Assembly (NCBI RefSeq): GCF_000767165.1
Contig: NZ_AXCZ01000002.1
Span: forward strand, 1-63,688
Source: Cellulomonas bogoriensis 69B4 = DSM 16987
Lineage (GTDB): Bacteria; Actinomycetota; Actinomycetes; Actinomycetales; Cellulomonadaceae
DNA length: 63,688 nucleotides
Direction: 5' to 3'
Part shown: in pieces, positions 1 through 63,688 of the stretch
Layout of the letters: each line of letters opens with the position of its first letter
Position numbering within the stretch: the stretch's first letter is position 1
The notes under the pieces: model-generated
Seen by the model: the letters and a program-made list of their open reading frames with translations, nothing else
Databases searched by the model: none
Told to the model about the DNA's origin: nothing
Translations under genes and position numbers: made by a program

Positions 1-468
1 GAAGTGCGGCAGGTAGGAGATCGACTGGATGGTGCGCTTGAAGGCGGTCTTGCGGACCTCGTTGAGCGCGAGCGCCAGGACGATGGGCAGAGGGAAGCAG
101 AAGAGCAGGGTGAGACCGCCGAGGATGGCCGTGTTGGCGAAGACCTTCCAGAACGTCGGGTCGTTGATGAAGAGCTCGATGTAGGCGAACCCGACCCACT
201 CCTCACCGAACATGCTCCCGCCGGGTCGGAACCGCCGGAAGGCGATCACGTTGCCGAGCATCGGGACGTACCGAAACAGGAGCAGGAACAGGACGGGCAC
301 CAGCGCCATCGCGTACAGGGGCCAGTCGCGCCGCAACGCGGTCTTCCACGGACGGCGCCGGGCAGGCCCGGAGGTCACCGACGGCGTTCCGGCACCCGGC
401 GGGTCGACGTCGACCTCGGCCGTGACGCCCCGGTCCACGGCCGGGGAGGGTTCACGCGTGAGGCTCAT
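1..468 (-). CDS. Carbohydrate ABC transporter permease (LplB/UgpA-like), 3' end outside window
   Basis: The gene enters from the left edge: it starts at an ATG at 468 with AAGGAG a few bases upstream and stays open for about 156 codons to base 1, so its C-terminal half is missing. A hydrophilic N-terminus of about 45 residues ends in ...RRRPWKTALRRDWPLY. A first membrane segment follows (YAMALVPVLFLLLFRYVPML), then the stretch FRRFRPGGSMFGEEWVG, typical of the LplB/YtcP permease group, and a second membrane segment (ILGGLTLLFCFPLPIVLALAL). Family members form half of the channel of a binding-protein-dependent sugar importer. The gene lies 74 bp downstream of the solute-binding lipoprotein on the same strand, so it is very likely the same operon. 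The sugar cannot be told from this fragment. Confidence 0.85.
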   Translation of the reverse strand, partial: MSLTREPSPAVDRGVTAEVDVDPPGAGTPSVTSGPARRRPWKTALRRDWPLYAMALVPVLFLLLFRYVPMLGNVIAFRRFRPGGSMFGEEWVGFAYIELFINDPTFWKVFANTAILGGLTLLFCFPLPIVLALALNEVRKTAFKRTIQSISYLPHF

Positions 469-491
469 GCGGTGCTCCTTGGGTCAGGGGG

Positions 492-525
492 CCGCGGGGT
501 GTCGGGACGTCCCGACACCCCGCGG
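492..525 (-). terminator. Intercistronic hairpin between lipoprotein and permease genes
   Basis: A perfect inverted repeat with 16-bp arms (492-507 and 510-525) lies between the lipoprotein stop codon and the permease start. No T-run follows. Such a hairpin commonly stabilises the upstream mRNA or partly stops transcription, giving more binding protein than permease. That role is inferred. Confidence 0.6.
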
Positions 526-542
526 GTCACGTCGTCGGACGG

Positions 543-2228
543 TCAGCCGTTGGCCTCGGCCCAGCGGTCCTTGGCGCTGTTGATCAGCTCGACGTAGCTG
601 GCCAGGCCGGAGCTGCCGAGCTCCGAGACGAACGCGTCCCACTCGGACATGTCGCGGTCACCGAGGATGAACTGCAGGGTCGCCGTGTCCACGGAGTCCT
701 TCAGCGGGGTGGCCTGGAGCGACGCGCGCTCCAGCTCCATCTCGTCCAGGGGAGCGGGCGGGAACGGGTCCCGCGGGGTCCGGGACGAGAGCACGGTGTC
801 GATGTAGTCGACGTACCCGGGCTGGTTGTACGACTCCTTGAGCACGCGGGACTCGGTCCCGCCGGCCAGGACGTCGTTGCCCCAGCCGAGGTCGACCTTG
901 ATGTCGGTGCTCCCGGTGTCGGTGTTGAGGTTGTAGGCCGTGTACGTGAAGTCGGGCAGGAGCGTGATCGTGCCGTCTTCAGCCTTCTCGTAGGTCTCGC
1001 CCTCTACGCCCCACTGGACCAGTTCACGCGCCTCCGGGTTGTAGTACAGCCAGTCGAGGAACTGAATGGTGCTGCAGAGGTTGGGGTCGTCCTTCGCCTG
1101 CGCGGTGACCATGAAGCCGTGCCAGAAGTTCCGGGGCTCCACGACCTGCCCGGCCTCGCCGCCCGGGGGGGCGAGCAGGGCGAGCTCGTAGTCGGTCACG
1201 CCCGCCGCGTCGAGCGCGATGGCGAACTCGTTGACGGTCCCTGAGGCGCCCGAGGCGGCGAACACCGTCTCGGCGGCGATCTTCTCGGTGACCGTGCCGG
1301 TCCCGTCGTTCGGTGCGGTGAACGACTCGGTGTCGAGCAGGCCGGCGTCGACCAGGCCACGGAAGTACGCCACCATGTCTCGGTAGCCGTCGGTGGTCGG
1401 CGCGTACTCGAAGTCACCGGTGGACTCGTTGTAGAACATGCCCTGGCCGAAGCCCCAGCCGGCCACGGTGCCGAAGGCGTGCGAGGCGTAGTTGAGCATG
1501 GACTGGCCCTCGAAGCCGTCCGCGAGCGGCAGGCTGTCCGGGTACGCCTCCTTGATGAGCTCGAGGCCCGTCTGGAGCTCTTCCCAGGTCTCGGGGATCG
1601 GTGCACCGACCTCCTCGAAGACGTCCTTGCGGATGATGAGCGAGAACATGGGTACCGAGACCTCCTGCAGGCCCGGGGTCATGTAGTACCGACCGTCGGA
1701 CTGGCGCAGGTTGTCGACCATCTCCCGCAGGTCCCACTCGTCGACGTACTTGTTGAAGTTGGGCATGTGCTCGGCGTAGTCGCTCAGCGGGAGCACGGCC
1801 CCGGAGGCGGCGAAAGGTCGCTCGTCGCCGGTGTAGGTGAGGGGGATCACGGTAGGTGCCTCACCTGCGGCGATCAGCAGGCCGCGCTTCTCGACCGCGT
1901 CGCTGAACGGGACGTGGGTGGTGACGATGCGGACGTTGGTGCGCTCCTCGATCTCGTCGAAGATCCGCCAGGAGTCCGTCACGGGGCTCTCGGGCCAGTC
2001 GGTCCACAGCATGCTCACCTCCATCGGCTCGGGCGAGGTGAACTGCTGGTCGGCGGCGTAGTCGGTGACGGCGCACTCGAGCTCTGCCGGCTCAGCCGCG
2101 GCGGTTCCACCTCCTGGGGATCCTCCGGTGCCGCCGCAGGCGGCCAGGGCGAGTGCCGAGACGGCCGTCAAGGCCACGCCTCGGTACGTCCCCGCCCGGC
2201 GGGTTCGTGTCTTCGGGACGGGGTTCAT
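543..2228 (-). CDS. Extracellular solute-binding lipoprotein of a carbohydrate ABC transporter
   Basis: A 561-residue lipoprotein. The start chosen is the ATG at 2228, preceded by AAAGAGGAGAG. The open frame continues upstream to 2642, but that part has no protein-like character. The N-terminus is a lipoprotein signal: MNPVPKTRTRR, a hydrophobic core, and the lipobox LAAC with the lipidated Cys at residue 31. The length (about 560 aa) and segments such as MLWTDWPESPVTDSW and the NFWHGFMVTAQAKDDP region fit the large solute-binding proteins (LplA/YtcQ-like) that pair with LplB/YtcP permeases. It captures a sugar or oligosaccharide outside the membrane and delivers it to the permease encoded next. 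The ligand is unknown. Confidence 0.88.
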   Translation of the reverse strand: MNPVPKTRTRRAGTYRGVALTAVSALALAACGGTGGSPGGGTAAAEPAELECAVTDYAADQQFTSPEPMEVSMLWTDWPESPVTDSWRIFDEIEERTNVRIVTTHVPFSDAVEKRGLLIAAGEAPTVIPLTYTGDERPFAASGAVLPLSDYAEHMPNFNKYVDEWDLREMVDNLRQSDGRYYMTPGLQEVSVPMFSLIIRKDVFEEVGAPIPETWEELQTGLELIKEAYPDSLPLADGFEGQSMLNYASHAFGTVAGWGFGQGMFYNESTGDFEYAPTTDGYRDMVAYFRGLVDAGLLDTESFTAPNDGTGTVTEKIAAETVFAASGASGTVNEFAIALDAAGVTDYELALLAPPGGEAGQVVEPRNFWHGFMVTAQAKDDPNLCSTIQFLDWLYYNPEARELVQWGVEGETYEKAEDGTITLLPDFTYTAYNLNTDTGSTDIKVDLGWGNDVLAGGTESRVLKESYNQPGYVDYIDTVLSSRTPRDPFPPAPLDEMELERASLQATPLKDSVDTATLQFILGDRDMSEWDAFVSELGSSGLASYVELINSAKDRWAEANG

Positions 2229-2320
2229 GGCTCTCCTCTTTGAGATCGTGCTCGGACGAGCACGTGCGCTGGGTTTCTGTGGTGGCTCGGGGGTCGGTCG
2301 ACGTGCCTCGTCGTCGGAGC

Positions 2321-2476
2321 TCATGCGAGTGCCCGCCGGATCGCGTCCGGCGTGAGGGCGACGAGGTCCACGTGTACTGGACCGGTACGGAACGCCGGAC
2401 GCCGGCGGTTGCGCGCCCGGTCGGACGCGTCGTCCTCGAGGTGGACCAGCAGGTGAGCGCAGGCATCGTTGCCCAT
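2321..2476 (-). CDS. Possible small protein (51 aa) upstream of the ABC lipoprotein
   Basis: A short frame starts at an ATG at 2476 with a good Shine-Dalgarno sequence (GAAGGAGT, about 6 nt away) and runs 51 codons (MGNDACAHLLVHLEDDASD...). It lies downstream of the LacI-like operator and 92 bp upstream of the lipoprotein gene, so it could be a leader peptide or small first gene of the operon. I recognise no family. The strong ribosome binding site is the main support. It could also be non-coding leader. Confidence 0.3.
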   Translation of the reverse strand: MGNDACAHLLVHLEDDASDRARNRRRPAFRTGPVHVDLVALTPDAIRRALA

Positions 2477-2589
2477 TCCCGACTCCTTCGTCGTGAACCG
2501 CTGAGCGAGAGATCGATCTCTCGCGACGCAGCATGCACGGGGCGCGAGGGGGTTGTCTAGACACCGGAGGCGGGCTCTCGGCACCCGTG

Positions 2590-2608
2590 ACGAAAACGTT
2601 ATCGAAAG
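2590..2608. promoter_or_regulatory. LacI-family-like operator upstream of the sugar ABC operon
   Basis: The sequence acgaaaacgttatcgaaag contains the near-palindrome gaaaacgttatc centred on AACGTT, the form bound by many LacI/GalR-family sugar repressors in Actinobacteria. It lies about 115 bp upstream of the small ORF and 360 bp upstream of the lipoprotein start. Sugar-inducible control of the operon is inferred. No regulator gene is present in the window. Confidence 0.55.
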
Positions 2609-2776
2609 CCAGCGGCCGGGGTTGCGCCCGTGGCGCGACCATGTGGTCCGGTCAGACCGTCCAGGACCAGGTCACCGTCAGCGCACCGGCCTCGCGGGCC
2701 TCGTGCCCGCGCGCCGTCACCCCTCGGGCGGCAGGCCGACGTGGGCGTCGCGCCATGGTGTCTGCGCAGGTCGGGG

Positions 2777-2890
2777 TGGTGCCCCGAGTGGGATTCGAAC
2801 CCTGTACCCCCACGTCGTCGAGGTGCAGCAGACCCCAGTCCCGGTGGCTGTTGCCGGCGCGATCCTGACCGCTTGACCGATTCGGCCGCC
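2777..2890 (-). other. tRNA-like relic sharing its 3' end with the tRNA-Leu at 3175-3249
   Basis: The first 26 bases of this stretch (2777-2802) are identical to 3172-3197, which encode the T-arm, 3' acceptor strand and CCA of the neighbouring tRNA. On the minus strand, D-arm-like sequence lies further 5' (ATCGGTCAAGCGGTCAGGAT), followed by an anticodon-arm-like segment (CCGGCAACAGCCACCGG) and about 35 bases before the T-arm. The T-stem has an A-A mismatch, the acceptor strand pairs only partly, and T33 is missing. This looks like a pseudo-tRNA or the footprint of a duplication or integration event, not a working tRNA. Confidence 0.5.
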
Positions 2891-3171
2891 GCTGAGGTGC
2901 CCCGGGAGGCCGCCCGCTCCGAGTCGGCCGAGCACGTGCGCCGACAGCTCGACAAGGGGCCAGACGTTCTGATCCTCACGGCGCCTGAACTGCGGTCTCG
3001 ATGTGCTCCCGCCACCGGACTCGATCCAGCCGATCCTTCGCCGGCGGTAGCAGCATGCGAGCGGCAGCCCGGCCGACCGGGCCATCGGATCAGTCTGATC
3101 TCGGCAGCCCCGACTGGGCCCGCCCGCTGCGACACGTGTGGGACACGCCGTGATGTTCTCGCAGGTCAACC
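2803..3171. other. Gene-free spacer between the tRNA relic and the tRNA gene
   Basis: Apart from the relic's 5' part, I see no gene with a supported start, no terminator and no repeat here. A few frames are open by chance because of the GC content, and none has a ribosome binding site or protein-like sequence. Confidence 0.5.
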
Positions 3172-3174
3172 TGG

Positions 3175-3249
3175 TGCCCCGAGTGGGATTCGAACCCACA
3201 CTGGATCGGGTTTGAGCCGAACGCCTCTGCCGGTTGGGCTATCGGGGCA
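3175..3249 (-). tRNA. tRNA-Leu (anticodon CAA), compact class-I shape
   Basis: On the minus strand, acceptor GCCCCGA pairs perfectly with TCGGGGC, the discriminator is A and CCA is encoded (3172-3174). The T-arm is GTGGG-TTCGAAT-CCCAC. The anticodon arm is TTCGG-CTCAAAC-CCGAT, with loop anticodon CAA (Leu, UUG codons) and a T-T mismatch at 27-43. The variable region is only 5 bases (CCAGT), whereas bacterial leucine tRNAs normally carry a long variable arm. The D-stem is 3 bp. The T at 3249 lies just outside the acceptor stem, so the mature 5' end is probably at 3248. The fold and anticodon are seen directly; charging with leucine is not proven. Confidence 0.85.
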
Positions 3250-3328
3250 GGGCACCCGTGGGCGCCCTGAAGCGCGTGGCATGTGCCCGACCTGTGTGGC
3301 GTTGCACCTAGTCACGCGGCTTCGGCAC

Positions 3329-3334
3329 TAGGCT
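3329..3334 (+). promoter_or_regulatory. -10 hexamer TAGGCT of pdtaR, leaderless type
   Basis: TAGGCT ends 7 nt before the GTG start at 3342, which predicts transcription starting at or next to the start codon. No Shine-Dalgarno sequence is present, as expected for a leaderless actinobacterial mRNA. Confidence 0.5.
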
Positions 3335-3341
3335 AGCGTGC

Positions 3342-4010
3342 GTGAGCGAGAACGACGGCACCCAGACTCCCGACCTCGAGCTGCCGATCGGTGCACCCGA
3401 CGCCGACACGGAGGTCGAGGCGCCGACGACCCGTCCCCAGCGTCGGGCGGTCGTGGCCGAGGACGAGGCCCTCATCCGCATGGACGTCGTCGAGACGTTG
3501 CGTGAGGCCGGATTCGACGTCGTGGGGGAGGCCGGCAACGGCGAGGAGGCCGTGAAGCTGGCGGTCGAGCTCAAGCCCGACATCGTCGTCATGGACGTGA
3601 AGATGCCCGTCATGGACGGGATCACCGCCGCCGAGAAGATCGGCAAGGAGCACGCAGCCCCCGTGGTCCTGCTGACGGCGTTCTCGCAGACCGAGCTCGT
3701 GGAGCGCGCCCGGGACGCCGGTGCCATGGCCTACGTCATCAAGCCGTTCACCCCTGCCGACCTGCTGCCCGCGGTCGAGATCGCGATCTCCCGCTACAGC
3801 CAGATCAGCGCCCTCGAGGCCGAGGTCGCCGACCTCGCCGACCGGTTCGAGACACGCAAGCGCGTGGACCGGGCCAAGGGGCTCCTCATGACCAAGATGG
3901 GCCTGAGCGAGCCCGAGGCCTTCCGCTGGATCCAGAAGACGTCGATGGACCGTCGCCTCACCATGCGCGAGGTCGCCGACGCCGTCATCGAGCAGGTCGG
4001 CAGCGCGTGA
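3342..4010 (+). CDS. pdtaR: ANTAR-domain response regulator, PdtaR-like
   Basis: A 222-residue response regulator. After a variable acidic N-terminus of about 33 residues, the receiver domain spans roughly 35-150: acidic pocket E40-D41, phospho-acceptor D85 (DIVVMDVKMP) and conserved K134 (VIKPF). A short coiled linker leads to an ANTAR RNA-binding domain (about 155-215) with VDRAKGLLMTKMGLSEPEAFRWIQ. In mycobacteria PdtaR is phosphorylated by the PdtaS kinase and acts on RNA to regulate transcription termination. No pdtaS-like kinase is in this window, which is usual because the pair is often unlinked. The start is GTG 3342, supported by the -10 hexamer immediately upstream. Confidence 0.9.
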   Translation: MSENDGTQTPDLELPIGAPDADTEVEAPTTRPQRRAVVAEDEALIRMDVVETLREAGFDVVGEAGNGEEAVKLAVELKPDIVVMDVKMPVMDGITAAEKIGKEHAAPVVLLTAFSQTELVERARDAGAMAYVIKPFTPADLLPAVEIAISRYSQISALEAEVADLADRFETRKRVDRAKGLLMTKMGLSEPEAFRWIQKTSMDRRLTMREVADAVIEQVGSA

Positions 4011-4184
4011 GCCTGCGTGTGACACGCACGTAGGACATAGGTCACAAGTCCGCAACAGATTCCCGTGCTTGGGGATCTGTCACACCGTGGACACACACGG
4101 CCGGTACGTTCCTCGGCACACACCCTCGCCGGGCGCTGGCTCCCGGTAGGGGAGATCAGAGTGCTCAGAAGAGGAGTGCACCGC

Positions 4185-5462
4185 ATGAAGCGATCGACCC
4201 ACATGGCCCGCGCCGCCGCGCTGGCCGGAGCCGTTGCCCTCGTCCTCACCGCATGCGCCGGTGACGCCGATGAGCCGGCCGCCGAGAACACCCCCACCGA
4301 CGAGCAGGCAGGCGGCGACACCGGGCCCCTGATCGTCGGGTCTCTGCTACCCCAGACGGGTTCCCTCGCGTTCCTCGGCCCCCCCGAGATCGCCGGCGTG
4401 GACCTCGCCGTCGAGGAGATCAACGACGCAGGTGGCGTCCTCGGGTCTCCTGTCGAGATCCACCACACGGACTCCTCCGACGCTGCGAACTCCGAGGTCG
4501 CGACCCAGTCGGTCACCGACCTGCAGAGCCGAGGCGCCCAGGTGATCATCGGCGCTGCGGCCTCGTCCGTGACGCGCATCGTGATCGACGACATCACCGG
4601 GTCCGAGATCGTCCAGATCTCACCCGCGAACACTGCCACGGACCTCTCCGGGTACTCGCCCTTCTACTTCAGGACCGCGCCGTCGGACGTCGTCCAGGGT
4701 GACGCCCTCGCCAACCTGATCCTCGAGGACGGGCACGCCGACGTCGCGTTCATCGTGTTCAACGACGACTACGGCATCACCCTCCGTGACGTCGCCCAGG
4801 CCACGCTCGAAGACGCAGGCGCGACCGTGACGTACGGGTCGTCCGGGGACGAGTTCGACCCGCAGTCCAACGACGTGATCGCCTCGACCGTCACGGCCGC
4901 CCTGGCGACCGACCCCGACGCGGTCGTGGTCATCGCCTTCGACCAGACCAGGCTCATCGTCCCCGCGCTGGTGTCGGCCGGGTTCGACGCGTCGAACCTG
5001 TACTTCGTCGACGGGAACCTGTCGGACTACTCCGAGGACTTCGAGCCGGGCACGCTCGAAGGGGCCCAGGGCACCCTCCCCGGTGCGTTCCCCAGCGACG
5101 AGTTCCAGGGCCGGCTCCTGGAGGTCGACCCCGACCTGCGTGACTACTCCTACGCCGCCGAGTCCTACGACGCGGTGATCCTCGCCGCGCTGGCGGCCGT
5201 CCGCGGGGGAGGCACCGACGGTCCGACCATCCAGGCGAACCTCGCCGCGGTGTCCGGGGCCGAGGGCGGGACGGAGTGCATCGGGTTCTCCGAGTGCGCT
5301 GCGCTCCTGGACGACGGTCAGGACATCGACTACCAGGCCGTCTCGGGCGTCGGACCGTTCGCGGACAACAACGACCCGTCCTCGGCGTACGTCGGCATCT
5401 ACCGGTACGAGGACGACAACAGCTACACGTGGGTCAAGGCAGTGTTCGGTGAGGTCGGCTGA
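4185..5462 (+). CDS. Branched-chain amino acid-type ABC transporter substrate-binding lipoprotein
   Basis: A 425-residue lipoprotein of the LivJ/LivK (Leu/Ile/Val-binding) family. The ATG at 4185 is chosen: GAAGAGGAG precedes it and a lipobox (LTAC, Cys24) follows a short basic start and hydrophobic core. The mature part shows the family pattern GSLLPQTGSLAFLGPPEIAGVDLAVEEINDAGG, cut here in two overlapping pieces: GSLLPQTGSLAFLGP and AGVDLAVEEINDAGGVLGSP. Later come VIIGAAASSVTRIVID and VAFIVFNDDYG. It binds a small ligand (branched-chain amino acid, amide or urea class) outside the membrane. The likely transporter, livFGMH, lies just downstream on the opposite strand, separated by a strong terminator, so the two are transcribed toward each other. 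Confidence 0.88.
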   Translation: MKRSTHMARAAALAGAVALVLTACAGDADEPAAENTPTDEQAGGDTGPLIVGSLLPQTGSLAFLGPPEIAGVDLAVEEINDAGGVLGSPVEIHHTDSSDAANSEVATQSVTDLQSRGAQVIIGAAASSVTRIVIDDITGSEIVQISPANTATDLSGYSPFYFRTAPSDVVQGDALANLILEDGHADVAFIVFNDDYGITLRDVAQATLEDAGATVTYGSSGDEFDPQSNDVIASTVTAALATDPDAVVVIAFDQTRLIVPALVSAGFDASNLYFVDGNLSDYSEDFEPGTLEGAQGTLPGAFPSDEFQGRLLEVDPDLRDYSYAAESYDAVILAALAAVRGGGTDGPTIQANLAAVSGAEGGTECIGFSECAALLDDGQDIDYQAVSGVGPFADNNDPSSAYVGIYRYEDDNSYTWVKAVFGEVG

Positions 5463-5474
5463 CCTCACCGGGTG

Positions 5475-5514
5475 AAGACGAGGGGCCCTGCCGTCCGGCA
5501 GGGCCCCTCGTCTT
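5475..5514. terminator. Strong bidirectional terminator between livK-like gene and livF
   Basis: A perfect 18-bp stem (5475-5492 with 5497-5514) has a 4-base loop and lies between two converging genes. The arms end in aaga/tctt, giving short T-rich tails on both strands. It should stop transcription of both units. Confidence 0.85.
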
Positions 5515-5541
5515 GTAGCGCGACTGATCGTCGCGTTCGGC

Positions 5542-6327
5542 TCAGCCGTCGGATCCCACGTCCGTGGCGAGCGTGCCCAGGTACAGCTCGATGACCTTCG
5601 GGTCGTTCATCAGGTCCCGCCCAGGGGCGGTGTAGGCGTTGCGGCCCTGGTCCAGGACGTAACCGCGGTCGCAGACCTGGAGGCAACGACGGGCGTTCTG
5701 CTCGACCATGATGATCGAGACACCCGTCCGGTTGATCTTCCTCGTCCGCAGGAAGGTCTCGTCCTGACGCACCGGCGACAGCCCGGCGGACGGCTCGTCC
5801 AGCAGCAGCACCGACGGCTCCATCATCAATGCTCTCGCCATGGCCACCATCTGGCGCTCGCCACCGGACAGGGACCCGGCGCGTTGACGCCGGCGGTCTC
5901 CCAGGGCCGGGAACAGGTCGACGATCGCCTCGAAGCGTTCGGCGAACCGACGCGGTTCCTGGTAGCTGCCCATCTGGAGGTTCTCCTCGATGGTGAGGGA
6001 GGGGAACACGTTGTTGTTCTGCGGGACGAACCCGACACCCCGCCGGACCAGTGAGTCGGCGCGCTTGTTCGTGATGTCCTCACCCTTGAGGGTGACCTTG
6101 CCGGAGCGGACCGTCACCAACCCGAAGAGGGCCTTGAGGAGCGTGGACTTGCCGGCACCGTTCGGCCCGATGATCCCGATCAGCTCGCCGGGCCGCACGA
6201 CCAGGTCGCAGCCGTTGAGGATGTTCACCCCCGGCAGGTACCCGGCGACGAGGTCCTCCGCGTGGAGGAGGGTGTCGTCCTGCACGGTCCCCGCGGGGGC
6301 CTGCGTCGTGGCCGGGGTGGTGGTCAC
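5542..6327 (-). CDS. livF: Branched-chain amino acid ABC transporter ATP-binding protein LivF
   Basis: A 261-residue ABC ATPase. Walker A GPNGAGKS is at 54-61, the signature LSGGE at 153-157 and Walker B VLLLDEP at about 173-179. The Q of SIIMVEQNA replaces the usual switch His, a normal feature of LivF. The C-terminus carries the LivF-type NDPKVIELYLG. It forms the ATPase pair with LivG and drives uptake through LivH/LivM. Its ATG overlaps the livG stop by 4 bp, so translation is likely coupled. It is the last gene of the minus-strand livHMGF operon. Confidence 0.9.
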   Translation of the reverse strand: MTTTPATTQAPAGTVQDDTLLHAEDLVAGYLPGVNILNGCDLVVRPGELIGIIGPNGAGKSTLLKALFGLVTVRSGKVTLKGEDITNKRADSLVRRGVGFVPQNNNVFPSLTIEENLQMGSYQEPRRFAERFEAIVDLFPALGDRRRQRAGSLSGGERQMVAMARALMMEPSVLLLDEPSAGLSPVRQDETFLRTRKINRTGVSIIMVEQNARRCLQVCDRGYVLDQGRNAYTAPGRDLMNDPKVIELYLGTLATDVGSDG

Positions 6328-7229
6328 GGTCGTTCCTCTCGTCGCTGCGCGCTCCCGGCGGCCTCATCAGGTCCCTCGGGGTCCTCCAGAAGGGCGTCGT
6401 CACCCAGGTCCGTGTCGTGGTGGGCGCCCAGGTAGGCGTCGATCACGGCGGGATCGGCCATGACCGACCCCGGCGGACCTTCGGCGACGACCCGCCCCTC
6501 GGCCATGACGGCCACCCAGTCCGAGATGTGCCTGACCATGTGCATGTCGTGCTCGACGAACAGCACCGTGGTGCCGTCGTCGCGCAGGGCCTGGATGTGC
6601 CCGAGGAGCGACTGGGTCAGGGCAGGGTTCACCCCCGCCATCGGCTCGTCGAGCATGATCATCACCGGGTTGCTCATGAGGGCTCGCGCCATCTCCAGCA
6701 GCTTGCGCTGCCCGCCGGACAGGCTGCCCGCGAAGTCGTCCTTCTTCTCCAGCAGGCGGAACCGTTCCAGCAGCTCCTCCGCGCGGGCGGTGATCTCCCG
6801 TTCCCTGGGTCGCCACAGGGGCGGGACGAGCGCGGTCGCGAGGCTCTCACCGGGTTGGCGGTCAGCACCCAGCCGCATGTTCTCCATGACGGTCATCCGG
6901 GCCAGGGCCTTGGTCAGCTGGAACGTGCGGACCATCCCGCGGCGGGCGACGCGTGCGGCCGGGAGCCGACCCATGGGCCGGCCGTCGAACGTCCACGTAC
7001 CGGTGCTCGGCCGGTCGAACCCGGTCAGCAGGTTGAACAGCGTCGTCTTCCCGGCGCCGTTGGGTCCGATCAGTGCGGTGATCGCACCGCGTTGGACCTC
7101 CAGGTGCTCCACGTCGACCGCGACCATGCCCCCGAAGCGGCGACGAACGCCGTCCACGACGAGGATCGGGTCGGGCTTGGGCGCGCCAGGGGAGTGCGGG
7201 ACGGCCCCGAGGGTGGTGTCAACGGGCAT
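6324..7229 (-). CDS. livG: Branched-chain amino acid ABC transporter ATP-binding protein LivG
   Basis: A 301-residue ABC ATPase with Walker A GPNGAGKTT at about 55-63, signature LSGGQ followed by RKLLEMARALM, Walker B MIMLDEP, and a canonical switch His in VLFVEHDM. The motif DEPMAGVNPAL and the C-terminal PAVIDAYLGAHH mark the LivG branch rather than LivF. It has a longer acidic C-terminal tail (about 30 residues) than usual. It overlaps livM by 11 bp and livF by 4 bp. Confidence 0.9.
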   Translation of the reverse strand: MPVDTTLGAVPHSPGAPKPDPILVVDGVRRRFGGMVAVDVEHLEVQRGAITALIGPNGAGKTTLFNLLTGFDRPSTGTWTFDGRPMGRLPAARVARRGMVRTFQLTKALARMTVMENMRLGADRQPGESLATALVPPLWRPREREITARAEELLERFRLLEKKDDFAGSLSGGQRKLLEMARALMSNPVMIMLDEPMAGVNPALTQSLLGHIQALRDDGTTVLFVEHDMHMVRHISDWVAVMAEGRVVAEGPPGSVMADPAVIDAYLGAHHDTDLGDDALLEDPEGPDEAAGSAQRREERP

Positions 7230-8205
7230 CGATCGCCAGCTCCTTCCGGTCCCCGAGTATCCCTTGCGGTCTGAAGATGACCAGGAGCATCAGGGTGACG
7301 CCGACGACGATCCAGCCGAACTGCTCGATCTGCTCGGTCCGCATGACGGTGGCGGGCACCACGTCGCGCATGACCGTCTTGATGAGCATCAGCGCGCCCC
7401 AGAAGATCATCGACCCGAGCACCGGACCGAAGACCGTCGCGGCCCCCCCGAGCAGGAGGATCGTCCAGATGAAGAACGTCATGGGTCTGCCCATGGCATC
7501 GGGTTGCACCGCCCGGGGTAAGACGTAGACCACCCCTGCGAGCGCACCGATCACGCCGCCGAGGACCAGCGCCTGCATCTTGTAGGCGTACACGTTCTTG
7601 CCGAGGGAGCGGACGGCGTCCTCGTCCTCCCTGATGCCCTTGAGGACCCGGCCCCACGGGCTGTTGATGAGCCGCCACACGAGCAGGCAGGCGAGGAGGA
7701 CCAGGAGCCACCCGACGATGCGGATCCACCACGAGTTCGAGGCGTTGTTGGCGTAGGTGAACGGGCCCAGGGTCGTCGTGCCGTCCGGGAACGGTGACAG
7801 TGCCTGGAACGTCACCTTGTAGCTGTCGCCCCGGAGCCCGGACGAGGCGCCGGTCAGGTCGGTGAGGGCGGTGGACCGACCGACGATGCGGACGATCTCG
7901 GCTGCGGCGATGGTGACGATGGCCAGGTAGTCCCCGCGCAGCTTGAGGGTCGGGATCCCTAGCAGCAGGCCGAAGAGCACCGCGCAGGCGATCGCGACCA
8001 GGACCGCTGCCCACAGCGGGAACCCGGCGATGGTGGAGATCGCGAAGCCGTAGGCGCCGAGCAGCATGAAGCCTGCCTGCCCGAAGTTGAGCAGCCCGGT
8101 GAGCCCGAAGTGCACGTTGAGGCCGATGGCCGCGAGGGCGTATGCGGCGGTGGTGGGGGCGATCAGCTCGCCGGCGACGTTTGTGAGGATGCGTGCCCAG
8201 TCCAT
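7219..8205 (-). CDS. livM: Branched-chain amino acid ABC transporter permease LivM
   Basis: A 328-residue multi-spanning membrane protein. It shows the LivM-type GLNVHFGLTGLLNFGQAGFMLLGAY near the N-terminus (quoted in pieces: LNVHFGLTGLLNFGQAGF, then MLLGAY), the cytoplasmic motif LKLRGDYLAIVTIAAAEIVR and the EAA-like loop SPWGRVLKGIREDEDAVRSL. It forms the translocation path with LivH. It sits 10 bp downstream of livH and overlaps livG. Confidence 0.9.
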   Translation of the reverse strand: MDWARILTNVAGELIAPTTAAYALAAIGLNVHFGLTGLLNFGQAGFMLLGAYGFAISTIAGFPLWAAVLVAIACAVLFGLLLGIPTLKLRGDYLAIVTIAAAEIVRIVGRSTALTDLTGASSGLRGDSYKVTFQALSPFPDGTTTLGPFTYANNASNSWWIRIVGWLLVLLACLLVWRLINSPWGRVLKGIREDEDAVRSLGKNVYAYKMQALVLGGVIGALAGVVYVLPRAVQPDAMGRPMTFFIWTILLLGGAATVFGPVLGSMIFWGALMLIKTVMRDVVPATVMRTEQIEQFGWIVVGVTLMLLVIFRPQGILGDRKELAIDAR

Positions 8206-8215
8206 GGGGTCTCCC

Positions 8216-9646
8216 TTATCCGATCCGCTCGGCGCGGCCGAGGATGCCCTGGGGGCGTAGCAGCAGTACGAGGATGAGGATCACCAGTGCGCTGACGTAG
8301 CGCATGTCCGAGGGGATGACGAGGTTCGACAGCTCCACGACCATCCCGATGACCAGTGAGCCCGCGAGGGCGCCGAACGCCGTGCCGAGCCCGCCGAGGG
8401 TGACGGCGGCGAACATGAGCAGGAGCAGGATCTGGCCCATGTTCCAGGCGGTGGCGTTGAGGTACAGGCCCAGGAGCACCCCGCCCAGGCCCGCGAGCCC
8501 GGCTCCGACGGTCCAGACGATCCTGATGATGCGGTCCACACCGATCCCGGACGCCGCGGCGAGCGCCGGGTTGTCCGAGACGGCCCTGGTCGCGCGTCCG
8601 ACGCGGGTGGAGGTCAGCAGGTAGCCCACGGCGGCGAGCGCCAGTGCTGCGATGCCGAGGGAGATCAGGGACTGCTGGGCGATCGTGACGGGCCCGATGG
8701 TGAGGGTCTCGGGGTTGGTGCGCACGATCCGCAGCGAGCTGCTGCCGAGGAAGAACTGGAACACGTACTGCAGGGCGATCGCCAGGCCGATGGTGACGAT
8801 GAGCTGCTGGGTCAGTCCGACACGACGTCGTCGGAGCGGACGCCAGATGGCGGCGTCCTGGAGCCATCCGGAGGCAGCGGCCAGGGCGATGGCGATGATC
8901 GCGGACACCAGCAGGGGCAGGCCCACGATCTGGGTGAAGACGTAGGCGAGGATCCCACCGAGGGTGACCTGCTCGCCGTGGGCGAAGTTGCTCAGGCCGG
9001 TAGTGCCGAAGATCAGCGACAGGCCGACGGAGGCCAGGGCGAGCAGGGTCCCGAACACCAGGCCGGAGCTGGCCTGCTGGGCCACGCGCTCCCAGGTGAT
9101 GCCGGACCCCGACCGGGAGTCCGGTGGGGGGCTGGTCACGGCGTCGGGGTCGGGCACGTCGGCGGTGTCGTCGGCGGTGCCGGGCGACGGGGTGGGGTCC
9201 GGTCCGGGGTCACCGAGGGGGAAGAGGACGGCCGCGGAGGTTCCGAGCTCGACGGACACGGTGCGGGGGTTGGCCGCGGGGTCCCTGAGGGTCTCGCCGT
9301 CGGGCAGCGTGTCCTCGTCGAGGGTCACCGTGTGCTCGCCGGGCTCGGTGGTCGCGATCGACCAGCGCCCGTCCGGGCCGGTCGAGGTCTCCAGCTCACC
9401 GGAGGGGCCTTCGATGACGATGCGGACGTCGGTGGCGGGTTCCCGCTCCGAGGTCCGCACCGTGCCCGCCACGCACCCGGTGTCGGGAGCCGGGGTGCAC
9501 TCGCCGGTGGCGGCGTGCGCTGTGCCGGTCGCCAGGAGGGCGGCCCAGGTGAGGGTGAGGACGACCAGGGCGAGCAGGGCGGGGCGGAGGGTGCCGCCGG
9601 GTCGGGGGGGTGCCTGGGGCAACCGGGGGATCGCTGCACGTGGCAC
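8216..9646 (-). CDS. livH: LivH permease fused to an N-terminal signal peptide and extracytoplasmic beta-domain
   Basis: A 476-residue protein, against about 290-310 for ordinary LivH. The GTG at 9646 is chosen because GGAGG lies 5 nt upstream; the frame is open further upstream (to 9754) without a better site. Residues about 18-46 look like a signal peptide (ALLALVVLTLTWAALLATG, then AHAATGE). They are followed by about 85 residues resembling a carboxypeptidase-regulatory/Ig-like domain (AGTVRTSEREPATDVRIVIE, DGRWSIATTEPGEHTVTL), then a Pro/Asp-rich linker of about 50. The LivH permease proper begins near ITWERVAQQASSGLVFGTLL, with GLSNFAHGEQVTLGG and the C-terminal LLRPQGILG. The extra domain should sit outside the membrane, next to the binding protein. 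Its role is unknown. Confidence 0.85.
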   Translation of the reverse strand: MPRAAIPRLPQAPPRPGGTLRPALLALVVLTLTWAALLATGTAHAATGECTPAPDTGCVAGTVRTSEREPATDVRIVIEGPSGELETSTGPDGRWSIATTEPGEHTVTLDEDTLPDGETLRDPAANPRTVSVELGTSAAVLFPLGDPGPDPTPSPGTADDTADVPDPDAVTSPPPDSRSGSGITWERVAQQASSGLVFGTLLALASVGLSLIFGTTGLSNFAHGEQVTLGGILAYVFTQIVGLPLLVSAIIAIALAAASGWLQDAAIWRPLRRRRVGLTQQLIVTIGLAIALQYVFQFFLGSSSLRIVRTNPETLTIGPVTIAQQSLISLGIAALALAAVGYLLTSTRVGRATRAVSDNPALAAASGIGVDRIIRIVWTVGAGLAGLGGVLLGLYLNATAWNMGQILLLLMFAAVTLGGLGTAFGALAGSLVIGMVVELSNLVIPSDMRYVSALVILILVLLLRPQGILGRAERIG

Positions 9647-9938
9647 GTGGGCCTCCGTCCGCTTGTGCGCTCTCGCGCAGGTCCTCCGGTCGGGCGACGG
9701 TGCCCGGCCGGTCCGGGCCCGGTCGGTCCGCCGGGTGCCGGTGAGAGTAGGCACCCGATGTGTCCTCGCGGTTACGTGCCACAGGTTCCGCTCCTGCCAG
9801 GGACCTTGGTCGCACGTCCGGTGAAGGAAACGTAGGGGTCCGGGACCAGACTTTCTCCACGCGGCCGCGACCGTTACCGTTTCGTCATCAAACCGGGCGC
9901 CGCCCCCACGGCCCGGGTTCGACGGAGGAGGCCCAGGC

Positions 9939-10616
9939 GTGCGAACCGGAGTCGAGGTCAGCCCCGCTGAACCCCAGGACGTCGAGCACCTGGCAGGGCT
10001 GTGCCTGCGAGCCCGGTCCGAGTCCTCGCTCGCGAGTCAGATCTGCAGCGCCGACCAGGGCGACGTCGCGCGACAGATCGGTGCCCTGACCGGGGCACCG
10101 GGGGGTGTGGTCCTCACCGCTCGCCTGGAGGGCACGGTCGTCGGGCTCCTGCTGGCGCGGGTCCTGGGTCCGAGCCCGTTCACCGAGGAGGTGAGCCTGG
10201 CGGTGGAGGCCGTGTACGTCGACGCGGCGCACCGACGGCGTGGCGTCGGGCACGCGCTCATGGTCGGGGCCACGCACGCCGCCCGGCAGGCCGGGGCGGA
10301 GTCGGTCTACGCCGCGCCCATCCCGGGGGCGCGAGGCATGCAGCGATTCTTCGTGCGACTGGGGTTCACGCCCGCCGCCGCCCACCGGGTGGTCTCGACC
10401 TCGGCGCTGGAGCGTCGCCTGGCCGGTGACGTCGCCAAGGGCCGGGTCGGCGCCCTGGAGGACCTCATCGCCAGGCGTCGGCGCCTGCGCCTGGATGGGC
10501 AGGTCGGCCACGTCCCCGACCAGGTCGGTCAGGCCTCGCGCGCGGTGATGAGCACACAGGTCAGTCGCGCGGTGCAGACCCGCCTGTCCGCGGAGTCCAC
10601 CACGACCACCTCATAG
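9939..10616 (+). CDS. GNAT-family N-acetyltransferase
   Basis: A 225-residue protein with a GNAT fold. The acetyl-CoA-binding motif A is clear (AVYVDAAHRRRGVGHALMVG, the R-x-x-G-x-G/A pattern), followed by AAPIPGARGMQRFFVRLGF typical of motif B. The substrate cannot be read from the sequence. The start is GTG 9939 with GGAGGAGG upstream. The last 29 codons overlap, on the opposite strand, the 3' end of the thioesterase gene. This basic tail after the GNAT core looks non-conserved. Confidence 0.8.
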   Translation: MRTGVEVSPAEPQDVEHLAGLCLRARSESSLASQICSADQGDVARQIGALTGAPGGVVLTARLEGTVVGLLLARVLGPSPFTEEVSLAVEAVYVDAAHRRRGVGHALMVGATHAARQAGAESVYAAPIPGARGMQRFFVRLGFTPAAAHRVVSTSALERRLAGDVAKGRVGALEDLIARRRRLRLDGQVGHVPDQVGQASRAVMSTQVSRAVQTRLSAESTTTTS

Positions 10617-10951
10617 CTGGCGGTCGTCCTGCCGAGGTGCACCGCCCGGGCGGTACCGGTGACCTCCCCGTCGGCCACGCCCCGGTGGTGGGTGGCGTTC
10701 AGGTCCACGCCGACGGCGCGCCTGCCCTTACCGGCGTGCAGCATCGCCCCGTAGGAGGCCAGCGTCTCGGCCAGGGCCGCCGAGGCCCCGCCGTGCAGCA
10801 GCCCGTAGGGCTGGGTGTTGCCCGCCACGGGCATCGTGCCGATGACCTCCTCGGCGCTCGCCCGGAGCACCCGGATGCCGAGCCTGGAGATCAACGTGCC
10901 CGGGTCGGCGGGGGCGGTGGGGTCCAGGTCGGGTCCGTCGGTGTCGGTCAT
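10529..10951 (-). CDS. PaaI-family hotdog-fold thioesterase
   Basis: A 140-residue protein. The ATG at 10951 is chosen; the frame is open further upstream but overlaps the divergent polA start. The core shows the hotdog pattern of small acyl-CoA thioesterases: NTQPYGLLHGGASAALAETL (catalytic-region HGG), then VGVDLNATHHRGVADGEVTG. The family includes phenylacetyl-CoA and DHNA-CoA thioesterases, so the exact substrate is open. Its start is only 19 bp from the divergent polA start, and its 3' end overlaps the acetyltransferase gene by 88 bp in antisense. Confidence 0.85.
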   Translation of the reverse strand: MTDTDGPDLDPTAPADPGTLISRLGIRVLRASAEEVIGTMPVAGNTQPYGLLHGGASAALAETLASYGAMLHAGKGRRAVGVDLNATHHRGVADGEVTGTARAVHLGRTTASYEVVVVDSADRRVCTARLTCVLITAREA

Positions 10952-10957
10952 GGCCGA

Positions 10958-10963
10958 TAGGTT
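10958..10963 (+). promoter_or_regulatory. -10 hexamer TAGGTT of polA, leaderless type
   Basis: TAGGTT ends 7 nt before GTG 10971, so the transcript probably begins at the start codon. The element sits inside the 19-bp gap between two divergent genes. Confidence 0.5.
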
Positions 10964-10970
10964 GGCACCC

Positions 10971-13655
10971 GTGACTGACCTGGCGCGAACCCGTCCCCTG
11001 CTCCTGCTCATCGACGGGCACTCGATGGCGTACCGGGCGTTCTTCGCGCTCCCGGCGGAGAACTTCTCCACGAGCACAGGGGCGACGACGAACGCCGTCT
11101 ACGGCTTCACCTCGATGCTCGCCAACCTGCTGCGCGACGAGCGCCCGACGCACGTGGCCGTGGCGTTCGACGTGGGGCGCACCACGTTCCGCACCGAGCA
11201 GTACCCCGCGTACAAGGCGACCCGGGACGCGACCCCGGAGGAGTTCCGTGGCCAGGTTCCCCTGATCAAGGAGATCCTGGCCACGCTGCGTGTCACGACG
11301 CTCGAGAAGGAGGGTTTCGAGGCCGACGACGTCATCGCGACGTTGGCCACGCGAGCGGTCGCCTCGGGCATGGACGTGCTGGTGTGCTCCGGGGACCGGG
11401 ACGCGTTGCAGCTGGTCGGTCCCGAGGTCACGCTGCTCTACCCGCGCAAGGGGGTCTCGGACCTGGTCCGCTTCACCCCCGAGGCCGTCGAGGACAAGTA
11501 CGGCGTCCCGCCCGGGCGCTACCCGGACCTGGCGGCGCTCGTGGGTGAGACCAGCGACAACCTCCCCGGGGTGCCGGGCGTGGGTCCCAAGACCGCCGCG
11601 AAGTGGATCACGGCCCACGGCGACCTCGAGGCGGTGCTCGCCGCCGCGCCGACCATCAAGGGCAAGGCGGGGGAGAACCTGCGCACCCACCTGGACCAGG
11701 TGCGGGTCAACCGCGAGCTGAACGCCGCAGTGCGCGACCTGGAGCTGCCCGTCACGGTCGAGGACCTCGCGTCCCAGCCGTGGGACCGCGAGGCGATGCA
11801 CCGGGTGTTCGACGCCCTGGAGTTCCGTACCCTGCGCGAGCGGCTCCTGGCGATGGTCCCGGACGCCGAGGACGACGCAGCGGCGTTCGACCTGGAGGTC
11901 GTGGCCGCCGTGCCCGGGTCCCTGGGCACGTGGCTCGCTGAGCGGGACGGCCGCACGGTCGCCCTCGAGGTGTCCGGCCGCGGCAACCCCACCGGCGGTG
12001 ACGCCTGGACCCTCGCGCTCGCCGACGGCACGCAGCAGGCGCTGGTCGTCGACCTGACCGACCTGGACCCGCAGGACGAGTCGACGCTCGCCGTCTGGCT
12101 CGCGGACGGCGCGGCACCGAAGGCCGTGCACGGGGCCAAGTCCGCCGTGCACGCCCTGGGTGCACGTGGGCTGGACCTGGCCGGCGTGGTGTTCGACACG
12201 CTGCTCGCGGCCTACCTGTGCCACCCGGACCAGCGTTCCTACGACCTCGGCGACCTGGCTGTGCGCCACCTGCGTCGCGAGCTGCGTGCCGAGTCGGCGT
12301 CCGGCGACGGCCAGGGGGCGCTGGACCTCGACCTGGACGGTGGTGGTGTGGAGACGGGGGCCGCCGTCCGCGCCGCCGCCGTCGCCGAGCTGGTCGAGGT
12401 GCTGCGGGGCGAGCTCGCCGACCGGGCCTCCGGTGGGCTGCTGGCGGACCTGGAGCTACCGCTGGTGCAGGTGCTCGTCGGGATGGAGCGCACCGGCATC
12501 GGCGCCGCCGGGGCGTACCTTGCCGAGCTCGAGGCGCACTTCGCGGCCGCGGTCGCCGACGCCGCGTCCGAGGCCTACGCGGTGATCGGGCGGGAGATGA
12601 ACCTCGGGTCGCCCAAGCAGCTGCAGGAGGTCCTGTTCGACCAGCTCGGCATGCCCAAGACCAAGAGGATCAAGACCGGGTACACCACGGACGCAGCAGC
12701 CCTGACGGACCTGTTCGAGCGGACCGAGCACCCCTTCCTGGCGCACCTGCTCGCCCACCGCGACGCCTCCCGGTTGCGGCAGACGGTCGAGGGGCTCATC
12801 CGTTCGGTGGCACCCGACGGGCGCATCCACACCACGTTCCAGCAGACGATCGCCGCGACGGGCAGGTTATCGTCGACCGACCCCAACCTGCAGAACATCC
12901 CGATCCGCACAGAGGCGGGCCGCCGCATCCGCCGTGCCTTCGTCGTCGGGGACGGGTACGAGACGCTCCTGACGGCCGACTACAGCCAGATCGAGATGCG
13001 CATCATGGCGCACCTGTCCGGTGACGAGGGGCTGATCGACGCGTTCCGCTCAGGTGAGGACCTGCACAACTTCGTCGGGGCTCGGGTGTTCGGCGTGACG
13101 ACGGACGAGGTCACCTCCGCGATGCGGTCCAAGATCAAGGCGATGTCGTACGGTCTGGCGTACGGGCTGTCGTCCTTCGGGCTGTCCAAGCAGCTCGGGA
13201 TCTCCGTGGCCGAGGCGACGGCCCTCATGGAGGACTACTTCGCGCGGTTCGGGGGAGTGCGGGACTACCTCGCCGGTGTCGTGGAGGATGCTCGCCGGAC
13301 CGGGTACACCGCCACGATCCTCGGACGCCGCCGCTACCTCCCGGACCTCACGTCCGACAACCGGCAACGGCGAGAGATGGCGGAGCGCATGGCGCTCAAC
13401 GCACCTATCCAGGGCAGCGCCGCGGACATCATCAAGGTCGCGATGCTCGGCGTCCACCGTGGCCTGGCGCAGGAGGGCCTGGCCTCCCGGCTGCTCCTGC
13501 AGGTCCACGACGAGCTGGTCCTGGAGGTGGCACCGGGAGAGCGGGCTGCGGTCGAGCGGCTCGTGCGGGACGAGATGGCGGCAGCCGCCACCCTGTCCGT
13601 CCCGTTGGACGTCTCCGTGGGCACCGGACGCAGCTGGCACGACGCCGCGCACTGA
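10971..13655 (+). CDS. polA: DNA polymerase I
   Basis: An 894-residue polymerase from GTG 10971; an in-frame ATG at 10950 is possible but overlaps the thioesterase gene. N-terminal 5'-3' exonuclease domain (about 1-300): LLLIDGHSMAYRAFFALP, then CSGDRDALQLV and the helix-hairpin-helix GVPGVGPKTAAKWI. The middle (about 310-500) corresponds to the 3'-5' exonuclease fold, but the usual catalytic acidic pair is not evident, so proofreading is probably absent, as in many actinobacterial PolI. The C-terminal polymerase has motif A (DYSQIEMRIMAHLSGD), the O-helix (RSKIKAMSYGLAYGLSSFG) and motif C (LQVHDELVLEV). It fills repair patches and replaces RNA primers, and works with UvrABC encoded downstream. 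Confidence 0.97.
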   Translation: MTDLARTRPLLLLIDGHSMAYRAFFALPAENFSTSTGATTNAVYGFTSMLANLLRDERPTHVAVAFDVGRTTFRTEQYPAYKATRDATPEEFRGQVPLIKEILATLRVTTLEKEGFEADDVIATLATRAVASGMDVLVCSGDRDALQLVGPEVTLLYPRKGVSDLVRFTPEAVEDKYGVPPGRYPDLAALVGETSDNLPGVPGVGPKTAAKWITAHGDLEAVLAAAPTIKGKAGENLRTHLDQVRVNRELNAAVRDLELPVTVEDLASQPWDREAMHRVFDALEFRTLRERLLAMVPDAEDDAAAFDLEVVAAVPGSLGTWLAERDGRTVALEVSGRGNPTGGDAWTLALADGTQQALVVDLTDLDPQDESTLAVWLADGAAPKAVHGAKSAVHALGARGLDLAGVVFDTLLAAYLCHPDQRSYDLGDLAVRHLRRELRAESASGDGQGALDLDLDGGGVETGAAVRAAAVAELVEVLRGELADRASGGLLADLELPLVQVLVGMERTGIGAAGAYLAELEAHFAAAVADAASEAYAVIGREMNLGSPKQLQEVLFDQLGMPKTKRIKTGYTTDAAALTDLFERTEHPFLAHLLAHRDASRLRQTVEGLIRSVAPDGRIHTTFQQTIAATGRLSSTDPNLQNIPIRTEAGRRIRRAFVVGDGYETLLTADYSQIEMRIMAHLSGDEGLIDAFRSGEDLHNFVGARVFGVTTDEVTSAMRSKIKAMSYGLAYGLSSFGLSKQLGISVAEATALMEDYFARFGGVRDYLAGVVEDARRTGYTATILGRRRYLPDLTSDNRQRREMAERMALNAPIQGSAADIIKVAMLGVHRGLAQEGLASRLLLQVHDELVLEVAPGERAAVERLVRDEMAAAATLSVPLDVSVGTGRSWHDAAH

Positions 13656-13673
13656 GCCTCGGGACAGCCCGGG

Positions 13674-14459
13674 TCAGCGGTCCGGCAAGCGGCACACGAA
13701 GATCGCGGTGCCGGGGACGCGTGCTCCTCTCGCCGGGCCCCACCCACCCCAGGCCCGGGTGTGCCCGGCCGGCCACTCGGGTTCGACGACCCGTTCGAGG
13801 AGCAGACCCGCACCCACCACGTCGGCGACGTGGTCCCCCAGTGTCCGGTGGTACTCGGCGTACTCGACACCCCCGTCGGCGCCCAGCTCCACGTACGGCC
13901 GCCGGTCGAAGTAGGACCGCGTGATCTCCAGGCCCTCGGGGTCGTCCGGCATGGCCCACCGGATGGGGTGTGTGACCGCGAACACCCACGTGCCCCCCGG
14001 CCGGAGCACCCGCGCCACCTCCTGGTGCACCCGCGCCGCGTCCGGCACGAACGGGATCGCGCCGAACGCCGTGAACGCGGTGTCGAAGGAGTCGGCCGCG
14101 AACGGGAGGGCGCGGGCGTCGGCCTGGACGCGCGCCACCCCGTCGCCGTCACCGTCGAAGGCGGTCAGCATGCGCCACGCGACGTCGCTCGCGACCGGGT
14201 GGGCACCGGCCGCGCGCAACCACCGGGAGCACTGGGCCGCGCCCGCCCCGACCTCCAGGACGTGGCGCCCCCGCACGTCACCCAGGAGGCGTGCGTCGGC
14301 TTCCCGGAGCCCCTCCGGGCACCAGCAGAAGTCGTCACGGCCCAGGAACTCCCCGTGGTCGGCGAGGTAGTCCTCGGCGTTGAGCTCCCACCAGGAGCGC
14401 CCGGGGTGCGGGGAGGGGTCGTGGACGTCGCGGAAGCCGGCGAAGTCGGGGGACGTCAT
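13674..14459 (-). CDS. Class I SAM-dependent methyltransferase
   Basis: A 261-residue protein starting at ATG 14459 (an in-frame upstream start at 14501 is less likely). SAM-binding motif I is HVLEVGAGAAQCSRWL; later motifs are ADARALPFAADSFDTAFTAF and EVARVLRPGGTWVFAVTHP, the Methyltransf_11 pattern. It is conserved next to polA in many actinomycetes. The substrate is unknown. It converges on polA with only 18 bp between stops. Confidence 0.85.
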   Translation of the reverse strand: MTSPDFAGFRDVHDPSPHPGRSWWELNAEDYLADHGEFLGRDDFCWCPEGLREADARLLGDVRGRHVLEVGAGAAQCSRWLRAAGAHPVASDVAWRMLTAFDGDGDGVARVQADARALPFAADSFDTAFTAFGAIPFVPDAARVHQEVARVLRPGGTWVFAVTHPIRWAMPDDPEGLEITRSYFDRRPYVELGADGGVEYAEYHRTLGDHVADVVGAGLLLERVVEPEWPAGHTRAWGGWGPARGARVPGTAIFVCRLPDR

Positions 14460-14581
14460 CAGACCATTGTCGACCCGTGCCGGGTCACAGGCTCGTGTCA
14501 TGCACGCGAAACATCATTTGACCTAGGTTCGCCCCGCAGCGGTCGGCGCTCCGCCGGCCCGAGGACGACAGAGGTGATCGA

Positions 14582-16252
14582 GTGATCAGGCTCACGAGGA
14601 CGGTGGCGGTCGTCACCGTGGCAGGTGCGGTCCTGGCCGGTTGTGCGCAGAGCGAGCGCGAGCAGGCCCAGGACGGCGAAGGTGGCGGGTCGGGGACCAG
14701 GGACACCTTCACGTTCGCGGCGTCCTCGGACCCGGCGTCCCTGGACCCCGCGTTCGCCAGCGACGGCGAGTCCTTCCGCGTCGCACGCCAGATCTTCGAA
14801 GGCCTGGTGGGGGTGGAGCCCGGTACCGCGGACCCCGCGCCGCTGCTCGCCGAACGCTGGGACGTCAGCGACGACGGGCTGACCTACACGTTCGACCTCA
14901 AGCAGGGCGTCACCTTCCACGACGGCACCCCGTTCGACGCCGACGCGGTGTGCGCGAACTTCGAGCGCTGGAACGGCTGGACCGGGATCCTGCAGTCCGG
15001 GAACCTCTCCTACTACTGGCAGAAGGTCAACGGAGGGTTCGCCTCCAGCGACGAGGAGTCCCTCGACGGGACCGGCAAGTACCAGAGCTGCGCCGCCCAG
15101 GACGACCACACCGCCGTGATCACCCTGGCGAGCCCGCTCCCTGAGTTCATCTCCGCGCTGTCGCTGCCGGCCTTCGCGATGCAGTCGCCCACCGCGCTGG
15201 AGGAGCACGGCGCCGACGACGTCGGAGGCGACGCGGGCGCCCCCGTCCTGCCGGACTACGCGACCGCCCATCCGACCGGCACAGGCCCCTTCGTCTTCGA
15301 GTCGTGGTCCCGCGGCCAGCAGGTCGTGCTGCGCGCCTACCCCGACTACTGGGGTGAGCAGGGACAGGTCCAGCGCATCGTCTTCCCCATCATCAGCGAC
15401 GCCAACGCCCGCCGGCAGGCGCTGCAGGCCGGCGACATCGACGGGTACGACCTCGTCGGTCCGGCCGACGTCGCAGCGCTCCAGGACGCGGGCTTCCAGA
15501 TCGTGGACCGCGAGCCCTTCAACGTCCTGTACCTCGCGATGAACCAGGCCGACCCCGCCCTGGCGGACCTGCGCGTGCGGCAGGCGATCGCCCACGCGAT
15601 CAACAAGGAGGCACTGGTGGCCCAGACCCTCCCGGAAGGGACGGAGATCGCCACGAACTTCATCCCGCCCTCGGTCGCGGGCTGGAGCGGCGACGTCGAG
15701 ACCTACGACTACGACCCCGACCGCGCCCAGGAGCTCCTCGAGGAGGCCGGGGCGTCCGACCTGACGATCGACTTCAACTACCCCACGAACGTCTCACGGC
15801 CGTACATGCCCACCCCCGAGCAGGTGTTCCAGGCGATCAGCGCCGACCTGGAGGACGCCGGCATCACCGTCAACGCCGTGCCGGAACCCTGGGCCCCGGA
15901 CTACCTCGACCGGGTCACCGGCACCGAGGACCACGGGCTGCACCTGCTCGGGTGGACCGGGGACTACAACGACACCTACAACTTCATCGGCGTGTTCTTC
16001 GGGGCCCGCTCGGTCGAGTGGGGCTTCGACGACCCCGAGCTGTTCGAGATGATCGGCGAGGCCCGGTACCAGACCAGCGTCGAGGACCAGGTCGCGGCCT
16101 ACGAGGCGGCCAACGTCGCGATCATGGAACGCCTCCCCGGCGTGCCGATCGCCCACCCCGTCCCGTCACTGGCGTTCAGCCCGGACGTGCACGGCTACCC
16201 CGCCTCACCCGTGCAGGACGAGGTCTACAACGTCATCACCCTGGACGACTGA
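14582..16252 (+). CDS. Dipeptide/oligopeptide ABC transporter substrate-binding lipoprotein
   Basis: A 556-residue family 5 solute-binding protein (DppA/OppA type). GTG 14582 is preceded by AGAGGTG. The signal peptide MIRLTRTVAVVTVAGAVLAG leads to the lipidated Cys21. Family segments include ASSDPASLDPAFASDGESFR, LLAERWDVSDDGLTYTFDLK (followed by GVTFHDGTPFDADAV) and AHPTGTGPFVFESW. It captures peptides, or nickel or other ligands in some relatives, for the permease pair encoded next. It is the first gene of a five-domain transport operon (14582-19878). Confidence 0.92.
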   Translation: MIRLTRTVAVVTVAGAVLAGCAQSEREQAQDGEGGGSGTRDTFTFAASSDPASLDPAFASDGESFRVARQIFEGLVGVEPGTADPAPLLAERWDVSDDGLTYTFDLKQGVTFHDGTPFDADAVCANFERWNGWTGILQSGNLSYYWQKVNGGFASSDEESLDGTGKYQSCAAQDDHTAVITLASPLPEFISALSLPAFAMQSPTALEEHGADDVGGDAGAPVLPDYATAHPTGTGPFVFESWSRGQQVVLRAYPDYWGEQGQVQRIVFPIISDANARRQALQAGDIDGYDLVGPADVAALQDAGFQIVDREPFNVLYLAMNQADPALADLRVRQAIAHAINKEALVAQTLPEGTEIATNFIPPSVAGWSGDVETYDYDPDRAQELLEEAGASDLTIDFNYPTNVSRPYMPTPEQVFQAISADLEDAGITVNAVPEPWAPDYLDRVTGTEDHGLHLLGWTGDYNDTYNFIGVFFGARSVEWGFDDPELFEMIGEARYQTSVEDQVAAYEAANVAIMERLPGVPIAHPVPSLAFSPDVHGYPASPVQDEVYNVITLDD

Positions 16253-16265
16253 CCCCACCACGACG

Positions 16266-17270
16266 ATGCTCAGACTCGTCCTGCAGCGCCTCGCGCTGCT
16301 GGTGCCGACACTGCTGGGCCTGTCGGTCCTGCTCTTCCTCTGGGTGCGTGCTCTCCCAGGTGGGCCCGCGACGGCCCTCCTGGGAGAGCGGGCGACCCCG
16401 GCAGAGGTCGCCCGCGTCAACGCCCTCTACGGGTTCGACCGGCCTCTGCCCGAGCAGTACCTGACCTGGCTCGGTCAGCTCCTGCAGGGCAACTTCGGGG
16501 TCTCCACCCGCACGGGCACCCCCGTGCTCCAGGAGTTCTGGCTCCGGTTCCCGGCCACCATCGAGCTCACCCTCATGGCCCTGCTCTTCGCCGTCGGCGT
16601 GGGCATCCCCCTCGGCTACCTGGCCGCCCGCCACCAGGGGCGTGCCCTGGACCACGTCACCGTGGGCGTCTCGCTGCTGGGCGTCACCATCCCCGTGTTC
16701 TTCCTCGCGTTCCTCCTCAAGTGGGTCTTCGCGGTCCAGCTCGGGCTGCTGCCCTCCGCCGGTCGACTCAGCTCGTCGATGATCGCCACCCACCCCACGA
16801 ACTTCTACGTCCTGGACGGGCTCCTGACCCGGGAGTGGGACGCCGCGTGGGACGCCCTCCAGCACCTGGTCCTGCCGGCCGTCGCACTCGGGTCGATCCC
16901 GCTGGCGATCATCGCCCGCATCACCCGCGCCTCCGTCATCGAGGTCCAGAACGCCGACTACGTCCGCACCGCCCGCGCCAAGGGCCTGCGACCGTCCCGA
17001 CTGCGACGCCGCGTCGTGCTGCGCAACGCCATGCTCCCCGTCGCCACCACCATCGGCCTCCAGGTCGGGCTCCTGCTGTCCGGCGCGGTGCTCACCGAGA
17101 CGGTGTTCGCCTTCAACGGCATCGGGAGCTTCCTGGCCACCGCGATCTTCTCCCTCGACTACGCGGTGCTGCAGGGCTTCATCCTCTTCATCGCCGTGAT
17201 CTACGCCCTGGCGAACCTCGCCGTGGACGTCTCCTACGGACTCATCGACCCCCGGATGCGAGCACGATGA
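16266..17270 (+). CDS. Peptide ABC transporter permease, DppB/OppB-like
   Basis: A 334-residue inner-membrane permease beginning with the family's typical MLRLVLQRLALLVPTLLGLS. Six hydrophobic segments are visible. The EAA loop is ADYVRTARAKGLRPSRL, followed by VVLRNAMLPVATTIGLQVG. The C-terminus VDVSYGLIDPRMRAR is diagnostic of DppB. It starts 13 bp after the lipoprotein gene and overlaps the next permease by 4 bp (ATGA). Confidence 0.93.
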   Translation: MLRLVLQRLALLVPTLLGLSVLLFLWVRALPGGPATALLGERATPAEVARVNALYGFDRPLPEQYLTWLGQLLQGNFGVSTRTGTPVLQEFWLRFPATIELTLMALLFAVGVGIPLGYLAARHQGRALDHVTVGVSLLGVTIPVFFLAFLLKWVFAVQLGLLPSAGRLSSSMIATHPTNFYVLDGLLTREWDAAWDALQHLVLPAVALGSIPLAIIARITRASVIEVQNADYVRTARAKGLRPSRLRRRVVLRNAMLPVATTIGLQVGLLLSGAVLTETVFAFNGIGSFLATAIFSLDYAVLQGFILFIAVIYALANLAVDVSYGLIDPRMRAR

Positions 17271-18202
17271 CCACCGAGACCCACGCCCTGGGCCCCCACG
17301 ACCCGTTGCCCGCACGCCCAGGGCCCGACCCCGAGGCCGGGGCGAGCATCTGGCGTCTGGCCGCCCGCAGGCTGCGCCGGAACCCGGGTGCCCTCGTCGG
17401 AGCCACCATCATCGTCCTGTTCGTGCTGGTCGCCCTGCTCGCGCCCGTGCTCGCCCCGTACGACGGGCAGGCGCTTCCCGGGCGCGCGCAGATCCGCCCC
17501 ACCTACATCCCCGGCCCCTCGGCCGATCACCTGCTCGGCCTCGACAGGTTCGGCGGCGACCTGCTCTCCAAGCTGATCTGGGGCGCCCGGGCGTCGTTGA
17601 CCATCGGCGTCCTGTCCACCCTGCTCGGGCTCGCCGGTGGCCTCCTCCTGGGAGTCCTGGCCGGTGCCTTCGGCGGGTGGGTCGACATGGCCACCATGCG
17701 GCTGGTCGACCTCGTGCTCTCCGTGCCCTCGCTGCTCCTGGCCGTCTCGATCGCGGCCGTCATCGGGCAGTCGCCCCGGGCCGTGGTGATCGCGATCGGC
17801 GCGGTCCAGGTGCCCGTCTTCGCGCGCCTGCTGCGGGGGACGATGCTCGCCCAACGGGGCCAGGAGTACGTCCTGGCGGCCCGGTCGCTGGGCCTGACCC
17901 GCCGTACCGTCACGATGAGCCACGTCCTGCCCAACAGCCTCGGCCCCGTGATCGTCCAGGCGACCTTGATGCTCGCGACCGCCGTCATCGAGGCCGCGGC
18001 CCTGTCGTTCCTCGGCCTCGGGGGAGGGTCACCGACGACCGCCGAGTGGGGGCGCATGCTGACGGTCGCCCAGAACGAGCTCGAGGTGGCACCGCGGCTG
18101 GCGCTGTGGCCCGGTGCGTGCATCGCCGTCACGGCACTCGGCTTCACGCTCTTCGGTGAAGCGCTCCGAGAGGCGCTCGACCCCAAGACCAGGACGAGGT
18201 GA
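17267..18202 (+). CDS. Peptide ABC transporter permease, DppC/OppC-like
   Basis: A 311-residue permease starting at ATG 17267, inside the upstream stop codon region (ATGA overlap). A cytoplasmic N-terminus is followed by a first membrane helix (IIVLFVLVALLAPVLAPY) and the DppC-typical HLLGLDRFGGDLLSKLIWGA. The EAA loop is QEYVLAARSLGLTRR, followed by HVLPNSLGPVIVQATL. It ends in the family's FTLFGEALREALDPKTR. It pairs with the DppB-like protein. Its TGA overlaps the GTG start of the ATPase gene. Confidence 0.93.
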   Translation: MTTETHALGPHDPLPARPGPDPEAGASIWRLAARRLRRNPGALVGATIIVLFVLVALLAPVLAPYDGQALPGRAQIRPTYIPGPSADHLLGLDRFGGDLLSKLIWGARASLTIGVLSTLLGLAGGLLLGVLAGAFGGWVDMATMRLVDLVLSVPSLLLAVSIAAVIGQSPRAVVIAIGAVQVPVFARLLRGTMLAQRGQEYVLAARSLGLTRRTVTMSHVLPNSLGPVIVQATLMLATAVIEAAALSFLGLGGGSPTTAEWGRMLTVAQNELEVAPRLALWPGACIAVTALGFTLFGEALREALDPKTRTR

Positions 18203-19878
18203 CCACCGTGGATGCCGTGGACGGTCCGCTGCTCAGCATCCGTGACCTGGACGTCGGGTTCCGCACCGACCAGGGCACGGCACTCGCGGTCCGGGGGGCC
18301 TCCTTCGAGGTCCACGCCGGCGAGACCGTCGCGGTGGTGGGGGAGTCCGGCTCCGGCAAGTCGACCACGGCAGCGGCCGTGGTGGGGCTCCTTGCGCCCA
18401 ACGGGTCGGTGACGGGCGGGCAGATCCACTTCCAGGGCATCGACCTGCTCCGTGCTGGACGTGCCGGCATCGCCCGGGTCCGCGGCAAGGAGATCGGCCT
18501 GGTGCCCCAGGACCCGATGTCCAACCTCAACCCCGTCGTGCGTGTCGGCCGTCAGATCGCCGAGACCCTGGAGGACAACGGCGTCGTGCGAGGACCGGCG
18601 GCACGCCGCCGGGCCGTCGAGCTCCTGGACGAGGCCGGTCTGCCTGACGCTGCGGCACGGGCGCACCAGTACCCCCACGAGCTCTCCGGCGGCATGCGGC
18701 AACGGGTCCTCATCGCGATGGGGCTCGCGTGTCGACCGCGCCTGCTGATCGCCGACGAGCCGACGTCCGCCCTGGACGTCACCGTCCAGCGCACCATCCT
18801 CGACCACCTCGACACCCTCACGGCCGACCTGGGGACCGCGGTCCTGCTGATCACCCACGACCTGGGTCTGGCCGCCGAGCGCGCCGACCGCGTCGTCGTC
18901 ATGTACCGGGGTGAGGTCGTGGAGCAGGGCCCGGCGCTGGACCTCCTGCGCTCACCCCGCCACGAGTACACCCGACGCCTGAGTGCGGCCGCCCCCTCCC
19001 TCGCCTCGGCTCGCCTCACGCCGGCCCGGCCGTCACCACCCCGTGACGCCCCCGACACACCCGACAACATCGTCGAGGTCGACGGGGTCACCAAGGTGTT
19101 CCGCCTCCGGGGTCCCGGCCTGCTCGGCCGCGGTCGCGACCTGACTGCGGTGGACGACGTCTCGTTCACGATCCCGCGGGGGACGACGGTCGCGCTCGTG
19201 GGGGAGTCGGGCTCGGGCAAGTCGACGGTGGCCCGCATGGTCCTGGACCTCCTGACCCCGACGGCGGGCGAGATCCGCTTCAACGGACGAGCCGTCAGCG
19301 GGGCGCGGCGGGACCGTGCGGCCGAGGTCCGCTTCCGCAAGCAGGTCCAACCCGTCTTCCAGGACCCGTACTCCTCCCTGGACCCTCTGTACTCGGTCCA
19401 CCGCACCATCGAGGAGCCCCTCCGCGCCCATCGACTCGGGTCCCCGGACCGGCGTCGCGAGCGTGTCGAGGAGCTCATGGACGCCGTCGCGCTGCCGCTC
19501 GACCTGCTCCGCCGGTACCCGGGGGAGCTCTCGGGCGGGCAGCGGCAGCGGGTCGCGATCGCCAGGGCCCTGGCGGTCGACCCCGACCTCGTGGTGTGCG
19601 ACGAGGCCGTCTCGGCGCTCGACGTCATCGTCCAGTCCCAGATCCTGCACCTGCTCGCGGACCTCCAGCAGCGGTGGGGGCTGAGCTACCTCTTCATCAC
19701 CCACGACCTGGCGGTCGTGCGGCAGATCGCCGACGAGGTGTGCGTCGTGCAGGGCGGGCGGGTCGTGGAGAGCGGTCCGGTCGACCAGGTGTTCGAGGCC
19801 CCCCGGGAGGGGTACACGCGGGCGCTCCTGGACGCGATTCCCGGGCGATCGCTCGACCTGGGGGCGCGGTCCGGGTGA
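18199..19878 (+). CDS. Fused peptide ABC transporter ATPase (DppD-DppF in one chain)
   Basis: A 559-residue protein with two complete ABC ATPase domains. The first domain (about 10-265) has Walker A GESGSGKST, signature LSGGMRQR and Walker B LLIADEPTSALDVT. The second (about 290-550) has another GESGSGKST, then QPVFQDPYSSLDPLYSVHRT, LSGGQRQR and VVCDEAVSALDVIV. In most bacteria these are separate DppD and DppF proteins; here a Pro-rich linker of about 20 residues joins them. It powers the permease pair encoded upstream. GTG 18199 overlaps the permease stop by 4 bp. Confidence 0.93.
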   Translation: MTTVDAVDGPLLSIRDLDVGFRTDQGTALAVRGASFEVHAGETVAVVGESGSGKSTTAAAVVGLLAPNGSVTGGQIHFQGIDLLRAGRAGIARVRGKEIGLVPQDPMSNLNPVVRVGRQIAETLEDNGVVRGPAARRRAVELLDEAGLPDAAARAHQYPHELSGGMRQRVLIAMGLACRPRLLIADEPTSALDVTVQRTILDHLDTLTADLGTAVLLITHDLGLAAERADRVVVMYRGEVVEQGPALDLLRSPRHEYTRRLSAAAPSLASARLTPARPSPPRDAPDTPDNIVEVDGVTKVFRLRGPGLLGRGRDLTAVDDVSFTIPRGTTVALVGESGSGKSTVARMVLDLLTPTAGEIRFNGRAVSGARRDRAAEVRFRKQVQPVFQDPYSSLDPLYSVHRTIEEPLRAHRLGSPDRRRERVEELMDAVALPLDLLRRYPGELSGGQRQRVAIARALAVDPDLVVCDEAVSALDVIVQSQILHLLADLQQRWGLSYLFITHDLAVVRQIADEVCVVQGGRVVESGPVDQVFEAPREGYTRALLDAIPGRSLDLGARSG

Positions 19879-20016
19879 CCGGGACCCTCGACCCGACCGG
19901 GCCCGGCGCCGGTTGGCTAGTGTGGTGTCCACGGGACGCATCGGTGCGTGACGGCTCTCCGCGAGGGCCTGTCCACCAGACCGTCCCTGGCCCCCAACGA
20001 CGAAGGAGAGTCGCGC

Positions 20017-21042
20017 GTGCGTGTCGGACTGCTGACCGGTGGCGGAGACTGCCCAGGACTCAACGCGGCGATCCGTGCCGTGGTCAAGCACGGCGAGGGC
20101 CACTACGGCCACTCCATCATCGGGTTCCGCAACGGGTGGAAGGGCGTGGTGGACGGTGACGTGATGCCGTTGCGGCGCGAGCACATCCGCAACGTCCTGC
20201 CCGTCGGCGGCACCCTCCTGGGCACGGCACGGTTCCACCCCCATGCGGGCAACGGCGGACTCGAGGCCGTGACCGCCACGCTCGAGGCCGAGCGGATCGA
20301 GGCGCTGATCTGCATCGGCGGCGACGGCACGCTCCACGCGGCGTCCAAGGTCGCCGAGACCGGCGTGAAGATCGTCGCGATCCCCAAGACGATCGACAAC
20401 GACGTGGAGGGTACCGATCTGTCGATCGGGTTCCACACCGCCGTGAACATCGCCACCGAGGCGATCGACCGCGTCCACACCACCGCCGAGAGCCACAACC
20501 GCGTCATGGTCGTGGAGGTCATGGGGCGTCACGCCGGGTGGATCGCGGTCACCGCCGGGATCGCCGGCGGGGCCGAGCTCGTCCTGGCACCTGAGGAACC
20601 GTTCGACATCGACCAGGTGGTCAAGTTCCTCAAGCACCGTCACCGCGCCCACGCGAACTTCTCGATCGTCGTGGTGGCAGAGGGAGCGATGCCGCGCGAG
20701 GGCAGCTCGATGGACTACACCACCCAGGTCGGGAAGTACGGCGAGATCATCGCGGGCGCGATCGGGGAGAAGGTCGCGCACGAGATCGAGCAGCGCACGG
20801 GCTTCGACACCCGTGTCACGATCCTGGGCCACGTGCAGCGTGGCGGGTCGCCGACGCCTACCGACCGTATCCTCGGGTCACGTTTCGGGGTCGCGGCGAT
20901 GGATGCGATCGCCTCGGGGCGGACCGGGGTCATGACTGCACTGCGTGGGGAGACCGTGGAGCTGGTGGACCTCGCCGAGATCGCCGGGAAGGTCAAGCAC
21001 GTGCCCATGGACCTGCTGCGGACCGCTCAGACCCTCGCCTGA
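20017..21042 (+). CDS. pfkA: 6-phosphofructokinase (probably ATP-dependent, group III)
   Basis: A 341-residue PFK. GTG 20017 is chosen because GAAGGAGAG lies just upstream; the longer open frame from 19948 has no such site. It phosphorylates fructose 6-phosphate to fructose 1,6-bisphosphate. Key motifs are LTGGGDCPGLNAAIR, IGGDGT (Gly104) and PKTIDND (Lys124), catalytic Asp127 and RVTILGHVQRGG. Gly104 favours ATP over pyrophosphate, while Lys124 is the residue seen in PPi enzymes and in the actinobacterial group III ATP-PFKs. ATP use is therefore the best inference. Confidence 0.93.
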   Translation: MRVGLLTGGGDCPGLNAAIRAVVKHGEGHYGHSIIGFRNGWKGVVDGDVMPLRREHIRNVLPVGGTLLGTARFHPHAGNGGLEAVTATLEAERIEALICIGGDGTLHAASKVAETGVKIVAIPKTIDNDVEGTDLSIGFHTAVNIATEAIDRVHTTAESHNRVMVVEVMGRHAGWIAVTAGIAGGAELVLAPEEPFDIDQVVKFLKHRHRAHANFSIVVVAEGAMPREGSSMDYTTQVGKYGEIIAGAIGEKVAHEIEQRTGFDTRVTILGHVQRGGSPTPTDRILGSRFGVAAMDAIASGRTGVMTALRGETVELVDLAEIAGKVKHVPMDLLRTAQTLA

Positions 21043-21061
21043 GACGATCGTCGTCCACCTT

Positions 21062-21091
21062 TTGACCACGCCGTCGGCCACCGCATAGGAT
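21062..21091 (+). promoter_or_regulatory. Sigma-A-type promoter upstream of rpsA
   Basis: TTGACC at 21062-21067 and TAGGAT at 21086-21091, with an 18-base spacer, form the best -35/-10 pair in the 198-bp gap between pfkA and rpsA. The predicted 5' leader is about 140 nt. Confidence 0.55.
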
Positions 21092-21240
21092 GGTCGGCGG
21101 CGTGGCACGTCCTGCGCCGATTTCGTGATCGAACAACATCCCGCAGGCCCGTGATCGCGCCACGGCGCGCCCGGGACCGGGGCCCACAGCAGCAGTCCCT
21201 GTCCGCACTACTTCCTGTCCGCATCGGAGCTCTAGACTCA

Positions 21241-22725
21241 ATGACCACCTCCACCTCCACGAAGCCGAGCACGCCGCAGGTCGCCATCAACGACATCGGC
21301 TCGGCCGAGGACTTCCTCGCCGCGATCGACGCGACCATCAAGTACTTCAACGACGGCGACATCGTCGAAGGAACCATCGTCAAGGTCGACCGCGACGAGG
21401 TCCTCCTCGACATCGGCTACAAGACGGAGGGTGTCATCCCCTCCCGCGAGCTCTCGATCAAGCACGACGTCGACCCGGACGAGGTCGTCGCGGTCGGGGA
21501 CGCGGTCGAGGCCCTCGTCCTGCAGAAGGAGGACAAGGAAGGGCGCCTGATCCTGTCCAAGAAGCGCGCGCAGTACGAGCGGGCGTGGGGCACGATCGAG
21601 AAGATCAAGGAAGAGGACGGGGTCGTCACCGGCACCGTGATCGAGGTCGTCAAGGGTGGTCTGATCCTCGACATCGGCCTGCGCGGCTTCCTCCCGGCGT
21701 CGCTGGTGGAGATGCGCCGCGTGCGTGACCTGCAGCCGTACGTCGGCAAGGAGATCGAAGCCAAGATCATCGAGCTCGACAAGAACCGCAACAACGTGGT
21801 CCTGTCGCGGCGCGCCTGGCTCGAGCAGACCCAGTCCGAGGTCCGCTCGACGTTCCTGCAGACGCTGCAGAAGGGCCAGGTCCGCCCGGGGGTCGTGTCC
21901 TCGATCGTCAACTTCGGCGCGTTCGTGGACCTCGGCGGCGTCGACGGTCTGGTGCACGTCTCGGAGCTGTCCTGGAAGCACATCGACCACCCGTCCGAGG
22001 TCGTCGAGGTCGGCCAGGAGGTCACCGTCGAGGTTCTCGACGTCGACTTCGACCGCGAGCGCGTCTCGCTGTCGCTCAAGGCGACGCAGGAGGACCCGTG
22101 GCAGGCGTTCGCCCGGACGCACGCCATCGGTCAGGTCGTGCCCGGCAAGGTCACCAAGCTCGTCCCCTTCGGTGCGTTCGTGCGCGTGGAGGACGGCATC
22201 GAGGGCCTGGTGCACATCTCCGAGCTGGCGGTCCGGCACGTCGAGCTGCCCGAGCAGGTCGTGAACGTGGGTGACGAGACCTTCGTGAAGGTCATCGACA
22301 TCGACCTCGAGCGTCGTCGCATCTCGCTGTCCCTCAAGCAGGCCAATGAGGGCGTCGACCCCAACAGCGAGGACTTCGACCCCGCGCTGTACGGCATGGC
22401 GGCCGAGTACGACGAGAAGGGCAACTACAAGTACCCCGAGGGCTTCGACCCCGAGACCAACGAGTGGCTCGAGGGGTACGAGGCCCAGCGCGAGGCGTGG
22501 GAGGCCCAGTACGCGGCCGCCCAGGCGCGCTGGGAGGCCCACAAGAAGCAGGTCGCCGAGGCGGTCACGGCCGAGGCCGAGGCAGTCGCCAGCCCCGAGG
22601 CCCCGGCGTCCTCGGGGGCGTCGACCAGCAGCAGCTACTCCTCGACCCCGGTCGAGCAGGGCAGCGGAACCCTCGCCTCGGACGAGGCGCTGGCCGCGCT
22701 GCGTGAGAAGCTCACCGGCAACTGA
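21241..22725 (+). CDS. rpsA: 30S ribosomal protein S1
   Basis: A 494-residue protein starting at ATG 21241. Four S1 RNA-binding domains are visible in order: GDIVEGTIVKVDRDEVLLDI, GVVTGTVIEVVKGGLILDIG, GQVRPGVVSSIVNFGAFVDL and GQVVPGKVTKLVPFGAFVRV. Actinobacterial S1 has four domains where the E. coli protein has six. The C-terminus has a WLEGYEAQREAWEAQYAAAQ-type charged stretch and a low-complexity Ala/Ser tail. It helps mRNA bind the 30S subunit. Confidence 0.95.
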   Translation: MTTSTSTKPSTPQVAINDIGSAEDFLAAIDATIKYFNDGDIVEGTIVKVDRDEVLLDIGYKTEGVIPSRELSIKHDVDPDEVVAVGDAVEALVLQKEDKEGRLILSKKRAQYERAWGTIEKIKEEDGVVTGTVIEVVKGGLILDIGLRGFLPASLVEMRRVRDLQPYVGKEIEAKIIELDKNRNNVVLSRRAWLEQTQSEVRSTFLQTLQKGQVRPGVVSSIVNFGAFVDLGGVDGLVHVSELSWKHIDHPSEVVEVGQEVTVEVLDVDFDRERVSLSLKATQEDPWQAFARTHAIGQVVPGKVTKLVPFGAFVRVEDGIEGLVHISELAVRHVELPEQVVNVGDETFVKVIDIDLERRRISLSLKQANEGVDPNSEDFDPALYGMAAEYDEKGNYKYPEGFDPETNEWLEGYEAQREAWEAQYAAAQARWEAHKKQVAEAVTAEAEAVASPEAPASSGASTSSSYSSTPVEQGSGTLASDEALAALREKLTGN

Positions 22726-22752
22726 CGTACCCAGAGCCGTCGGGCTCACCGG

Positions 22753-22796
22753 AGGGCCGGCCACCAGTGACGGTGGCCGGCTCTCCGGCATCTGTC
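22753..22796 (+). terminator. Intrinsic terminator after rpsA
   Basis: A 17-bp stem pairs ccggagggccggccacc with ggtggccggctctccgg, with one G-U pair and a 6-base loop, just downstream of the rpsA stop and before the coaE promoter. Confidence 0.7.
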
Positions 22797-22798
22797 GC

Positions 22799-22804
22799 TA
22801 GGCT
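22799..22804 (+). promoter_or_regulatory. -10 hexamer TAGGCT of coaE, leaderless type
   Basis: TAGGCT ends 6 nt before ATG 22811, with no Shine-Dalgarno sequence in between. Confidence 0.5.
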
Positions 22805-22810
22805 CGGACC

Positions 22811-23437
22811 ATGGACGGTTCACCGCGGTTCCCGCAGGACCGGCACCTGCGCGTCGGACTGACCGGCGGTATCGCCGCCGGAAAGTCGGTCGTGTCCCGA
22901 CGGCTGCAGGAGCTCGGCGCATGCGTGGTCGACCACGACGGCTTGGCCCGTGAGGTCGTGGCCCCGGGCACGCGCGGGCTTCGCACCGTGGTCGCCGCGT
23001 TCGGCCCCCAGGTGCTCACGGAGGACGGTCAGCTGGACCGTGCGGCCCTGGCAGCAACCGTCTTCGCGGACTCCGCCGCGCTCGAACGCCTCAATCAGAT
23101 CGTGCACCCGCGGGTCAGGCGAGCCGCTGAGGAGCGCGAGTCCGACGCGGTCGCCGCCGGGTCCGACGTGGTTGTCCACGACATCCCGCTCCTGGTCGAG
23201 ACCGGGCAGGCGGGACACTTCGATCAGCTGGTGGTCGTCGACGCACCGGCTGAGCTGCGCGTGCAGCGGCTGGTGGGCGAGCGGGGGATGACCGAGGAAG
23301 CCGCGTGGGCCAGGGTCGCGGCACAGGTCGCGGACGACGAACGGCGTGAGGCCGCTGACGTCCTCCTGGACGGGTCACGGAGTGTCGAGGACCTCGTCGC
23401 AGAGGTGGACGCCCTGTGGTCGAGCTGGCGCGACTGA
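22811..23437 (+). CDS. coaE: Dephospho-CoA kinase
   Basis: A 208-residue kinase that phosphorylates the ribose 3'-OH of dephospho-CoA, the last step of coenzyme A synthesis. The P-loop GLTGGIAAGKS is at 16-26. DHDGLAREVVAPG and VVVHDIPLLVETG are the substrate-binding segments, and the lid region is near RGMTEEAAWARVAAQ. Length is normal for CoaE; some actinobacterial CoaE proteins carry an extra GrpB-like domain, absent here. It lies between rpsA and uvrB, a conserved neighbourhood in this phylum. Confidence 0.95.
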   Translation: MDGSPRFPQDRHLRVGLTGGIAAGKSVVSRRLQELGACVVDHDGLAREVVAPGTRGLRTVVAAFGPQVLTEDGQLDRAALAATVFADSAALERLNQIVHPRVRRAAEERESDAVAAGSDVVVHDIPLLVETGQAGHFDQLVVVDAPAELRVQRLVGERGMTEEAAWARVAAQVADDERREAADVLLDGSRSVEDLVAEVDALWSSWRD

Positions 23438-23468
23438 CCCCTGACGGGTTGGTGTCGCACGGGCGACG

Positions 23469-23474
23469 TACGGT
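23469..23474 (+). promoter_or_regulatory. -10 hexamer TACGGT of uvrB, leaderless type
   Basis: TACGGT ends 6 nt before ATG 23481. No ribosome binding site and no clear SOS box are seen in the 43-bp gap after coaE. Confidence 0.4.
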
Positions 23475-23480
23475 ACTCGC

Positions 23481-25580
23481 ATGCGTCCCGTGACCGACAT
23501 CCAGCGCAGCGCCTCCCGCTTCGAGGTCGTCTCCGAGTACAGCCCCTCCGGGGACCAGCCGGCCGCGATCGCAGAGCTCGCGAACCGGGTCCGCGCCGGT
23601 GAGAAGGACGTGGTGCTCCTGGGCGCGACGGGCACGGGCAAGTCCGCGACCACGGCCTGGCTCGTCGAGGAGCTCCAGCGCCCGACCCTCGTCATGGCAC
23701 CGAACAAGACCCTCGCCGCCCAGCTGGCGACGGAGTTCCGTGAGCTGCTGCCCCACAACGCGGTCGAGTACTTCGTCTCGTACTACGACTACTACCAGCC
23801 CGAGGCGTACATCGCGCAGTCCGACACCTACATCGAGAAGGACTCCTCGATCAACGAGGAGGTCGAGCGGCTTCGGCACTCGGCCACCAACTCCCTGCTG
23901 ACCCGACGTGACGTCGTGGTCGTCGCGTCCGTCTCGTGCATCTACGGGTTGGGCACACCCCAGGAGTACGTCGACCGCATGGTCCGCCTGGCCGTCGGGG
24001 ACCACATCGAACGTGACGATCTCCTGAGGCAGTTCGTCACCATGCAGTACACGCGCAACGACATGGCCTTCACCCGGGGGACCTTCAGGGTCCGTGGTGA
24101 CACCGTGGAGATCATCCCCGTGTACGAGGAGCTCGCCATCCGGATCGAGTTCTTCGGGGACGAGGTCGAGGCCATTCATGCCCTGCACCCCCTGACCGGA
24201 GACGTCCTGCGGTCCGAGGACCAGACCTTCGTCTTCCCGGCCTCGCACTACGTGGCCGGACCCGACCGCATGGAGCAGGCGATCTCCACGATCGAGACCG
24301 AGCTGGAGGACCGCCTGGCCGAGCTCGAACGGCAGAGCAAGATGCTCGAGGCGCAGCGGCTGCGGATGCGCACCACCTACGACATCGAGATGATGCGGCA
24401 GGTCGGCAGCTGTGCCGGGATCGAGAACTACTCCCGCCACATCGACGGTCGGGGCCCCGGCACGGCACCCCACACCTTGCTGGACTTCTTCCCCGACGAC
24501 TTCCTGCTGGTGATCGACGAGTCCCACGTCACGGTCCCGCAGATCGGCGCCATGTTCGAGGGCGACATGTCGCGCAAGCGGTCCCTGGTCGAGCACGGCT
24601 TCAGGCTTCCCAGTGCGATGGACAACCGGCCCCTGCGGTGGGAGGAGTTCGTCGAGAGGATCGGTCAGACCGTCTACCTCTCGGCGACGCCGGGTGCCTA
24701 CGAGCTGTCCCAGTCGGACGGTGTGGTCGAGCAGATCATCCGACCCACGGGTCTGGTCGACCCGGAGGTCGTCGTCAAGCCCACCAAGGGGCAGATCGAC
24801 GACCTGCTCCACGAGATCAGGGAGCGGGTCGACCGAGACGAGCGCGTGCTGGTCACCACGCTGACCAAGAAGATGTCGGAGGACCTCACCGACTACCTCC
24901 TGGAGCGGGACGTGCGGGTGCGGTACCTGCACTCCGAGGTCGACACCCTGCGCCGGGTCGAGCTGCTCCGCGAGCTCAGGCTCGGGCAGTTCGACGTCCT
25001 GGTCGGGATCAACCTCCTGCGCGAGGGGCTGGACCTCCCCGAGGTGTCGCTCGTGAGCATCCTCGACGCCGACAAGGAGGGGTTCCTGCGCTCGGGGACG
25101 TCACTGATCCAGACGATCGGTCGCGCGGCACGGAACGTGTCAGGCCAGGTCCACATGTACGCCGACAAGATGACCCCGGCGATGGCCCAGGCGATCGACG
25201 AGACCCAGCGTCGACGGGACAAGCAGATCGAGTACAACCGTCGGCACGGGGTGGACCCGACCCCGTTGCGCAAGCGCATCAGCGACGTCACCGACATGCT
25301 CGCGCGCGAGGACATCGACACCGCGGAGCTGTTGCAGGGTGGGTACCGGCAAGGAGGTAAGGACTCCCGCGGGGCCGCCCCGGTCCCTGGTGCCGCGGGC
25401 GACCAGAGGTCGGCCCTCGCCGCGGCGTCGGCGGGTGAGCTCGCCGGGCTCATCCAGGAGCTCAGCGAGCAGATGCGCAACGCCGCAGCGGAGCTCCAGT
25501 TCGAGCTCGCGGCCCGGTTGCGTGACGAGATCTCGGACCTGAGGAAGGAGCTCCGTCAGATGCAGGCGGCGACCGCCTGA
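23481..25580 (+). CDS. uvrB: Excinuclease ABC subunit B
   Basis: A 699-residue DNA helicase-like subunit of nucleotide excision repair. Walker A GATGTGKS is at 48-55. The beta-hairpin region that clamps damaged DNA starts near [31 protein letters not shown] is the DEAD-like box, [20 protein letters not shown] and QTIGRAARN are the later helicase motifs, and a UVR domain ([20 protein letters not shown]) ends the protein and contacts UvrC. A Gly/Ala-rich linker of about 40 residues precedes the UVR domain. uvrA and uvrC are within 10 kb. Confidence 0.97.
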
Positions 25581-25631
25581 CACCTGTGCCGGGTCACCGC
25601 AGGTCCGTGTCCCGATGGTCTACTGTGTGCG

Positions 25632-25757
25632 CAGTTGGAGGGGAGTACTCCCGCCGCAGCAGCGTCGTCATCACGGAACCGGCCCGGCCCGGCCCGGTGC
25701 TGCTGGTCCACGTTCCCGGTCGGGTCCGTGGGTGGAGGAGACCTCCGGTACCCCCAC
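25632..25757 (+). ncRNA. Probable yybP-ykoY (Mn2+) riboswitch ahead of terC
   Basis: The leader between uvrB and the TerC gene carries blocks of this riboswitch class in order: ggaggggagtactcccgcc, cgtcgtcatcacgg, a GC-rich stem (ccggcccggcccgg), and a closing arm with the class-like loop ggtggaggagacctccgg. The class is known upstream of terC/alx-type and mntP genes and senses Mn2+. A short hairpin around tacccccacgtcctgta just before the ribosome binding site (cggagg) could be the expression switch. The match is by eye only. Confidence 0.7.
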
Positions 25758-25778
25758 GTCCTGTACCGGAGGAACCCC

Positions 25779-26837
25779 GTGAACGTGCCCACCTGGGTCT
25801 GGCTCGCGACCGTCGCCGGCATCGTCGGCCTGCTCGTCTTCGACTTCTACGCCCATGTACGCACCCCCCATGAACCCACGTTCCGGGAGTCCGCGTGGTG
25901 GTCGACGTTCTACATCGCCCTCGCGCTCCTGTTCGGCGCCGGTCTTCTGGTGGTCGCGGGGGCCGGCCACGGTGGTGAGTACTTCGCCGGCTACGTGACG
26001 GAGAAGAGCCTGTCGGTCGACAACCTCTTCGTGTTCCTCATCCTCATCACCAGGTTCGGTGTCCCACGGCCCTACCAGCAGAAGGTCCTGCTCGTCGGTG
26101 TGGCGATCGCACTCGTGCTCCGCGGGCTGTTCATCTGGGCGGGGGCGGCGATGATCGCCCAGTTCTCGTGGGTGTTCTACCTGTTCGGCCTGTTCCTCGT
26201 GTACACCGCGATCAAGCTTGCGCGCGAGGAGCATCAGGAGCAGGCGCCGGCCGAGTTCCACGAGAACCGGGTCCTGCGCCTGGTGCGCAGGGTCCTGCCC
26301 GCCACCGACGGCTACCGGGGTGACCGTCTGACGGTCGTGGAGGCAGGTCGCCGGCTCGTCACCCCGATGCTCATCGTCATGATCGCGATCGGGACGACCG
26401 ACCTGCTGTTCGCGCTCGACTCGATCCCGGCCATCTTCGGGCTGACCCGTGAGCCCTACATCGTGTTCACGGCCAACGCCTTCGCACTGCTGGGCCTGCG
26501 TCAGCTGTACTTCCTCATCGGCGGGCTGCTGCAGCGTCTGGTGTTCCTCGCCCAGGGCCTGGCGTTCATCCTCGCGTTCATCGGTGTGAAGCTCGTCCTG
26601 GAGGCGCTGCACACCAACCAGGTGTGGTTCATCAACGGCGGCGAGCACGTCGGTTGGGCCCCCGAGGTCCCGATCTGGTTGTCGCTGTCGGTGATCCTCG
26701 GGACGTTGGCCGTCGCCACGGTGGCGAGCCTGGTGGTCACGGCCCGCGGACGTCGGGACGTGGCCTCACGCACGCAGGAGCAGGCCGTCGAGCAGCAGGC
26801 CGGCGTGCCGGTGGATCGGCAGCCCGACGGCCGGTGA
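25779..26837 (+). CDS. TerC-family integral membrane protein (probable Mn2+ exporter)
   Basis: A 352-residue membrane protein. GTG 25779 is chosen because CGGAGG lies 6 nt upstream; the frame is open earlier but runs through the riboswitch. About nine hydrophobic segments are seen. The family core is TEKSLSVDNLFVFLILITRF and GTTDLLFALDSIPAIFGLTR, with membrane-embedded acidic residues in SVDNL and ALDSIP. The C-terminal 40 residues are hydrophilic. TerC relatives export Mn2+ or serve metallation of exported enzymes. The riboswitch supports a manganese role. Confidence 0.9.
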   Translation: MNVPTWVWLATVAGIVGLLVFDFYAHVRTPHEPTFRESAWWSTFYIALALLFGAGLLVVAGAGHGGEYFAGYVTEKSLSVDNLFVFLILITRFGVPRPYQQKVLLVGVAIALVLRGLFIWAGAAMIAQFSWVFYLFGLFLVYTAIKLAREEHQEQAPAEFHENRVLRLVRRVLPATDGYRGDRLTVVEAGRRLVTPMLIVMIAIGTTDLLFALDSIPAIFGLTREPYIVFTANAFALLGLRQLYFLIGGLLQRLVFLAQGLAFILAFIGVKLVLEALHTNQVWFINGGEHVGWAPEVPIWLSLSVILGTLAVATVASLVVTARGRRDVASRTQEQAVEQQAGVPVDRQPDGR

Positions 26838-26865
26838 CCGGAGCGGGCCCGGCTGGTGCGGGCCG

Positions 26866-27174
26866 TCAGGACCAGGGGCCGATGACCGGGTCCCACCGGC
26901 GGACGACGCGCTCGGTGACGAGCCCTTCCCGCCGGAAGGGGTCCTGGTCGAGCACGGCCAGGACCCCTTCCGGGGAGTCACCCCGCAGCACCAGGAGCGC
27001 CCCGGCGGCTGCGCCCCCGGCGGGCTCGGGTGAAGGTGGCCCCACCCAGGGCCCGCTGGCGAGCAGGACGTCCCGGGCCAGGAGGCCCTTGAGGAACTCC
27101 CGGTGCTCGGGACGGACCTCGCTCCGGCGGTCGTCACGGTCGTCGTACACGTATTCGACGCAGTAGGTGCTCAC
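26866..27174 (-). CDS. YciI-like protein
   Basis: A 102-residue YciI-family protein (MSTYCVEYVYDDRDDRRSEV). It shows the REFLKGLLARDVLLASGPW segment and the DQDPFRREGLV stretch typical of the ferredoxin-like YciI fold, which has a conserved His/Asp pocket. In some relatives YciI domains act as dehydrochlorinases or lactonases; no function can be assigned here. It diverges from the kinase gene. Confidence 0.8.
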   Translation of the reverse strand: MSTYCVEYVYDDRDDRRSEVRPEHREFLKGLLARDVLLASGPWVGPPSPEPAGGAAAGALLVLRGDSPEGVLAVLDQDPFRREGLVTERVVRRWDPVIGPWS

Positions 27175-27323
27175 GGGTGAATTCTGCCCGCACCGGCCCC
27201 GCTCCGTCCGCTCAAGGTGCGATCACCTGCGTGTCGCCCTAACGTCGGGAGCGCTGGGTCGTGAGAGTCGTGCGCCCGTCCCCCGCGTGGTGCTTCTCAC
27301 GACGCGAGGAGATGGAGGCGGAC

Positions 27324-28523
27324 GTGACGCACGCCGACACGGCCCGTGGTGTCGTCCTCGACGGCAGGTACCGCATCGAGGAGGTCATCGGCCACGGAGG
27401 GATGTCGACGGTCTACCGGGCCCACGACGACGTGCTGGACCGGGACGTGGCGGTCAAGATCTTCCCGCCCTCCTCGGAGGCCGCGCACACGCGGCGGCAC
27501 CAGTCCGAGATGCACGTCCTGGCCCGGCTGAGCCACCCGGGCCTGGTCACGCTCCACGACGCGGGGTCCGCGCACGCGGGTGGGCCCGGTGAGCAGACGT
27601 ACCTGGTGATGGAGCTGGTCCCGGGGCCCACCCTCGCCGACCACCTGGCCGGCGGGCCGATGCCCACCTCGCACGTGGCCCGGATGGGCAGGCAGCTGGC
27701 GGACGCGATGGCGGCGGTGCACGAGGCAGGTGTGGTCCACCGCGACATCAAGCCTGCGAACGTGCTGGTGGTCGACCGCGACGCGGTGACGGACGAGGAC
27801 CCGGCCGCGGCCCTGACCACGGGGCCGCTGGTCAAGCTGGCCGACTTCGGGATCGCGCGCCTGGCCGACGGGGCCCGGCTGACGATGACCGGCACCACGC
27901 TCGGGACGGCGACCTACCTCAGTCCGGAGCAGGCGGCAGGTGGGGAGGTGGGGCCGGCCACGGACGTCTACGCGTTGGGGCTCGTCCTGCTCGAGTGCCT
28001 GACCGGTGAGAAGGCGTTCCGTGGGACGGTGATGGAGGTGGCAGCCGCACGCCTCAACACCGACCCGACGGTCCCGGAGTCGCTGGGGGAGCAGTGGGGG
28101 GCTTTGCTGGCGCGCATGACCAGGAGGGAGGCGGCCGACCGGATCTCCATGCGCCAGGTCGTGGTCGAGCTCACCCGTGTCCTCGGGGAACCGACGGACG
28201 AGATCCCCACCGGTGCGCTCCCCGCCGCCGAGGCGCCCTCTGCCGGGTCGGGCGGCACGGAAGAGGGTGCAGGACAGGGGCGCTCGGGCCGCTCCGCGGC
28301 CGCGGTGACGATGTCGTTGGGTGCGGTCCCGCGTGGTCGGTCTGCCGGCACACGGCGCCGGGTCCCGACCCCGATCCTGGTCATGGCGGTCGCACTGCTG
28401 GGGCTGACCGTCGGTCTGATGGTGCCTCGGGGCGACCAGGGCGTGCCGCGTGGGGACCTCCCGGTGGTGGAGGGGCCCCTGGGGGAGGCGATCGACGACC
28501 TGGCCCGGAGCGTCGAGCCGTGA
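27324..28523 (+). CDS. Serine/threonine protein kinase with one transmembrane helix
   Basis: A 399-residue PknB-type kinase. GTG 27324 is chosen (GGAGG 5 nt upstream); the ATG at 27312 abuts its purine run and is less likely. Motifs: glycine loop GHGGMS (23-28), catalytic Lys45 in VAVKIF, VVHRDIKPANVLVV, DFG in LADFGIARL and TATYLSPEQAAGG. After the kinase domain (about 15-270) comes a linker of about 75 residues, then one membrane helix (ILVMAVALLGLTVGLMV) and only about 25 external residues with no PASTA repeats. The next gene is a small lipoprotein whose GTG overlaps its stop, so the pair may work together. Confidence 0.92.
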   Translation: MTHADTARGVVLDGRYRIEEVIGHGGMSTVYRAHDDVLDRDVAVKIFPPSSEAAHTRRHQSEMHVLARLSHPGLVTLHDAGSAHAGGPGEQTYLVMELVPGPTLADHLAGGPMPTSHVARMGRQLADAMAAVHEAGVVHRDIKPANVLVVDRDAVTDEDPAAALTTGPLVKLADFGIARLADGARLTMTGTTLGTATYLSPEQAAGGEVGPATDVYALGLVLLECLTGEKAFRGTVMEVAAARLNTDPTVPESLGEQWGALLARMTRREAADRISMRQVVVELTRVLGEPTDEIPTGALPAAEAPSAGSGGTEEGAGQGRSGRSAAAVTMSLGAVPRGRSAGTRRRVPTPILVMAVALLGLTVGLMVPRGDQGVPRGDLPVVEGPLGEAIDDLARSVEP

Positions 28524-28849
28524 GGCGGCGCGCGGGGGCGTGGCGGTGGTGCGTGGCCGCGGGTGCGGGCGCGCTGCTCTGGGCGGCGTCCGCGTGCAGC
28601 CCTGCGGTGGACCTCGACCCGAGGGTCGCGACCGAGCTCCAGGAGGCGGTGGAGGACCTTGCGCGGGCAGCGGCCGAGGGTCGTTACGACTCGGCGGACG
28701 TCGCCGCCGACAGGGTCCGCGAGATGCTCGAGCGTGCCGCGGAGGACGAGGCGGTCTCGTTGGGTCGCTACCGTGCCATCGACGACGCGCTGACCCGCAC
28801 CCAGGCGGAGATCGACAGGATGCGTGTCGAGGAGCCGCTGGTGCCGTGA
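28520..28849 (+). CDS. Small lipoprotein with predicted helical domain, coupled to the kinase
   Basis: A 109-residue protein starting at GTG 28520, overlapping the kinase stop by 4 bp. A basic start and hydrophobic core end in a lipobox-like WAASAC (Cys26). The mature part of about 80 residues is almost entirely charged and helical (ATELQEAVEDLARAAAEG, DRVREMLERAAEDEAVSLG, ALTRTQAEIDRMRV). The end of the kinase (EGPLGEAIDDLARSVEP) has a similar short helical character. I know no named family. Inference: an extracytoplasmic partner or sensor for the kinase. Confidence 0.7.
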   Translation: MRRRAGAWRWCVAAGAGALLWAASACSPAVDLDPRVATELQEAVEDLARAAAEGRYDSADVAADRVREMLERAAEDEAVSLGRYRAIDDALTRTQAEIDRMRVEEPLVP

Positions 28850-28880
28850 CCGGGGCCGGCGACCGCCGAGCCCGCCCGGG

Positions 28881-29549
28881 TCACCACCCCCGGGCCCGCC
28901 ACTCACCCAGGGCCGGCCGCTCGGCCCCGAGGGTCGTGTCCCGTCCGTGGCCGGGGTACACCCAGGTCGTGTCGTCGTAGGCCCCGAAGACGCGCTGCTC
29001 GAGGTCGTTCATCAGCTGCTCGAAGTCGCCGGGGGTGGCGGTCTTGCCCGGTCCACCGGGGAACAGGCTGTCCCCGGTGAAGAGGTGGACCCCACCGTGC
29101 GCGGCGGGGGCGTGGTAGGCGAGGGCCACCGACCCGGGGGTGTGCCCCCGCAGGGAGATCACCTCGAGCGCCACCTGGCCTACGGTGATCACGTCGCCGT
29201 GGCGCAGGTGCTCGGTGGTGACCGGGAGGGCGTGCGCGTCGGCCGTGCCGGCGAAGGACCGCGCTCCGGTGACCGCGACCAGCGACTCGAGCCCGTCGTG
29301 GTGGTCGCGGTGCCGGTGGGTGGTGACGACCGACTCGAGCGTTGCCGATCGGGACCCCTCACGGACCAGGCCGAGCAGCCTCTCGGGGTCGGCTGCCGCG
29401 TCGATCAGGAGCTGGCGCCCGGTGTGCCGGCAGGTGAGCAGGTAGGTGTTGTTGTCCATGGGGCCGACGGAGGCCTTGCGGATCACGAGCGCGTCGAGCG
29501 TGCGCGTGTCGGACGGGCCGTGGACGACCACGTCGCCGGTGTAGGCCAT
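28881..29549 (-). CDS. MBL-fold metal-dependent hydrolase (glyoxalase II-like)
   Basis: A 222-residue metallo-beta-lactamase-fold protein starting at ATG 29549. The metal-binding motif THRHRDHHDG is at about 77-86, followed by LRGHTPGSVALAYH, HLFTGDSLFPGGPGKT and WVYPGHGRDTTLG, which supply the remaining His/Asp ligands. NTYLLTCRHTGRQLLIDAA is the usual first strand. The set matches hydroxyacylglutathione-hydrolase-like enzymes of Actinobacteria, whose thiol cofactor may be mycothiol (inference). It diverges from uvrA, with the SOS box in between. Confidence 0.85.
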   Translation of the reverse strand: MAYTGDVVVHGPSDTRTLDALVIRKASVGPMDNNTYLLTCRHTGRQLLIDAAADPERLLGLVREGSRSATLESVVTTHRHRDHHDGLESLVAVTGARSFAGTADAHALPVTTEHLRHGDVITVGQVALEVISLRGHTPGSVALAYHAPAAHGGVHLFTGDSLFPGGPGKTATPGDFEQLMNDLEQRVFGAYDDTTWVYPGHGRDTTLGAERPALGEWRARGW

Positions 29550-29605
29550 GGGCCCATGATGCCGCCGTCGTGGCTGGTGCGCTCCCCGTCCCGCACCGAA
29601 CGTCT

Positions 29606-29621
29606 TCGAACAACTGTACGA
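29606..29621. promoter_or_regulatory. LexA (SOS) box upstream of uvrA
   Basis: TCGAACAACTGTACGA matches the gram-positive/actinobacterial SOS box TCGAAC-N4-GTTCGA with one mismatch (GTA for GTT). It ends 28 bp before the uvrA GTG and 57 bp from the divergent MBL gene start. Confidence 0.75.
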
Positions 29622-29637
29622 GACGGGTCGGGCCACC

Positions 29638-29643
29638 TACGAT
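29638..29643 (+). promoter_or_regulatory. -10 hexamer TACGAT of uvrA, leaderless type
   Basis: TACGAT ends 6 nt before GTG 29650. The SOS box lies just upstream, where LexA would block RNA polymerase. Confidence 0.5.
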
Positions 29644-29649
29644 GGCGAC

Positions 29650-32511
<2,862 letters not shown>

Positions 32512-32526
32512 GGTGCGGTCAGGGGG

Positions 32527-33042
32527 TCAGGTGGCGGTCGCGGCCTCCTGCGCCACCCGCAGGCCGGGCGGGTCGATCGTCACCGGAAAGCTCACCGACC
32601 GTGCGATGAAGCAGTGCTCGTGCGCCCGGGCGTGGAGGGCCTCCAGGTCGCCGTCGGTGATCGGGCGGCCGTCCTCGCGGGTGGCGGACTCGAGCGTGAC
32701 CAGAGGGTGCAACCGCACACCGGTGAACTGGCCGTGACCGGCACCCTCGACCCGCATGGTGCCCTGGGCGTTGTCGATGTAGCCGACGACCACCACCCCG
32801 TCGGCCGACGCCAGGTGCAGGAACCACAGCATGTGGCACTGCGAGAGCGCACCGACGAGCAGCTGCTCGGGGTTGTACCTGGACGCGTCCCCACGGAAGG
32901 CGGGGTCCGCCGACCCCGGCAGCGGGGCCTTGCCCTCGAACCGGACCTCGTGGTCACGGCTGTAGGAGGTGTAGCTTCGGGTCCCCTCCGCTCCCGGGGC
33001 GGACCACTCGACCAGTGCGTCGTACGTGTGCAGGAGTCCCAT
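32527..33042 (-). CDS. OsmC-family peroxiredoxin-like protein
   Basis: A 171-residue OsmC/Ohr-fold protein. One catalytic cysteine is in GALSQCHMLWFLHLA (Cys69), and a second candidate is in HEHCFIARS near the C-terminus. The two cysteines and the glutamate-containing NPEQLLVGALS helix fit thiol-dependent peroxide reduction. It is convergent with uvrA (15 bp between stops) and divergent from uvrC. Confidence 0.87.
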   Translation of the reverse strand: MGLLHTYDALVEWSAPGAEGTRSYTSYSRDHEVRFEGKAPLPGSADPAFRGDASRYNPEQLLVGALSQCHMLWFLHLASADGVVVVGYIDNAQGTMRVEGAGHGQFTGVRLHPLVTLESATREDGRPITDGDLEALHARAHEHCFIARSVSFPVTIDPPGLRVAQEAATAT

Positions 33043-33123
33043 CAGCCCACGCTAGCGGCCCGTCGGCCGCTCGGCGACGCCAGGTCGGGCCCGCACCTGG
33101 TCAGGGGCGCCCCCGCACGGACC

Positions 33124-33129
33124 TAGGCT
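33124..33129 (+). promoter_or_regulatory. -10 hexamer TAGGCT of uvrC, leaderless type
   Basis: TAGGCT ends 7 nt before ATG 33137, with no Shine-Dalgarno sequence between. Confidence 0.5.
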
Positions 33130-33136
33130 CGTCACC

Positions 33137-35152
33137 ATGGCCGATCCCTCGACCTACAGGCCCCGCCCGGGCCAGGTACCCGACTCACCCGGGGTGTACC
33201 GGTTCCGGGACGAGCACGGGCGCGTGATCTACGTCGGCAAGGCCAAGAGTCTGCGTGCCCGGCTCGGCAGCTACTTCCAGGACCTCTCGGCGCTGCACCC
33301 CCGGACCCAGCAGATGGTCACGACCGCGGCGTCGGTGGAGTGGACGGTGGTGGGCACAGAGGTCGAGGCGCTGGCCCTGGAGTACTCGTGGATCAAGGAG
33401 TACGACCCCCGTTTCAACGTCAAGTACCGGGACGACAAGTCCTACCCGTTCCTGGCCGTGACCCTGGGGGAGGAGTACCCGCGGGTCCAGGTGATGCGCG
33501 GGTCCAAGCGGCCCGGGACCCGGTACTTCGGTCCCTACGCCCACGCGTGGGCGATCAGGGAGACCGTGGACCTGCTGCTGCGCGTGTTCCCGGTCAGGAC
33601 GTGCTCGGCGGGGGTGTTCCGACGGGCGGAGCAGACCGGGCGACCGTGCCTGCTGGGGTACATCGACAAGTGCTCGGCACCGTGCGTGGGGCGGGTCAGC
33701 GCCGAGGAGCACCGGGCCCTTGCCGAGGACTTCTGCGCCTTCATGGCGGGGGAGACCGCCACGTACGTGCGCCGTCTGCAGCGACGCATGCAGGAGGCGT
33801 CCGAGGCACTGGAGTTCGAGACCGCCGCCCGACTCCGTGACGACGTCGCGGCCCTGGAACGGGCCACCGAGAAGAACGCCGTCGTCCTGCCCGACGGGAC
33901 CAGCGCGGACGTGTTCGCCCTCGTCGGGGACGAGCTCGAGGCCGCCGTCCAGGTGTTCCACGTCCGTGACGGCCGGATCCGCGGTCAACGGGGCTGGGTG
34001 GTCGAGAAGGTCGAGGACGTCACGGACGGTGAGCTCGTCGAGCACCTGCTCCAGCAGGTGTACGGCGACACCGACCAGGTCCACGACGTCGACCGCAGCT
34101 CCCAGGGCTCCCGCCGGCCCGAGCGCGCCACCACCCCGGGTGCTGCGGTACCGCGGGAGGTGCTGGTCCCGGTGCTGCCCCCGGACGTGGAGCAGGTGCA
34201 GGCGTGGTTGGGCACCCTGCGGGGTGGTCGGGTCGAGGTGCGGGTGCCGCAGCGCGGCGACAAGAAGACCTTGTCCGAGACCGTGCGCCGCAACGCCGAG
34301 CAGGCGCTCGCACTGCACCGCACGCGGCGCGCCGGGGACCTGACGACCCGCAGCCAGGCCCTGCAGGAGATCCAGGAGGCGCTGGGGCTGCCGGCCGCGC
34401 CGCTGCGAATCGAGTGCTACGACGTGTCCACCACGCAGGGCACCCACCAGACCGCGTCCATGGTGGTGTTCGAGGACGGTCTGCCGCGCAAGTCCGAGTA
34501 CCGGCACTTCGTCGTCCGCGGCCCGGACGGCGACGGGGCACGGGACGACACCGCGGCGATGCACGAGGTCATCACGCGCCGGTTCCGTCGCCACCTCGAG
34601 GACCAGGCGAAGGCCGGTGCGGACCTCGCAGGGGTGGGGACCGGTGAGGTCGTGGCCGCGACCGGCGAGCGCCGACCGCGTTTCGCCTACCCGCCCAACC
34701 TCGTGGTCGTCGACGGCGGGGAACCGCAGGTCGCCGCCGCCCGGGCCGCGCTCGACGCGCTCGGCGTCGACGACGTCGCCCTGTGCGGCCTGGCCAAGCG
34801 GCTCGAGGAGGTGTGGGTGCCCGACGACCCCTACCCGGTGATCCTCCCGCGCGGCTCCCAGGGCCTGTACCTGCTGCAACGGGTGCGTGACGAGGCCCAC
34901 CGCTTCGCGTTGCGGCACCACCGGTCCCGACGCAGCAAGGGGATGACCTCGTCGGTGCTCGACGAGGTCCCCGGCCTGGGCCCGGCACGCGCCGCGGCGC
35001 TGCTCGCCACGTTCGGCTCCGTGGCGCGCATCCGGCAGGCGGACGTCACCGACATCGCCGCGGTCAAGGGCATGGGCCCACGCACCGCCGCCGCCGTCGT
35101 GCAGGCCCTGAACGGCGACACGCCGAGGGAGGCACCCGGCCCCTCGCTGTGA
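33137..35152 (+). CDS. uvrC: Excinuclease ABC subunit C
   Basis: A 671-residue nuclease of nucleotide excision repair. The GIY-YIG domain is at about 14-100 ([20 protein letters not shown]), followed by the cysteine cluster region ([20 protein letters not shown], then CSAPCVG), a UVR motif ([20 protein letters not shown]) that binds UvrB, the RNase H-like endonuclease ([33 protein letters not shown]), and a C-terminal double helix-hairpin-helix ([31 protein letters not shown]). It cuts on both sides of the lesion. It heads the uvrC-rapZ-yvcK-whiA neighbourhood common to Actinobacteria. Confidence 0.97.
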
Positions 35153-35181
35153 CGGCGCTGTGACGGCGCTGTGACGGCGCA
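35149..35181 (+). repeat. Triple 11-bp direct repeat at the end of uvrC
   Basis: The unit gtgacggcgct occurs three times in a row (the last copy ends gc-a), starting within the uvrC stop codon. Each copy holds a TGA, so slippage would not extend the protein. This is probably replication slippage, of no known function. Confidence 0.8.
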
Positions 35182-35229
35182 CCGGCGGCGACCCGTGCCA
35201 GCGCCAGGGGGCACTGGCATGCTGGACCC

Positions 35230-36168
35230 ATGAGCAACGAGCCGCCGCCCGACACGGTGCCGGAGGGTGTCCCGGCGCTGGAGGCCTCGACGTCCACGCC
35301 CGAGGGGGAACCACCCGAGCTGCTGGTGATCACCGGCATGTCCGGTGCCGGCCGGTCCCGTGCCGCCGCCGTCCTGGAGGACCTGCACTGGTACGTGGTC
35401 GACAACCTGCCCGCCCAGCTCCTGACACAGATGGCGCGCATGATGACCGCGGCGCCGGGTGGTGTGCACCGCCTGGCCGCGGTCGTGGACGTCCGGGGCC
35501 GGGAGTTCTTCGCCGACCTGTCGCACGTCATCGACTCCCTGCGGGCCGTCGGCCACAACTACCGGCTGCTGTTCCTCGACGCCTCGGACGCCGTGCTGGT
35601 CCAGAGGTACGAGGCCGTCCGCCGCCCCCACCCCCTGCAGGGCGAGGGCACCATCCTCGACGGCATCGCCATCGAGCGGCAGCTCCTGCGAGAGATCCGT
35701 GAACGCGCCGACGTCCTCATCGACACCTCCGAGCTGACGGTCCACGACCTGGCCAGGGAGGTCCGTCAGGCCGTGACCGGCGGCGCCGAGGAGGCGCTGC
35801 GCATCAACGTGCTGTCGTTCGGGTTCAAGTACGGAATCCCCCTGGACGCCGACCACGTCGTGGACATGCGGTTCCTGTCCAACCCGTACTGGATCACCGA
35901 GCTGCGGCACCTCACCGGCCGGGACGCCCCCGTCCGGGACTACGTCCTGGGGCTCCCGGGTGCGACCCAGTTCATCGAACGCTACGTCGACGCCCTGGAA
36001 CCCGTGCTCGCCGGCTACCGCAACGAGGAGAAGCGGTACGTCACGATCGCCGTCGGCTGCACCGGGGGCAAGCACCGGTCGGTGGCGCTGTCCGAGAAGC
36101 TCGCCGGCACGCTGCGCGAGTCCGGCCACCGGGTGGTGGTCGCCCACAGGGACCTGGGACGCGAATGA
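35230..36168 (+). CDS. rapZ: RNase adapter / nucleotide-binding protein RapZ (YvcJ-like)
   Basis: A 312-residue protein. A variable N-terminus of about 28 residues is followed by the P-loop region ITGMSGAGRSRAAAVLED, where the usual Walker Lys is Arg (G-x-x-G-A-G-R-S, 36-43). WYVVDNLPAQLL, RYEAVRRPHPLQ and the C-terminal FKYGIPLDADHVVDMRFLSN and GCTGGKHRSVALSEKLA are hallmarks. In enterobacteria RapZ controls glmS through small RNAs; in gram-positives the role is unclear and may involve signalling nucleotides or cell-wall supply. It overlaps yvcK by 4 bp (ATGA). Confidence 0.93.
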   Translation: MSNEPPPDTVPEGVPALEASTSTPEGEPPELLVITGMSGAGRSRAAAVLEDLHWYVVDNLPAQLLTQMARMMTAAPGGVHRLAAVVDVRGREFFADLSHVIDSLRAVGHNYRLLFLDASDAVLVQRYEAVRRPHPLQGEGTILDGIAIERQLLREIRERADVLIDTSELTVHDLAREVRQAVTGGAEEALRINVLSFGFKYGIPLDADHVVDMRFLSNPYWITELRHLTGRDAPVRDYVLGLPGATQFIERYVDALEPVLAGYRNEEKRYVTIAVGCTGGKHRSVALSEKLAGTLRESGHRVVVAHRDLGRE

Positions 36169-37160
36169 CGGTGACCGGGTTCCCCGCCGGCCCCGCAGGT
36201 CAGGGGCCGGCGGTGGTCGCCCTCGGGGGCGGCCACGGCCTGTCGGCGAGCCTGTCGGCGCTGCGGCTGATGTCCGACCGGCTCACCGCCGTGGTCACCG
36301 TCGCCGACGACGGCGGGTCCTCCGGGCGGCTGCGCAAGGAGATGGCCGTGCTGCCGCCCGGGGACCTGCGCATGGCGCTGTCGGCGCTGTGCGACGACAC
36401 CGAGTGGGGGCGGACCTGGCGGGACGTCCTGCAGCACCGGTTCCGTTCCGAGGGCGACCTCGACCACCACGCGGTCGGCAACCTGCTGATCGTGGCGCTG
36501 TGGGAGCTGCTCGGCGACACCGTCGAGGGCCTGGACTGGGTCGCGCGCCTGCTGGGTGCCCGCGGGCGGGTCCTGCCCATGGCCGCGGTGCCCCTGGAGA
36601 TCGAGGCCGACCTGGTCGACGAGCGCGGCGGTCGCCGCACCGTGCGCGGGCAGTCCTCGCTCGCGAAGGCACCCGGCAGGGTCGAGGCGATACGGCTGAT
36701 CCCCGACGACCCGCCCGCCTGCCAGGAGTCCGTCGCCGCGGTCCACGACGCCGACTGGGTGGTCCTGGGGCCGGGCTCGTGGTTCACCTCGGTGATGCCG
36801 CACCTGATGGTCCCCGGGCTCGCCGAGGCCCTGCACACCACCCGGGCACGGCGGTGCGTGACCCTCAACCTCAGCCCGGAGTCCGGCGAGACCCCGGGGA
36901 TGACGGCCGAGGACCACCTGCGTGCGCTCGCCGACCACGCCCCCCGCCTGCGGGTCGACGTGGTGCTCGCCGACCCGAGCGCGATCGACGACGTGGTGGG
37001 TCTGGAGGGACGCTGCGCGGACATGGGCGCCGAGCTCCTGCTGCGGCAGGTGCGGGTGGGGGACGGGTCCGCCCGGCACGACGCCCTGCGGCTCGCGGCG
37101 GCCTACCGTGACGCGTTCGAGGGATTCCTCGGGGACGTGGGCACCAGCGTGGCAGGATGA
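36165..37160 (+). CDS. yvcK: Gluconeogenesis factor / YvcK-CofD-like protein
   Basis: A 331-residue protein with the YvcK start [18 protein letters not shown], then [31 protein letters not shown] and [34 protein letters not shown] is the second conserved block. YvcK binds UDP-GlcNAc and coordinates carbon flow with cell-wall synthesis in other gram-positives (the CuvA homologue in mycobacteria). It is flanked by rapZ and whiA, the conserved trio. Confidence 0.93.
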
Positions 37161-37164
37161 CGTC

Positions 37165-38145
37165 ATGGCGCTGACGGCACAGGTGAAGGACGAGCTCGCC
37201 AGGTTGCCCGTCGACAGGACGTCGTGCCGTAAGGCCGAGGTCTCCGCCACGCTCAGGTTCGCCGGTGGTCTGCACATCATCTCCGGTCGCATCGTCATCG
37301 AGGCCGAGCTCGACACCGGCGCAGCCGCACGCCGGCTGCGGACGTTCGTCTCCGAGGTCTACGGCCACACCAGCGACGTGGTCGTGGTCAGCGGCGGCGG
37401 GCTGCGCAAGGGATCCCGGTACGTGGTGCGCGTGGTCAAGGACGGGGAGTCGCTGGCCCGCCAGACCGGGCTGCTCGACAACCGTGGCCGTCCCGTGCGG
37501 GGCCTTCCGCCGCAGGTGGTGTCCGCGGGCCTGGGTGAGGCCGAGGCCGCGTGGCGCGGGGCGTTCCTCGCCCACGGTTCGCTCACCGAGCCGGGTCGGT
37601 CGGCGGCCCTGGAGGTCACCTGCCCCGGGCCGGAGGCGGCACTCGCCCTCGTCGGCGCCGCGCGCAGGCTGGGGATCGGCGCCAAGGCCCGTGAGGTCAG
37701 GGGGGTGGACCGGGTCGTGATCCGGGACGGCGACGCCATCGGGGCGATGCTCACCCGCCTGGGCGCCCACGACGCGGTCATGGTGTGGGAGGAGCGGCGC
37801 ATGCGCCGCGAGGTACGGGGCACCGCGAACAGGTTGGCGAACTTCGACGACGCGAACCTGCGTCGCTCGGCGCGGGCCGCGGTGGCCGCCGGCGCCCGGG
37901 TCGAGCGGGCGTTCGAGATCCTCGGGGAGGACCTGCCCGAGCACCTGCGTGAGGCCGGTCGGCTGCGCCTGGAGCACAAGCAGGCGTCGCTGGAGGAGCT
38001 GGGCCAGCTCGCGGACCCGCCGTTGACGAAGGACGCCGTCGCCGGACGCATCCGTCGGCTCCTCGCGACTGCTGACAAGCGCGCCCAGGAGCTGGGCATC
38101 CCGGACACCGAGGCGGGCCTCAGCGCGGACATGCTGGACGTCTGA
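37165..38145 (+). CDS. whiA: DNA-binding protein WhiA
   Basis: A 326-residue protein starting at ATG 37165 ([20 protein letters not shown]). The N-terminal two-thirds resembles LAGLIDADG homing endonucleases without catalytic activity ([40 protein letters not shown]). The C-terminus is a helix-turn-helix ([20 protein letters not shown], then VAGRIRRLL). In Streptomyces WhiA activates division genes with WhiB; non-sporulating actinobacteria also keep it. It is 4 bp downstream of yvcK. Confidence 0.95.
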
Positions 38146-38294
38146 CGGCACGCCCCGGCAGGTGGGCGGACGGCAGGACAGACGTCCCGGCGGCAGGTGT
38201 GTCGTGCGTGTAACCTGGGTCTCATCTGGGGATCGACAGTCACGGTCCGGCCAGGCGCGTACAGGGCCGTACGCAACGTCAAGCGACCAATTGA

Positions 38295-39341
<1,047 letters not shown>

Positions 39342-39369
39342 CGCCCCGGCACGACTGAGCAGCGACAGG

Positions 39370-39413
39370 CGTCCGCGTGCTCCGCGGGACCACACCCTCG
39401 GAGCACGCGGACG
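39370..39413 (+). terminator. Hairpin between gap and pgk
   Basis: A perfect 15-bp stem (39370-39384 with 39399-39413) with a 14-base loop lies in the 114-bp gap. There is no T-run after it. It may lower pgk-tpiA relative to gap or protect the gap mRNA end (inference). Confidence 0.6.
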
Positions 39414-39455
39414 TCGTCGCATCATGCCCCTGCACCCGATCTGTGAAGGAACTCC

Positions 39456-40646
39456 ATGAAGACCATCGACGACCTCGGTGACCTGCGCGGCAAGCGCGTG
39501 CTGGTCCGGTCGGACTTCAACGTGCCGTTGGACGGCACGACCATCACCGACGACGGCCGCATCCGTGCGGCGCTCCCGACCCTCCAGGCCCTTCTGCAGC
39601 AGGGTGCACGGGTCGTCGTCACCGCACACCTGGGCCGCCCCAAGGGTGAGCCCGACCCGACGTTCTCCCTCGCTCCCGTCGCCGCCCGGCTCGGCGAGCT
39701 CCTGGACCAGCCCGTGGCCCTCGCCTCCGACGTCGTCGGCCCGTCGGCCCACGCGACGGTCGAGGGCCTCCAGGACGGTCAGATCGCCCTCCTGGAGAAC
39801 ATCCGGTTCGACGCGCGTGAGACGTCCAAGGACGACGCGGCCCGCGGTGAGCTCGCCGACGAGCTGGCGGCGCTCGCCGACGCGTTCGTGTCCGACGGTT
39901 TCGGTGTGGTCCACCGCAAGCAGGCATCGGTGTTCGACGTCGCGCAGCGTCTCCCGCACGCGGCCGGCACCCTGGTGCGGGCCGAGGTGCAGGCCCTCCG
40001 GAAGGCCGTCGAGGCGCCGGACCGTCCCTACGTCGTGGTCCTGGGTGGCTCGAAGGTCTCGGACAAGCTCGGCGTCATCGCCAACCTGCTGACCAAGGCC
40101 GACAAGCTTCTCATCGGCGGCGGCATGGTCTTCACGTTCCTCAAGGCCCAGGGCCACGAGGTCGGGGCGTCGCTCCTCGAGGAGGACCAGGTCGAGGCCG
40201 TCAAGGGTTACCTCGCCCAGGCCACCGAGCGCGGCGTGGAGATCGTCCTGCCGGTCGACATCGTCGCCGCGGACTCCTTCGCGGCCGACGCCCCCCACGA
40301 GACCGTGTCGGCCGACGCGATCCCCGCGGGGAAGATGGGCCTGGACATCGGTCCACGCTCCGGTGAGCTGTTCCGTGAGGCGATCCTGGGCGCGAAGACG
40401 ATCGCCTGGAACGGTCCGATGGGTGTGTTCGAGTTCCCGGCCTTCGCCGAGGGCACCCGCGCCGTCGCCCAGGCTCTGGTCGACACCGACGGCTTCTCGA
40501 TCGTCGGTGGCGGCGACTCCGCCGCCGCGGTCCGCAAGCTCGGCTTCGACGAGGCCGGCTTCGGTCACATCTCGACCGGCGGGGGCGCGAGCCTCGAGCT
40601 TCTCGAGGGCAAGACCCTTCCCGGCATCTCGGTTCTGGAGGACTGA
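39456..40646 (+). CDS. pgk: Phosphoglycerate kinase
   Basis: A 396-residue kinase that makes ATP and 3-phosphoglycerate from 1,3-bisphosphoglycerate. The substrate site is [16 protein letters not shown], followed by [20 protein letters not shown] and [26 protein letters not shown] and the nucleotide site [17 protein letters not shown] lie in the C-terminal lobe. AAGGAACTCC precedes ATG 39456. Its TGA overlaps the tpiA ATG. Confidence 0.97.
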
Positions 40647-41437
40647 TGGCACGCACACCCCTGATGGCCGGCAACTGGAAGATGAACCTCGACCACCACG
40701 AGGCCACCCATCTGGTCCAGAAGCTCGCCTGGACGCTCAAGGACGCCAAGCACGACTACTCGACGGTCGAGGTCGCCGTCCTGGTGCCCTTCACCGACAT
40801 CCGCTCGGTGCAGACCCTGGTCGACGCCGACAAGCTCGAGCTCGCCTACGGTGCGCAGGACGTGTCGGCGCACACCTCGGGGGCCTACACCGGTGAGATC
40901 TCACCGGTGATGCTCGCGAAGCTGGGTGTGCGCTACGTGGCGGTCGGGCACTCCGAGCGTCGTGAGCTCCACGGCGAGGACGACGCGCTGTGCGCCGCGA
41001 AGGTCCGTTCGGCATTCGGTCAGGGCATCACGCCCATCCTGTGCGTGGGTGAGGGCCTGGACGTCCGCAAGGCCGGGAACCAGGTCGCGCACACCCTGGC
41101 GCAGGTCGACGGGGCACTCGAGGGCCTCTCGGCCGAGCAGGCCGCCACGATCGTCATCGCCTACGAGCCCGTCTGGGCGATCGGCACCGGTGAGGTCGCG
41201 ACGCCCGAGGACGCCCAGGAGGTGTGCGGCGCGATCCGGGCACGGCTGGCCGAGCTGTACGACGCCGAGCTCGCCGAGGGCGTGCGGGTCCTGTACGGCG
41301 GTTCGGTGAAGTCGGGCAACGTCGCGTCGATCATGGCGCAGCCGGACGTGGACGGTGCGCTGGTCGGTGGCGCGAGCCTCGACGCGGAGGAGTTCGCCAA
41401 GATCGTGCGGTTCCAGTCGCACGAGGTGGGTCTCTAG
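40646..41437 (+). CDS. tpiA: Triosephosphate isomerase
   Basis: A 263-residue TIM barrel interconverting dihydroxyacetone phosphate and glyceraldehyde 3-phosphate. [14 protein letters not shown] carries the active-site Asn/Lys, [15 protein letters not shown] the His, and [16 protein letters not shown] the catalytic Glu and flexible loop 6. [10 protein letters not shown] and [10 protein letters not shown] bind phosphate. Its ATG overlaps the pgk stop (TGATG). Confidence 0.97.
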
Positions 41438-41449
41438 CAGCACCCGGCC

Positions 41450-41485
41450 CGGTCGGGGCGGGGCTGCCACGCCCTGCCCCGACCG
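41450..41485 (+). terminator. Intrinsic terminator after tpiA
   Basis: A 14-bp GC-rich stem pairs cggtcggggcgggg with ccctgccccgaccg (one G-U pair) with an 8-base loop, 12 bp downstream of the tpiA stop. secG then needs its own promoter: TTGGTC with TATCCT near 41524-41554 is a weak candidate. Confidence 0.65.
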
Positions 41486-41606
41486 CCGTCGCCGACACCT
41501 GTCATGGACGTGTCATGGACGGTGTTGGTCGGATCACACCCCTGTCGCCTATCCTTGGGCGGGCGCCCGCCGGCGCCGACCCCGACGAGTGAGGACATTC
41601 GAGCAC

Positions 41607-41849
41607 GTGGACGCCCTGCGCATCATCCTGCAGATCCTGCTGGTCCTGACCAGCTTCCTCGTCGTACTCCTCGTCCTGTTGCACAAGGGCAAGGGCGGTG
41701 GCGTCTCGGACATGTTCGGTGGGGGCGTGACGAGCAACGCCGGCAGCTCCGGTGTCGCCGAGCGGAACCTCAACCGGATCACCATCGGTCTCGCGCTGCT
41801 GTGGACCGTCATCATCGTGCTGCTGGGCTTGATCCAGCGCGTGAGCTGA
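41607..41849 (+). CDS. secG: Preprotein translocase subunit SecG
   Basis: An 80-residue protein with two membrane helices (IILQILLVLTSFLVVLLVLL and IGLALLWTVIIVLLGLI) joined by a glycine-rich loop (HKGKGGGVSDMFGGGVTS), the SecG signature. GTG 41607 is preceded by GTGAGGACA. It stabilises SecYE during export. It is conserved between tpiA and rbpA in this phylum. Confidence 0.92.
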   Translation: MDALRIILQILLVLTSFLVVLLVLLHKGKGGGVSDMFGGGVTSNAGSSGVAERNLNRITIGLALLWTVIIVLLGLIQRVS

Positions 41850-41864
41850 GACCGGAGGACCATC

Positions 41865-42212
41865 GTGGCCAGCGGTAGTGCGATCAGAGGATCTCGAGTC
41901 GGCGCAGGTCCCATGGGGGAGGCGGAGCGCGGTGAGGCTGCGCCCCGGTTCCTGGTGTCCTACTGGTGCGCGAACGGGCACGAGACCCGGCCCAGCTTCT
42001 CGCAGGAGGGCGGCGCCGAGGCGCCCGAGACCTGGGACTGCCCGCGCTGCGGTTTTCCCGCCGGGCAGGACAAGGAAAACCCTCCGTCCCCGAGCCGGAA
42101 CGAGCCGTACAAGACGCACCTCGCGTACGTGAAGGAGCGGCGCAGCGACGAGGACGGGGCAGCGATCCTCGACGAGGCTCTCGCGGCGTTGCGCGCGCGA
42201 CGCGGCGGCTGA
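41865..42212 (+). CDS. rbpA: RNA polymerase-binding protein RbpA
   Basis: A 115-residue actinobacteria-specific protein that binds the sigma factor and RNA polymerase and stabilises the open complex. Visible are the MASGSAIRGSRVGAGPMGEA N-terminal tail, which reaches the active-site cleft in homologues, the core VSYWCANGHETRPSFS with WDCPRCGFPAG (a CxxC-type knuckle), and the C-terminal sigma-interacting helix YKTHLAYVKERRSDEDGAAI. GTG 41865 follows CCGGAGGACC. Confidence 0.95.
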   Translation: MASGSAIRGSRVGAGPMGEAERGEAAPRFLVSYWCANGHETRPSFSQEGGAEAPETWDCPRCGFPAGQDKENPPSPSRNEPYKTHLAYVKERRSDEDGAAILDEALAALRARRGG

Positions 42213-42226
42213 CCTCAGGTCTGAAC

Positions 42227-42264
42227 GGCGAAGGCCCCCACCAGTGCCGGTGGGGGCCTTCGCC
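42227..42264. terminator. Bidirectional terminator between rbpA and pgl
   Basis: A perfect 16-bp stem (42227-42242 with 42249-42264) with a 6-base loop lies between the converging rbpA and pentose-phosphate units. Confidence 0.8.
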
Positions 42265-42275
42265 GTGCTCGTGCG

Positions 42276-43022
42276 TCAGCCCGCTGCTGCGGCATCGACC
42301 AACCACAGGGTCCGGTGACGGCCCAGCACCCGTGCGGCGGGCAGCGGGTCCGTGTCACCGGGGTCCAGGGCCCTGGCGACGGCCGGGGCCTTGTCCTCCC
42401 CGCCCACGACCAACCAGACCTCGTCCGCGGCCTCGATCGCGGCGAACGTGAGGCTCACCCGGTGGGGCGGTGGCTTGGGCGACCCGTGGACGCCGACGAC
42501 GGTGCGGTCGAGCACGTCGCACGCCTCGTGCCCGGGGAACAAGGACGCCACGTGACCGTCGGGCCCCACGCCGAGGAGGACCACGTCGAACGCCGGGAGT
42601 GCGGGGCCGGCGTCGTCGACTCCGCTCTCGGCGTGACGTGCCAGCTCGGCCTGGTAGTCGTCCGCCGCGGACTCGGGGGAGTCGTGGGCGTCCGAGGGTC
42701 CCATCGGGTGGATGTTCTCCTCGGGGACGGGCAGGTCGTCCAGGAGGGCCTGCCGCGCCTGGGTGACGTTCCGGTCCGGGTCACCGTCGGGGAGGAAGCG
42801 CTCGTCACCCCACCACAGGTGGACCCCCGTCCAGTCGACGGCGTGGCGGACGGGGGACGCCGCGATCTCGCTGAGCGTCCGGATCCCCACCGTGCCGCCG
42901 GTGAGGGCGACGTGCACGGGCCGGTGCGTGGACTGGGCGTCCACGAGTCGTACCAGGAGTCTGGCCGCGGTCGTCGCGGCGAGCGTCGCTGCGTCCGGGT
43001 GGACGATGACGGTGCGGTTCAT
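42276..43022 (-). CDS. pgl: 6-phosphogluconolactonase
   Basis: A 248-residue enzyme hydrolysing 6-phosphogluconolactone to 6-phosphogluconate. ATG 43022 has GGCAGGAGC upstream. ALTGGTVGIRTLSEIAAS, VHLWWGDERFLPDGDPDRN and LLGVGPDGHVASLFPGH are the family motifs. It is the last gene of the tkt-tal-zwf-opcA-pgl operon, 28 bp after opcA. Confidence 0.95.
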   Translation of the reverse strand: MNRTVIVHPDAATLAATTAARLLVRLVDAQSTHRPVHVALTGGTVGIRTLSEIAASPVRHAVDWTGVHLWWGDERFLPDGDPDRNVTQARQALLDDLPVPEENIHPMGPSDAHDSPESAADDYQAELARHAESGVDDAGPALPAFDVVLLGVGPDGHVASLFPGHEACDVLDRTVVGVHGSPKPPPHRVSLTFAAIEAADEVWLVVGGEDKAPAVARALDPGDTDPLPAARVLGRHRTLWLVDAAAAG

Positions 43023-43050
43023 GCTGCTCCTGCCTTCCTCGGTCGTGGTG

Positions 43051-43971
43051 TCACCGCGGATGGGTGTCGGGGAGGCCCGCGGCGAGCACCTCACCCCACA
43101 CCTCGTCCGGGTCCAGGCGCCGCAGCTCCTCGGCGAGGCACTCGTTGAGGCCACGCATGGGCATCGCCGCCGTGCGGTCCGGGTGGCCCGGTTGCTGCAG
43201 GACCGCGACGCGCCCGTCGGGCCGGTCGATGGTCACAGGGCCTGAGGCCCGGTCCAGGACGACCTTGGTGATCCCTTCGACACCCGTCCGTCTGACGACC
43301 GTGACGGGGCACCGCAGGCTCATCCGGAGCCAGCCGGCCAGCAGCTCCACGGACGGGTGGGTGCTGAGACCGTGGACCTCGGCGCGGGTGACCGGCTCGT
43401 GGGGCGGCTGGTCCAGCGCGGACGCCAGGAGGGCCCGCCACCGGGTGAGCCGGGTCCAGGCCAGGTCGGTGTCGCCGGCCCGGTGCCCGTTGCGGAGCGC
43501 GGCGAGGCTCGCGACCGGGTCCGGTGAGGAGACCGTGTCGGTGATCCGACGCTGGGCCATGCGCCCCACGGGGTGCTCAGCCGGGTGGGACGGGATGTCC
43601 GTGGGCCACCACGCGACGATGGGTGCGTCGGGCAGGAGCAACGGCATCATCAGGGTGTCGGCGTGCTCGAGCATCTCGCTCGAGGTCCGCAGCACGACCA
43701 CCTCGCTGGCCCCGGCGTCCCCGCCGACACGGATCTCGGCGTCGAGCCGGGGCGTGGTGCGCACCTCGTCGCGTGCCAGGACCAGCACGCGGCAGGGGTG
43801 CTCGCGGCTCGCGTCGTTCGCCGCGGCGACGCTGCTGTCGACGTCGGCCGCTGGGGTGTCGATCACGAGGGTCAGCACCCGCCCGAGCGCGACGGCGCCA
43901 CCTTCTTCACGGAGCCGGACCAGGGCCTTGGCCACGGCGGCCGTGGTCGTGTCCGGCAGGTCGATGATCAT
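43051..43971 (-). CDS. opcA: Glucose-6-phosphate dehydrogenase assembly protein OpcA
   Basis: A 306-residue OpcA protein starting MIIDLPDTTTAAVAKALVRL. The segments CRVLVLARD, LLLPDAPIVAWWP and the C-terminal RGLNECLAEELRRLDPDEVW match the family. In cyanobacteria and actinobacteria OpcA is needed for full activity and oligomerisation of G6PDH. It lies 40 bp downstream of zwf in the same operon. Confidence 0.93.
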   Translation of the reverse strand: MIIDLPDTTTAAVAKALVRLREEGGAVALGRVLTLVIDTPAADVDSSVAAANDASREHPCRVLVLARDEVRTTPRLDAEIRVGGDAGASEVVVLRTSSEMLEHADTLMMPLLLPDAPIVAWWPTDIPSHPAEHPVGRMAQRRITDTVSSPDPVASLAALRNGHRAGDTDLAWTRLTRWRALLASALDQPPHEPVTRAEVHGLSTHPSVELLAGWLRMSLRCPVTVVRRTGVEGITKVVLDRASGPVTIDRPDGRVAVLQQPGHPDRTAAMPMRGLNECLAEELRRLDPDEVWGEVLAAGLPDTHPR

Positions 43972-44011
43972 CGGGGTGCGTCTCCCGTGCTCGTGCTGTC
44001 GGTGGGTGTGG

Positions 44012-45553
44012 TCACGGTCGCCGCCATGCCCGCCCGTCCAGGGCCATCATCGCGTCGGCGCCGGTGGGACCCCAGGTGCCCGACCGGTAGGGCTCGGGCT
44101 GACCTTGGCCACCCCAGAACGAGATGATCGGGTCGAGGATCTTCCACGACAGCTCGACCTCCTCGTGGCGGGGGAAGAGCGGTGGGTCTCCCAGCAGGAC
44201 GTCGAGGATCAGACGTTCGTAGGCCTCGGGGGAGGACTCGGTGAACGCGTGCCCGTACCCGAAGTCCATCGTCACGTCACGGACCTGCATGGCCGTACCG
44301 GGGACCTTCGACCCGAAGCGCAGGGTCACGCCCTCGTCCGGCTGGACGCGGATCACCAGGGCGTTCTGCCCGAGCTCGGCGGTCGCGGTGGACTCGAACG
44401 GCAGGTGCGGGGCCCGCTTGAACACCACGGCGATCTCGGTGACGCGTCGACCGAGGCGCTTGCCCGCCCGGAGGTAGAAGGGGACCCCGGCCCACCGCCG
44501 GGTGTCGACGTCCAGGCGGATGGCGGCGTACGTCTCGGTGATCGAGTCGGGTGCGATGCCGGCCTCGTCGAGGTACCCCACGACGTCCTCCCCGCCCTGC
44601 CAGCCTGCGGAGTACTGGCCGCGGGCGGTGTGGCGGGCGAGGTCCTTGGGGAGCCGGACCGCCGAGAGGACCTTCTCCTTCTCTGCCCGGAGGTCGTCCA
44701 CGTCGAACGAGACCGGCTCCTCCATGGCGGTGAGCGCCAGGAGCTGCAGCAGGTGGTTCTGGATGATGTCCCGGGCGGCACCGATCCCGTCGTAGTAGCC
44801 CGCGCGGCCACCGATGCCGATGTCCTCGGCCATCGTGATCTGCACGTGGTCGACGTAGTGGGCGTTCCAGATCGGTTCGAACAGCTGGTTCGCGAACCGC
44901 AGGGCCAGGATGTTCTGGACGGTCTCCTTGCCCAGGTAGTGGTCGATGCGGAACACGGTCTCGGGGTTGAACACCTCCGAGACCACGTCGTTGAGCTCGC
45001 GTGCACTGGCGAGGTCGTGACCGAACGGTTTCTCGATGACCACCCGGCGCCAGGTGTCGGGCCGCTGCTCGGACAGTCCCGAGCGGGCCAGCTGACGGCA
45101 GACGAGGGGGAACGAGCTCGGTGGCACCGACAGGTAGAACGCGTGGTTGCCACCGGTGCCGCGTTCGGCGTCGAGCTCGGCGACCGTGGTGCTCAACCGG
45201 TCGAACGCGTCGTCGTCGTCGAACTCGCCCTGGACGAACCGGATGCCCTCGGCGAGCTGGCGCCAGGTGCTCTCCCGGAACGTGGTGCGTGCGTTGGCCT
45301 TCACGGCGTCGTGGACGACCTTCTCGAAGTCCTGCTTGTCCCACTCACGCCGGGCGAACCCGGTGAGCGCGAAGCCGGGTGGCAGCAGGCCCCGGTTGGC
45401 GAGGTCGTAGACGGCCGGCATGAGCTTGCGCCGGGCGAGGTCCCCGGTGACCCCGAAGATCACCAACCCGCAGGGTCCTGCGATGCGCGGGAGCCGACGG
45501 TCGCGCGGGTCGCGGAGCGGGTTGGTGTAGCCCTCGCTCGTGGGTGCGGTCAC
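44012..45553 (-). CDS. zwf: Glucose-6-phosphate 1-dehydrogenase
   Basis: A 513-residue enzyme, the entry step of the pentose-phosphate pathway. GTG 45553 is chosen: GAGGGGAC lies upstream and the start overlaps the tal stop by 4 bp. NADP-binding motif [19 protein letters not shown]; active site [19 protein letters not shown], with the catalytic His in [10 protein letters not shown]-terminal [20 protein letters not shown]. The open frame upstream of this start runs through tal in another frame and is not coding. Confidence 0.96.
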
Positions 45554-46695
45554 GACGTCCCCTCGGGTGCGTGGGCGTCCAGGCCGGCGCGGACGGTCTG
45601 CAGCAGCTCGTCCCAGCTGGCCTCGAACTTGGCGACGCCGTCGCGCTCGAGGTCGACGGTGACCTGGTCGAGGTCGATCCCGAGGTTCCCGAGCGTCTCG
45701 ATCTGCTCGTGCGAGCGGGTGTACGTCCCGGTGACGGTGTCGGGCACGACGTGACCGTGGTCCGCGACGGCTTCCAGGGTCGCTCCGGGCATGGTGTTGA
45801 CGACGCCGGGCGCGACGAGCTGGTCGACGTAGAGGGTGTCGGGGTAGCGCGGGTCCTTGACCCCGGTCGACGCCCAGAGGGGTCGCTGCGCGATCGCGCC
45901 GGCTCGCGCGAGAGCCCGCCAGCGGTCGCTGGAGACGACCTGCTGGTGGAGCGCGTAGGCCAGCCGGGCGTTCGCCAGTGCGATCGTCCCGCGCACGGAC
46001 TCGGCGTCGGGTGAGCCGAGAGCGTCGAGGCGGGCGTCCACCGCACCGTCCACGCGAGAGACGAAGAAGGACGCGACGGAGCGGATCGTGCTGAGCTCGA
46101 GCCCGGCGGCGGCCGCTCGCTCGAGCCCGGTCTGGTGGGCGTCGAGCACCGCTGCGTAGCGGCTCAGGGAGAAGATCAACGTGACGTTCACGCTGATGCC
46201 CGCGGCGAGCACGTCGCTGATCGCGGGGAGCCCTTCGACCGTCGCGGGGATCTTGATGTAGAGGTTGGGTCGGTCGACCGCTTCCCAGAGCCGCTTCGCG
46301 GTCTCCACGGTCGCGGCTGTGTCCCGCGCGAGGCGCGGGTCCACCTCGATCGACACGCACCCGTCCTGGCCACCGGTGGACCGGTGCACGTCCGCCAGGA
46401 CGTCGCAGGCCTCTCGTACGTCGTCGGTGGTGATGGTGAAGACGGCCTCGTCCACGTCGACCCCGGCGGCGGCGAGCCGGCCCAGCTGCTCGTCGTAGGC
46501 GTCGCCGCGTGACAGCGCTGCGGCGAAGATCGTCGGGTTGGTGGTCACGCCCACGACGCCACGCTCGGCCACGAGGCGGGCGAGCTCGCCGCTGCGGACG
46601 AGCTCCCGGGACAGGTCGTCCAGCCAGATCGCGACGCCGGCGTCCCTGAGCCGGGTCACGGGTGCGGGCGGGGTGCTGCTCTGCTGCTCGGACAT
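45550..46695 (-). CDS. tal: Transaldolase
   Basis: A 381-residue class of transaldolase found with G6PDH in Actinobacteria (tal-pgi type without the Pgi part). ATG 46695 is preceded by GAGGAG at the right distance; a GTG one codon earlier is also in frame. [33 protein letters not shown] (Schiff-base Lys) and [14 protein letters not shown] are the conserved blocks. It transfers a three-carbon unit between sugar phosphates and links the pentose-phosphate pathway to glycolysis. Confidence 0.95.
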
Positions 46696-46714
46696 CACGG
46701 ACTCCTCGGTCGCG

Positions 46715-46747
46715 CCCGCCGGGCGGCCCGTGGGGCCGCCCGGCGGG
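46715..46747 (-). terminator. Hairpin between tkt and tal
   Basis: A perfect 15-bp GC stem (46715-46729 with 46733-46747) with a 3-base loop lies in the 89-bp gap between tkt and tal. It could partly separate tkt expression from the rest of the operon. No T-run follows on the minus strand. Confidence 0.6.
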
Positions 46748-46784
46748 TCCGTTCTGTTCGTCTGTCAGGACACCGTCGCGACTG

Positions 46785-48959
46785 TCACAGGTCCGCGGTG
46801 CCACCCTCGGTCGGCTTCGCGGGGCCCCCGGGGGCGGGGGTGCCGGCGGCGTCCGCCAGCGACTCCTTGGCCGCGGCGACGGTCGCCTCGGGGGTGAGCC
46901 CGAACTCCTGGTAGAGGCGCTTGTAGTCGCCCGAGGCACCGAAGTGCTCCAGCGAGATGGTGCGCCCGGCGTCACCGACCAGCTCACGCCACCCGAGTGC
47001 GACGCCGGCCTCGATCGAGACGCGCGCACGGACGGACGCCGGCAGGACGGACTCGCGGTACGCGGCGTCCTGCTCGTCGAACCACTCACGGCACGGCATC
47101 GACACGACCCGGGTCGCGACGCCCTCGGCCTGCAGGGTCTCGCGGGCCGCCATGGCGATCTGCACCTCGGAGCCGGTCGCCAGGAGGATGACCTGCGGCG
47201 TGCCGCCCTCGGCCTCCGCCAGGACGTAGGCCCCGCGCGCGGTGCCTGCGGCCGACCCGAGGGCGCTGCCGTCGGCGTCACCGTCACCACGCTCGAAGGT
47301 GGGGACGTTCTGGCGGGTGAGGATGATGCCCGCCGGGTTGGCGGTGCGCTCCAGGATGGTGCGCCACGCCCAGGAGGTCTCGTTCGCGTCGGCGGGACGC
47401 ACGACGTCGAGCCCGGGGATCGCCCGCAGGGACGCCAGGTGCTCGATCGGCTGGTGGGTGGGACCGTCCTCGCCGAGGCCGATCGAGTCGTGCGTCCACA
47501 CGAACGTCACCGGGATCTGCATGAGGGCGGCGAGCCGGACCGCGGGCCGCATGTAGTCGCTGAACACCAGGAACGTGCCGCCGTAGGGGCGGGTGCCGCC
47601 GTGCAGCGCGATCCCGTTGAGGATCGAGCCCATGGCGTGCTCGCGGATGCCGAAGTGCAGGGTGCGGCCGTACTCGTTGCCCGCGAACATCGAGGTCGAG
47701 CGGTGCGCGGGGAGGAACGACGGCTCGCCCTTCATGGTGGTGTTGTTCGACCCGGCGAGGTCGGCCGACCCTCCCCACAGCTCGGGCAGCACGGGAGCCA
47801 GCGCCGAGAGCACGTTGCCGGACGCCGACCGCGTGGCCACGTCCTTGCCGGCGGGGAAGACGGGCAGGGCGTCCACCCAGCCCTCGGGCAGCTCGTGCGC
47901 CGCCAGGCGGGCGTGCAGCGCGGCCCGCTCGGGGTTGGCGGCCTTCCACTGGTCGTAGGCCTCGTCCCAGGCGCGGTGCTTGGCCTGGCCGCGGTCGACC
48001 AGCTTGCGGGCGTGGGCGAGGACCTCGTCCTCGACGACGAAGTCCTGCTCCGGGTCGAACCCGAGCAGCGACTTCAGCGCCGCGACCTCGTCGGTGCCCA
48101 GCGCGGAGCCGTGGATGGCCCCGGTGTTCTTCTTGTTGGGCGAGGGCCAGCCGATGATGGTGCGCAGGGAGATGATCGAGGGCTTGCCGGTCTCGGCCTT
48201 GGCGGCTGCGAGCGCGGCGCCCAGTGCGTCGACGTCCTCGACGTACTCCTCGCCGGCGGTCCAGTCCACGCGCTGGGTGTGCCAGCCGTAGGACTCGTAG
48301 CGGGCCAGGACGTCCTCGCTGAACGACACGTCGGTGTCGTCCTCGATGGAGATCTTGTTGTCGTCGTAGATCACGACGAGGTTGCCGAGCTCCTGGTGCC
48401 CGGCGAGGGACGAGGCCTCGGCGGTGACGCCCTCCATGAGGTCGCCGTCGCTGGCGATCACCCAGACGGTGTGGTCGAAGGGGCTGGTGCCCGGAGCGGC
48501 GTCGGGGTCGAGCAGACCGCGCTCACGACGGGCGGCCATCGCCATGCCGACGGCCGAGGCGAGACCCTGGCCGAGGGGGCCGGTGGTGATCTCGACACCG
48601 TCGGTGTGCTTGTACTCCGGGTGCCCCGGGGTCTTGGAGCCCCAGGTGCGCAGGGCCTTGATGTCGTCGAGGGAGAGGTCGTACCCGGAGAGGAACAGCT
48701 GCAGGTACAGGGTGAGCGAGGAGTGCCCGGCCGACAGCACGAACCGGTCGCGGCCCGCCCACTGGGAGTCGCTGGGGTCGTGGGTCATGTGCTGCTGGAA
48801 CAGCAGGTACGCAGCGGGCGCCAGGCTCATCGCGGTACCCGGGTGACCGTTGCCCACCTTCTGGACCGCATCCGCGGCCAGGATCCGGAGCGTGTCGACG
48901 GCGCGGCTGTCGAGTTCGGACCACTCGTGCTCGTGCGGGGTGGGGACGGACGCGTTCAA
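46785..48959 (-). CDS. tkt: Transketolase
   Basis: A 724-residue thiamine-diphosphate enzyme of the pentose-phosphate pathway. Motifs: RAVDTLRILAADAVQKVGNG, HPGTAMSLAPAAYLLFQQHM, the ThDP motif GDGDLMEGVTAEASSLAGH in slightly changed form (SDGDLMEGVTAEASSLAGH), IEDDTDVSFSEDV, and the pyrimidine domain HDSIGLGEDGPTHQPIEHLA. The start is most likely TTG 48959, because GAGG sits 5 nt upstream and the protein aligns with relatives beginning MNASVPTP. The frame stays open to 49073. Confidence 0.95.
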   Translation of the reverse strand: MNASVPTPHEHEWSELDSRAVDTLRILAADAVQKVGNGHPGTAMSLAPAAYLLFQQHMTHDPSDSQWAGRDRFVLSAGHSSLTLYLQLFLSGYDLSLDDIKALRTWGSKTPGHPEYKHTDGVEITTGPLGQGLASAVGMAMAARRERGLLDPDAAPGTSPFDHTVWVIASDGDLMEGVTAEASSLAGHQELGNLVVIYDDNKISIEDDTDVSFSEDVLARYESYGWHTQRVDWTAGEEYVEDVDALGAALAAAKAETGKPSIISLRTIIGWPSPNKKNTGAIHGSALGTDEVAALKSLLGFDPEQDFVVEDEVLAHARKLVDRGQAKHRAWDEAYDQWKAANPERAALHARLAAHELPEGWVDALPVFPAGKDVATRSASGNVLSALAPVLPELWGGSADLAGSNNTTMKGEPSFLPAHRSTSMFAGNEYGRTLHFGIREHAMGSILNGIALHGGTRPYGGTFLVFSDYMRPAVRLAALMQIPVTFVWTHDSIGLGEDGPTHQPIEHLASLRAIPGLDVVRPADANETSWAWRTILERTANPAGIILTRQNVPTFERGDGDADGSALGSAAGTARGAYVLAEAEGGTPQVILLATGSEVQIAMAARETLQAEGVATRVVSMPCREWFDEQDAAYRESVLPASVRARVSIEAGVALGWRELVGDAGRTISLEHFGASGDYKRLYQEFGLTPEATVAAAKESLADAAGTPAPGGPAKPTEGGTADL

Positions 48960-49250
48960 CAGAACCTCATTCCTGCCCGGGCGGTCACCCGGGCGGTCGC
49001 CTGGTGCGTGGGGTCCGGGCCGTGGTGACGGACCGGACCGGTTGCTGGGGGGCCGGGTCTGACCGGCGCCCACGCCGCGTCGAGCCTACCGGGGCGTGCC
49101 TGGGACCGGGCGTCCGGCCGACTGGTGGACGCGCCATCCCGGCCCCGCGGCCCTGGCCAGGGATCCCCGTTCAGGCCCCTGACGCGGACAGGCTGGTCGC
49201 GAGGCCCCGTACCATGGGACGTAGTACCCACAGAACGGAGCCTTGTCGCC

Positions 49251-50246
49251 GTGCGCTCAGCCATTCCCGCCCCCGCCGACCGGGCGTCCTCGCCGCGACC
49301 CGTCGCTGCCACCGGTCGGGCCCGGGCGGTCACGGGGGACAGGCCGTGGGCGGCGTCCCTCGGCGCGGTCCGCGCACGGGTCGGCGCCTACGTGGCTCTG
49401 ACCAAGCCCCGCATCATCGAGCTGCTGCTCGTGACGACCCTGCCCACGATGCTGCTGGCGCAGCAGGGCTTCCCGCCGTTCCTGCTCGTGGTGGCGACCC
49501 TCGTGGGGGGCGCGGCCGCTGCGGGCTCGGCGAACGTCCTGAACTGCTACCTGGACCGGGACATCGACGAGGTCATGACCCGCACGCGTCGTCGGCCCCT
49601 GGTGACCGGCGAGGTCACGCCGCGGGCGGCCCTGGTGTTCGGGTACGCGCTCGGTGCGTTCTCCCTGGCCTGGTTCGCGGTCCTGGTGAACCTGCTCTCG
49701 GCGGCGCTCGCGCTGATGGCGATCGTGCTCTACGTGGTCGGGTACACGATGCTCCTCAAGCGGCGCACGTCCCAGAACATCGTCTGGGGTGGCGTCGCCG
49801 GGTGCATGCCGGTCCTGATCGGCTGGTCGGCGGTGACCGGACGCCTGGACTGGGCTCCCGTGGTCCTGTTCGGTGTGATCTTCTTCTGGACCCCACCCCA
49901 CTACTGGCCACTGTCGATGAGATTCCGCCGCGACTACGCCGCCGCCGGGGTGCCGATGCTCCCGGTCGTGGCCGGTGACCTGCGCGTCGCGAAGGAGATG
50001 CTCGCCCACTCCGTGGCGATGGTCGCCTGCTCCCTCGCGCTGGTGCCGCTGGCCGGCATGTCGTGGGTGTACACCTCGGCCGCGGTGGTGCTGGGTGCGT
50101 GGTTCCTGTCCTCGGTGGTGGCCCTGGCGCGCCGCGCGCGCCGCCCGGGGACCAAGCTGGGCGAGATGCGCCTGTTCCACGGGTCCATCACGTACCTGAC
50201 GCTGCTGTTCGTGGCGGTGGGCGTCGACCCACTGCTGCCGATCTGA
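49251..50246 (+). CDS. ctaB: Protoheme IX farnesyltransferase (heme O synthase)
   Basis: A 331-residue membrane prenyltransferase that adds farnesyl to heme B for cytochrome oxidase. GTG 49251 is the best start (ACGGAG upstream). [20 protein letters not shown], the Asp-rich [40 protein letters not shown] and [20 protein letters not shown] are diagnostic, with about nine helices. It diverges from tkt, the usual actinobacterial arrangement. Confidence 0.95.
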
Positions 50247-50250
50247 CCCG

Positions 50251-51213
50251 ATGGGTGACGGCGCGGACGCTGAGCCGTCGCCTGCGCTGGTCGGCGCACG
50301 CCAGGCCTACCTGGACCACCTCGCGGTCGAGCGTGGGCTGTCGCAGAACACCTTGACGGCCTACCGGCGTGACCTGGACCGGTACGTCAGGTTCCTCACC
50401 ACCCGTGGCCGTGCGGAACCGGCCCAGGTCACGGAGTCGGACGTGCGGGCGTTCGTCACCTCGGTCCGCACCGGTGAGGACGGGTCCCGTCCGTTGGCGG
50501 CGTCGTCCACGGCCCGGGTGGTGGCCGCGGTCCACGGGTGGCACCGGTTCTGCCTCCTGGAGGGGCTCAGCCCGTCGGACCCCGCGGGTGAGGTGCGCCC
50601 GCCGTCGCAGCCGCGACGCCTGCCCAAGGCGATCTCGACCGCTGAGGTCGAGGCGGTGCTGGAGGCGGCCGGGACCGGCGAGGGTCCGGTGCCGCTGCGT
50701 GACCGGGCGGTCCTGGAGCTCCTGTACTCCACGGGTGCGCGGATCAGCGAGGCGGTGGGGCTGGACGTGGACGACCTGTCCCTGGAGCCGGGCCTGGGCG
50801 CGGCACGGCTGTGGGGCAAGGGCGGCAAGGAACGTGTGGTGCCGGTGGGGTCCTTCGCCCGGGACGCGGTGGAGGCGTACCTGGTGCGTGCCCGACCGGC
50901 CCTGGCCGCCGGTGGCAGGGGAGGCCCGGCGTTGTTCCTCAACACCCGTGGCGCGCGGTTGAGCCGGCAGAGCGCGTGGGCGGTGCTGCGCCAGGCGGCC
51001 CGCCGGTCGGGCATCGGGCGTGCGGAGGACGTCTCGCCGCACACGCTGCGGCACTCGTTCGCGACCCACCTGCTGGCCGGTGGGGCGGACGTGCGTGTGG
51101 TCCAGGAGCTCCTCGGCCACGCCTCGGTCACGACCACCCAGATCTACACCCAGGTGACGCCCGACACCCTGCGCGAGGTCTACGTCGCGGCCCATCCCAG
51201 GGCCCTGCGGTAG
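50251..51213 (+). CDS. xerD: Site-specific tyrosine recombinase XerD
   Basis: A 320-residue recombinase that resolves chromosome dimers at dif with XerC. The N-terminal SAM-like domain (about 12-108) includes [14 protein letters not shown]. The catalytic residues are complete: R164 (TGARISE), K193 (GKGGKER), H264 and R267 ([10 protein letters not shown]), H290 (LGHASV) and Y299 (QIYTQV). It starts 4 bp after ctaB. The company of parA, scpA and scpB supports a segregation role rather than a phage integrase. Confidence 0.95.
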
Positions 51214-51216
51214 CCT
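51211..51216 (+). promoter_or_regulatory. -10 hexamer TAGCCT of parA, leaderless type
   Basis: TAGCCT overlaps the xerD stop codon and ends 8 nt before GTG 51225. Confidence 0.4.
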
Positions 51217-51224
51217 CGGTTGCC

Positions 51225-52100
51225 GTGACCAGCCCCGACCAGGACGTGACCTCCACGCCCCTCACGGACCCTGTCGGTCGCACGCTGCCCGACCTGCCCG
51301 AGCCGAGCGTCCTGATGTCGCACGGCCCGGCGCGCATCATCGCCCTGTGCAACCAGAAGGGCGGGGTGGGCAAGACCACCACGACGATCAACCTGGGTGC
51401 GGCGCTGGCCGACTACGGGCGACGTGTGCTGGTGGTCGACTTCGACCCGCAGGGCGCTGCGTCCGTGGGCCTGGGCATCAGCCCGCACGAGCTGGACCGC
51501 ACCGTCTACAACGTGCTGATGGAGCGGGACGTCACCGCCACGGACGTGATCCGTCGCACCCGGGTCCCTGACCTGGACCTGATGCCGGCGAACATCGACC
51601 TGTCCGCAGCCGAGGTCCAGCTGGTCGGTGAGGTCGCCCGGGAGTCGATCCTGGCGCGTGCGCTGCGGCAGGTCGAGGACGAGTACGACGTGGTCCTGAT
51701 CGACTGCCAGCCGTCGCTGGGCCTGCTGACGGTCAACGCCCTGACCGCCGCCCACGGTGTCCTGGTGCCCCTGGAGTGCGAGTTCTTCGCCCTGCGCGGT
51801 GCCGCGCTGCTGATCGAGACGATCGAGAAGGTACGCGACCGTCTGAACCCGCGCCTGGAGGTCGACGGGATCCTGGCGACCATGCACGACCCCCGCACGT
51901 TGCACTCCCGTGAGGTCCTGGCACGGGTCCACGAGGCCTTCGGGGACCAGCTGCTGCACACGGTCATCGGTCGTACCGTCAAGTTCCCCGACTCCTCCGT
52001 CGCTGCGGAACCGATCACCACCTACGCCCCGACCCACTCCGGTGCCGAGGCGTACCGTCAGCTGGCCCGGGAGCTGATCACCCGTGGCGATGCCGCCTGA
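51225..52100 (+). CDS. ParA-family ATPase linked to ScpAB
   Basis: A 291-residue ParA/Soj-like protein from GTG 51225. The deviant Walker A KGGVGKTT is at 45-52, followed by VLVVDFDPQGAASVGLGI, VVLIDCQPSLGLLTVNAL and PLECEFFALRGAALLIETIE. It sits immediately before scpA (17-bp overlap), an orphan ParA arrangement seen across Actinobacteria and distinct from the oriC parAB operon. It likely helps position or load SMC-ScpAB (inference). Confidence 0.9.
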   Translation: MTSPDQDVTSTPLTDPVGRTLPDLPEPSVLMSHGPARIIALCNQKGGVGKTTTTINLGAALADYGRRVLVVDFDPQGAASVGLGISPHELDRTVYNVLMERDVTATDVIRRTRVPDLDLMPANIDLSAAEVQLVGEVARESILARALRQVEDEYDVVLIDCQPSLGLLTVNALTAAHGVLVPLECEFFALRGAALLIETIEKVRDRLNPRLEVDGILATMHDPRTLHSREVLARVHEAFGDQLLHTVIGRTVKFPDSSVAAEPITTYAPTHSGAEAYRQLARELITRGDAA

Positions 52101-52974
52101 GGTCGACGGCGGACCAGAGGGGCAGACGGACGCCGAGGTCACCGGTAGCGGGGGCTTCCAGGTCCACCTGGACAACTTCACCGGCCCGTTCGACCTCCTC
52201 CTGGGCCTGATCGCCAAGCACAAGCTCGACATCACCGAGGTGGCTCTGGCGCAGGTGACCGACGAGTTCATCGCGGCGGTCCGGGCCGCGGACGCCGGTG
52301 ACGAGCCGTGGGAGCTGGGGCGCATCAGCGAGTTCCTGGTCGTCGCGGCCACGTTGCTGGACCTGAAGGCCGCCCGTCTCCTGCCCTCGGGGGACGTGGA
52401 GGACGCCGAGGACCTGGAGATGCTCGAGGCCCGGGACCTGCTGTTCGCCCGGTTGCTGCAGTACCGCGCCTACAAGGAGGTCGCCCGGCGCCTGGGTGAC
52501 CAGCTCGTCGCGCAGGCCCGCAGCCGACCCCGCGCCGTGACCTTGGAGCCTCACCTGTCGGCCCTTCTGCCCGAGCTCGTGATGGGGATAGGGCCGGACG
52601 AGCTCGCCGCCCTCGCAGCGCACGCGTTGCGACCCCGTGCCGCACCGACGGTCGACCTGGGGCACCTGCACGCCCCGGCGGTGAGCGTCCGCGAGCAGGC
52701 GGCCGTCCTGGTGGGGAGGTTGCGGCGACACGGGTCCGGGACGTTCCGGGTCCTGGTGCAGGACGCGGACTCGACGCTGGTGGTGGTGGTGCGGTTCCTG
52801 GCGCTGCTGGAGCTGTTCCGTGAGGGTGTCGTGGCGTTCGACCAGGTGGATCCCCTGGGTGACCTGACGGTCCGGTGGACCGGGACCCAGGAGGGAGAGG
52901 TCGAGGTCACGGACGACTACGGTGACGTGACCGACGGTGCGGCGACCGGCGCCGGCCAGGACGGAGCGACATGA
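52084..52974 (+). CDS. scpA: Segregation and condensation protein A
   Basis: A 296-residue kleisin subunit bridging SMC heads. The N-terminal helical domain FQVHLDNFTGPFDLLLGLIA and HKLDITEVALAQVTDEFI is the ScpA signature. The C-terminal winged-helix part includes VVVVRFLALLELFREGVVAF. GTG 52084 is used here; ATG 52090 is equally possible. It overlaps parA by 17 bp and scpB by 4 bp. Confidence 0.93.
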   Translation: MAMPPEVDGGPEGQTDAEVTGSGGFQVHLDNFTGPFDLLLGLIAKHKLDITEVALAQVTDEFIAAVRAADAGDEPWELGRISEFLVVAATLLDLKAARLLPSGDVEDAEDLEMLEARDLLFARLLQYRAYKEVARRLGDQLVAQARSRPRAVTLEPHLSALLPELVMGIGPDELAALAAHALRPRAAPTVDLGHLHAPAVSVREQAAVLVGRLRRHGSGTFRVLVQDADSTLVVVVRFLALLELFREGVVAFDQVDPLGDLTVRWTGTQEGEVEVTDDYGDVTDGAATGAGQDGAT

Positions 52975-53648
52975 CGGGCGACCCCACGAGCGCCGCAGAC
53001 CCCGCGGGCCACGAAGTCCCTGCAGACACCGGAGAACCTGCACGCTCGCCGGCACCTGCGGTCGACGAGCTCGCGTTCGACGTCCATGATCTGCCCGGCG
53101 GGGCCCGTGCGGCGCTGGAGGCGGTGCTGATGGTCGCGGACGAGCCCGTCGCGTCGGTGCGCCTGGCGACGGTGCTGGGACTGCCCACCGCGACCGTCGA
53201 GCAGGAGCTCGACGCACTCGCAGCGCAGTACCGCGCCCACGACCGTGGGTTCGAGCTGCGCCACGCGGGGTCCGGGTGGCGGTTCTACTCCTCCCCGGCC
53301 ATGGCGGACGTGGTGAGCCGGTTCGTCCTGGACGGTCAGACGGCCCGGTTGACGCAGGCGGCTCTGGAGACCCTCGCGGTGATCGCCTACCGGCAACCGG
53401 TGACCCGGGGGCAGGTCTCGGCGGTGCGTGGGGTGAACGTGGACTCGGTGGTCCGTACGCTTGCTGCGCGGGGTCTGGTGGTGGAGGTCGGGACCGAGCC
53501 GAGTGGCGCGGTCCTGTACGGCACGTCGCCCTACTTCTTGGAGCGGATGGGCATGACGAGCCTGGACGAGCTGCCACCGCTGGCCCCCTACCTGCCGGAC
53601 ATCGAGACGATGACCGGCGTCGACGGCGAACCGGAGGTGAGGGCGTGA
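52971..53648 (+). CDS. scpB: Segregation and condensation protein B
   Basis: A 225-residue protein with two winged-helix domains: ARAALEAVLMVADEPVASVR and LTQAALETLAVIAYRQPVTR, with GVNVDSVVRTLAARGLVVEV. It binds ScpA and regulates SMC. A Pro/Ala-rich tail of about 25 residues comes first. ATG 52971 overlaps scpA; its stop overlaps the pseudouridine synthase start. Confidence 0.93.
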   Translation: MTGDPTSAADPAGHEVPADTGEPARSPAPAVDELAFDVHDLPGGARAALEAVLMVADEPVASVRLATVLGLPTATVEQELDALAAQYRAHDRGFELRHAGSGWRFYSSPAMADVVSRFVLDGQTARLTQAALETLAVIAYRQPVTRGQVSAVRGVNVDSVVRTLAARGLVVEVGTEPSGAVLYGTSPYFLERMGMTSLDELPPLAPYLPDIETMTGVDGEPEVRA

Positions 53649-54415
53649 CACGGGGAGGCCGCAAGGCACCGGCACGCGACGTGCACGTACCCGAGGGGGT
53701 GCGCCTGCAGAAGGTGCTGGCTGGTGCGGGCATCGGGTCCCGCAGGCGCTGCGAGGAGATCATCGCGGCCGGGCGGGTGGACGTGGACGGGGTCACGGTC
53801 CGTGAGCTGGGGGTCCGGGTGGACCCGCGGCGGGCGGTGGTCCACGTCGACGGGTTGCGCCTGCAGCTGGACACGTCTCTGGTGACGATCGCGCTGAACA
53901 AGCCCCGTGGCGTGGTCTCGACCATGCACGACCCGCAGGGGCGGCCCTCGTTGCAGCAGTTCGTGGCCGACCGCCCCGAGCGGCTGTTCCACGTGGGGCG
54001 CCTGGACGCGGACACCGAGGGCCTGCTGCTGATGACGAACGACGGGGAGCTCGCCAACCGCTTGGCGCACCCGTCGCACGGGGTGCGCAAGACCTACCTG
54101 GCGAGCGTGGAGGGCAAGGTCCGGCCCGCCCTGGGGCAGGAGCTCCGGGCCGGTGTGACGCTCGAGGACGGGCCGGTCCAGGTCGACCGGTTCCGGGTCG
54201 TGGACTCCACAGCGAAGGCCACCATGGTCGAGGTCGTCCTGCACGAGGGGCGCAACCACGTGGTGCGTCGGCTGCTGGAAGAGGTGGGTCACCCGGTGAC
54301 CCGCCTGGTCCGCACGCGGATGGGGTCGGTGCGCCTGGGCACGTTGCGCCCGGGCAGCACCAGGGTGCTCGGGCGTGAGGAGCTCGGGGCGTTGATGTCA
54401 GAGGTCGGGCTGTGA
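53645..54415 (+). CDS. 23S rRNA pseudouridine synthase, RluB/RsuA family
   Basis: A 256-residue enzyme from GTG 53645 (GTGA overlap with scpB). The N-terminal S4 RNA-binding domain (VRLQKVLAGAGIGSRRRCEE) is followed by the catalytic domain with LFHVGRLDADTEGLLLMTND (catalytic Asp in GRLDADTEG) and EGRNHVVRRLLEEVGHPVTR. It isomerises a uridine in 23S rRNA; RluB specificity is the likely but unproven choice. Confidence 0.92.
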   Translation: MTRGGRKAPARDVHVPEGVRLQKVLAGAGIGSRRRCEEIIAAGRVDVDGVTVRELGVRVDPRRAVVHVDGLRLQLDTSLVTIALNKPRGVVSTMHDPQGRPSLQQFVADRPERLFHVGRLDADTEGLLLMTNDGELANRLAHPSHGVRKTYLASVEGKVRPALGQELRAGVTLEDGPVQVDRFRVVDSTAKATMVEVVLHEGRNHVVRRLLEEVGHPVTRLVRTRMGSVRLGTLRPGSTRVLGREELGALMSEVGL

Positions 54416-54446
54416 CCGGCCGGTCGGGGACGAGGAGTGGTGCACG

Positions 54447-54809
54447 ATGACGGTTCGCGCGATCAGGGGAGCGACACAGCTCGACACCGACGAGCGTGAG
54501 CACCTCGTCGAGCGCACCAAGGAGCTCGTGGAGCAGGTGCTGGACGCGAACGCGCTCACCACCGACGACCTGATCTCGATCCTCTTCACCTGCACCCCGG
54601 ACCTGCGCAGCGACTTCCCGGCGGCGGCGGCGCGCGAGATGGGCCTGGGGGACGTGCCGTTGATGTGCGCTGTCGAGATCGACGTCCCCGGTGCGTTGCC
54701 CCGGGTGGTGCGGCTGATGGCGCACGCGAACCTGGACCGGCCGCGCACGGACGTGCGGCACGTGTACCTGCACGGGGCGACGGTGCTGCGCCGGGACCTG
54801 GCCCAGTGA
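54447..54809 (+). CDS. aroH: Chorismate mutase, AroH class
   Basis: A 120-residue trimeric-type chorismate mutase converting chorismate to prephenate. MTVRAIRGATQLDTDEREHL, the DLISILFTCTPDLRSDFPA block and PLMCAVEIDVPGALPRVVRL match AroH of Bacillus. GACGAGGAGTGG precedes ATG 54447. The stop overlaps the GTG start of tyrA, so the two enzymes of tyrosine synthesis are coupled. Confidence 0.94.
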   Translation: MTVRAIRGATQLDTDEREHLVERTKELVEQVLDANALTTDDLISILFTCTPDLRSDFPAAAAREMGLGDVPLMCAVEIDVPGALPRVVRLMAHANLDRPRTDVRHVYLHGATVLRRDLAQ

Positions 54810-55927
54810 CGCCGGCGGGGGCGGCGGGGACCGTCGGCCCGGTGCGGGTGGTGGGCACCGGTGTGCTGGGCACGAGCATCGGGCTGGGGTTGCGGGCCGC
54901 CGGTGTGGACGTCGTCCTGCACGACCCGTCGCGCACCTCGTTGCTCCTGGCTCGGGACGTGGGCGCGGGGCGTCTGCCGCAGGACGGTGACCCGGACCCG
55001 CGCCTGGTGGTGGTCGCGGCACCACCGGACGTCACACCCGACGTGGTGGCCGGTGAGCTGGAGGCGTGGCCGGGCGCGGTGGTGACCGATGTCGCGAGCG
55101 TCAAGGGCGCGGTGCTGGGCCCGTTGCGGTCGAGCGGCGCGGACCTGACCCGGTACGTGGGCTCCCACCCCATGGCGGGGTCGGAGCGGTCGGGGCCGAC
55201 CGCGGGCCGGCCGGACCTGTTCATCGGGCGCCCGTGGGTGGTGGTCGGCGGCCCGGAGTCGACGGGGGACGCGGTGCTGCGCGTGCGCACGCTCGCCACC
55301 GACCTGGGTGCCACCCCGGTGATGCTCGACGCCGGGTCCCACGACGCGGCGGTCGCCCTGGTGTCCCACGTCCCGCAGGTCGCGGCCTCGCTGGTCGCCG
55401 CCCGGCTCGTCGAGGGGGACCCGGCGGCGCTGGACCTCGCCGGGCAGGGCCTGCGTGACGTGACCCGCATCGCTGCGAGCGACCCGGCCCTGTGGACCTC
55501 GATCCTGGGGGCGAACGCCGGGGCGGTGCTGCCGGTGCTGCGGGCGCTGCGGGCTGACCTGGACGTGGTGATCGAGGCGTTGGGTGCTGCGGACGTCGCC
55601 CGGGACGCGGAATCCGTCCAGGAGGGTGCTCTGGGCACCGTGGCCGCGGCGATCGCGGCCGGCAACGACGGCGTGAGCCGGATCCCGGGCAAGCACGGCG
55701 GCCAGCGCCGCGCGTACGACGTGGTGACGGTGCTGGTCCCGGACGAGCCGGGTGAGCTGGCCAGGCTCCTGGCGGACGTGGGCTCCTCGGGCGTGAACGT
55801 GGAGGAGCTGCAGCTGGAGCACGCCCCCAGTCAGCCCGTGGGCCTGGCGTCGGTGTCGGTGCTGCGGGGGCTGCGCGGACAGCTGGAGGAGGTCCTGACC
55901 GGGCACGGGTGGCGCCTGGCCGGGTGA
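54806..55927 (+). CDS. tyrA: Prephenate dehydrogenase with C-terminal ACT domain
   Basis: A 373-residue enzyme oxidising prephenate toward tyrosine. Rossmann motif VRVVGTGVLGTSIGLGLRAA; VVTDVASVKGAVLGPL; GSHPMAGSERSGPTAGRPDL (active-site His and substrate Arg). The last 75 residues form an ACT domain (VTVLVPDEPGELARLLADVG) that would bind tyrosine for feedback control. GTG 54806 overlaps aroH by 4 bp. Confidence 0.93.
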   Translation: MTPAGAAGTVGPVRVVGTGVLGTSIGLGLRAAGVDVVLHDPSRTSLLLARDVGAGRLPQDGDPDPRLVVVAAPPDVTPDVVAGELEAWPGAVVTDVASVKGAVLGPLRSSGADLTRYVGSHPMAGSERSGPTAGRPDLFIGRPWVVVGGPESTGDAVLRVRTLATDLGATPVMLDAGSHDAAVALVSHVPQVAASLVAARLVEGDPAALDLAGQGLRDVTRIAASDPALWTSILGANAGAVLPVLRALRADLDVVIEALGAADVARDAESVQEGALGTVAAAIAAGNDGVSRIPGKHGGQRRAYDVVTVLVPDEPGELARLLADVGSSGVNVEELQLEHAPSQPVGLASVSVLRGLRGQLEEVLTGHGWRLAG

Positions 55928-55991
55928 GCAGGATTGCGCCGGCCGTCGGGGTCGGTGCGCAGGAGCAGGGTCGAGCGGACGTGGAGCGCGT

Positions 55992-56714
55992 GTGGTGGAT
56001 GTGGTGACCGGTACCCCTGTGGTGGTGGCCGTGGACGGCCCGTCGGGGTCGGGCAAGTCGAGCGTGTGCCGGCGGGTGGCGTCGCGGCGGGGTCTGGCGT
56101 ACCTGGACACCGGTGCGATGTACCGGGCTGCGACGTGGTGGTGCCTGGAGCAGGGCGTGGACCTGGACGACGGGGACGCGGTCGCCGAGGCGGTCCGGTC
56201 GATGCCGCTGGTGGTGGGCGTCGACCCGGCAGGGCCGACGTTCCACGTGGACGGGACGGACGTGGGCGAGGCGATCCGGGGGTCGGCGATCTCGACCGTC
56301 GTGAGTCGGGTCGCGACCAACCTGCGGGCGCGTGCGGAGCTGGGGGACCGGCAGCGGCACCTGATCGCGGTCGAGCGTGACGGCGGGTTCAGCGGTGGAC
56401 GCGGGGTGGTCGCCGAGGGCAGGGACATCACCACGGTGATCGCACCGGACGCGGACGTGCGCCTGCTCCTCACCGCGAGCGAGGAGGTCCGCCTGGCGCG
56501 GCGTGCCACGGAGCTGCACGGGCAGGCGGGGGCGGCGGCTGTCGAGGCCACCCGGGACCAGGTCGTGCGTCGGGACCGGGAGGACTCCACGGTGGTGGAC
56601 TTCCTCACCGCCGCTGACGGGGTGGTGACGGTGGACTCCTCCACCCTGGACCTCGAGGAGACCGTCGAGGCGGTCCTGGCCGTGGTGGACGAGGTGCTCG
56701 GGCGTCCGGCGTGA
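55992..56714 (+). CDS. cmk: Cytidylate kinase
   Basis: A 240-residue CMP/dCMP kinase. P-loop VAVDGPSGSGKSSVCRRVA (G16-S24 region), then YLDTGAMYRAATWWCLEQG and EGRDITTVIAPDADVRLLLT, which contact CMP. The GTG start at 55992 is followed by a second possible GTG a few codons later. The conserved cmk-plsC-der run follows. Confidence 0.94.
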   Translation: MVDVVTGTPVVVAVDGPSGSGKSSVCRRVASRRGLAYLDTGAMYRAATWWCLEQGVDLDDGDAVAEAVRSMPLVVGVDPAGPTFHVDGTDVGEAIRGSAISTVVSRVATNLRARAELGDRQRHLIAVERDGGFSGGRGVVAEGRDITTVIAPDADVRLLLTASEEVRLARRATELHGQAGAAAVEATRDQVVRRDREDSTVVDFLTAADGVVTVDSSTLDLEETVEAVLAVVDEVLGRPA

Positions 56715-57415
56715 GGGCCGGGCCGCAGGCGCCGGGTGCCGGGGGTCCGCGGCGGTCGCGGTGGCTGGGGTGGTTCCTGGCTCGGGTGGTGTGGCGCACC
56801 ACGGTGATCGGAGCGGACCGTGTGCCGCGCACGGGACAGGTGCTGCTGGCGGCGAACCACCTGGGGCTGGTCGACGGCCCGGTGGTCCACGGGTGCGCCC
56901 CCCGGCCCACCCACCTGCTGGTCAAGCACGAGATGTTCCGCGGGCCGGTGGGGTGGTTGCTGCGGTCCGCGGGGCAGATCCCCGTGGACCGGGAGAACGG
57001 CCGCCCGGCGTTGTCGGCGGCCCTGGGTGTGCTGCGACGTGGCGGCGCGGTGGGGATCTTCCCCGAGGGTGAGCGTGGCCGGGGGGACGCGGCGACCGCC
57101 CGTGCCGGGGTGGCGTGGCTGGCGGTCACCTCGGGTGCCCCCGTGGTCCCGGTCGCGGTGCTGGGCACCCGACGGACGGGGGAGCCGGTGGGCCGGGTCC
57201 CCGGGGTGCGCCGGCGGCTGGTGGTGGCGTTCGGTGAGCCGGTGACGTTGACCGGTGGGGGTCCGGTGCGGGGACGGGCTGCGGTCCAGCGCGCCAACGA
57301 GCAGCTGCGGACGGTGCTCGCGGCGCACGTGGCGGCGACGAGTGCCGCCACGGGGGTGGCCCTGCCGACGGACGCGCCGTTCCAGGACCCGCCGTTCCAG
57401 GACGCGCCGGCCTGA
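56711..57415 (+). CDS. 1-acyl-sn-glycerol-3-phosphate acyltransferase-like protein
   Basis: A 234-residue PlsC-family acyltransferase. The HX4D motif is complete (NHLGLVD, H50 and D55), followed by KHEMFRGPVGWLLRSAGQIP and the glycerolipid-binding FPEGERGRG. A membrane-associating segment near WLGWFLARVVWRTTVIG precedes it. It probably makes phosphatidic acid; the actual acceptor is not determined. GTG 56711 overlaps cmk. The tail holds a short repeat, PFQDPPFQDAP. Confidence 0.9.
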   Translation: MRAGPQAPGAGGPRRSRWLGWFLARVVWRTTVIGADRVPRTGQVLLAANHLGLVDGPVVHGCAPRPTHLLVKHEMFRGPVGWLLRSAGQIPVDRENGRPALSAALGVLRRGGAVGIFPEGERGRGDAATARAGVAWLAVTSGAPVVPVAVLGTRRTGEPVGRVPGVRRRLVVAFGEPVTLTGGGPVRGRAAVQRANEQLRTVLAAHVAATSAATGVALPTDAPFQDPPFQDAPA

Positions 57416-57457
57416 ACCGGTTCGTCGTCTGGTCCCCGGTCGGGGGAGGATGGGGGC

Positions 57458-58969
57458 ATGAGCGAGCAGACCCCCCCTGAGAGCGACGCGGCAGCGCACG
57501 CGCCCGTCCCGACAGCACCGGTGGACGGCGACGACGACGCCGCACGGGAGGCGTCGTTGCGGGCCGGGCTGGCCGACTACGAGCTGCAGGACGAGGACCT
57601 CGCGCTCCTGGACGGGGGCGAGGGCGGCGAGGTGCCGGCCGGTCCTGCCGGGCCGTTGCCCGTGCTGGCGGTGGTGGGGCGTCCCAACGTGGGCAAGTCG
57701 ACGTTGGTGAACCGGATCCTGGGCCGCCGTGAGGCGGTCGTGGAGGACAAGCCCGGTGTGACCCGGGACCGGGTCAGCTACGAGGCCGAGTGGTCGGGGC
57801 GCAGGTTCACGCTGGTGGACACCGGCGGCTGGGAGGTCGACGTCGCGGGCATCCACGCCCGGGTGGCGGAGCAGGCCGAGGTCGCGATCGCACTGGCGGA
57901 CGTGGTGCTGTTCGTGGTCGACGCGACCGTGGGCGCGACGTCCACCGACGAGCAGGTCGTCCGGCTGCTGCGCAAGGCCGGCAAGCCGGTGGTGCTCGCG
58001 GCGAACAAGGTGGACGGCCCGAGGGCAGAGGCGGACGCCGCCGCGTTGTGGAACCTGGGCCTGGGGGAGCCGCACCCGGTCTCGGCCCTGCACGGCAGGG
58101 GAACCGGGGACCTGCTGGACACCGCGGTGTCGGGCCTGCCCGAGGTGTCGGCGGCCGGTGGCGCGATCCGTGAGGGCGGCCCCCGCAGGGTCGCCCTGGT
58201 GGGGCGCCCGAACGTCGGCAAGTCGAGCCTGCTGAACAAGATCCTGGGGGAGGACAGGGTGGTGGTGGACGCAGAGGCCGGCACCACCCGCGACCCCGTC
58301 GACGAGCTGGTGGAGCTGGGCGGCAAACGGTGGTGGTTCATCGACACCGCGGGGATCCGGCGCCGGGTGCACCAGACGTCGGGCGCTGACTTCTACGCCT
58401 CGCTGCGGACCCAGGCGGCGATCGAGAAGGCCGAGGTCGGTGTGGTGCTCGTCGACGCGAGCGTGAAGATGACCGAGCAGGACACCCGGGTCATCTCCCA
58501 GGTGGTGGAGGCCGGGCGCGCCCTGGTGATCGCGTACAACAAGTGGGACCTCATGGACGAGGACCGTCGCCCGTTCCTGGAGCGGGAGATCGAGCAGGAC
58601 CTGGTGCAGGTCCAGTGGGCGCCACGGGTCAACGTCTCGGCCCAGACCGGGTGGCACACCAACCGGCTGGTGCCCGCGATCGAGAAGTCCCTGGCGTCGT
58701 GGGACACGCGCATCCCGACGGGTCGCCTGAACGCGTTCCTCGGTGAGCTGGTCGCGGCCCACCCGCACCCGTTGCGGGGTGGGAAGCAGCCGCGGATCCT
58801 GTTCGCGACCCAGGCCGACACCCGTCCACCCCGGTTCGTGATCTTCGCGACCGGGTTCCTGGAGGCGGGGTACCGGCGCTTCATCGAGCGCCGGCTGCGC
58901 GAGACCTTCGGGTTCGAGGGGTCACCCATCTCCATCTCGGTGCGGGTGCGGGAGAAGCGCCGCCGCTGA
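57458..58969 (+). CDS. der: GTPase Der (EngA)
   Basis: A 503-residue ribosome-assembly GTPase with tandem G domains. The first G1 GRPNVGKST is at 74-82; the second G1 is [21 protein letters not shown] and DTAGIRRR are the G3 motifs, NKVDGP and NKWDLM the G4 motifs. The C-terminal KH-like domain ends in [12 protein letters not shown]. An acidic extension of about 65 residues precedes the first G domain, common in actinobacterial Der. It acts in 50S maturation. Confidence 0.96.
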
Positions 58970-59058
58970 CCCGGGGCGCGCGCAACGACCATGACGGGAC
59001 GTGTGGCACGCGAGCCGTCTGGCGTGCGGTAAAGTGTTCCCGGCTTCACGGAGCCGAT

Positions 59059-59132
<74 letters not shown>

Positions 59133-59145
59133 CAGTGAGACAGCA

Positions 59146-59187
59146 GGCGAGGGGCCCGCACCGCTCAGGCGGTGCGGGCCCCTCGCC
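59146..59187 (+). terminator. Strong terminator after tRNA-Pro
   Basis: A perfect 19-bp stem (59146-59164 with 59169-59187) with a 4-base loop begins 13 bp downstream of the tRNA. Confidence 0.85.
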
Positions 59188-59286
59188 ATCCGGCATCCCT
59201 GATGCGCGTCCCGGGAGCCCACCGCGGTCCGTGCGGCGGGGCCGGTAGGATCCAGCACGGCAGTGATCGAGACCGAGGGAGCGCCA

Positions 59287-59724
59287 GTGGGTGATGTGAC
59301 GCACCATGCGCTCGACGGGTACGCCAAGGCCGCTGCCCGGCAGCTCGGGCCGGGCACCCACTGCAGCATCACGTTGCGGTACCGCGACCGTCTGACGTAC
59401 GTGGGCAGCAGCGACCCGCGGGCCGAACGCTGTGACGCGGCCGAGGTCGTGGCCGGCGAGGGGCCGTGCATCACCGCCATGGACGAGCTGCGCGGGGTGC
59501 TGGTGCCCGACATGCAGGTCGAGACCCGGTGGCCGCAGTGGCGGGAGGCGGCACGGTCGGTCGGGTTCCGCTCCGCGGCAGCGCTGCCTGCCTACGTCGA
59601 CGACGACACGACGCTGGCGTTGAACATGTACTCCGACGCGCTGGATCCCTGGGACCGCGAGAGGCTGATCGGCATGGACAGCATCATCCAGGAGATCGCC
59701 GAGGCGGTCCGGACCCGACTGTGA
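59287..59724 (+). CDS. GAF-domain protein
   Basis: A 145-residue protein that is essentially one GAF domain (HCSITLRYRDRLTYVGSSDP, VVAGEGPCITAMDELRGVLV, FRSAAALPAYVDDDTTLALN). GTG 59287 is preferred (GAGGGAG 5 nt upstream); GTG 59263 is also in frame. A TAGGAT element at 59246-59251 is a probable -10. Similar actinobacterial proteins pair GAF with ANTAR; the ANTAR part is absent here. It lies directly before an HATPase gene, so a small signalling pair is likely. Confidence 0.8.
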   Translation: MGDVTHHALDGYAKAAARQLGPGTHCSITLRYRDRLTYVGSSDPRAERCDAAEVVAGEGPCITAMDELRGVLVPDMQVETRWPQWREAARSVGFRSAAALPAYVDDDTTLALNMYSDALDPWDRERLIGMDSIIQEIAEAVRTRL

Positions 59725-59785
59725 CGACACCCACATGACCGGATCCGCCGTGCGTCCACCGGCCGCGAGGTGTTCAGTTGCTCCC

Positions 59786-60151
59786 ATGCGACTGCACCTC
59801 GACGCCCGGCGTGGGTCGGTGGGTGCGGCGAGGCACTGGGTCAGGGACCACCTGACGGCCGTCGCGATCGCGGGTCAGACCCTGACGATCAGCGAGCTCC
59901 TCACGAGCGAGCTCGTGGCCAACGCTGTGCTCCACGGGTGCGGGGCGGTCACGGTCGAGGTCTCGATCGACGCCGCTGAGGTCGTGGTCACCGTCAGGGA
60001 CCAGGGAGAAGGCGTTCCGGTGGCCCGCACGACCGGTCCCGAGGTGCCGGGCGGTCAGGGGGTCCGACTCGTCGAACGTCTGGCGGCCCGATGGGGCGTC
60101 GAGCAGGAGGAGCCGGGCAAGGCGGTCTGGTTCGCCGTCGCCCGCGGCTGA
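59786..60151 (+). CDS. HATPase_c domain protein, anti-sigma-factor kinase-like
   Basis: A 121-residue GHKL ATPase domain protein from ATG 59786; ATG 59735 is in frame and would add 17 residues. N-box SELLTSELVANAVLHGCGAV, G1 box VRDQGEGVP, and a G2-like GGQGVRLVERLAARWGVEQ. The family includes RsbW/SpoIIAB-like anti-sigma kinases and many small Streptomyces regulators. No cognate sigma or anti-sigma antagonist gene is adjacent. Confidence 0.82.
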   Translation: MRLHLDARRGSVGAARHWVRDHLTAVAIAGQTLTISELLTSELVANAVLHGCGAVTVEVSIDAAEVVVTVRDQGEGVPVARTTGPEVPGGQGVRLVERLAARWGVEQEEPGKAVWFAVARG

Positions 60152-60175
60152 CATGCCGCCCCGCGACGGCCCCGG

Positions 60176-60391
60176 TCAGGCAGGTGCGGGTGTGGCGCTC
60201 GGCACCGTGGGTCGCAGCAGGCCGGGGCGCGTGCGCTGAGTCCGCGCGGGCGCCTGGGGGGTGGTACCGGCGAGCATGGCGGTGAACTGCGGAGGCAGCC
60301 CCGCGGTGCGGCTCGGGGGAGCCGCCGCTGCTGGTCGCATCGCGAGCTCCAGGAGCGCGAGCTGCAGGGCCGTGGTGGTGTGGGCGTTCAT
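60176..60391 (-). CDS. Small hypothetical protein, Pro/Ala/Thr-rich
   Basis: A 71-residue frame from ATG 60391 with GGAGGGG upstream. MNAHTTTALQLALLELAMRP could be a short helix; the rest is low-complexity Pro/Ala/Thr/Arg. There is no recognisable family. It converges on the HATPase gene. The ribosome binding site is the main support. Confidence 0.4.
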   Translation of the reverse strand: MNAHTTTALQLALLELAMRPAAAAPPSRTAGLPPQFTAMLAGTTPQAPARTQRTRPGLLRPTVPSATPAPA

Positions 60392-60562
60392 GGGGGGACC
60401 CCTCCGGGAGGGCTGGTACGTCGCTACCCCATGGAGATCGGCAGGTCCGCGCCCCGGGATGAGCCCTCCAGGACCGATGCTGCGGGTGGAGTTGTCCCCG
60501 TGGGGTGCGGGTCGGCGGTGTGCGTCGACCCGCGCGGCCGTCTCACACCACTGACTCATGGC

Positions 60563-60597
60563 GACGGCGGGGCCCCGGTCACCAGGGCCCCGCCGTC
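60563..60597 (-). terminator. Terminator after the COG0523 gene
   Basis: A 13-bp GC stem (60563-60575 with 60585-60597) with a 9-base loop begins 6 bp after the stop codon of the minus-strand gene. Confidence 0.65.
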
Positions 60598-60603
60598 GTG
60601 GTG

Positions 60604-61710
60604 TCACCAGGCGCCCGAGCGCTCCCCGAGCCACGGGGCCAGGGCGTCCTCCGCCCCCAACCACGGGGCCAGGCCCCGGGCGTCCTCGGCGTCCGAGAGG
60701 ATCACCGAGTCGAACGTCTCGCGCAGCGCCGGCGCCTCGTCGCCGCAGCCGGTGTAGACCAGGCGCGTGAACGGGTCACGCCGCCGCCACGGTCCCAGCT
60801 CGCCGATGCTGAGCTGGCCCCCGGCGCCGTCCCAGACGCATGCCGAGTGCGGGCGGTCCGGGACCCAGAAGACCCCGCGGCTGCGCAGACGTCCGGACCC
60901 GAGGTCCTCGATGCGTTCCAGGAGCCGCTCGGGGTGCATGGGCCTGGGGGAGCGCAGGTCCAGCGACCACACCCCGTTGCCGGTGGGGGCGTGCTGGACC
61001 GGCGCGGCGTGCACGGGGTCCAGGCGGCGTTCGGCGGTGCGGGTGTCGTGCCGCATCCGGTGCAGGCCCGCGGTGTCGAGCTCGTGCAGGCCGTCCACCC
61101 TGACGGCGTCGTTGGCGCGCAGGTGGTCCAGCAGGTCCGAACCGACCGGGTGGGCGCCCCGCTCACCGGCCACGACGAGCACGTCCACGTGACCCACCTG
61201 CGCCGCGAGCGCCTCACCGACGGAGCGGCGGTCGTCCTCGGTGAGGCCGAGTCCGCGCTCGTCGAGCAGGTCGTCACCGAGCAGGTCGTGCTCGCAGGTC
61301 TCGACGTCCACGGCGCCGACGACGCTCGCCAGGCGCACGTCCGGCAGGTCACCGCCGCGGCGGGCCGCCCAGCCGAGGGCACGCGCGACGGGCAGGGACT
61401 CGGCCGAGACGGGCAGGGCGAGGACCAGGGCCGACCACCGACCCTGGGACGCCAGGTCGCGCAGCACGGGGATCGCGTCCTCCCGGACCGCGCAGCTCAG
61501 GCACGCGTGCTCCAGGGGGACCAGGACGTCCTCGACCACGCCGGTGTGGTCCAGCACGACGCGTCGGATCGCCCCGTCCCCGTCGTCGTCGACGATGTCG
61601 TGGCGCAGGACGACGGTGCCCGGGGCGTCGGTGACCATGCCGAACACGACGGAGTCGCGCAGGACGGGGTCGACGGTCGCCAGGGCTGTCAGTGGTAGGT
61701 GCCGGGCCAT
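60604..61710 (-). CDS. COG0523/CobW-like protein lacking the P-loop
   Basis: A 368-residue protein from ATG 61710. It aligns by pattern to the G3E (CobW/ZigA-type) metallochaperone GTPases: a CxxC motif (C70-LS-C73 in HACLSCAVRED, where CxCC is usual), ALVLALPVSAESLPVARAL, and a CobW_C-like end (PMHPERLLERIEDLGSGRLR, SRGVFWVPDRPH). But the N-terminus reads LPLTALATVDPVLRDSVVF where the Walker A GxxGxGKT should be, so GTP hydrolysis in the normal way is doubtful. It diverges from the zinc-independent ribosomal operon across a Zur-like box, which implies expression under zinc starvation. Confidence 0.8.
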   Translation of the reverse strand: MARHLPLTALATVDPVLRDSVVFGMVTDAPGTVVLRHDIVDDDGDGAIRRVVLDHTGVVEDVLVPLEHACLSCAVREDAIPVLRDLASQGRWSALVLALPVSAESLPVARALGWAARRGGDLPDVRLASVVGAVDVETCEHDLLGDDLLDERGLGLTEDDRRSVGEALAAQVGHVDVLVVAGERGAHPVGSDLLDHLRANDAVRVDGLHELDTAGLHRMRHDTRTAERRLDPVHAAPVQHAPTGNGVWSLDLRSPRPMHPERLLERIEDLGSGRLRSRGVFWVPDRPHSACVWDGAGGQLSIGELGPWRRRDPFTRLVYTGCGDEAPALRETFDSVILSDAEDARGLAPWLGAEDALAPWLGERSGAW

Positions 61711-61766
61711 GGGCCCCCCTTCGGGAAGTGCACGGGTGTGGGTCGAGGTCGCCCCACTGTAACGCT

Positions 61767-61786
61767 TGACGGGAATGATTATCACT
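61767..61786. promoter_or_regulatory. Zur-like operator between the COG0523 gene and rpmB
   Basis: TGACGGGAATGATTATCACT closely resembles the actinobacterial Zur box TGAnAATGATTTTCA, with the AATGATTATCA core. It is AT-rich against its surroundings and lies 57 bp from the COG0523 start and 77 bp from rpmB. With zinc present, Zur would repress both divergent units. Confidence 0.78.
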
Positions 61787-61862
61787 CCTACGGTGGCCCT
61801 TGCGGCTCTCCGCCATCGGCGCGCCCGCCGCACTCCCATCGATCACCTACCGAGGAGCACCC

Positions 61863-62099
61863 ATGTCCGCACGGTGCCAGGTGCTCGGCACCACGCCGGG
61901 CTTCGGCCACTCGATCTCCCACTCCCACGTCCGCACCAAGCGCCGGTTCAACCCGAACGTGCAGCGCAAGCGCTACTGGGTCCCGTCCCTGGGACGGCAC
62001 GTGCGGCTGACGGTCAGCACCAAGGGGATCCGGACGATCGACCGTCGCGGCATCGACGTCGTCGTCGCCGAGATCCTGGCCCGCGGGGAGAAGATCTGA
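61863..62099 (+). CDS. rpmB: 50S ribosomal protein L28, zinc-independent paralogue
   Basis: A 78-residue L28 from ATG 61863. The zinc form begins with a CxxC (VCDVCG-like); here it reads [20 protein letters not shown], with one Cys left, so the zinc ribbon is lost. [19 protein letters not shown] is the conserved core. GAGGAGCACC precedes the ATG. It is first of six coupled ribosomal genes. Confidence 0.94.
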
Positions 62100-62269
62100 T
62101 GGCCGCTCGACGTCAGGACCTGCGCCCCATCATCAAGATGCGCTCCACCGCGGGAACCGGGTTCACCTACGTGACCCGCAAGAACCGTCGCAACGACCCC
62201 GACCGCCTCGTGCTGAAGAAGTACGACCCCGTGATCCGCAAGCACGTCGACTTCCGCGAGGAGCGCTGA
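62099..62269 (+). CDS. rpmG: 50S ribosomal protein L33, zinc-independent paralogue
   Basis: A 56-residue L33 without cysteine ([40 protein letters not shown]). The zinc-binding form has two CxxC pairs. ATG 62099 overlaps the rpmB stop (TGATG), and its own stop overlaps rpsN. Confidence 0.94.
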
Positions 62270-62574
62270 TGGCCAAGAAGAGCAAGATCGCCCGCAACGA
62301 GCAGCGCAAGGAGGTCGTGGCCCGGTACGCCGAGCGGCGACGCGAGCTCAAGAAGGCCTCGACCAACCCGCACCTCAGCGCCGCCGAGCGGGCCGAGGCC
62401 ATGCGCGCCCTGCACGCCCTGCCCCGCGACGCCAGCCCCACCCGGGTGCGCAACCGCGACGTCGCCGACGGGCGCCCCCGCGGCACCCTGCGCAAGTTCG
62501 GCCTGTCCCGGGTCCGGATGCGCCAGATGGCCCACCGGGGCGAGCTGCCCGGCATCACGAAGTCCAGCTGGTGA
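62269..62574 (+). CDS. rpsN: 30S ribosomal protein S14, zinc-independent paralogue
   Basis: A 101-residue long-form S14 without cysteine ([40 protein letters not shown], ending in ITKSSW). The zinc form is about 61 residues with CxxC pairs. ATG 62269 overlaps the rpmG stop. Confidence 0.95.
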
Positions 62575-62584
62575 GGAGCCACAC

Positions 62585-62845
62585 ATGAGACGAGGGATCC
62601 ACCCCGACTACCACCCCGTGGTCTTCCGCGACCCGTCCGCCGGCGTCGCGTTCCTGACCCGGTCCACGGTCACCTCGACCACGACGATCGAGTGGGAGGA
62701 CGGCCAGACCTATCCCGTGGTCGACGTGGACGTGTCCAGCGCCAGCCACCCGTTCTACACCGGTCGCACCCGCGTCCTGGACACCGCGGGGCGGGTCGAG
62801 AAGTTCCGCCGCCGCTACGGCACCACCACCGAGGAGACGTCATGA
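62585..62845 (+). CDS. rpmE2: 50S ribosomal protein L31 type B
   Basis: An 86-residue L31B ([49 protein letters not shown]). It lacks the cysteines of L31A and can displace it from the ribosome to free zinc. GAGGAGCC precedes ATG 62585. The stop overlaps rpmJ. Confidence 0.95.
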
Positions 62846-62964
62846 AGGTCCGTGCCTCCCTGGCCTCGCTGAAGAAGAAGGACGGCTCGATCGTCGTCCG
62901 CAGGCGCGGCAAGACGTTCGTCATCAACAAGAAGAACCCGCGCTGGAAGGGCAGGCAGGGCTGA
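62842..62964 (+). CDS. rpmJ: 50S ribosomal protein L36, zinc-independent paralogue
   Basis: A 40-residue L36 ([39 protein letters not shown]). The zinc ligands of the usual L36 (CxxC, C, H) are absent. ATG 62842 overlaps the L31B stop and the TGA overlaps the rpmF ATG. Confidence 0.93.
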
Positions 62965-63137
62965 TGGCGGTCCCCAAGCGCAAGATGTCGCGCAGCCGCA
63001 CCCGGTCCCGGCGCGCGCAGTGGAAGGCCACGCCCACCGAGCTCGTCACCGTCCGCGCCGGTGGGCGCGAGGTGCAGGTGCCCCGGCGGCTCGTGCGCGC
63101 GGTCCAACGGGGTCTGGTCGACCCCGACACACTCTGA
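62964..63137 (+). CDS. rpmF: 50S ribosomal protein L32, zinc-independent paralogue
   Basis: A 57-residue L32 ([40 protein letters not shown]). The zinc form carries CxxC pairs in the middle and end; none is present here. ATG 62964 overlaps the rpmJ stop (TGATG). It is short and easily missed. Confidence 0.92.
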
Positions 63138-63152
63138 GAGACAGGAACTGCC

Positions 63153-63434
63153 ATGGCACTGACCCGCAACGACGTGGTCGCACGCATCGCCGAGCGCACC
63201 GGCAACCCTGCCACCGAGGTCGCCGCGACGCTCACCGCCCTGCAGGAGCTCCTCGTGGAGTCCCTGCGCGAGGGCCAGGCCGTCCGGCTCACCGGCCTGA
63301 TGACGGTCGAGCGCACCGACCGCGCAGCCCGCACCGGGCGCAACCCCCGCACCGGGGAGACCTTGGAGATCCCCGCCGGCCACGGCGTGCGGATCACCGC
63401 CGGCACCGCACTGAAGGACGCGGCCAAGGGCTGA
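63153..63434 (+). CDS. HU-family DNA-binding protein at the end of the zinc-limitation operon
   Basis: A 93-residue HU/IHF-fold protein (MALTRNDVVARIAERTGNPA, AVRLTGLMTVERTDRAARTG, RNPRTGETLEIPAGHGVRIT). The RNPRTGE DNA-binding arm is intact. It starts 15 bp after rpmF with AGACAGGAAC upstream, so it is probably part of the Zur-controlled transcript. It has no long Lys/Ala-rich tail, unlike the main actinobacterial HupB. Confidence 0.9.
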   Translation: MALTRNDVVARIAERTGNPATEVAATLTALQELLVESLREGQAVRLTGLMTVERTDRAARTGRNPRTGETLEIPAGHGVRITAGTALKDAAKG

Positions 63435-63458
63435 CCGCGCCTCACCGGGCTCGCGAGG

Positions 63459-63688
63459 TCAGGCAACCGTCATCTGGGCGGCGCGGTCGGCGACACCGGC
63501 CGCGCCGCCCTCGGCGTACCAGCGCCGCTGGGCGTCCGCACCCGTCCCGACCTCCAGCAGCTCGTCCACCCGCCCGCACACCGTCCCCAGGTCCCCGCAC
63601 GCGTCGAGCGCCGGGCCCACGTGCTCCAGCAGGGACCCGACCACGTCCCGCGCCGGGACCGGCTCGAAGGAACCGGGGTCCAGCAGCG
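63459..63688 (-). CDS. Carboxylate-amine ligase, GCS2 (YbdK) family, C-terminal part
   Basis: The last 76 codons of a gene that enters from the right edge: LLDPGSFEPVPARDVVGSLL, HVGPALDACGDLGTVCGRVD, ELLEVGTGADAQRRWYAEGG. The GTGADAQRRWYA block and the preceding helix match the C-terminus of glutamate-cysteine ligase type 2 / YbdK proteins, which join glutamate to an amine. The catalytic part lies outside the window. Confidence 0.75.
   Translation of the reverse strand, partial: LLDPGSFEPVPARDVVGSLLEHVGPALDACGDLGTVCGRVDELLEVGTGADAQRRWYAEGGAAGVADRAAQMTVA

Follow-up and report, generated by a model that had tools for sequence, protein, structure and literature searches.

Gene content and predicted control region

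The window, that is the whole 63,688-base stretch of DNA analysed here, carries a row of six ribosomal protein genes and a divergent COG0523 gene (Table 1). In a profile search, all six ribosomal genes (61863-63137) scored above their respective Pfam cut-offs, and L28 aligned with solved chains including 'L28 C-' and 'bL28-c minus' (9e16). Four of the five gene joints overlap, with TGATG at 62097, 62267 and 62962 and ATGA at 62842, and a 10-bp gap between S14 and L31 is the sole non-overlapping joint. The only Cys residue in the six proteins is C5 of L28. These results agree with the original prediction, which had described six genes with overlaps at most joints, this single Cys, a Zur-like box upstream and a COG0523 gene diverging from the row. 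However, its gene list omitted a seventh gene in the same interval, which encodes an HU-family nucleoid protein and starts 15 bp downstream of L32.

Table 1. Genes and predicted control elements of the locus, in window coordinates.
Feature	Position	Strand	Support
COG0523 / CobW-C type protein, MRF-like branch	60604-61710	-	PF07683 56.9 bits (cut-off 22)
Predicted operon promoter TTGACG-17-TACGGT	61766-61794	+	8/12 to consensus; best match of the intergenic stretch
Zur-type box (predicted) CGGGAATGATTATCA	61770-61784	+	11/13 specified consensus positions
L28 (bL28), C- form, 1 Cys	61863-62099	+	PF00830 94.1 bits
L33 (bL33), 0 Cys	62099-62269	+	PF00471 59.3 bits
S14 (uS14), long form, 0 Cys	62269-62574	+	PF00253 85.4 bits; NF006477 135 bits
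L31 type B (bL31B), 0 Cys	62585-62845	+	PF01197 95.7 bits; NF002462 135.8 bits
L36 type B (bL36B), 0 Cys	62842-62964	+	PF00444 61.6 bits; NF002021 70.6 bits
L32 (bL32), 0 Cys	62964-63137	+	PF01783 41 bits
HU-family nucleoid protein, 93 aa	63153-63434	+	PF00216 81 bits (cut-off 22.4)

The predicted box was scored against an assumed consensus of 13 specified positions, to which all box scores refer. Its score of 11 was matched by no other site in the window and was attained in 0/100 base shuffles of the 250 bp upstream of L28. Two sites in the window scored 10, one of which was the box site on the opposite strand. The box shares the final two bases of the predicted -35 element, and its remainder lies within the -35/-10 spacer. 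It also overlaps a weak possible promoter of the COG0523 gene. A strict promoter scan of 61600-63688 found no promoter and missed the predicted one as well, and a strict terminator scan of the same region gave a single terminator-like site, which is located on the minus strand.

The ATG at 61710 was taken as the start of the COG0523 gene; the frame can also be read from further upstream. Its protein scored 17.1 bits with PF02492, under the cut-off of 20.7, and 115 bits with the MRF equivalog NF047431, whose cut-off is 375; four relatives scored 125-134 bits. Neither this protein nor those encoded at 21 other loci, which include fragments, have the Walker A P-loop GxxxxGK[ST]. Its Cys motif reads CLSC, not CxCC.

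Cys-bearing twins and known zinc-sparing clusters

Separate Cys-bearing copies elsewhere in the genome, to which the original prediction had pointed as a check, were found for every protein of the set. L28, L33, S14, L31, L36 and L32 are each present in two copies, the second of which carries Cys pairs; S18 occurs as a single Cys-free copy. One FUR-family protein was found in the genome, encoded at C493:8819-9214. Its gene adjoins genes for ZnuA (PF01297, 248.8 bits), an ABC ATPase and an ABC-3 permease, and Zur-type boxes at the znuA start score 12 and 11. The protein scored 79.4 of 220 bits with the Fur model and 53.2 of 167 with the Zur model, under both cut-offs. Since all six proteins have Cys-bearing twins, a Zur-type box lies at the predicted promoter, and the only FUR-family regulator adjoins zinc-transporter genes with similar boxes, the zinc-starvation reading of the original prediction stands, at the level of sequence, for the ribosomal part of the row. 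This part belongs to an already known kind of zinc-saving cluster, in which zinc-free forms would replace zinc-binding ones.

A Zur-regulated cluster of alternative ribosomal proteins with MRF, MSMEG_6065-6070, has been described in Mycobacterium smegmatis, and the available part of that report states that it is strongly induced by zinc starvation and by zur deletion (PMC7174638). Common to both loci are C- L28, L33, S14 and L31 together with an MRF-type CobW/COG0523 gene. Zur motifs stand 58 bp ahead of L28 and 57 bp ahead of MRF in M. smegmatis (PMC7174638), and the window has a predicted Zur-type box before L28 too. Compared to that cluster (PMC7174638), the row of the window lacks S18 and gains L36B, L32 and HU, and its COG0523 protein scores under the MRF cut-off. 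The Zur regulon of Streptomyces coelicolor, as given in the part of a review available to us, contains, as here, rpmE2, rpmF2, rpmB2, rpmG2, rpsN2, znuABC and yciC; unlike the window row, it includes rpsR2 and no L36 (PMC6103462).

We compared 100 C- L28 loci, of which the 80 named ones are the best 80 of a longer list. All six genes lay within 5 kb in 25 of the 100 loci listed, or in 23 after removal of two doubly fetched loci, and the set is not unusually complete as had been claimed. A Zur-type box scoring at least 10 of 13 was present in 37 of the 100 loci. A COG0523 gene occurred within 5 kb in 34 of these 37, compared to 4 of the 63 loci with a score below 10. The unusual part of the locus is the presence of HU in the row, which the original prediction had overlooked, and not the completeness of the ribosomal set.

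HU in related rows and across the genus

The HU protein of the window is an ordinary tail-less HU. Residues 3-91 of its 93 match positions 1-89 of 90 in PF00216, it aligns with solved HU chains, and its DNA-binding arm carries the proline motif GRNPRTGE, with R60 and P65 invariant across 13 aligned HUs. It was the only PF00216 match in the genome (E<=0.001).

In related families, HU has long been a neighbour of C- S14. In the Micrococcaceae, Microbacteriaceae and relatives, C- L28, L33 and S14 are followed by HU, as in the window. These rows differ from that of the window in that they have no COG0523 gene, a box is almost never seen, and S14 has no second copy in the genomes tested (single and Cys-free in 10/10). 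Among the HU-bearing rows listed without a COG0523 gene, with one row of the genus itself (G003) excluded, the box score was below 10 in 35 of 36; the exception was Arthrobacter sp. 9V (L169), with a box scoring 10 and HU 3.3 kb away. The gap to HU in the listed rows without COG0523 ranged from 51 bp to 3.3 kb. Since this neighbourhood is old, the linkage of HU to ribosomal genes need not mean a shared function. A box scoring at least 10 with HU within 100 bp was found in none of the 100 listed loci outside the genus, 18 of the 100 ending too early to judge, and box-plus-HU rows were rejected as a general pattern.

HU was then sought with an HU protein query in 19 genomes of the genus, which is Actinotalea by record names. 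C- L28 was present in nine of them. Operon-type HU was found in 8/9 genomes with C- L28 and in 0/10 without it (Fisher p=1.2e-4, uncorrected for relatedness); for any HU the counts were 8/9 and 1/10 (p=0.0011, likewise uncorrected), as one genome lacking C- L28 has an HU of another type. With this query, HU was not found in 10 of the 19 genomes; a match in G009 proved to be a fragment of a zinc-binding dehydrogenase (PF00107). All eight operon HUs follow C- genes in a row headed by a Zur-type box, and seven of them sit in the L28 row. Because HU lies behind C- ribosomal genes in seven further genomes of the genus, we ruled out that it joined the row by chance at the contig end.

In a tree of HU proteins, the eight operon HUs formed one clade (support 0.995) beside the HU of another genome of the same family, G019 (support 0.824). 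The protein is short, and inner supports were 0.62-0.86 except for the pair G005-G018. For this closest operon-HU pair, dN was 0.01 and dS 0.20, indicating strong purifying selection. From the placement beside G019, and not among the Micrococcaceae HUs, we rejected that the genus acquired HU from Micrococcaceae along with the C- genes. HU is best read as having been captured into Zur control in the genus. In M. smegmatis, hup (MSMEG_2389) is reported to lie away from the cluster; its transcript is decreased at low zinc (lfc -3.75), and the amount of protein stays the same (PMC8866557). The S. coelicolor review gave 0 matches for histone, nucleoid or DNA-binding protein HU (PMC6103462). A search of open-access papers, largely not in full text, found none tying HU to Zur. 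To our knowledge no Zur-controlled nucleoid protein has been described earlier, and the HU of the window would be the first.

HU supply and zinc starvation

We consider it probable (about 0.75) that the locus is a zinc-sparing operon under Zur repression in an Actinotalea-like (Cellulomonadaceae) bacterium, and that HU is made from the same row. With ample zinc, Zn-Zur would occupy the promoter box and block transcription. As zinc falls, Zur would leave the box, and the six Cys-poor proteins would take the place of the zinc-ribbon forms as new ribosomes are built, thereby sparing zinc. The same release would allow the MRF-like COG0523 protein to be made from the opposite strand. HU, which lies in the row and has no separate promoter that could be recognised, would be made along with the alternative ribosome. 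The gene content, the twins, the box, the place of HU and its occurrence together with the C- genes are observed; binding of Zur to the box, a response of the row to zinc, co-transcription of HU with it and any role of extra HU are inferred. Joint production under zinc starvation is the most likely fate of HU, the genome's only detected copy.

HU might instead be a passenger, the row being zinc-controlled and a constitutive promoter in or near L32 making the supply of HU independent of zinc. We regard this as possible but rather doubtful. The many related genomes in which HU stands behind C- S14 (a sole copy in the 10/10 tested), with neither box nor COG0523 gene seen, fit such a passenger, a sole HU might be needed with ample zinc too, and G010 keeps the row from L28 to L32 without HU. 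Gaps of 75, 66 and ~64 bp before HU in G004, G002 and G012 also speak for a passenger, and the gaps of 14-25 bp in the other five of the eight genomes speak against it. In the 250 bp upstream of the eight operon HUs, that of the window included, a -10-like TANNNT preceded by a suitably spaced hexamer was never found (0/8), compared to 15/15 other HU genes. This contrast is weak, because in those 15 genes the hexamers did no better than shuffles (23 to 193 of 200 scored as high) and the genus upstream stretches are GC-rich (0.66-0.77 vs 0.46-0.73). Against a passenger, G012 has two rows, L28-L33-S14 and L31-L36-L32-HU, an arrangement present in A. ferrariae, and HU has stayed with the row behind a second Zur-type box, 66 bp before L31 (11/13; 0/200 shuffles). 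The TTGAC of the predicted promoter lies ahead of the box in 8/8 L28 loci of the genus in the first set and also before this second box. As no HU was found in 10/19 genomes of the genus, a constant HU supply appears dispensable in those genomes.

It seems improbable that the operon HU has RNA or the ribosome rather than DNA as its main target, helping for instance to assemble or store alternative ribosomes. HU is encoded alongside ribosomal proteins and an MRF-like protein, and in mycobacteria the tailed HU MDP1 is stated to have been located at the 50S subunit as well as in the nucleoid (PMC2453136); the window protein, however, is of the ordinary type without a tail and with the usual arm. 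A constitutive housekeeping cluster, which the box-free L28-L33-S14-HU rows with S14 as sole copy where tested and the FUR-family protein under the Zur cut-off might suggest, is very unlikely here in view of the twins of all six proteins, the box and the COG0523 gene.

For the genus as a whole, we lean towards the view that rows of zinc-free ribosomal genes under Zur control captured the only HU of Actinotalea, which would lack its own promoter. Zinc starvation would then turn on chromosome packing jointly with the alternative ribosome, and about half of the genus would since have dispensed with both. The joint loss of HU and the C- genes may have been a single deletion. The genomes provide a natural comparison series, with HU next to C- genes but no box in Micrococcaceae and relatives, HU alone in other Cellulomonadaceae, HU in rows headed by a Zur-type box in eight genomes of the genus, and HU not found in 10/19.

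The ribosomal part of the cluster represents established zinc sparing. As the cluster appears to end with the bacterium's only HU gene, low zinc may also govern chromosome packing. If true, this position of HU would connect nucleoid structure to zinc status, and would illustrate how a DNA-packaging protein can leave housekeeping for stress control and later be lost.

Gene content of the operon and Cys-bearing twins

As originally predicted, six ribosomal genes lie in a row, and each scored above its Pfam cut-off. Four of the five joints overlap, in line with the claim of overlaps at most joints, and S14 and L31 are separated by a 10-bp gap. The lone Cys was in L28 (one residue; L33, S14, L31B, L36B and L32 have none). 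The earlier gene list held for these genes and the COG0523-type gene but left a seventh gene, HU, unnamed.

Features of the locus and its surroundings in the window
Feature	Position	Strand	Remark
tRNA-Pro	59059-59133		adjoins the next row
GAF-domain protein, then HATPase_c_2 protein	59263-60151		
COG0523-type gene	60604-61710	-	divergent from operon
Zur-type box	61770-61784		CGGGAATGATTATCA
L28, L33, S14, L31B, L36B, L32	61863-63137	+	
HU	63153-63434	+	starts 15 bp past L32

The window spans one entire contig of the source genome (3.18 Mb, 524 contigs, 99.98% complete), which was then searched for Cys-bearing twins. Profile searches gave two matches each for L28, L33, S14, L31 and L36, and a protein search gave two for L32. 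The second copy of each contains Cys pairs, so a Cys-bearing copy is present for all six. S18 had one match, read as Cys-free. These results indicate that the operon supplies a Cys-poor substitute for every Cys-bearing member of the seven families (L28, L33, S14, L31, L36, L32 and S18). The count covers these seven families; other ribosomal proteins may bind zinc as well, such as S4 in some bacteria.

The completeness of the set, thought to be unusual, turned out to be shared. All six genes were within 5 kb in 25 of 100 Cys-poor L28 loci, of which 20 came from the window and relatives and 80 were named loci, the best 80 of at least 583 relatives (L132 and L134 duplicate two of the first 20). 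By record title, the complete sets among the matches listed belong to Cellulomonadaceae and Promicromonosporaceae-type genera. Two titles may be wrong: L125 (Sphaerisporangium cinnabarinum) has a layout like that of Cellulosimicrobium L124, and L136 (Curtobacterium sp. S6) one like that of Kocuria L137.

Zur-type box, regulator and COG0523-type protein

The 250 bp before L28 were scored against an assumed Zur-type consensus, TGANAATGATTNTCA. The best match scored 11/13, which 0 of 100 base shuffles reached, and no second site of at least 11/13 was found in the whole 63,688-base window; by sequence, the proposed Zur-like box holds. It covers the last two bases of a predicted -35 element (TTGACG) and most of the 17-bp spacer before TACGGT. 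The single FUR-family match in the source genome adjoins a ZnuA gene (PF01297, 248.8 bits) and genes for an ABC ATPase and an ABC-3 permease. Two sites, scoring 12 and 11, lie at the start of the longest possible znuA frame and immediately ahead of it. The FUR-family protein reached no cut-off of the Zur models and scored higher with Fur models; the label Zur therefore rests on its neighbours and the sites. In M. smegmatis, a Zur motif lies 58 bp before the alternative L28 (PMC7174638).

Among the matches listed, 37 of the 100 loci had a box scoring at least 10, and the COG0523 gene was present in 34 of these 37 versus 4 of the 63 others. The COG0523-type protein of the window matched CobW_C above the cut-off (56.9 bits) and fell below it for the cobW nucleotide-binding model (17.1 vs. 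20.7), MRF (115 vs. 375) and ZigA (99.1 vs. 600). No P-loop pattern was found in this protein, and the same held for 21 other loci, where some of the proteins were fragments; the window protein may therefore not be a GTPase. Four relatives scored 125-134 bits to MRF, and an MRF-like role is tentative.

HU in the genus Actinotalea

PF00216 gave one match in the source genome, the HU of the operon. All 19 genomes of the genus, Actinotalea going by two record names, were searched with this HU and with the Cys-poor L28 protein; the latter search missed any L28 in G008 and a Cys-bearing L28 in G005. Cys-poor L28 was found in nine genomes, and HU lay behind the Cys-poor genes in eight of them: directly past L32 in six, between L32 and L31 in Actinotalea sp. 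MAG-52 (G004), and past L31 in G002, where Cys-poor L36 and L32 were not found. The ninth, G010, has the L28-to-L32 row without HU by the protein search. Actinotalea ferrariae CF5-4 (G012) has two separate rows, L28-L33-S14 (L140), with a box scoring 12 before L28, and L31-L36-L32-HU (L070, 161-1130), with a box of 11/13 located 66 bp before L31 (0 of 200 shuffles as good).

Among the ten genomes without Cys-poor L28, eight had no HU match. The match in G009 (83% complete) was a dehydrogenase and was rejected as false, and G017 has an HU of a different type with a Lys/Ala/Thr-rich tail (L076, 8040-8519). The HU search thus gave no match in nine of the 19 genomes (G001, G006, G007, G008, G010, G011, G013, G015 and G016), three of them assembled in one to six contigs; counting G009, with its false match, there are ten. 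Operon-type HU was present in 8/9 genomes with Cys-poor L28 versus 0/10 without (Fisher p=1.2e-4), any HU in 8/9 versus 1/10 (p=0.0011), and a test on 17 good assemblies gave p=4.1e-4, all values ignoring relatedness.

In a four-protein tree of the genus (974 columns; 201 in G004 and G011), genomes without Cys-poor L28 fall in five places (G016; G006/G008/G011; G017; G001/G007/G015; G009/G013). Read by eye, with several weak nodes (0.29-0.76), this suggests that the operon and HU were lost together three to five times. A single deletion spanning the adjacent genes would account for each loss, so the co-loss shows linkage more than function.

We examined the 250 bp before HU for TANNNT with a hexamer 16-19 bp ahead, which occurred in 0/8 genus operon HUs versus 15/15 other HUs; six of the 15 share TAGTGT at a like place. 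None of the 15 hexamers beat base shuffles (23 to 193 of 200 scored as high). The upstream GC was 0.66-0.77 in the genus versus 0.46-0.73 in the others, and by our own estimate chance may leave the hexamer absent from about half of stretches at the genus GC. Short gaps before HU (14-25 bp in five of the eight) are a better sign of one transcript than this promoter contrast. From the sequence, we infer zinc control of HU at slightly better than even odds. Published reports describe Zur control of alternative L28, L31, L32, L33, L36, S14 and S18 across various bacteria (PMC6103462, PMC7174638); in the literature searched, no report of HU under Zur control was found. In M. smegmatis at low zinc, the hup transcript falls and the protein is unchanged (PMC8866557), the opposite of the HU rise predicted for the window.

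Origin of the HU neighbourhood

Among the matches listed, loci with a box below 10 and no COG0523 gene were by title mainly from Micrococcaceae and Microbacteriaceae. HU lay within 100 bp of a Cys-poor gene in 18 (including G030), farther in 17, and was absent within 5 kb in 6; another 18 end too soon to judge. Copies were counted outside the source genome for S14, and for L32 in G030 (one match). S14 was single and Cys-free in 10/10 tested box-less genomes and in the G030 and L119 genomes, present in two copies in each of five genomes checked whose operon carries a box, and single and Cys-bearing in three genus genomes without Cys-poor L28. HU rows with a sole Cys-free S14 in box-less relatives indicate that HU beside Cys-poor S14 is an old arrangement, probably one with a housekeeping setting. 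L080 (G030), with the full Cys-poor set and HU, and L119, with L28-L33-S14-L31 running to the end of its contig, showed neither a box nor, in the stretch covered, a COG0523 gene. In both genomes, the former zinc-starvation set now seems to be the sole set.

A box of at least 10 with HU within 100 bp was found in 8 of the 100 rows (7 distinct loci), all in the genus among the matches listed, and outside that table in the second row of G012. HU is 334 bp past L31 in Oerskovia turbata (L130) and 1.7 kb past L36 in Cellulosimicrobium funkei (L124), beyond a zinc chaperone AztD gene (6237-7682; NF038015, 468 vs. cut-off 400 bits); a similarly sized gap is present at this place in L125 and L131.

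In the HU tree, the sequences of the genus group in a single clade (0.995), next to the HU of G019, from the same family (0.824). Across 10 pairs from five of the eight genomes, HU had a median dN/dS of 0.39, and the medians of the six ribosomal genes were 0.18-0.31. Three housekeeping-HU pairs gave 0.03/0.32, 0.09/0.30 and 0.05/0.72 (about 0.09, 0.30 and 0.07), and the close operon-HU pair G005-G018 gave 0.01/0.20. These values suggest that the operon HU may be changing faster. The locus is an ordinary, well-formed zinc-sparing operon with one unusual member.
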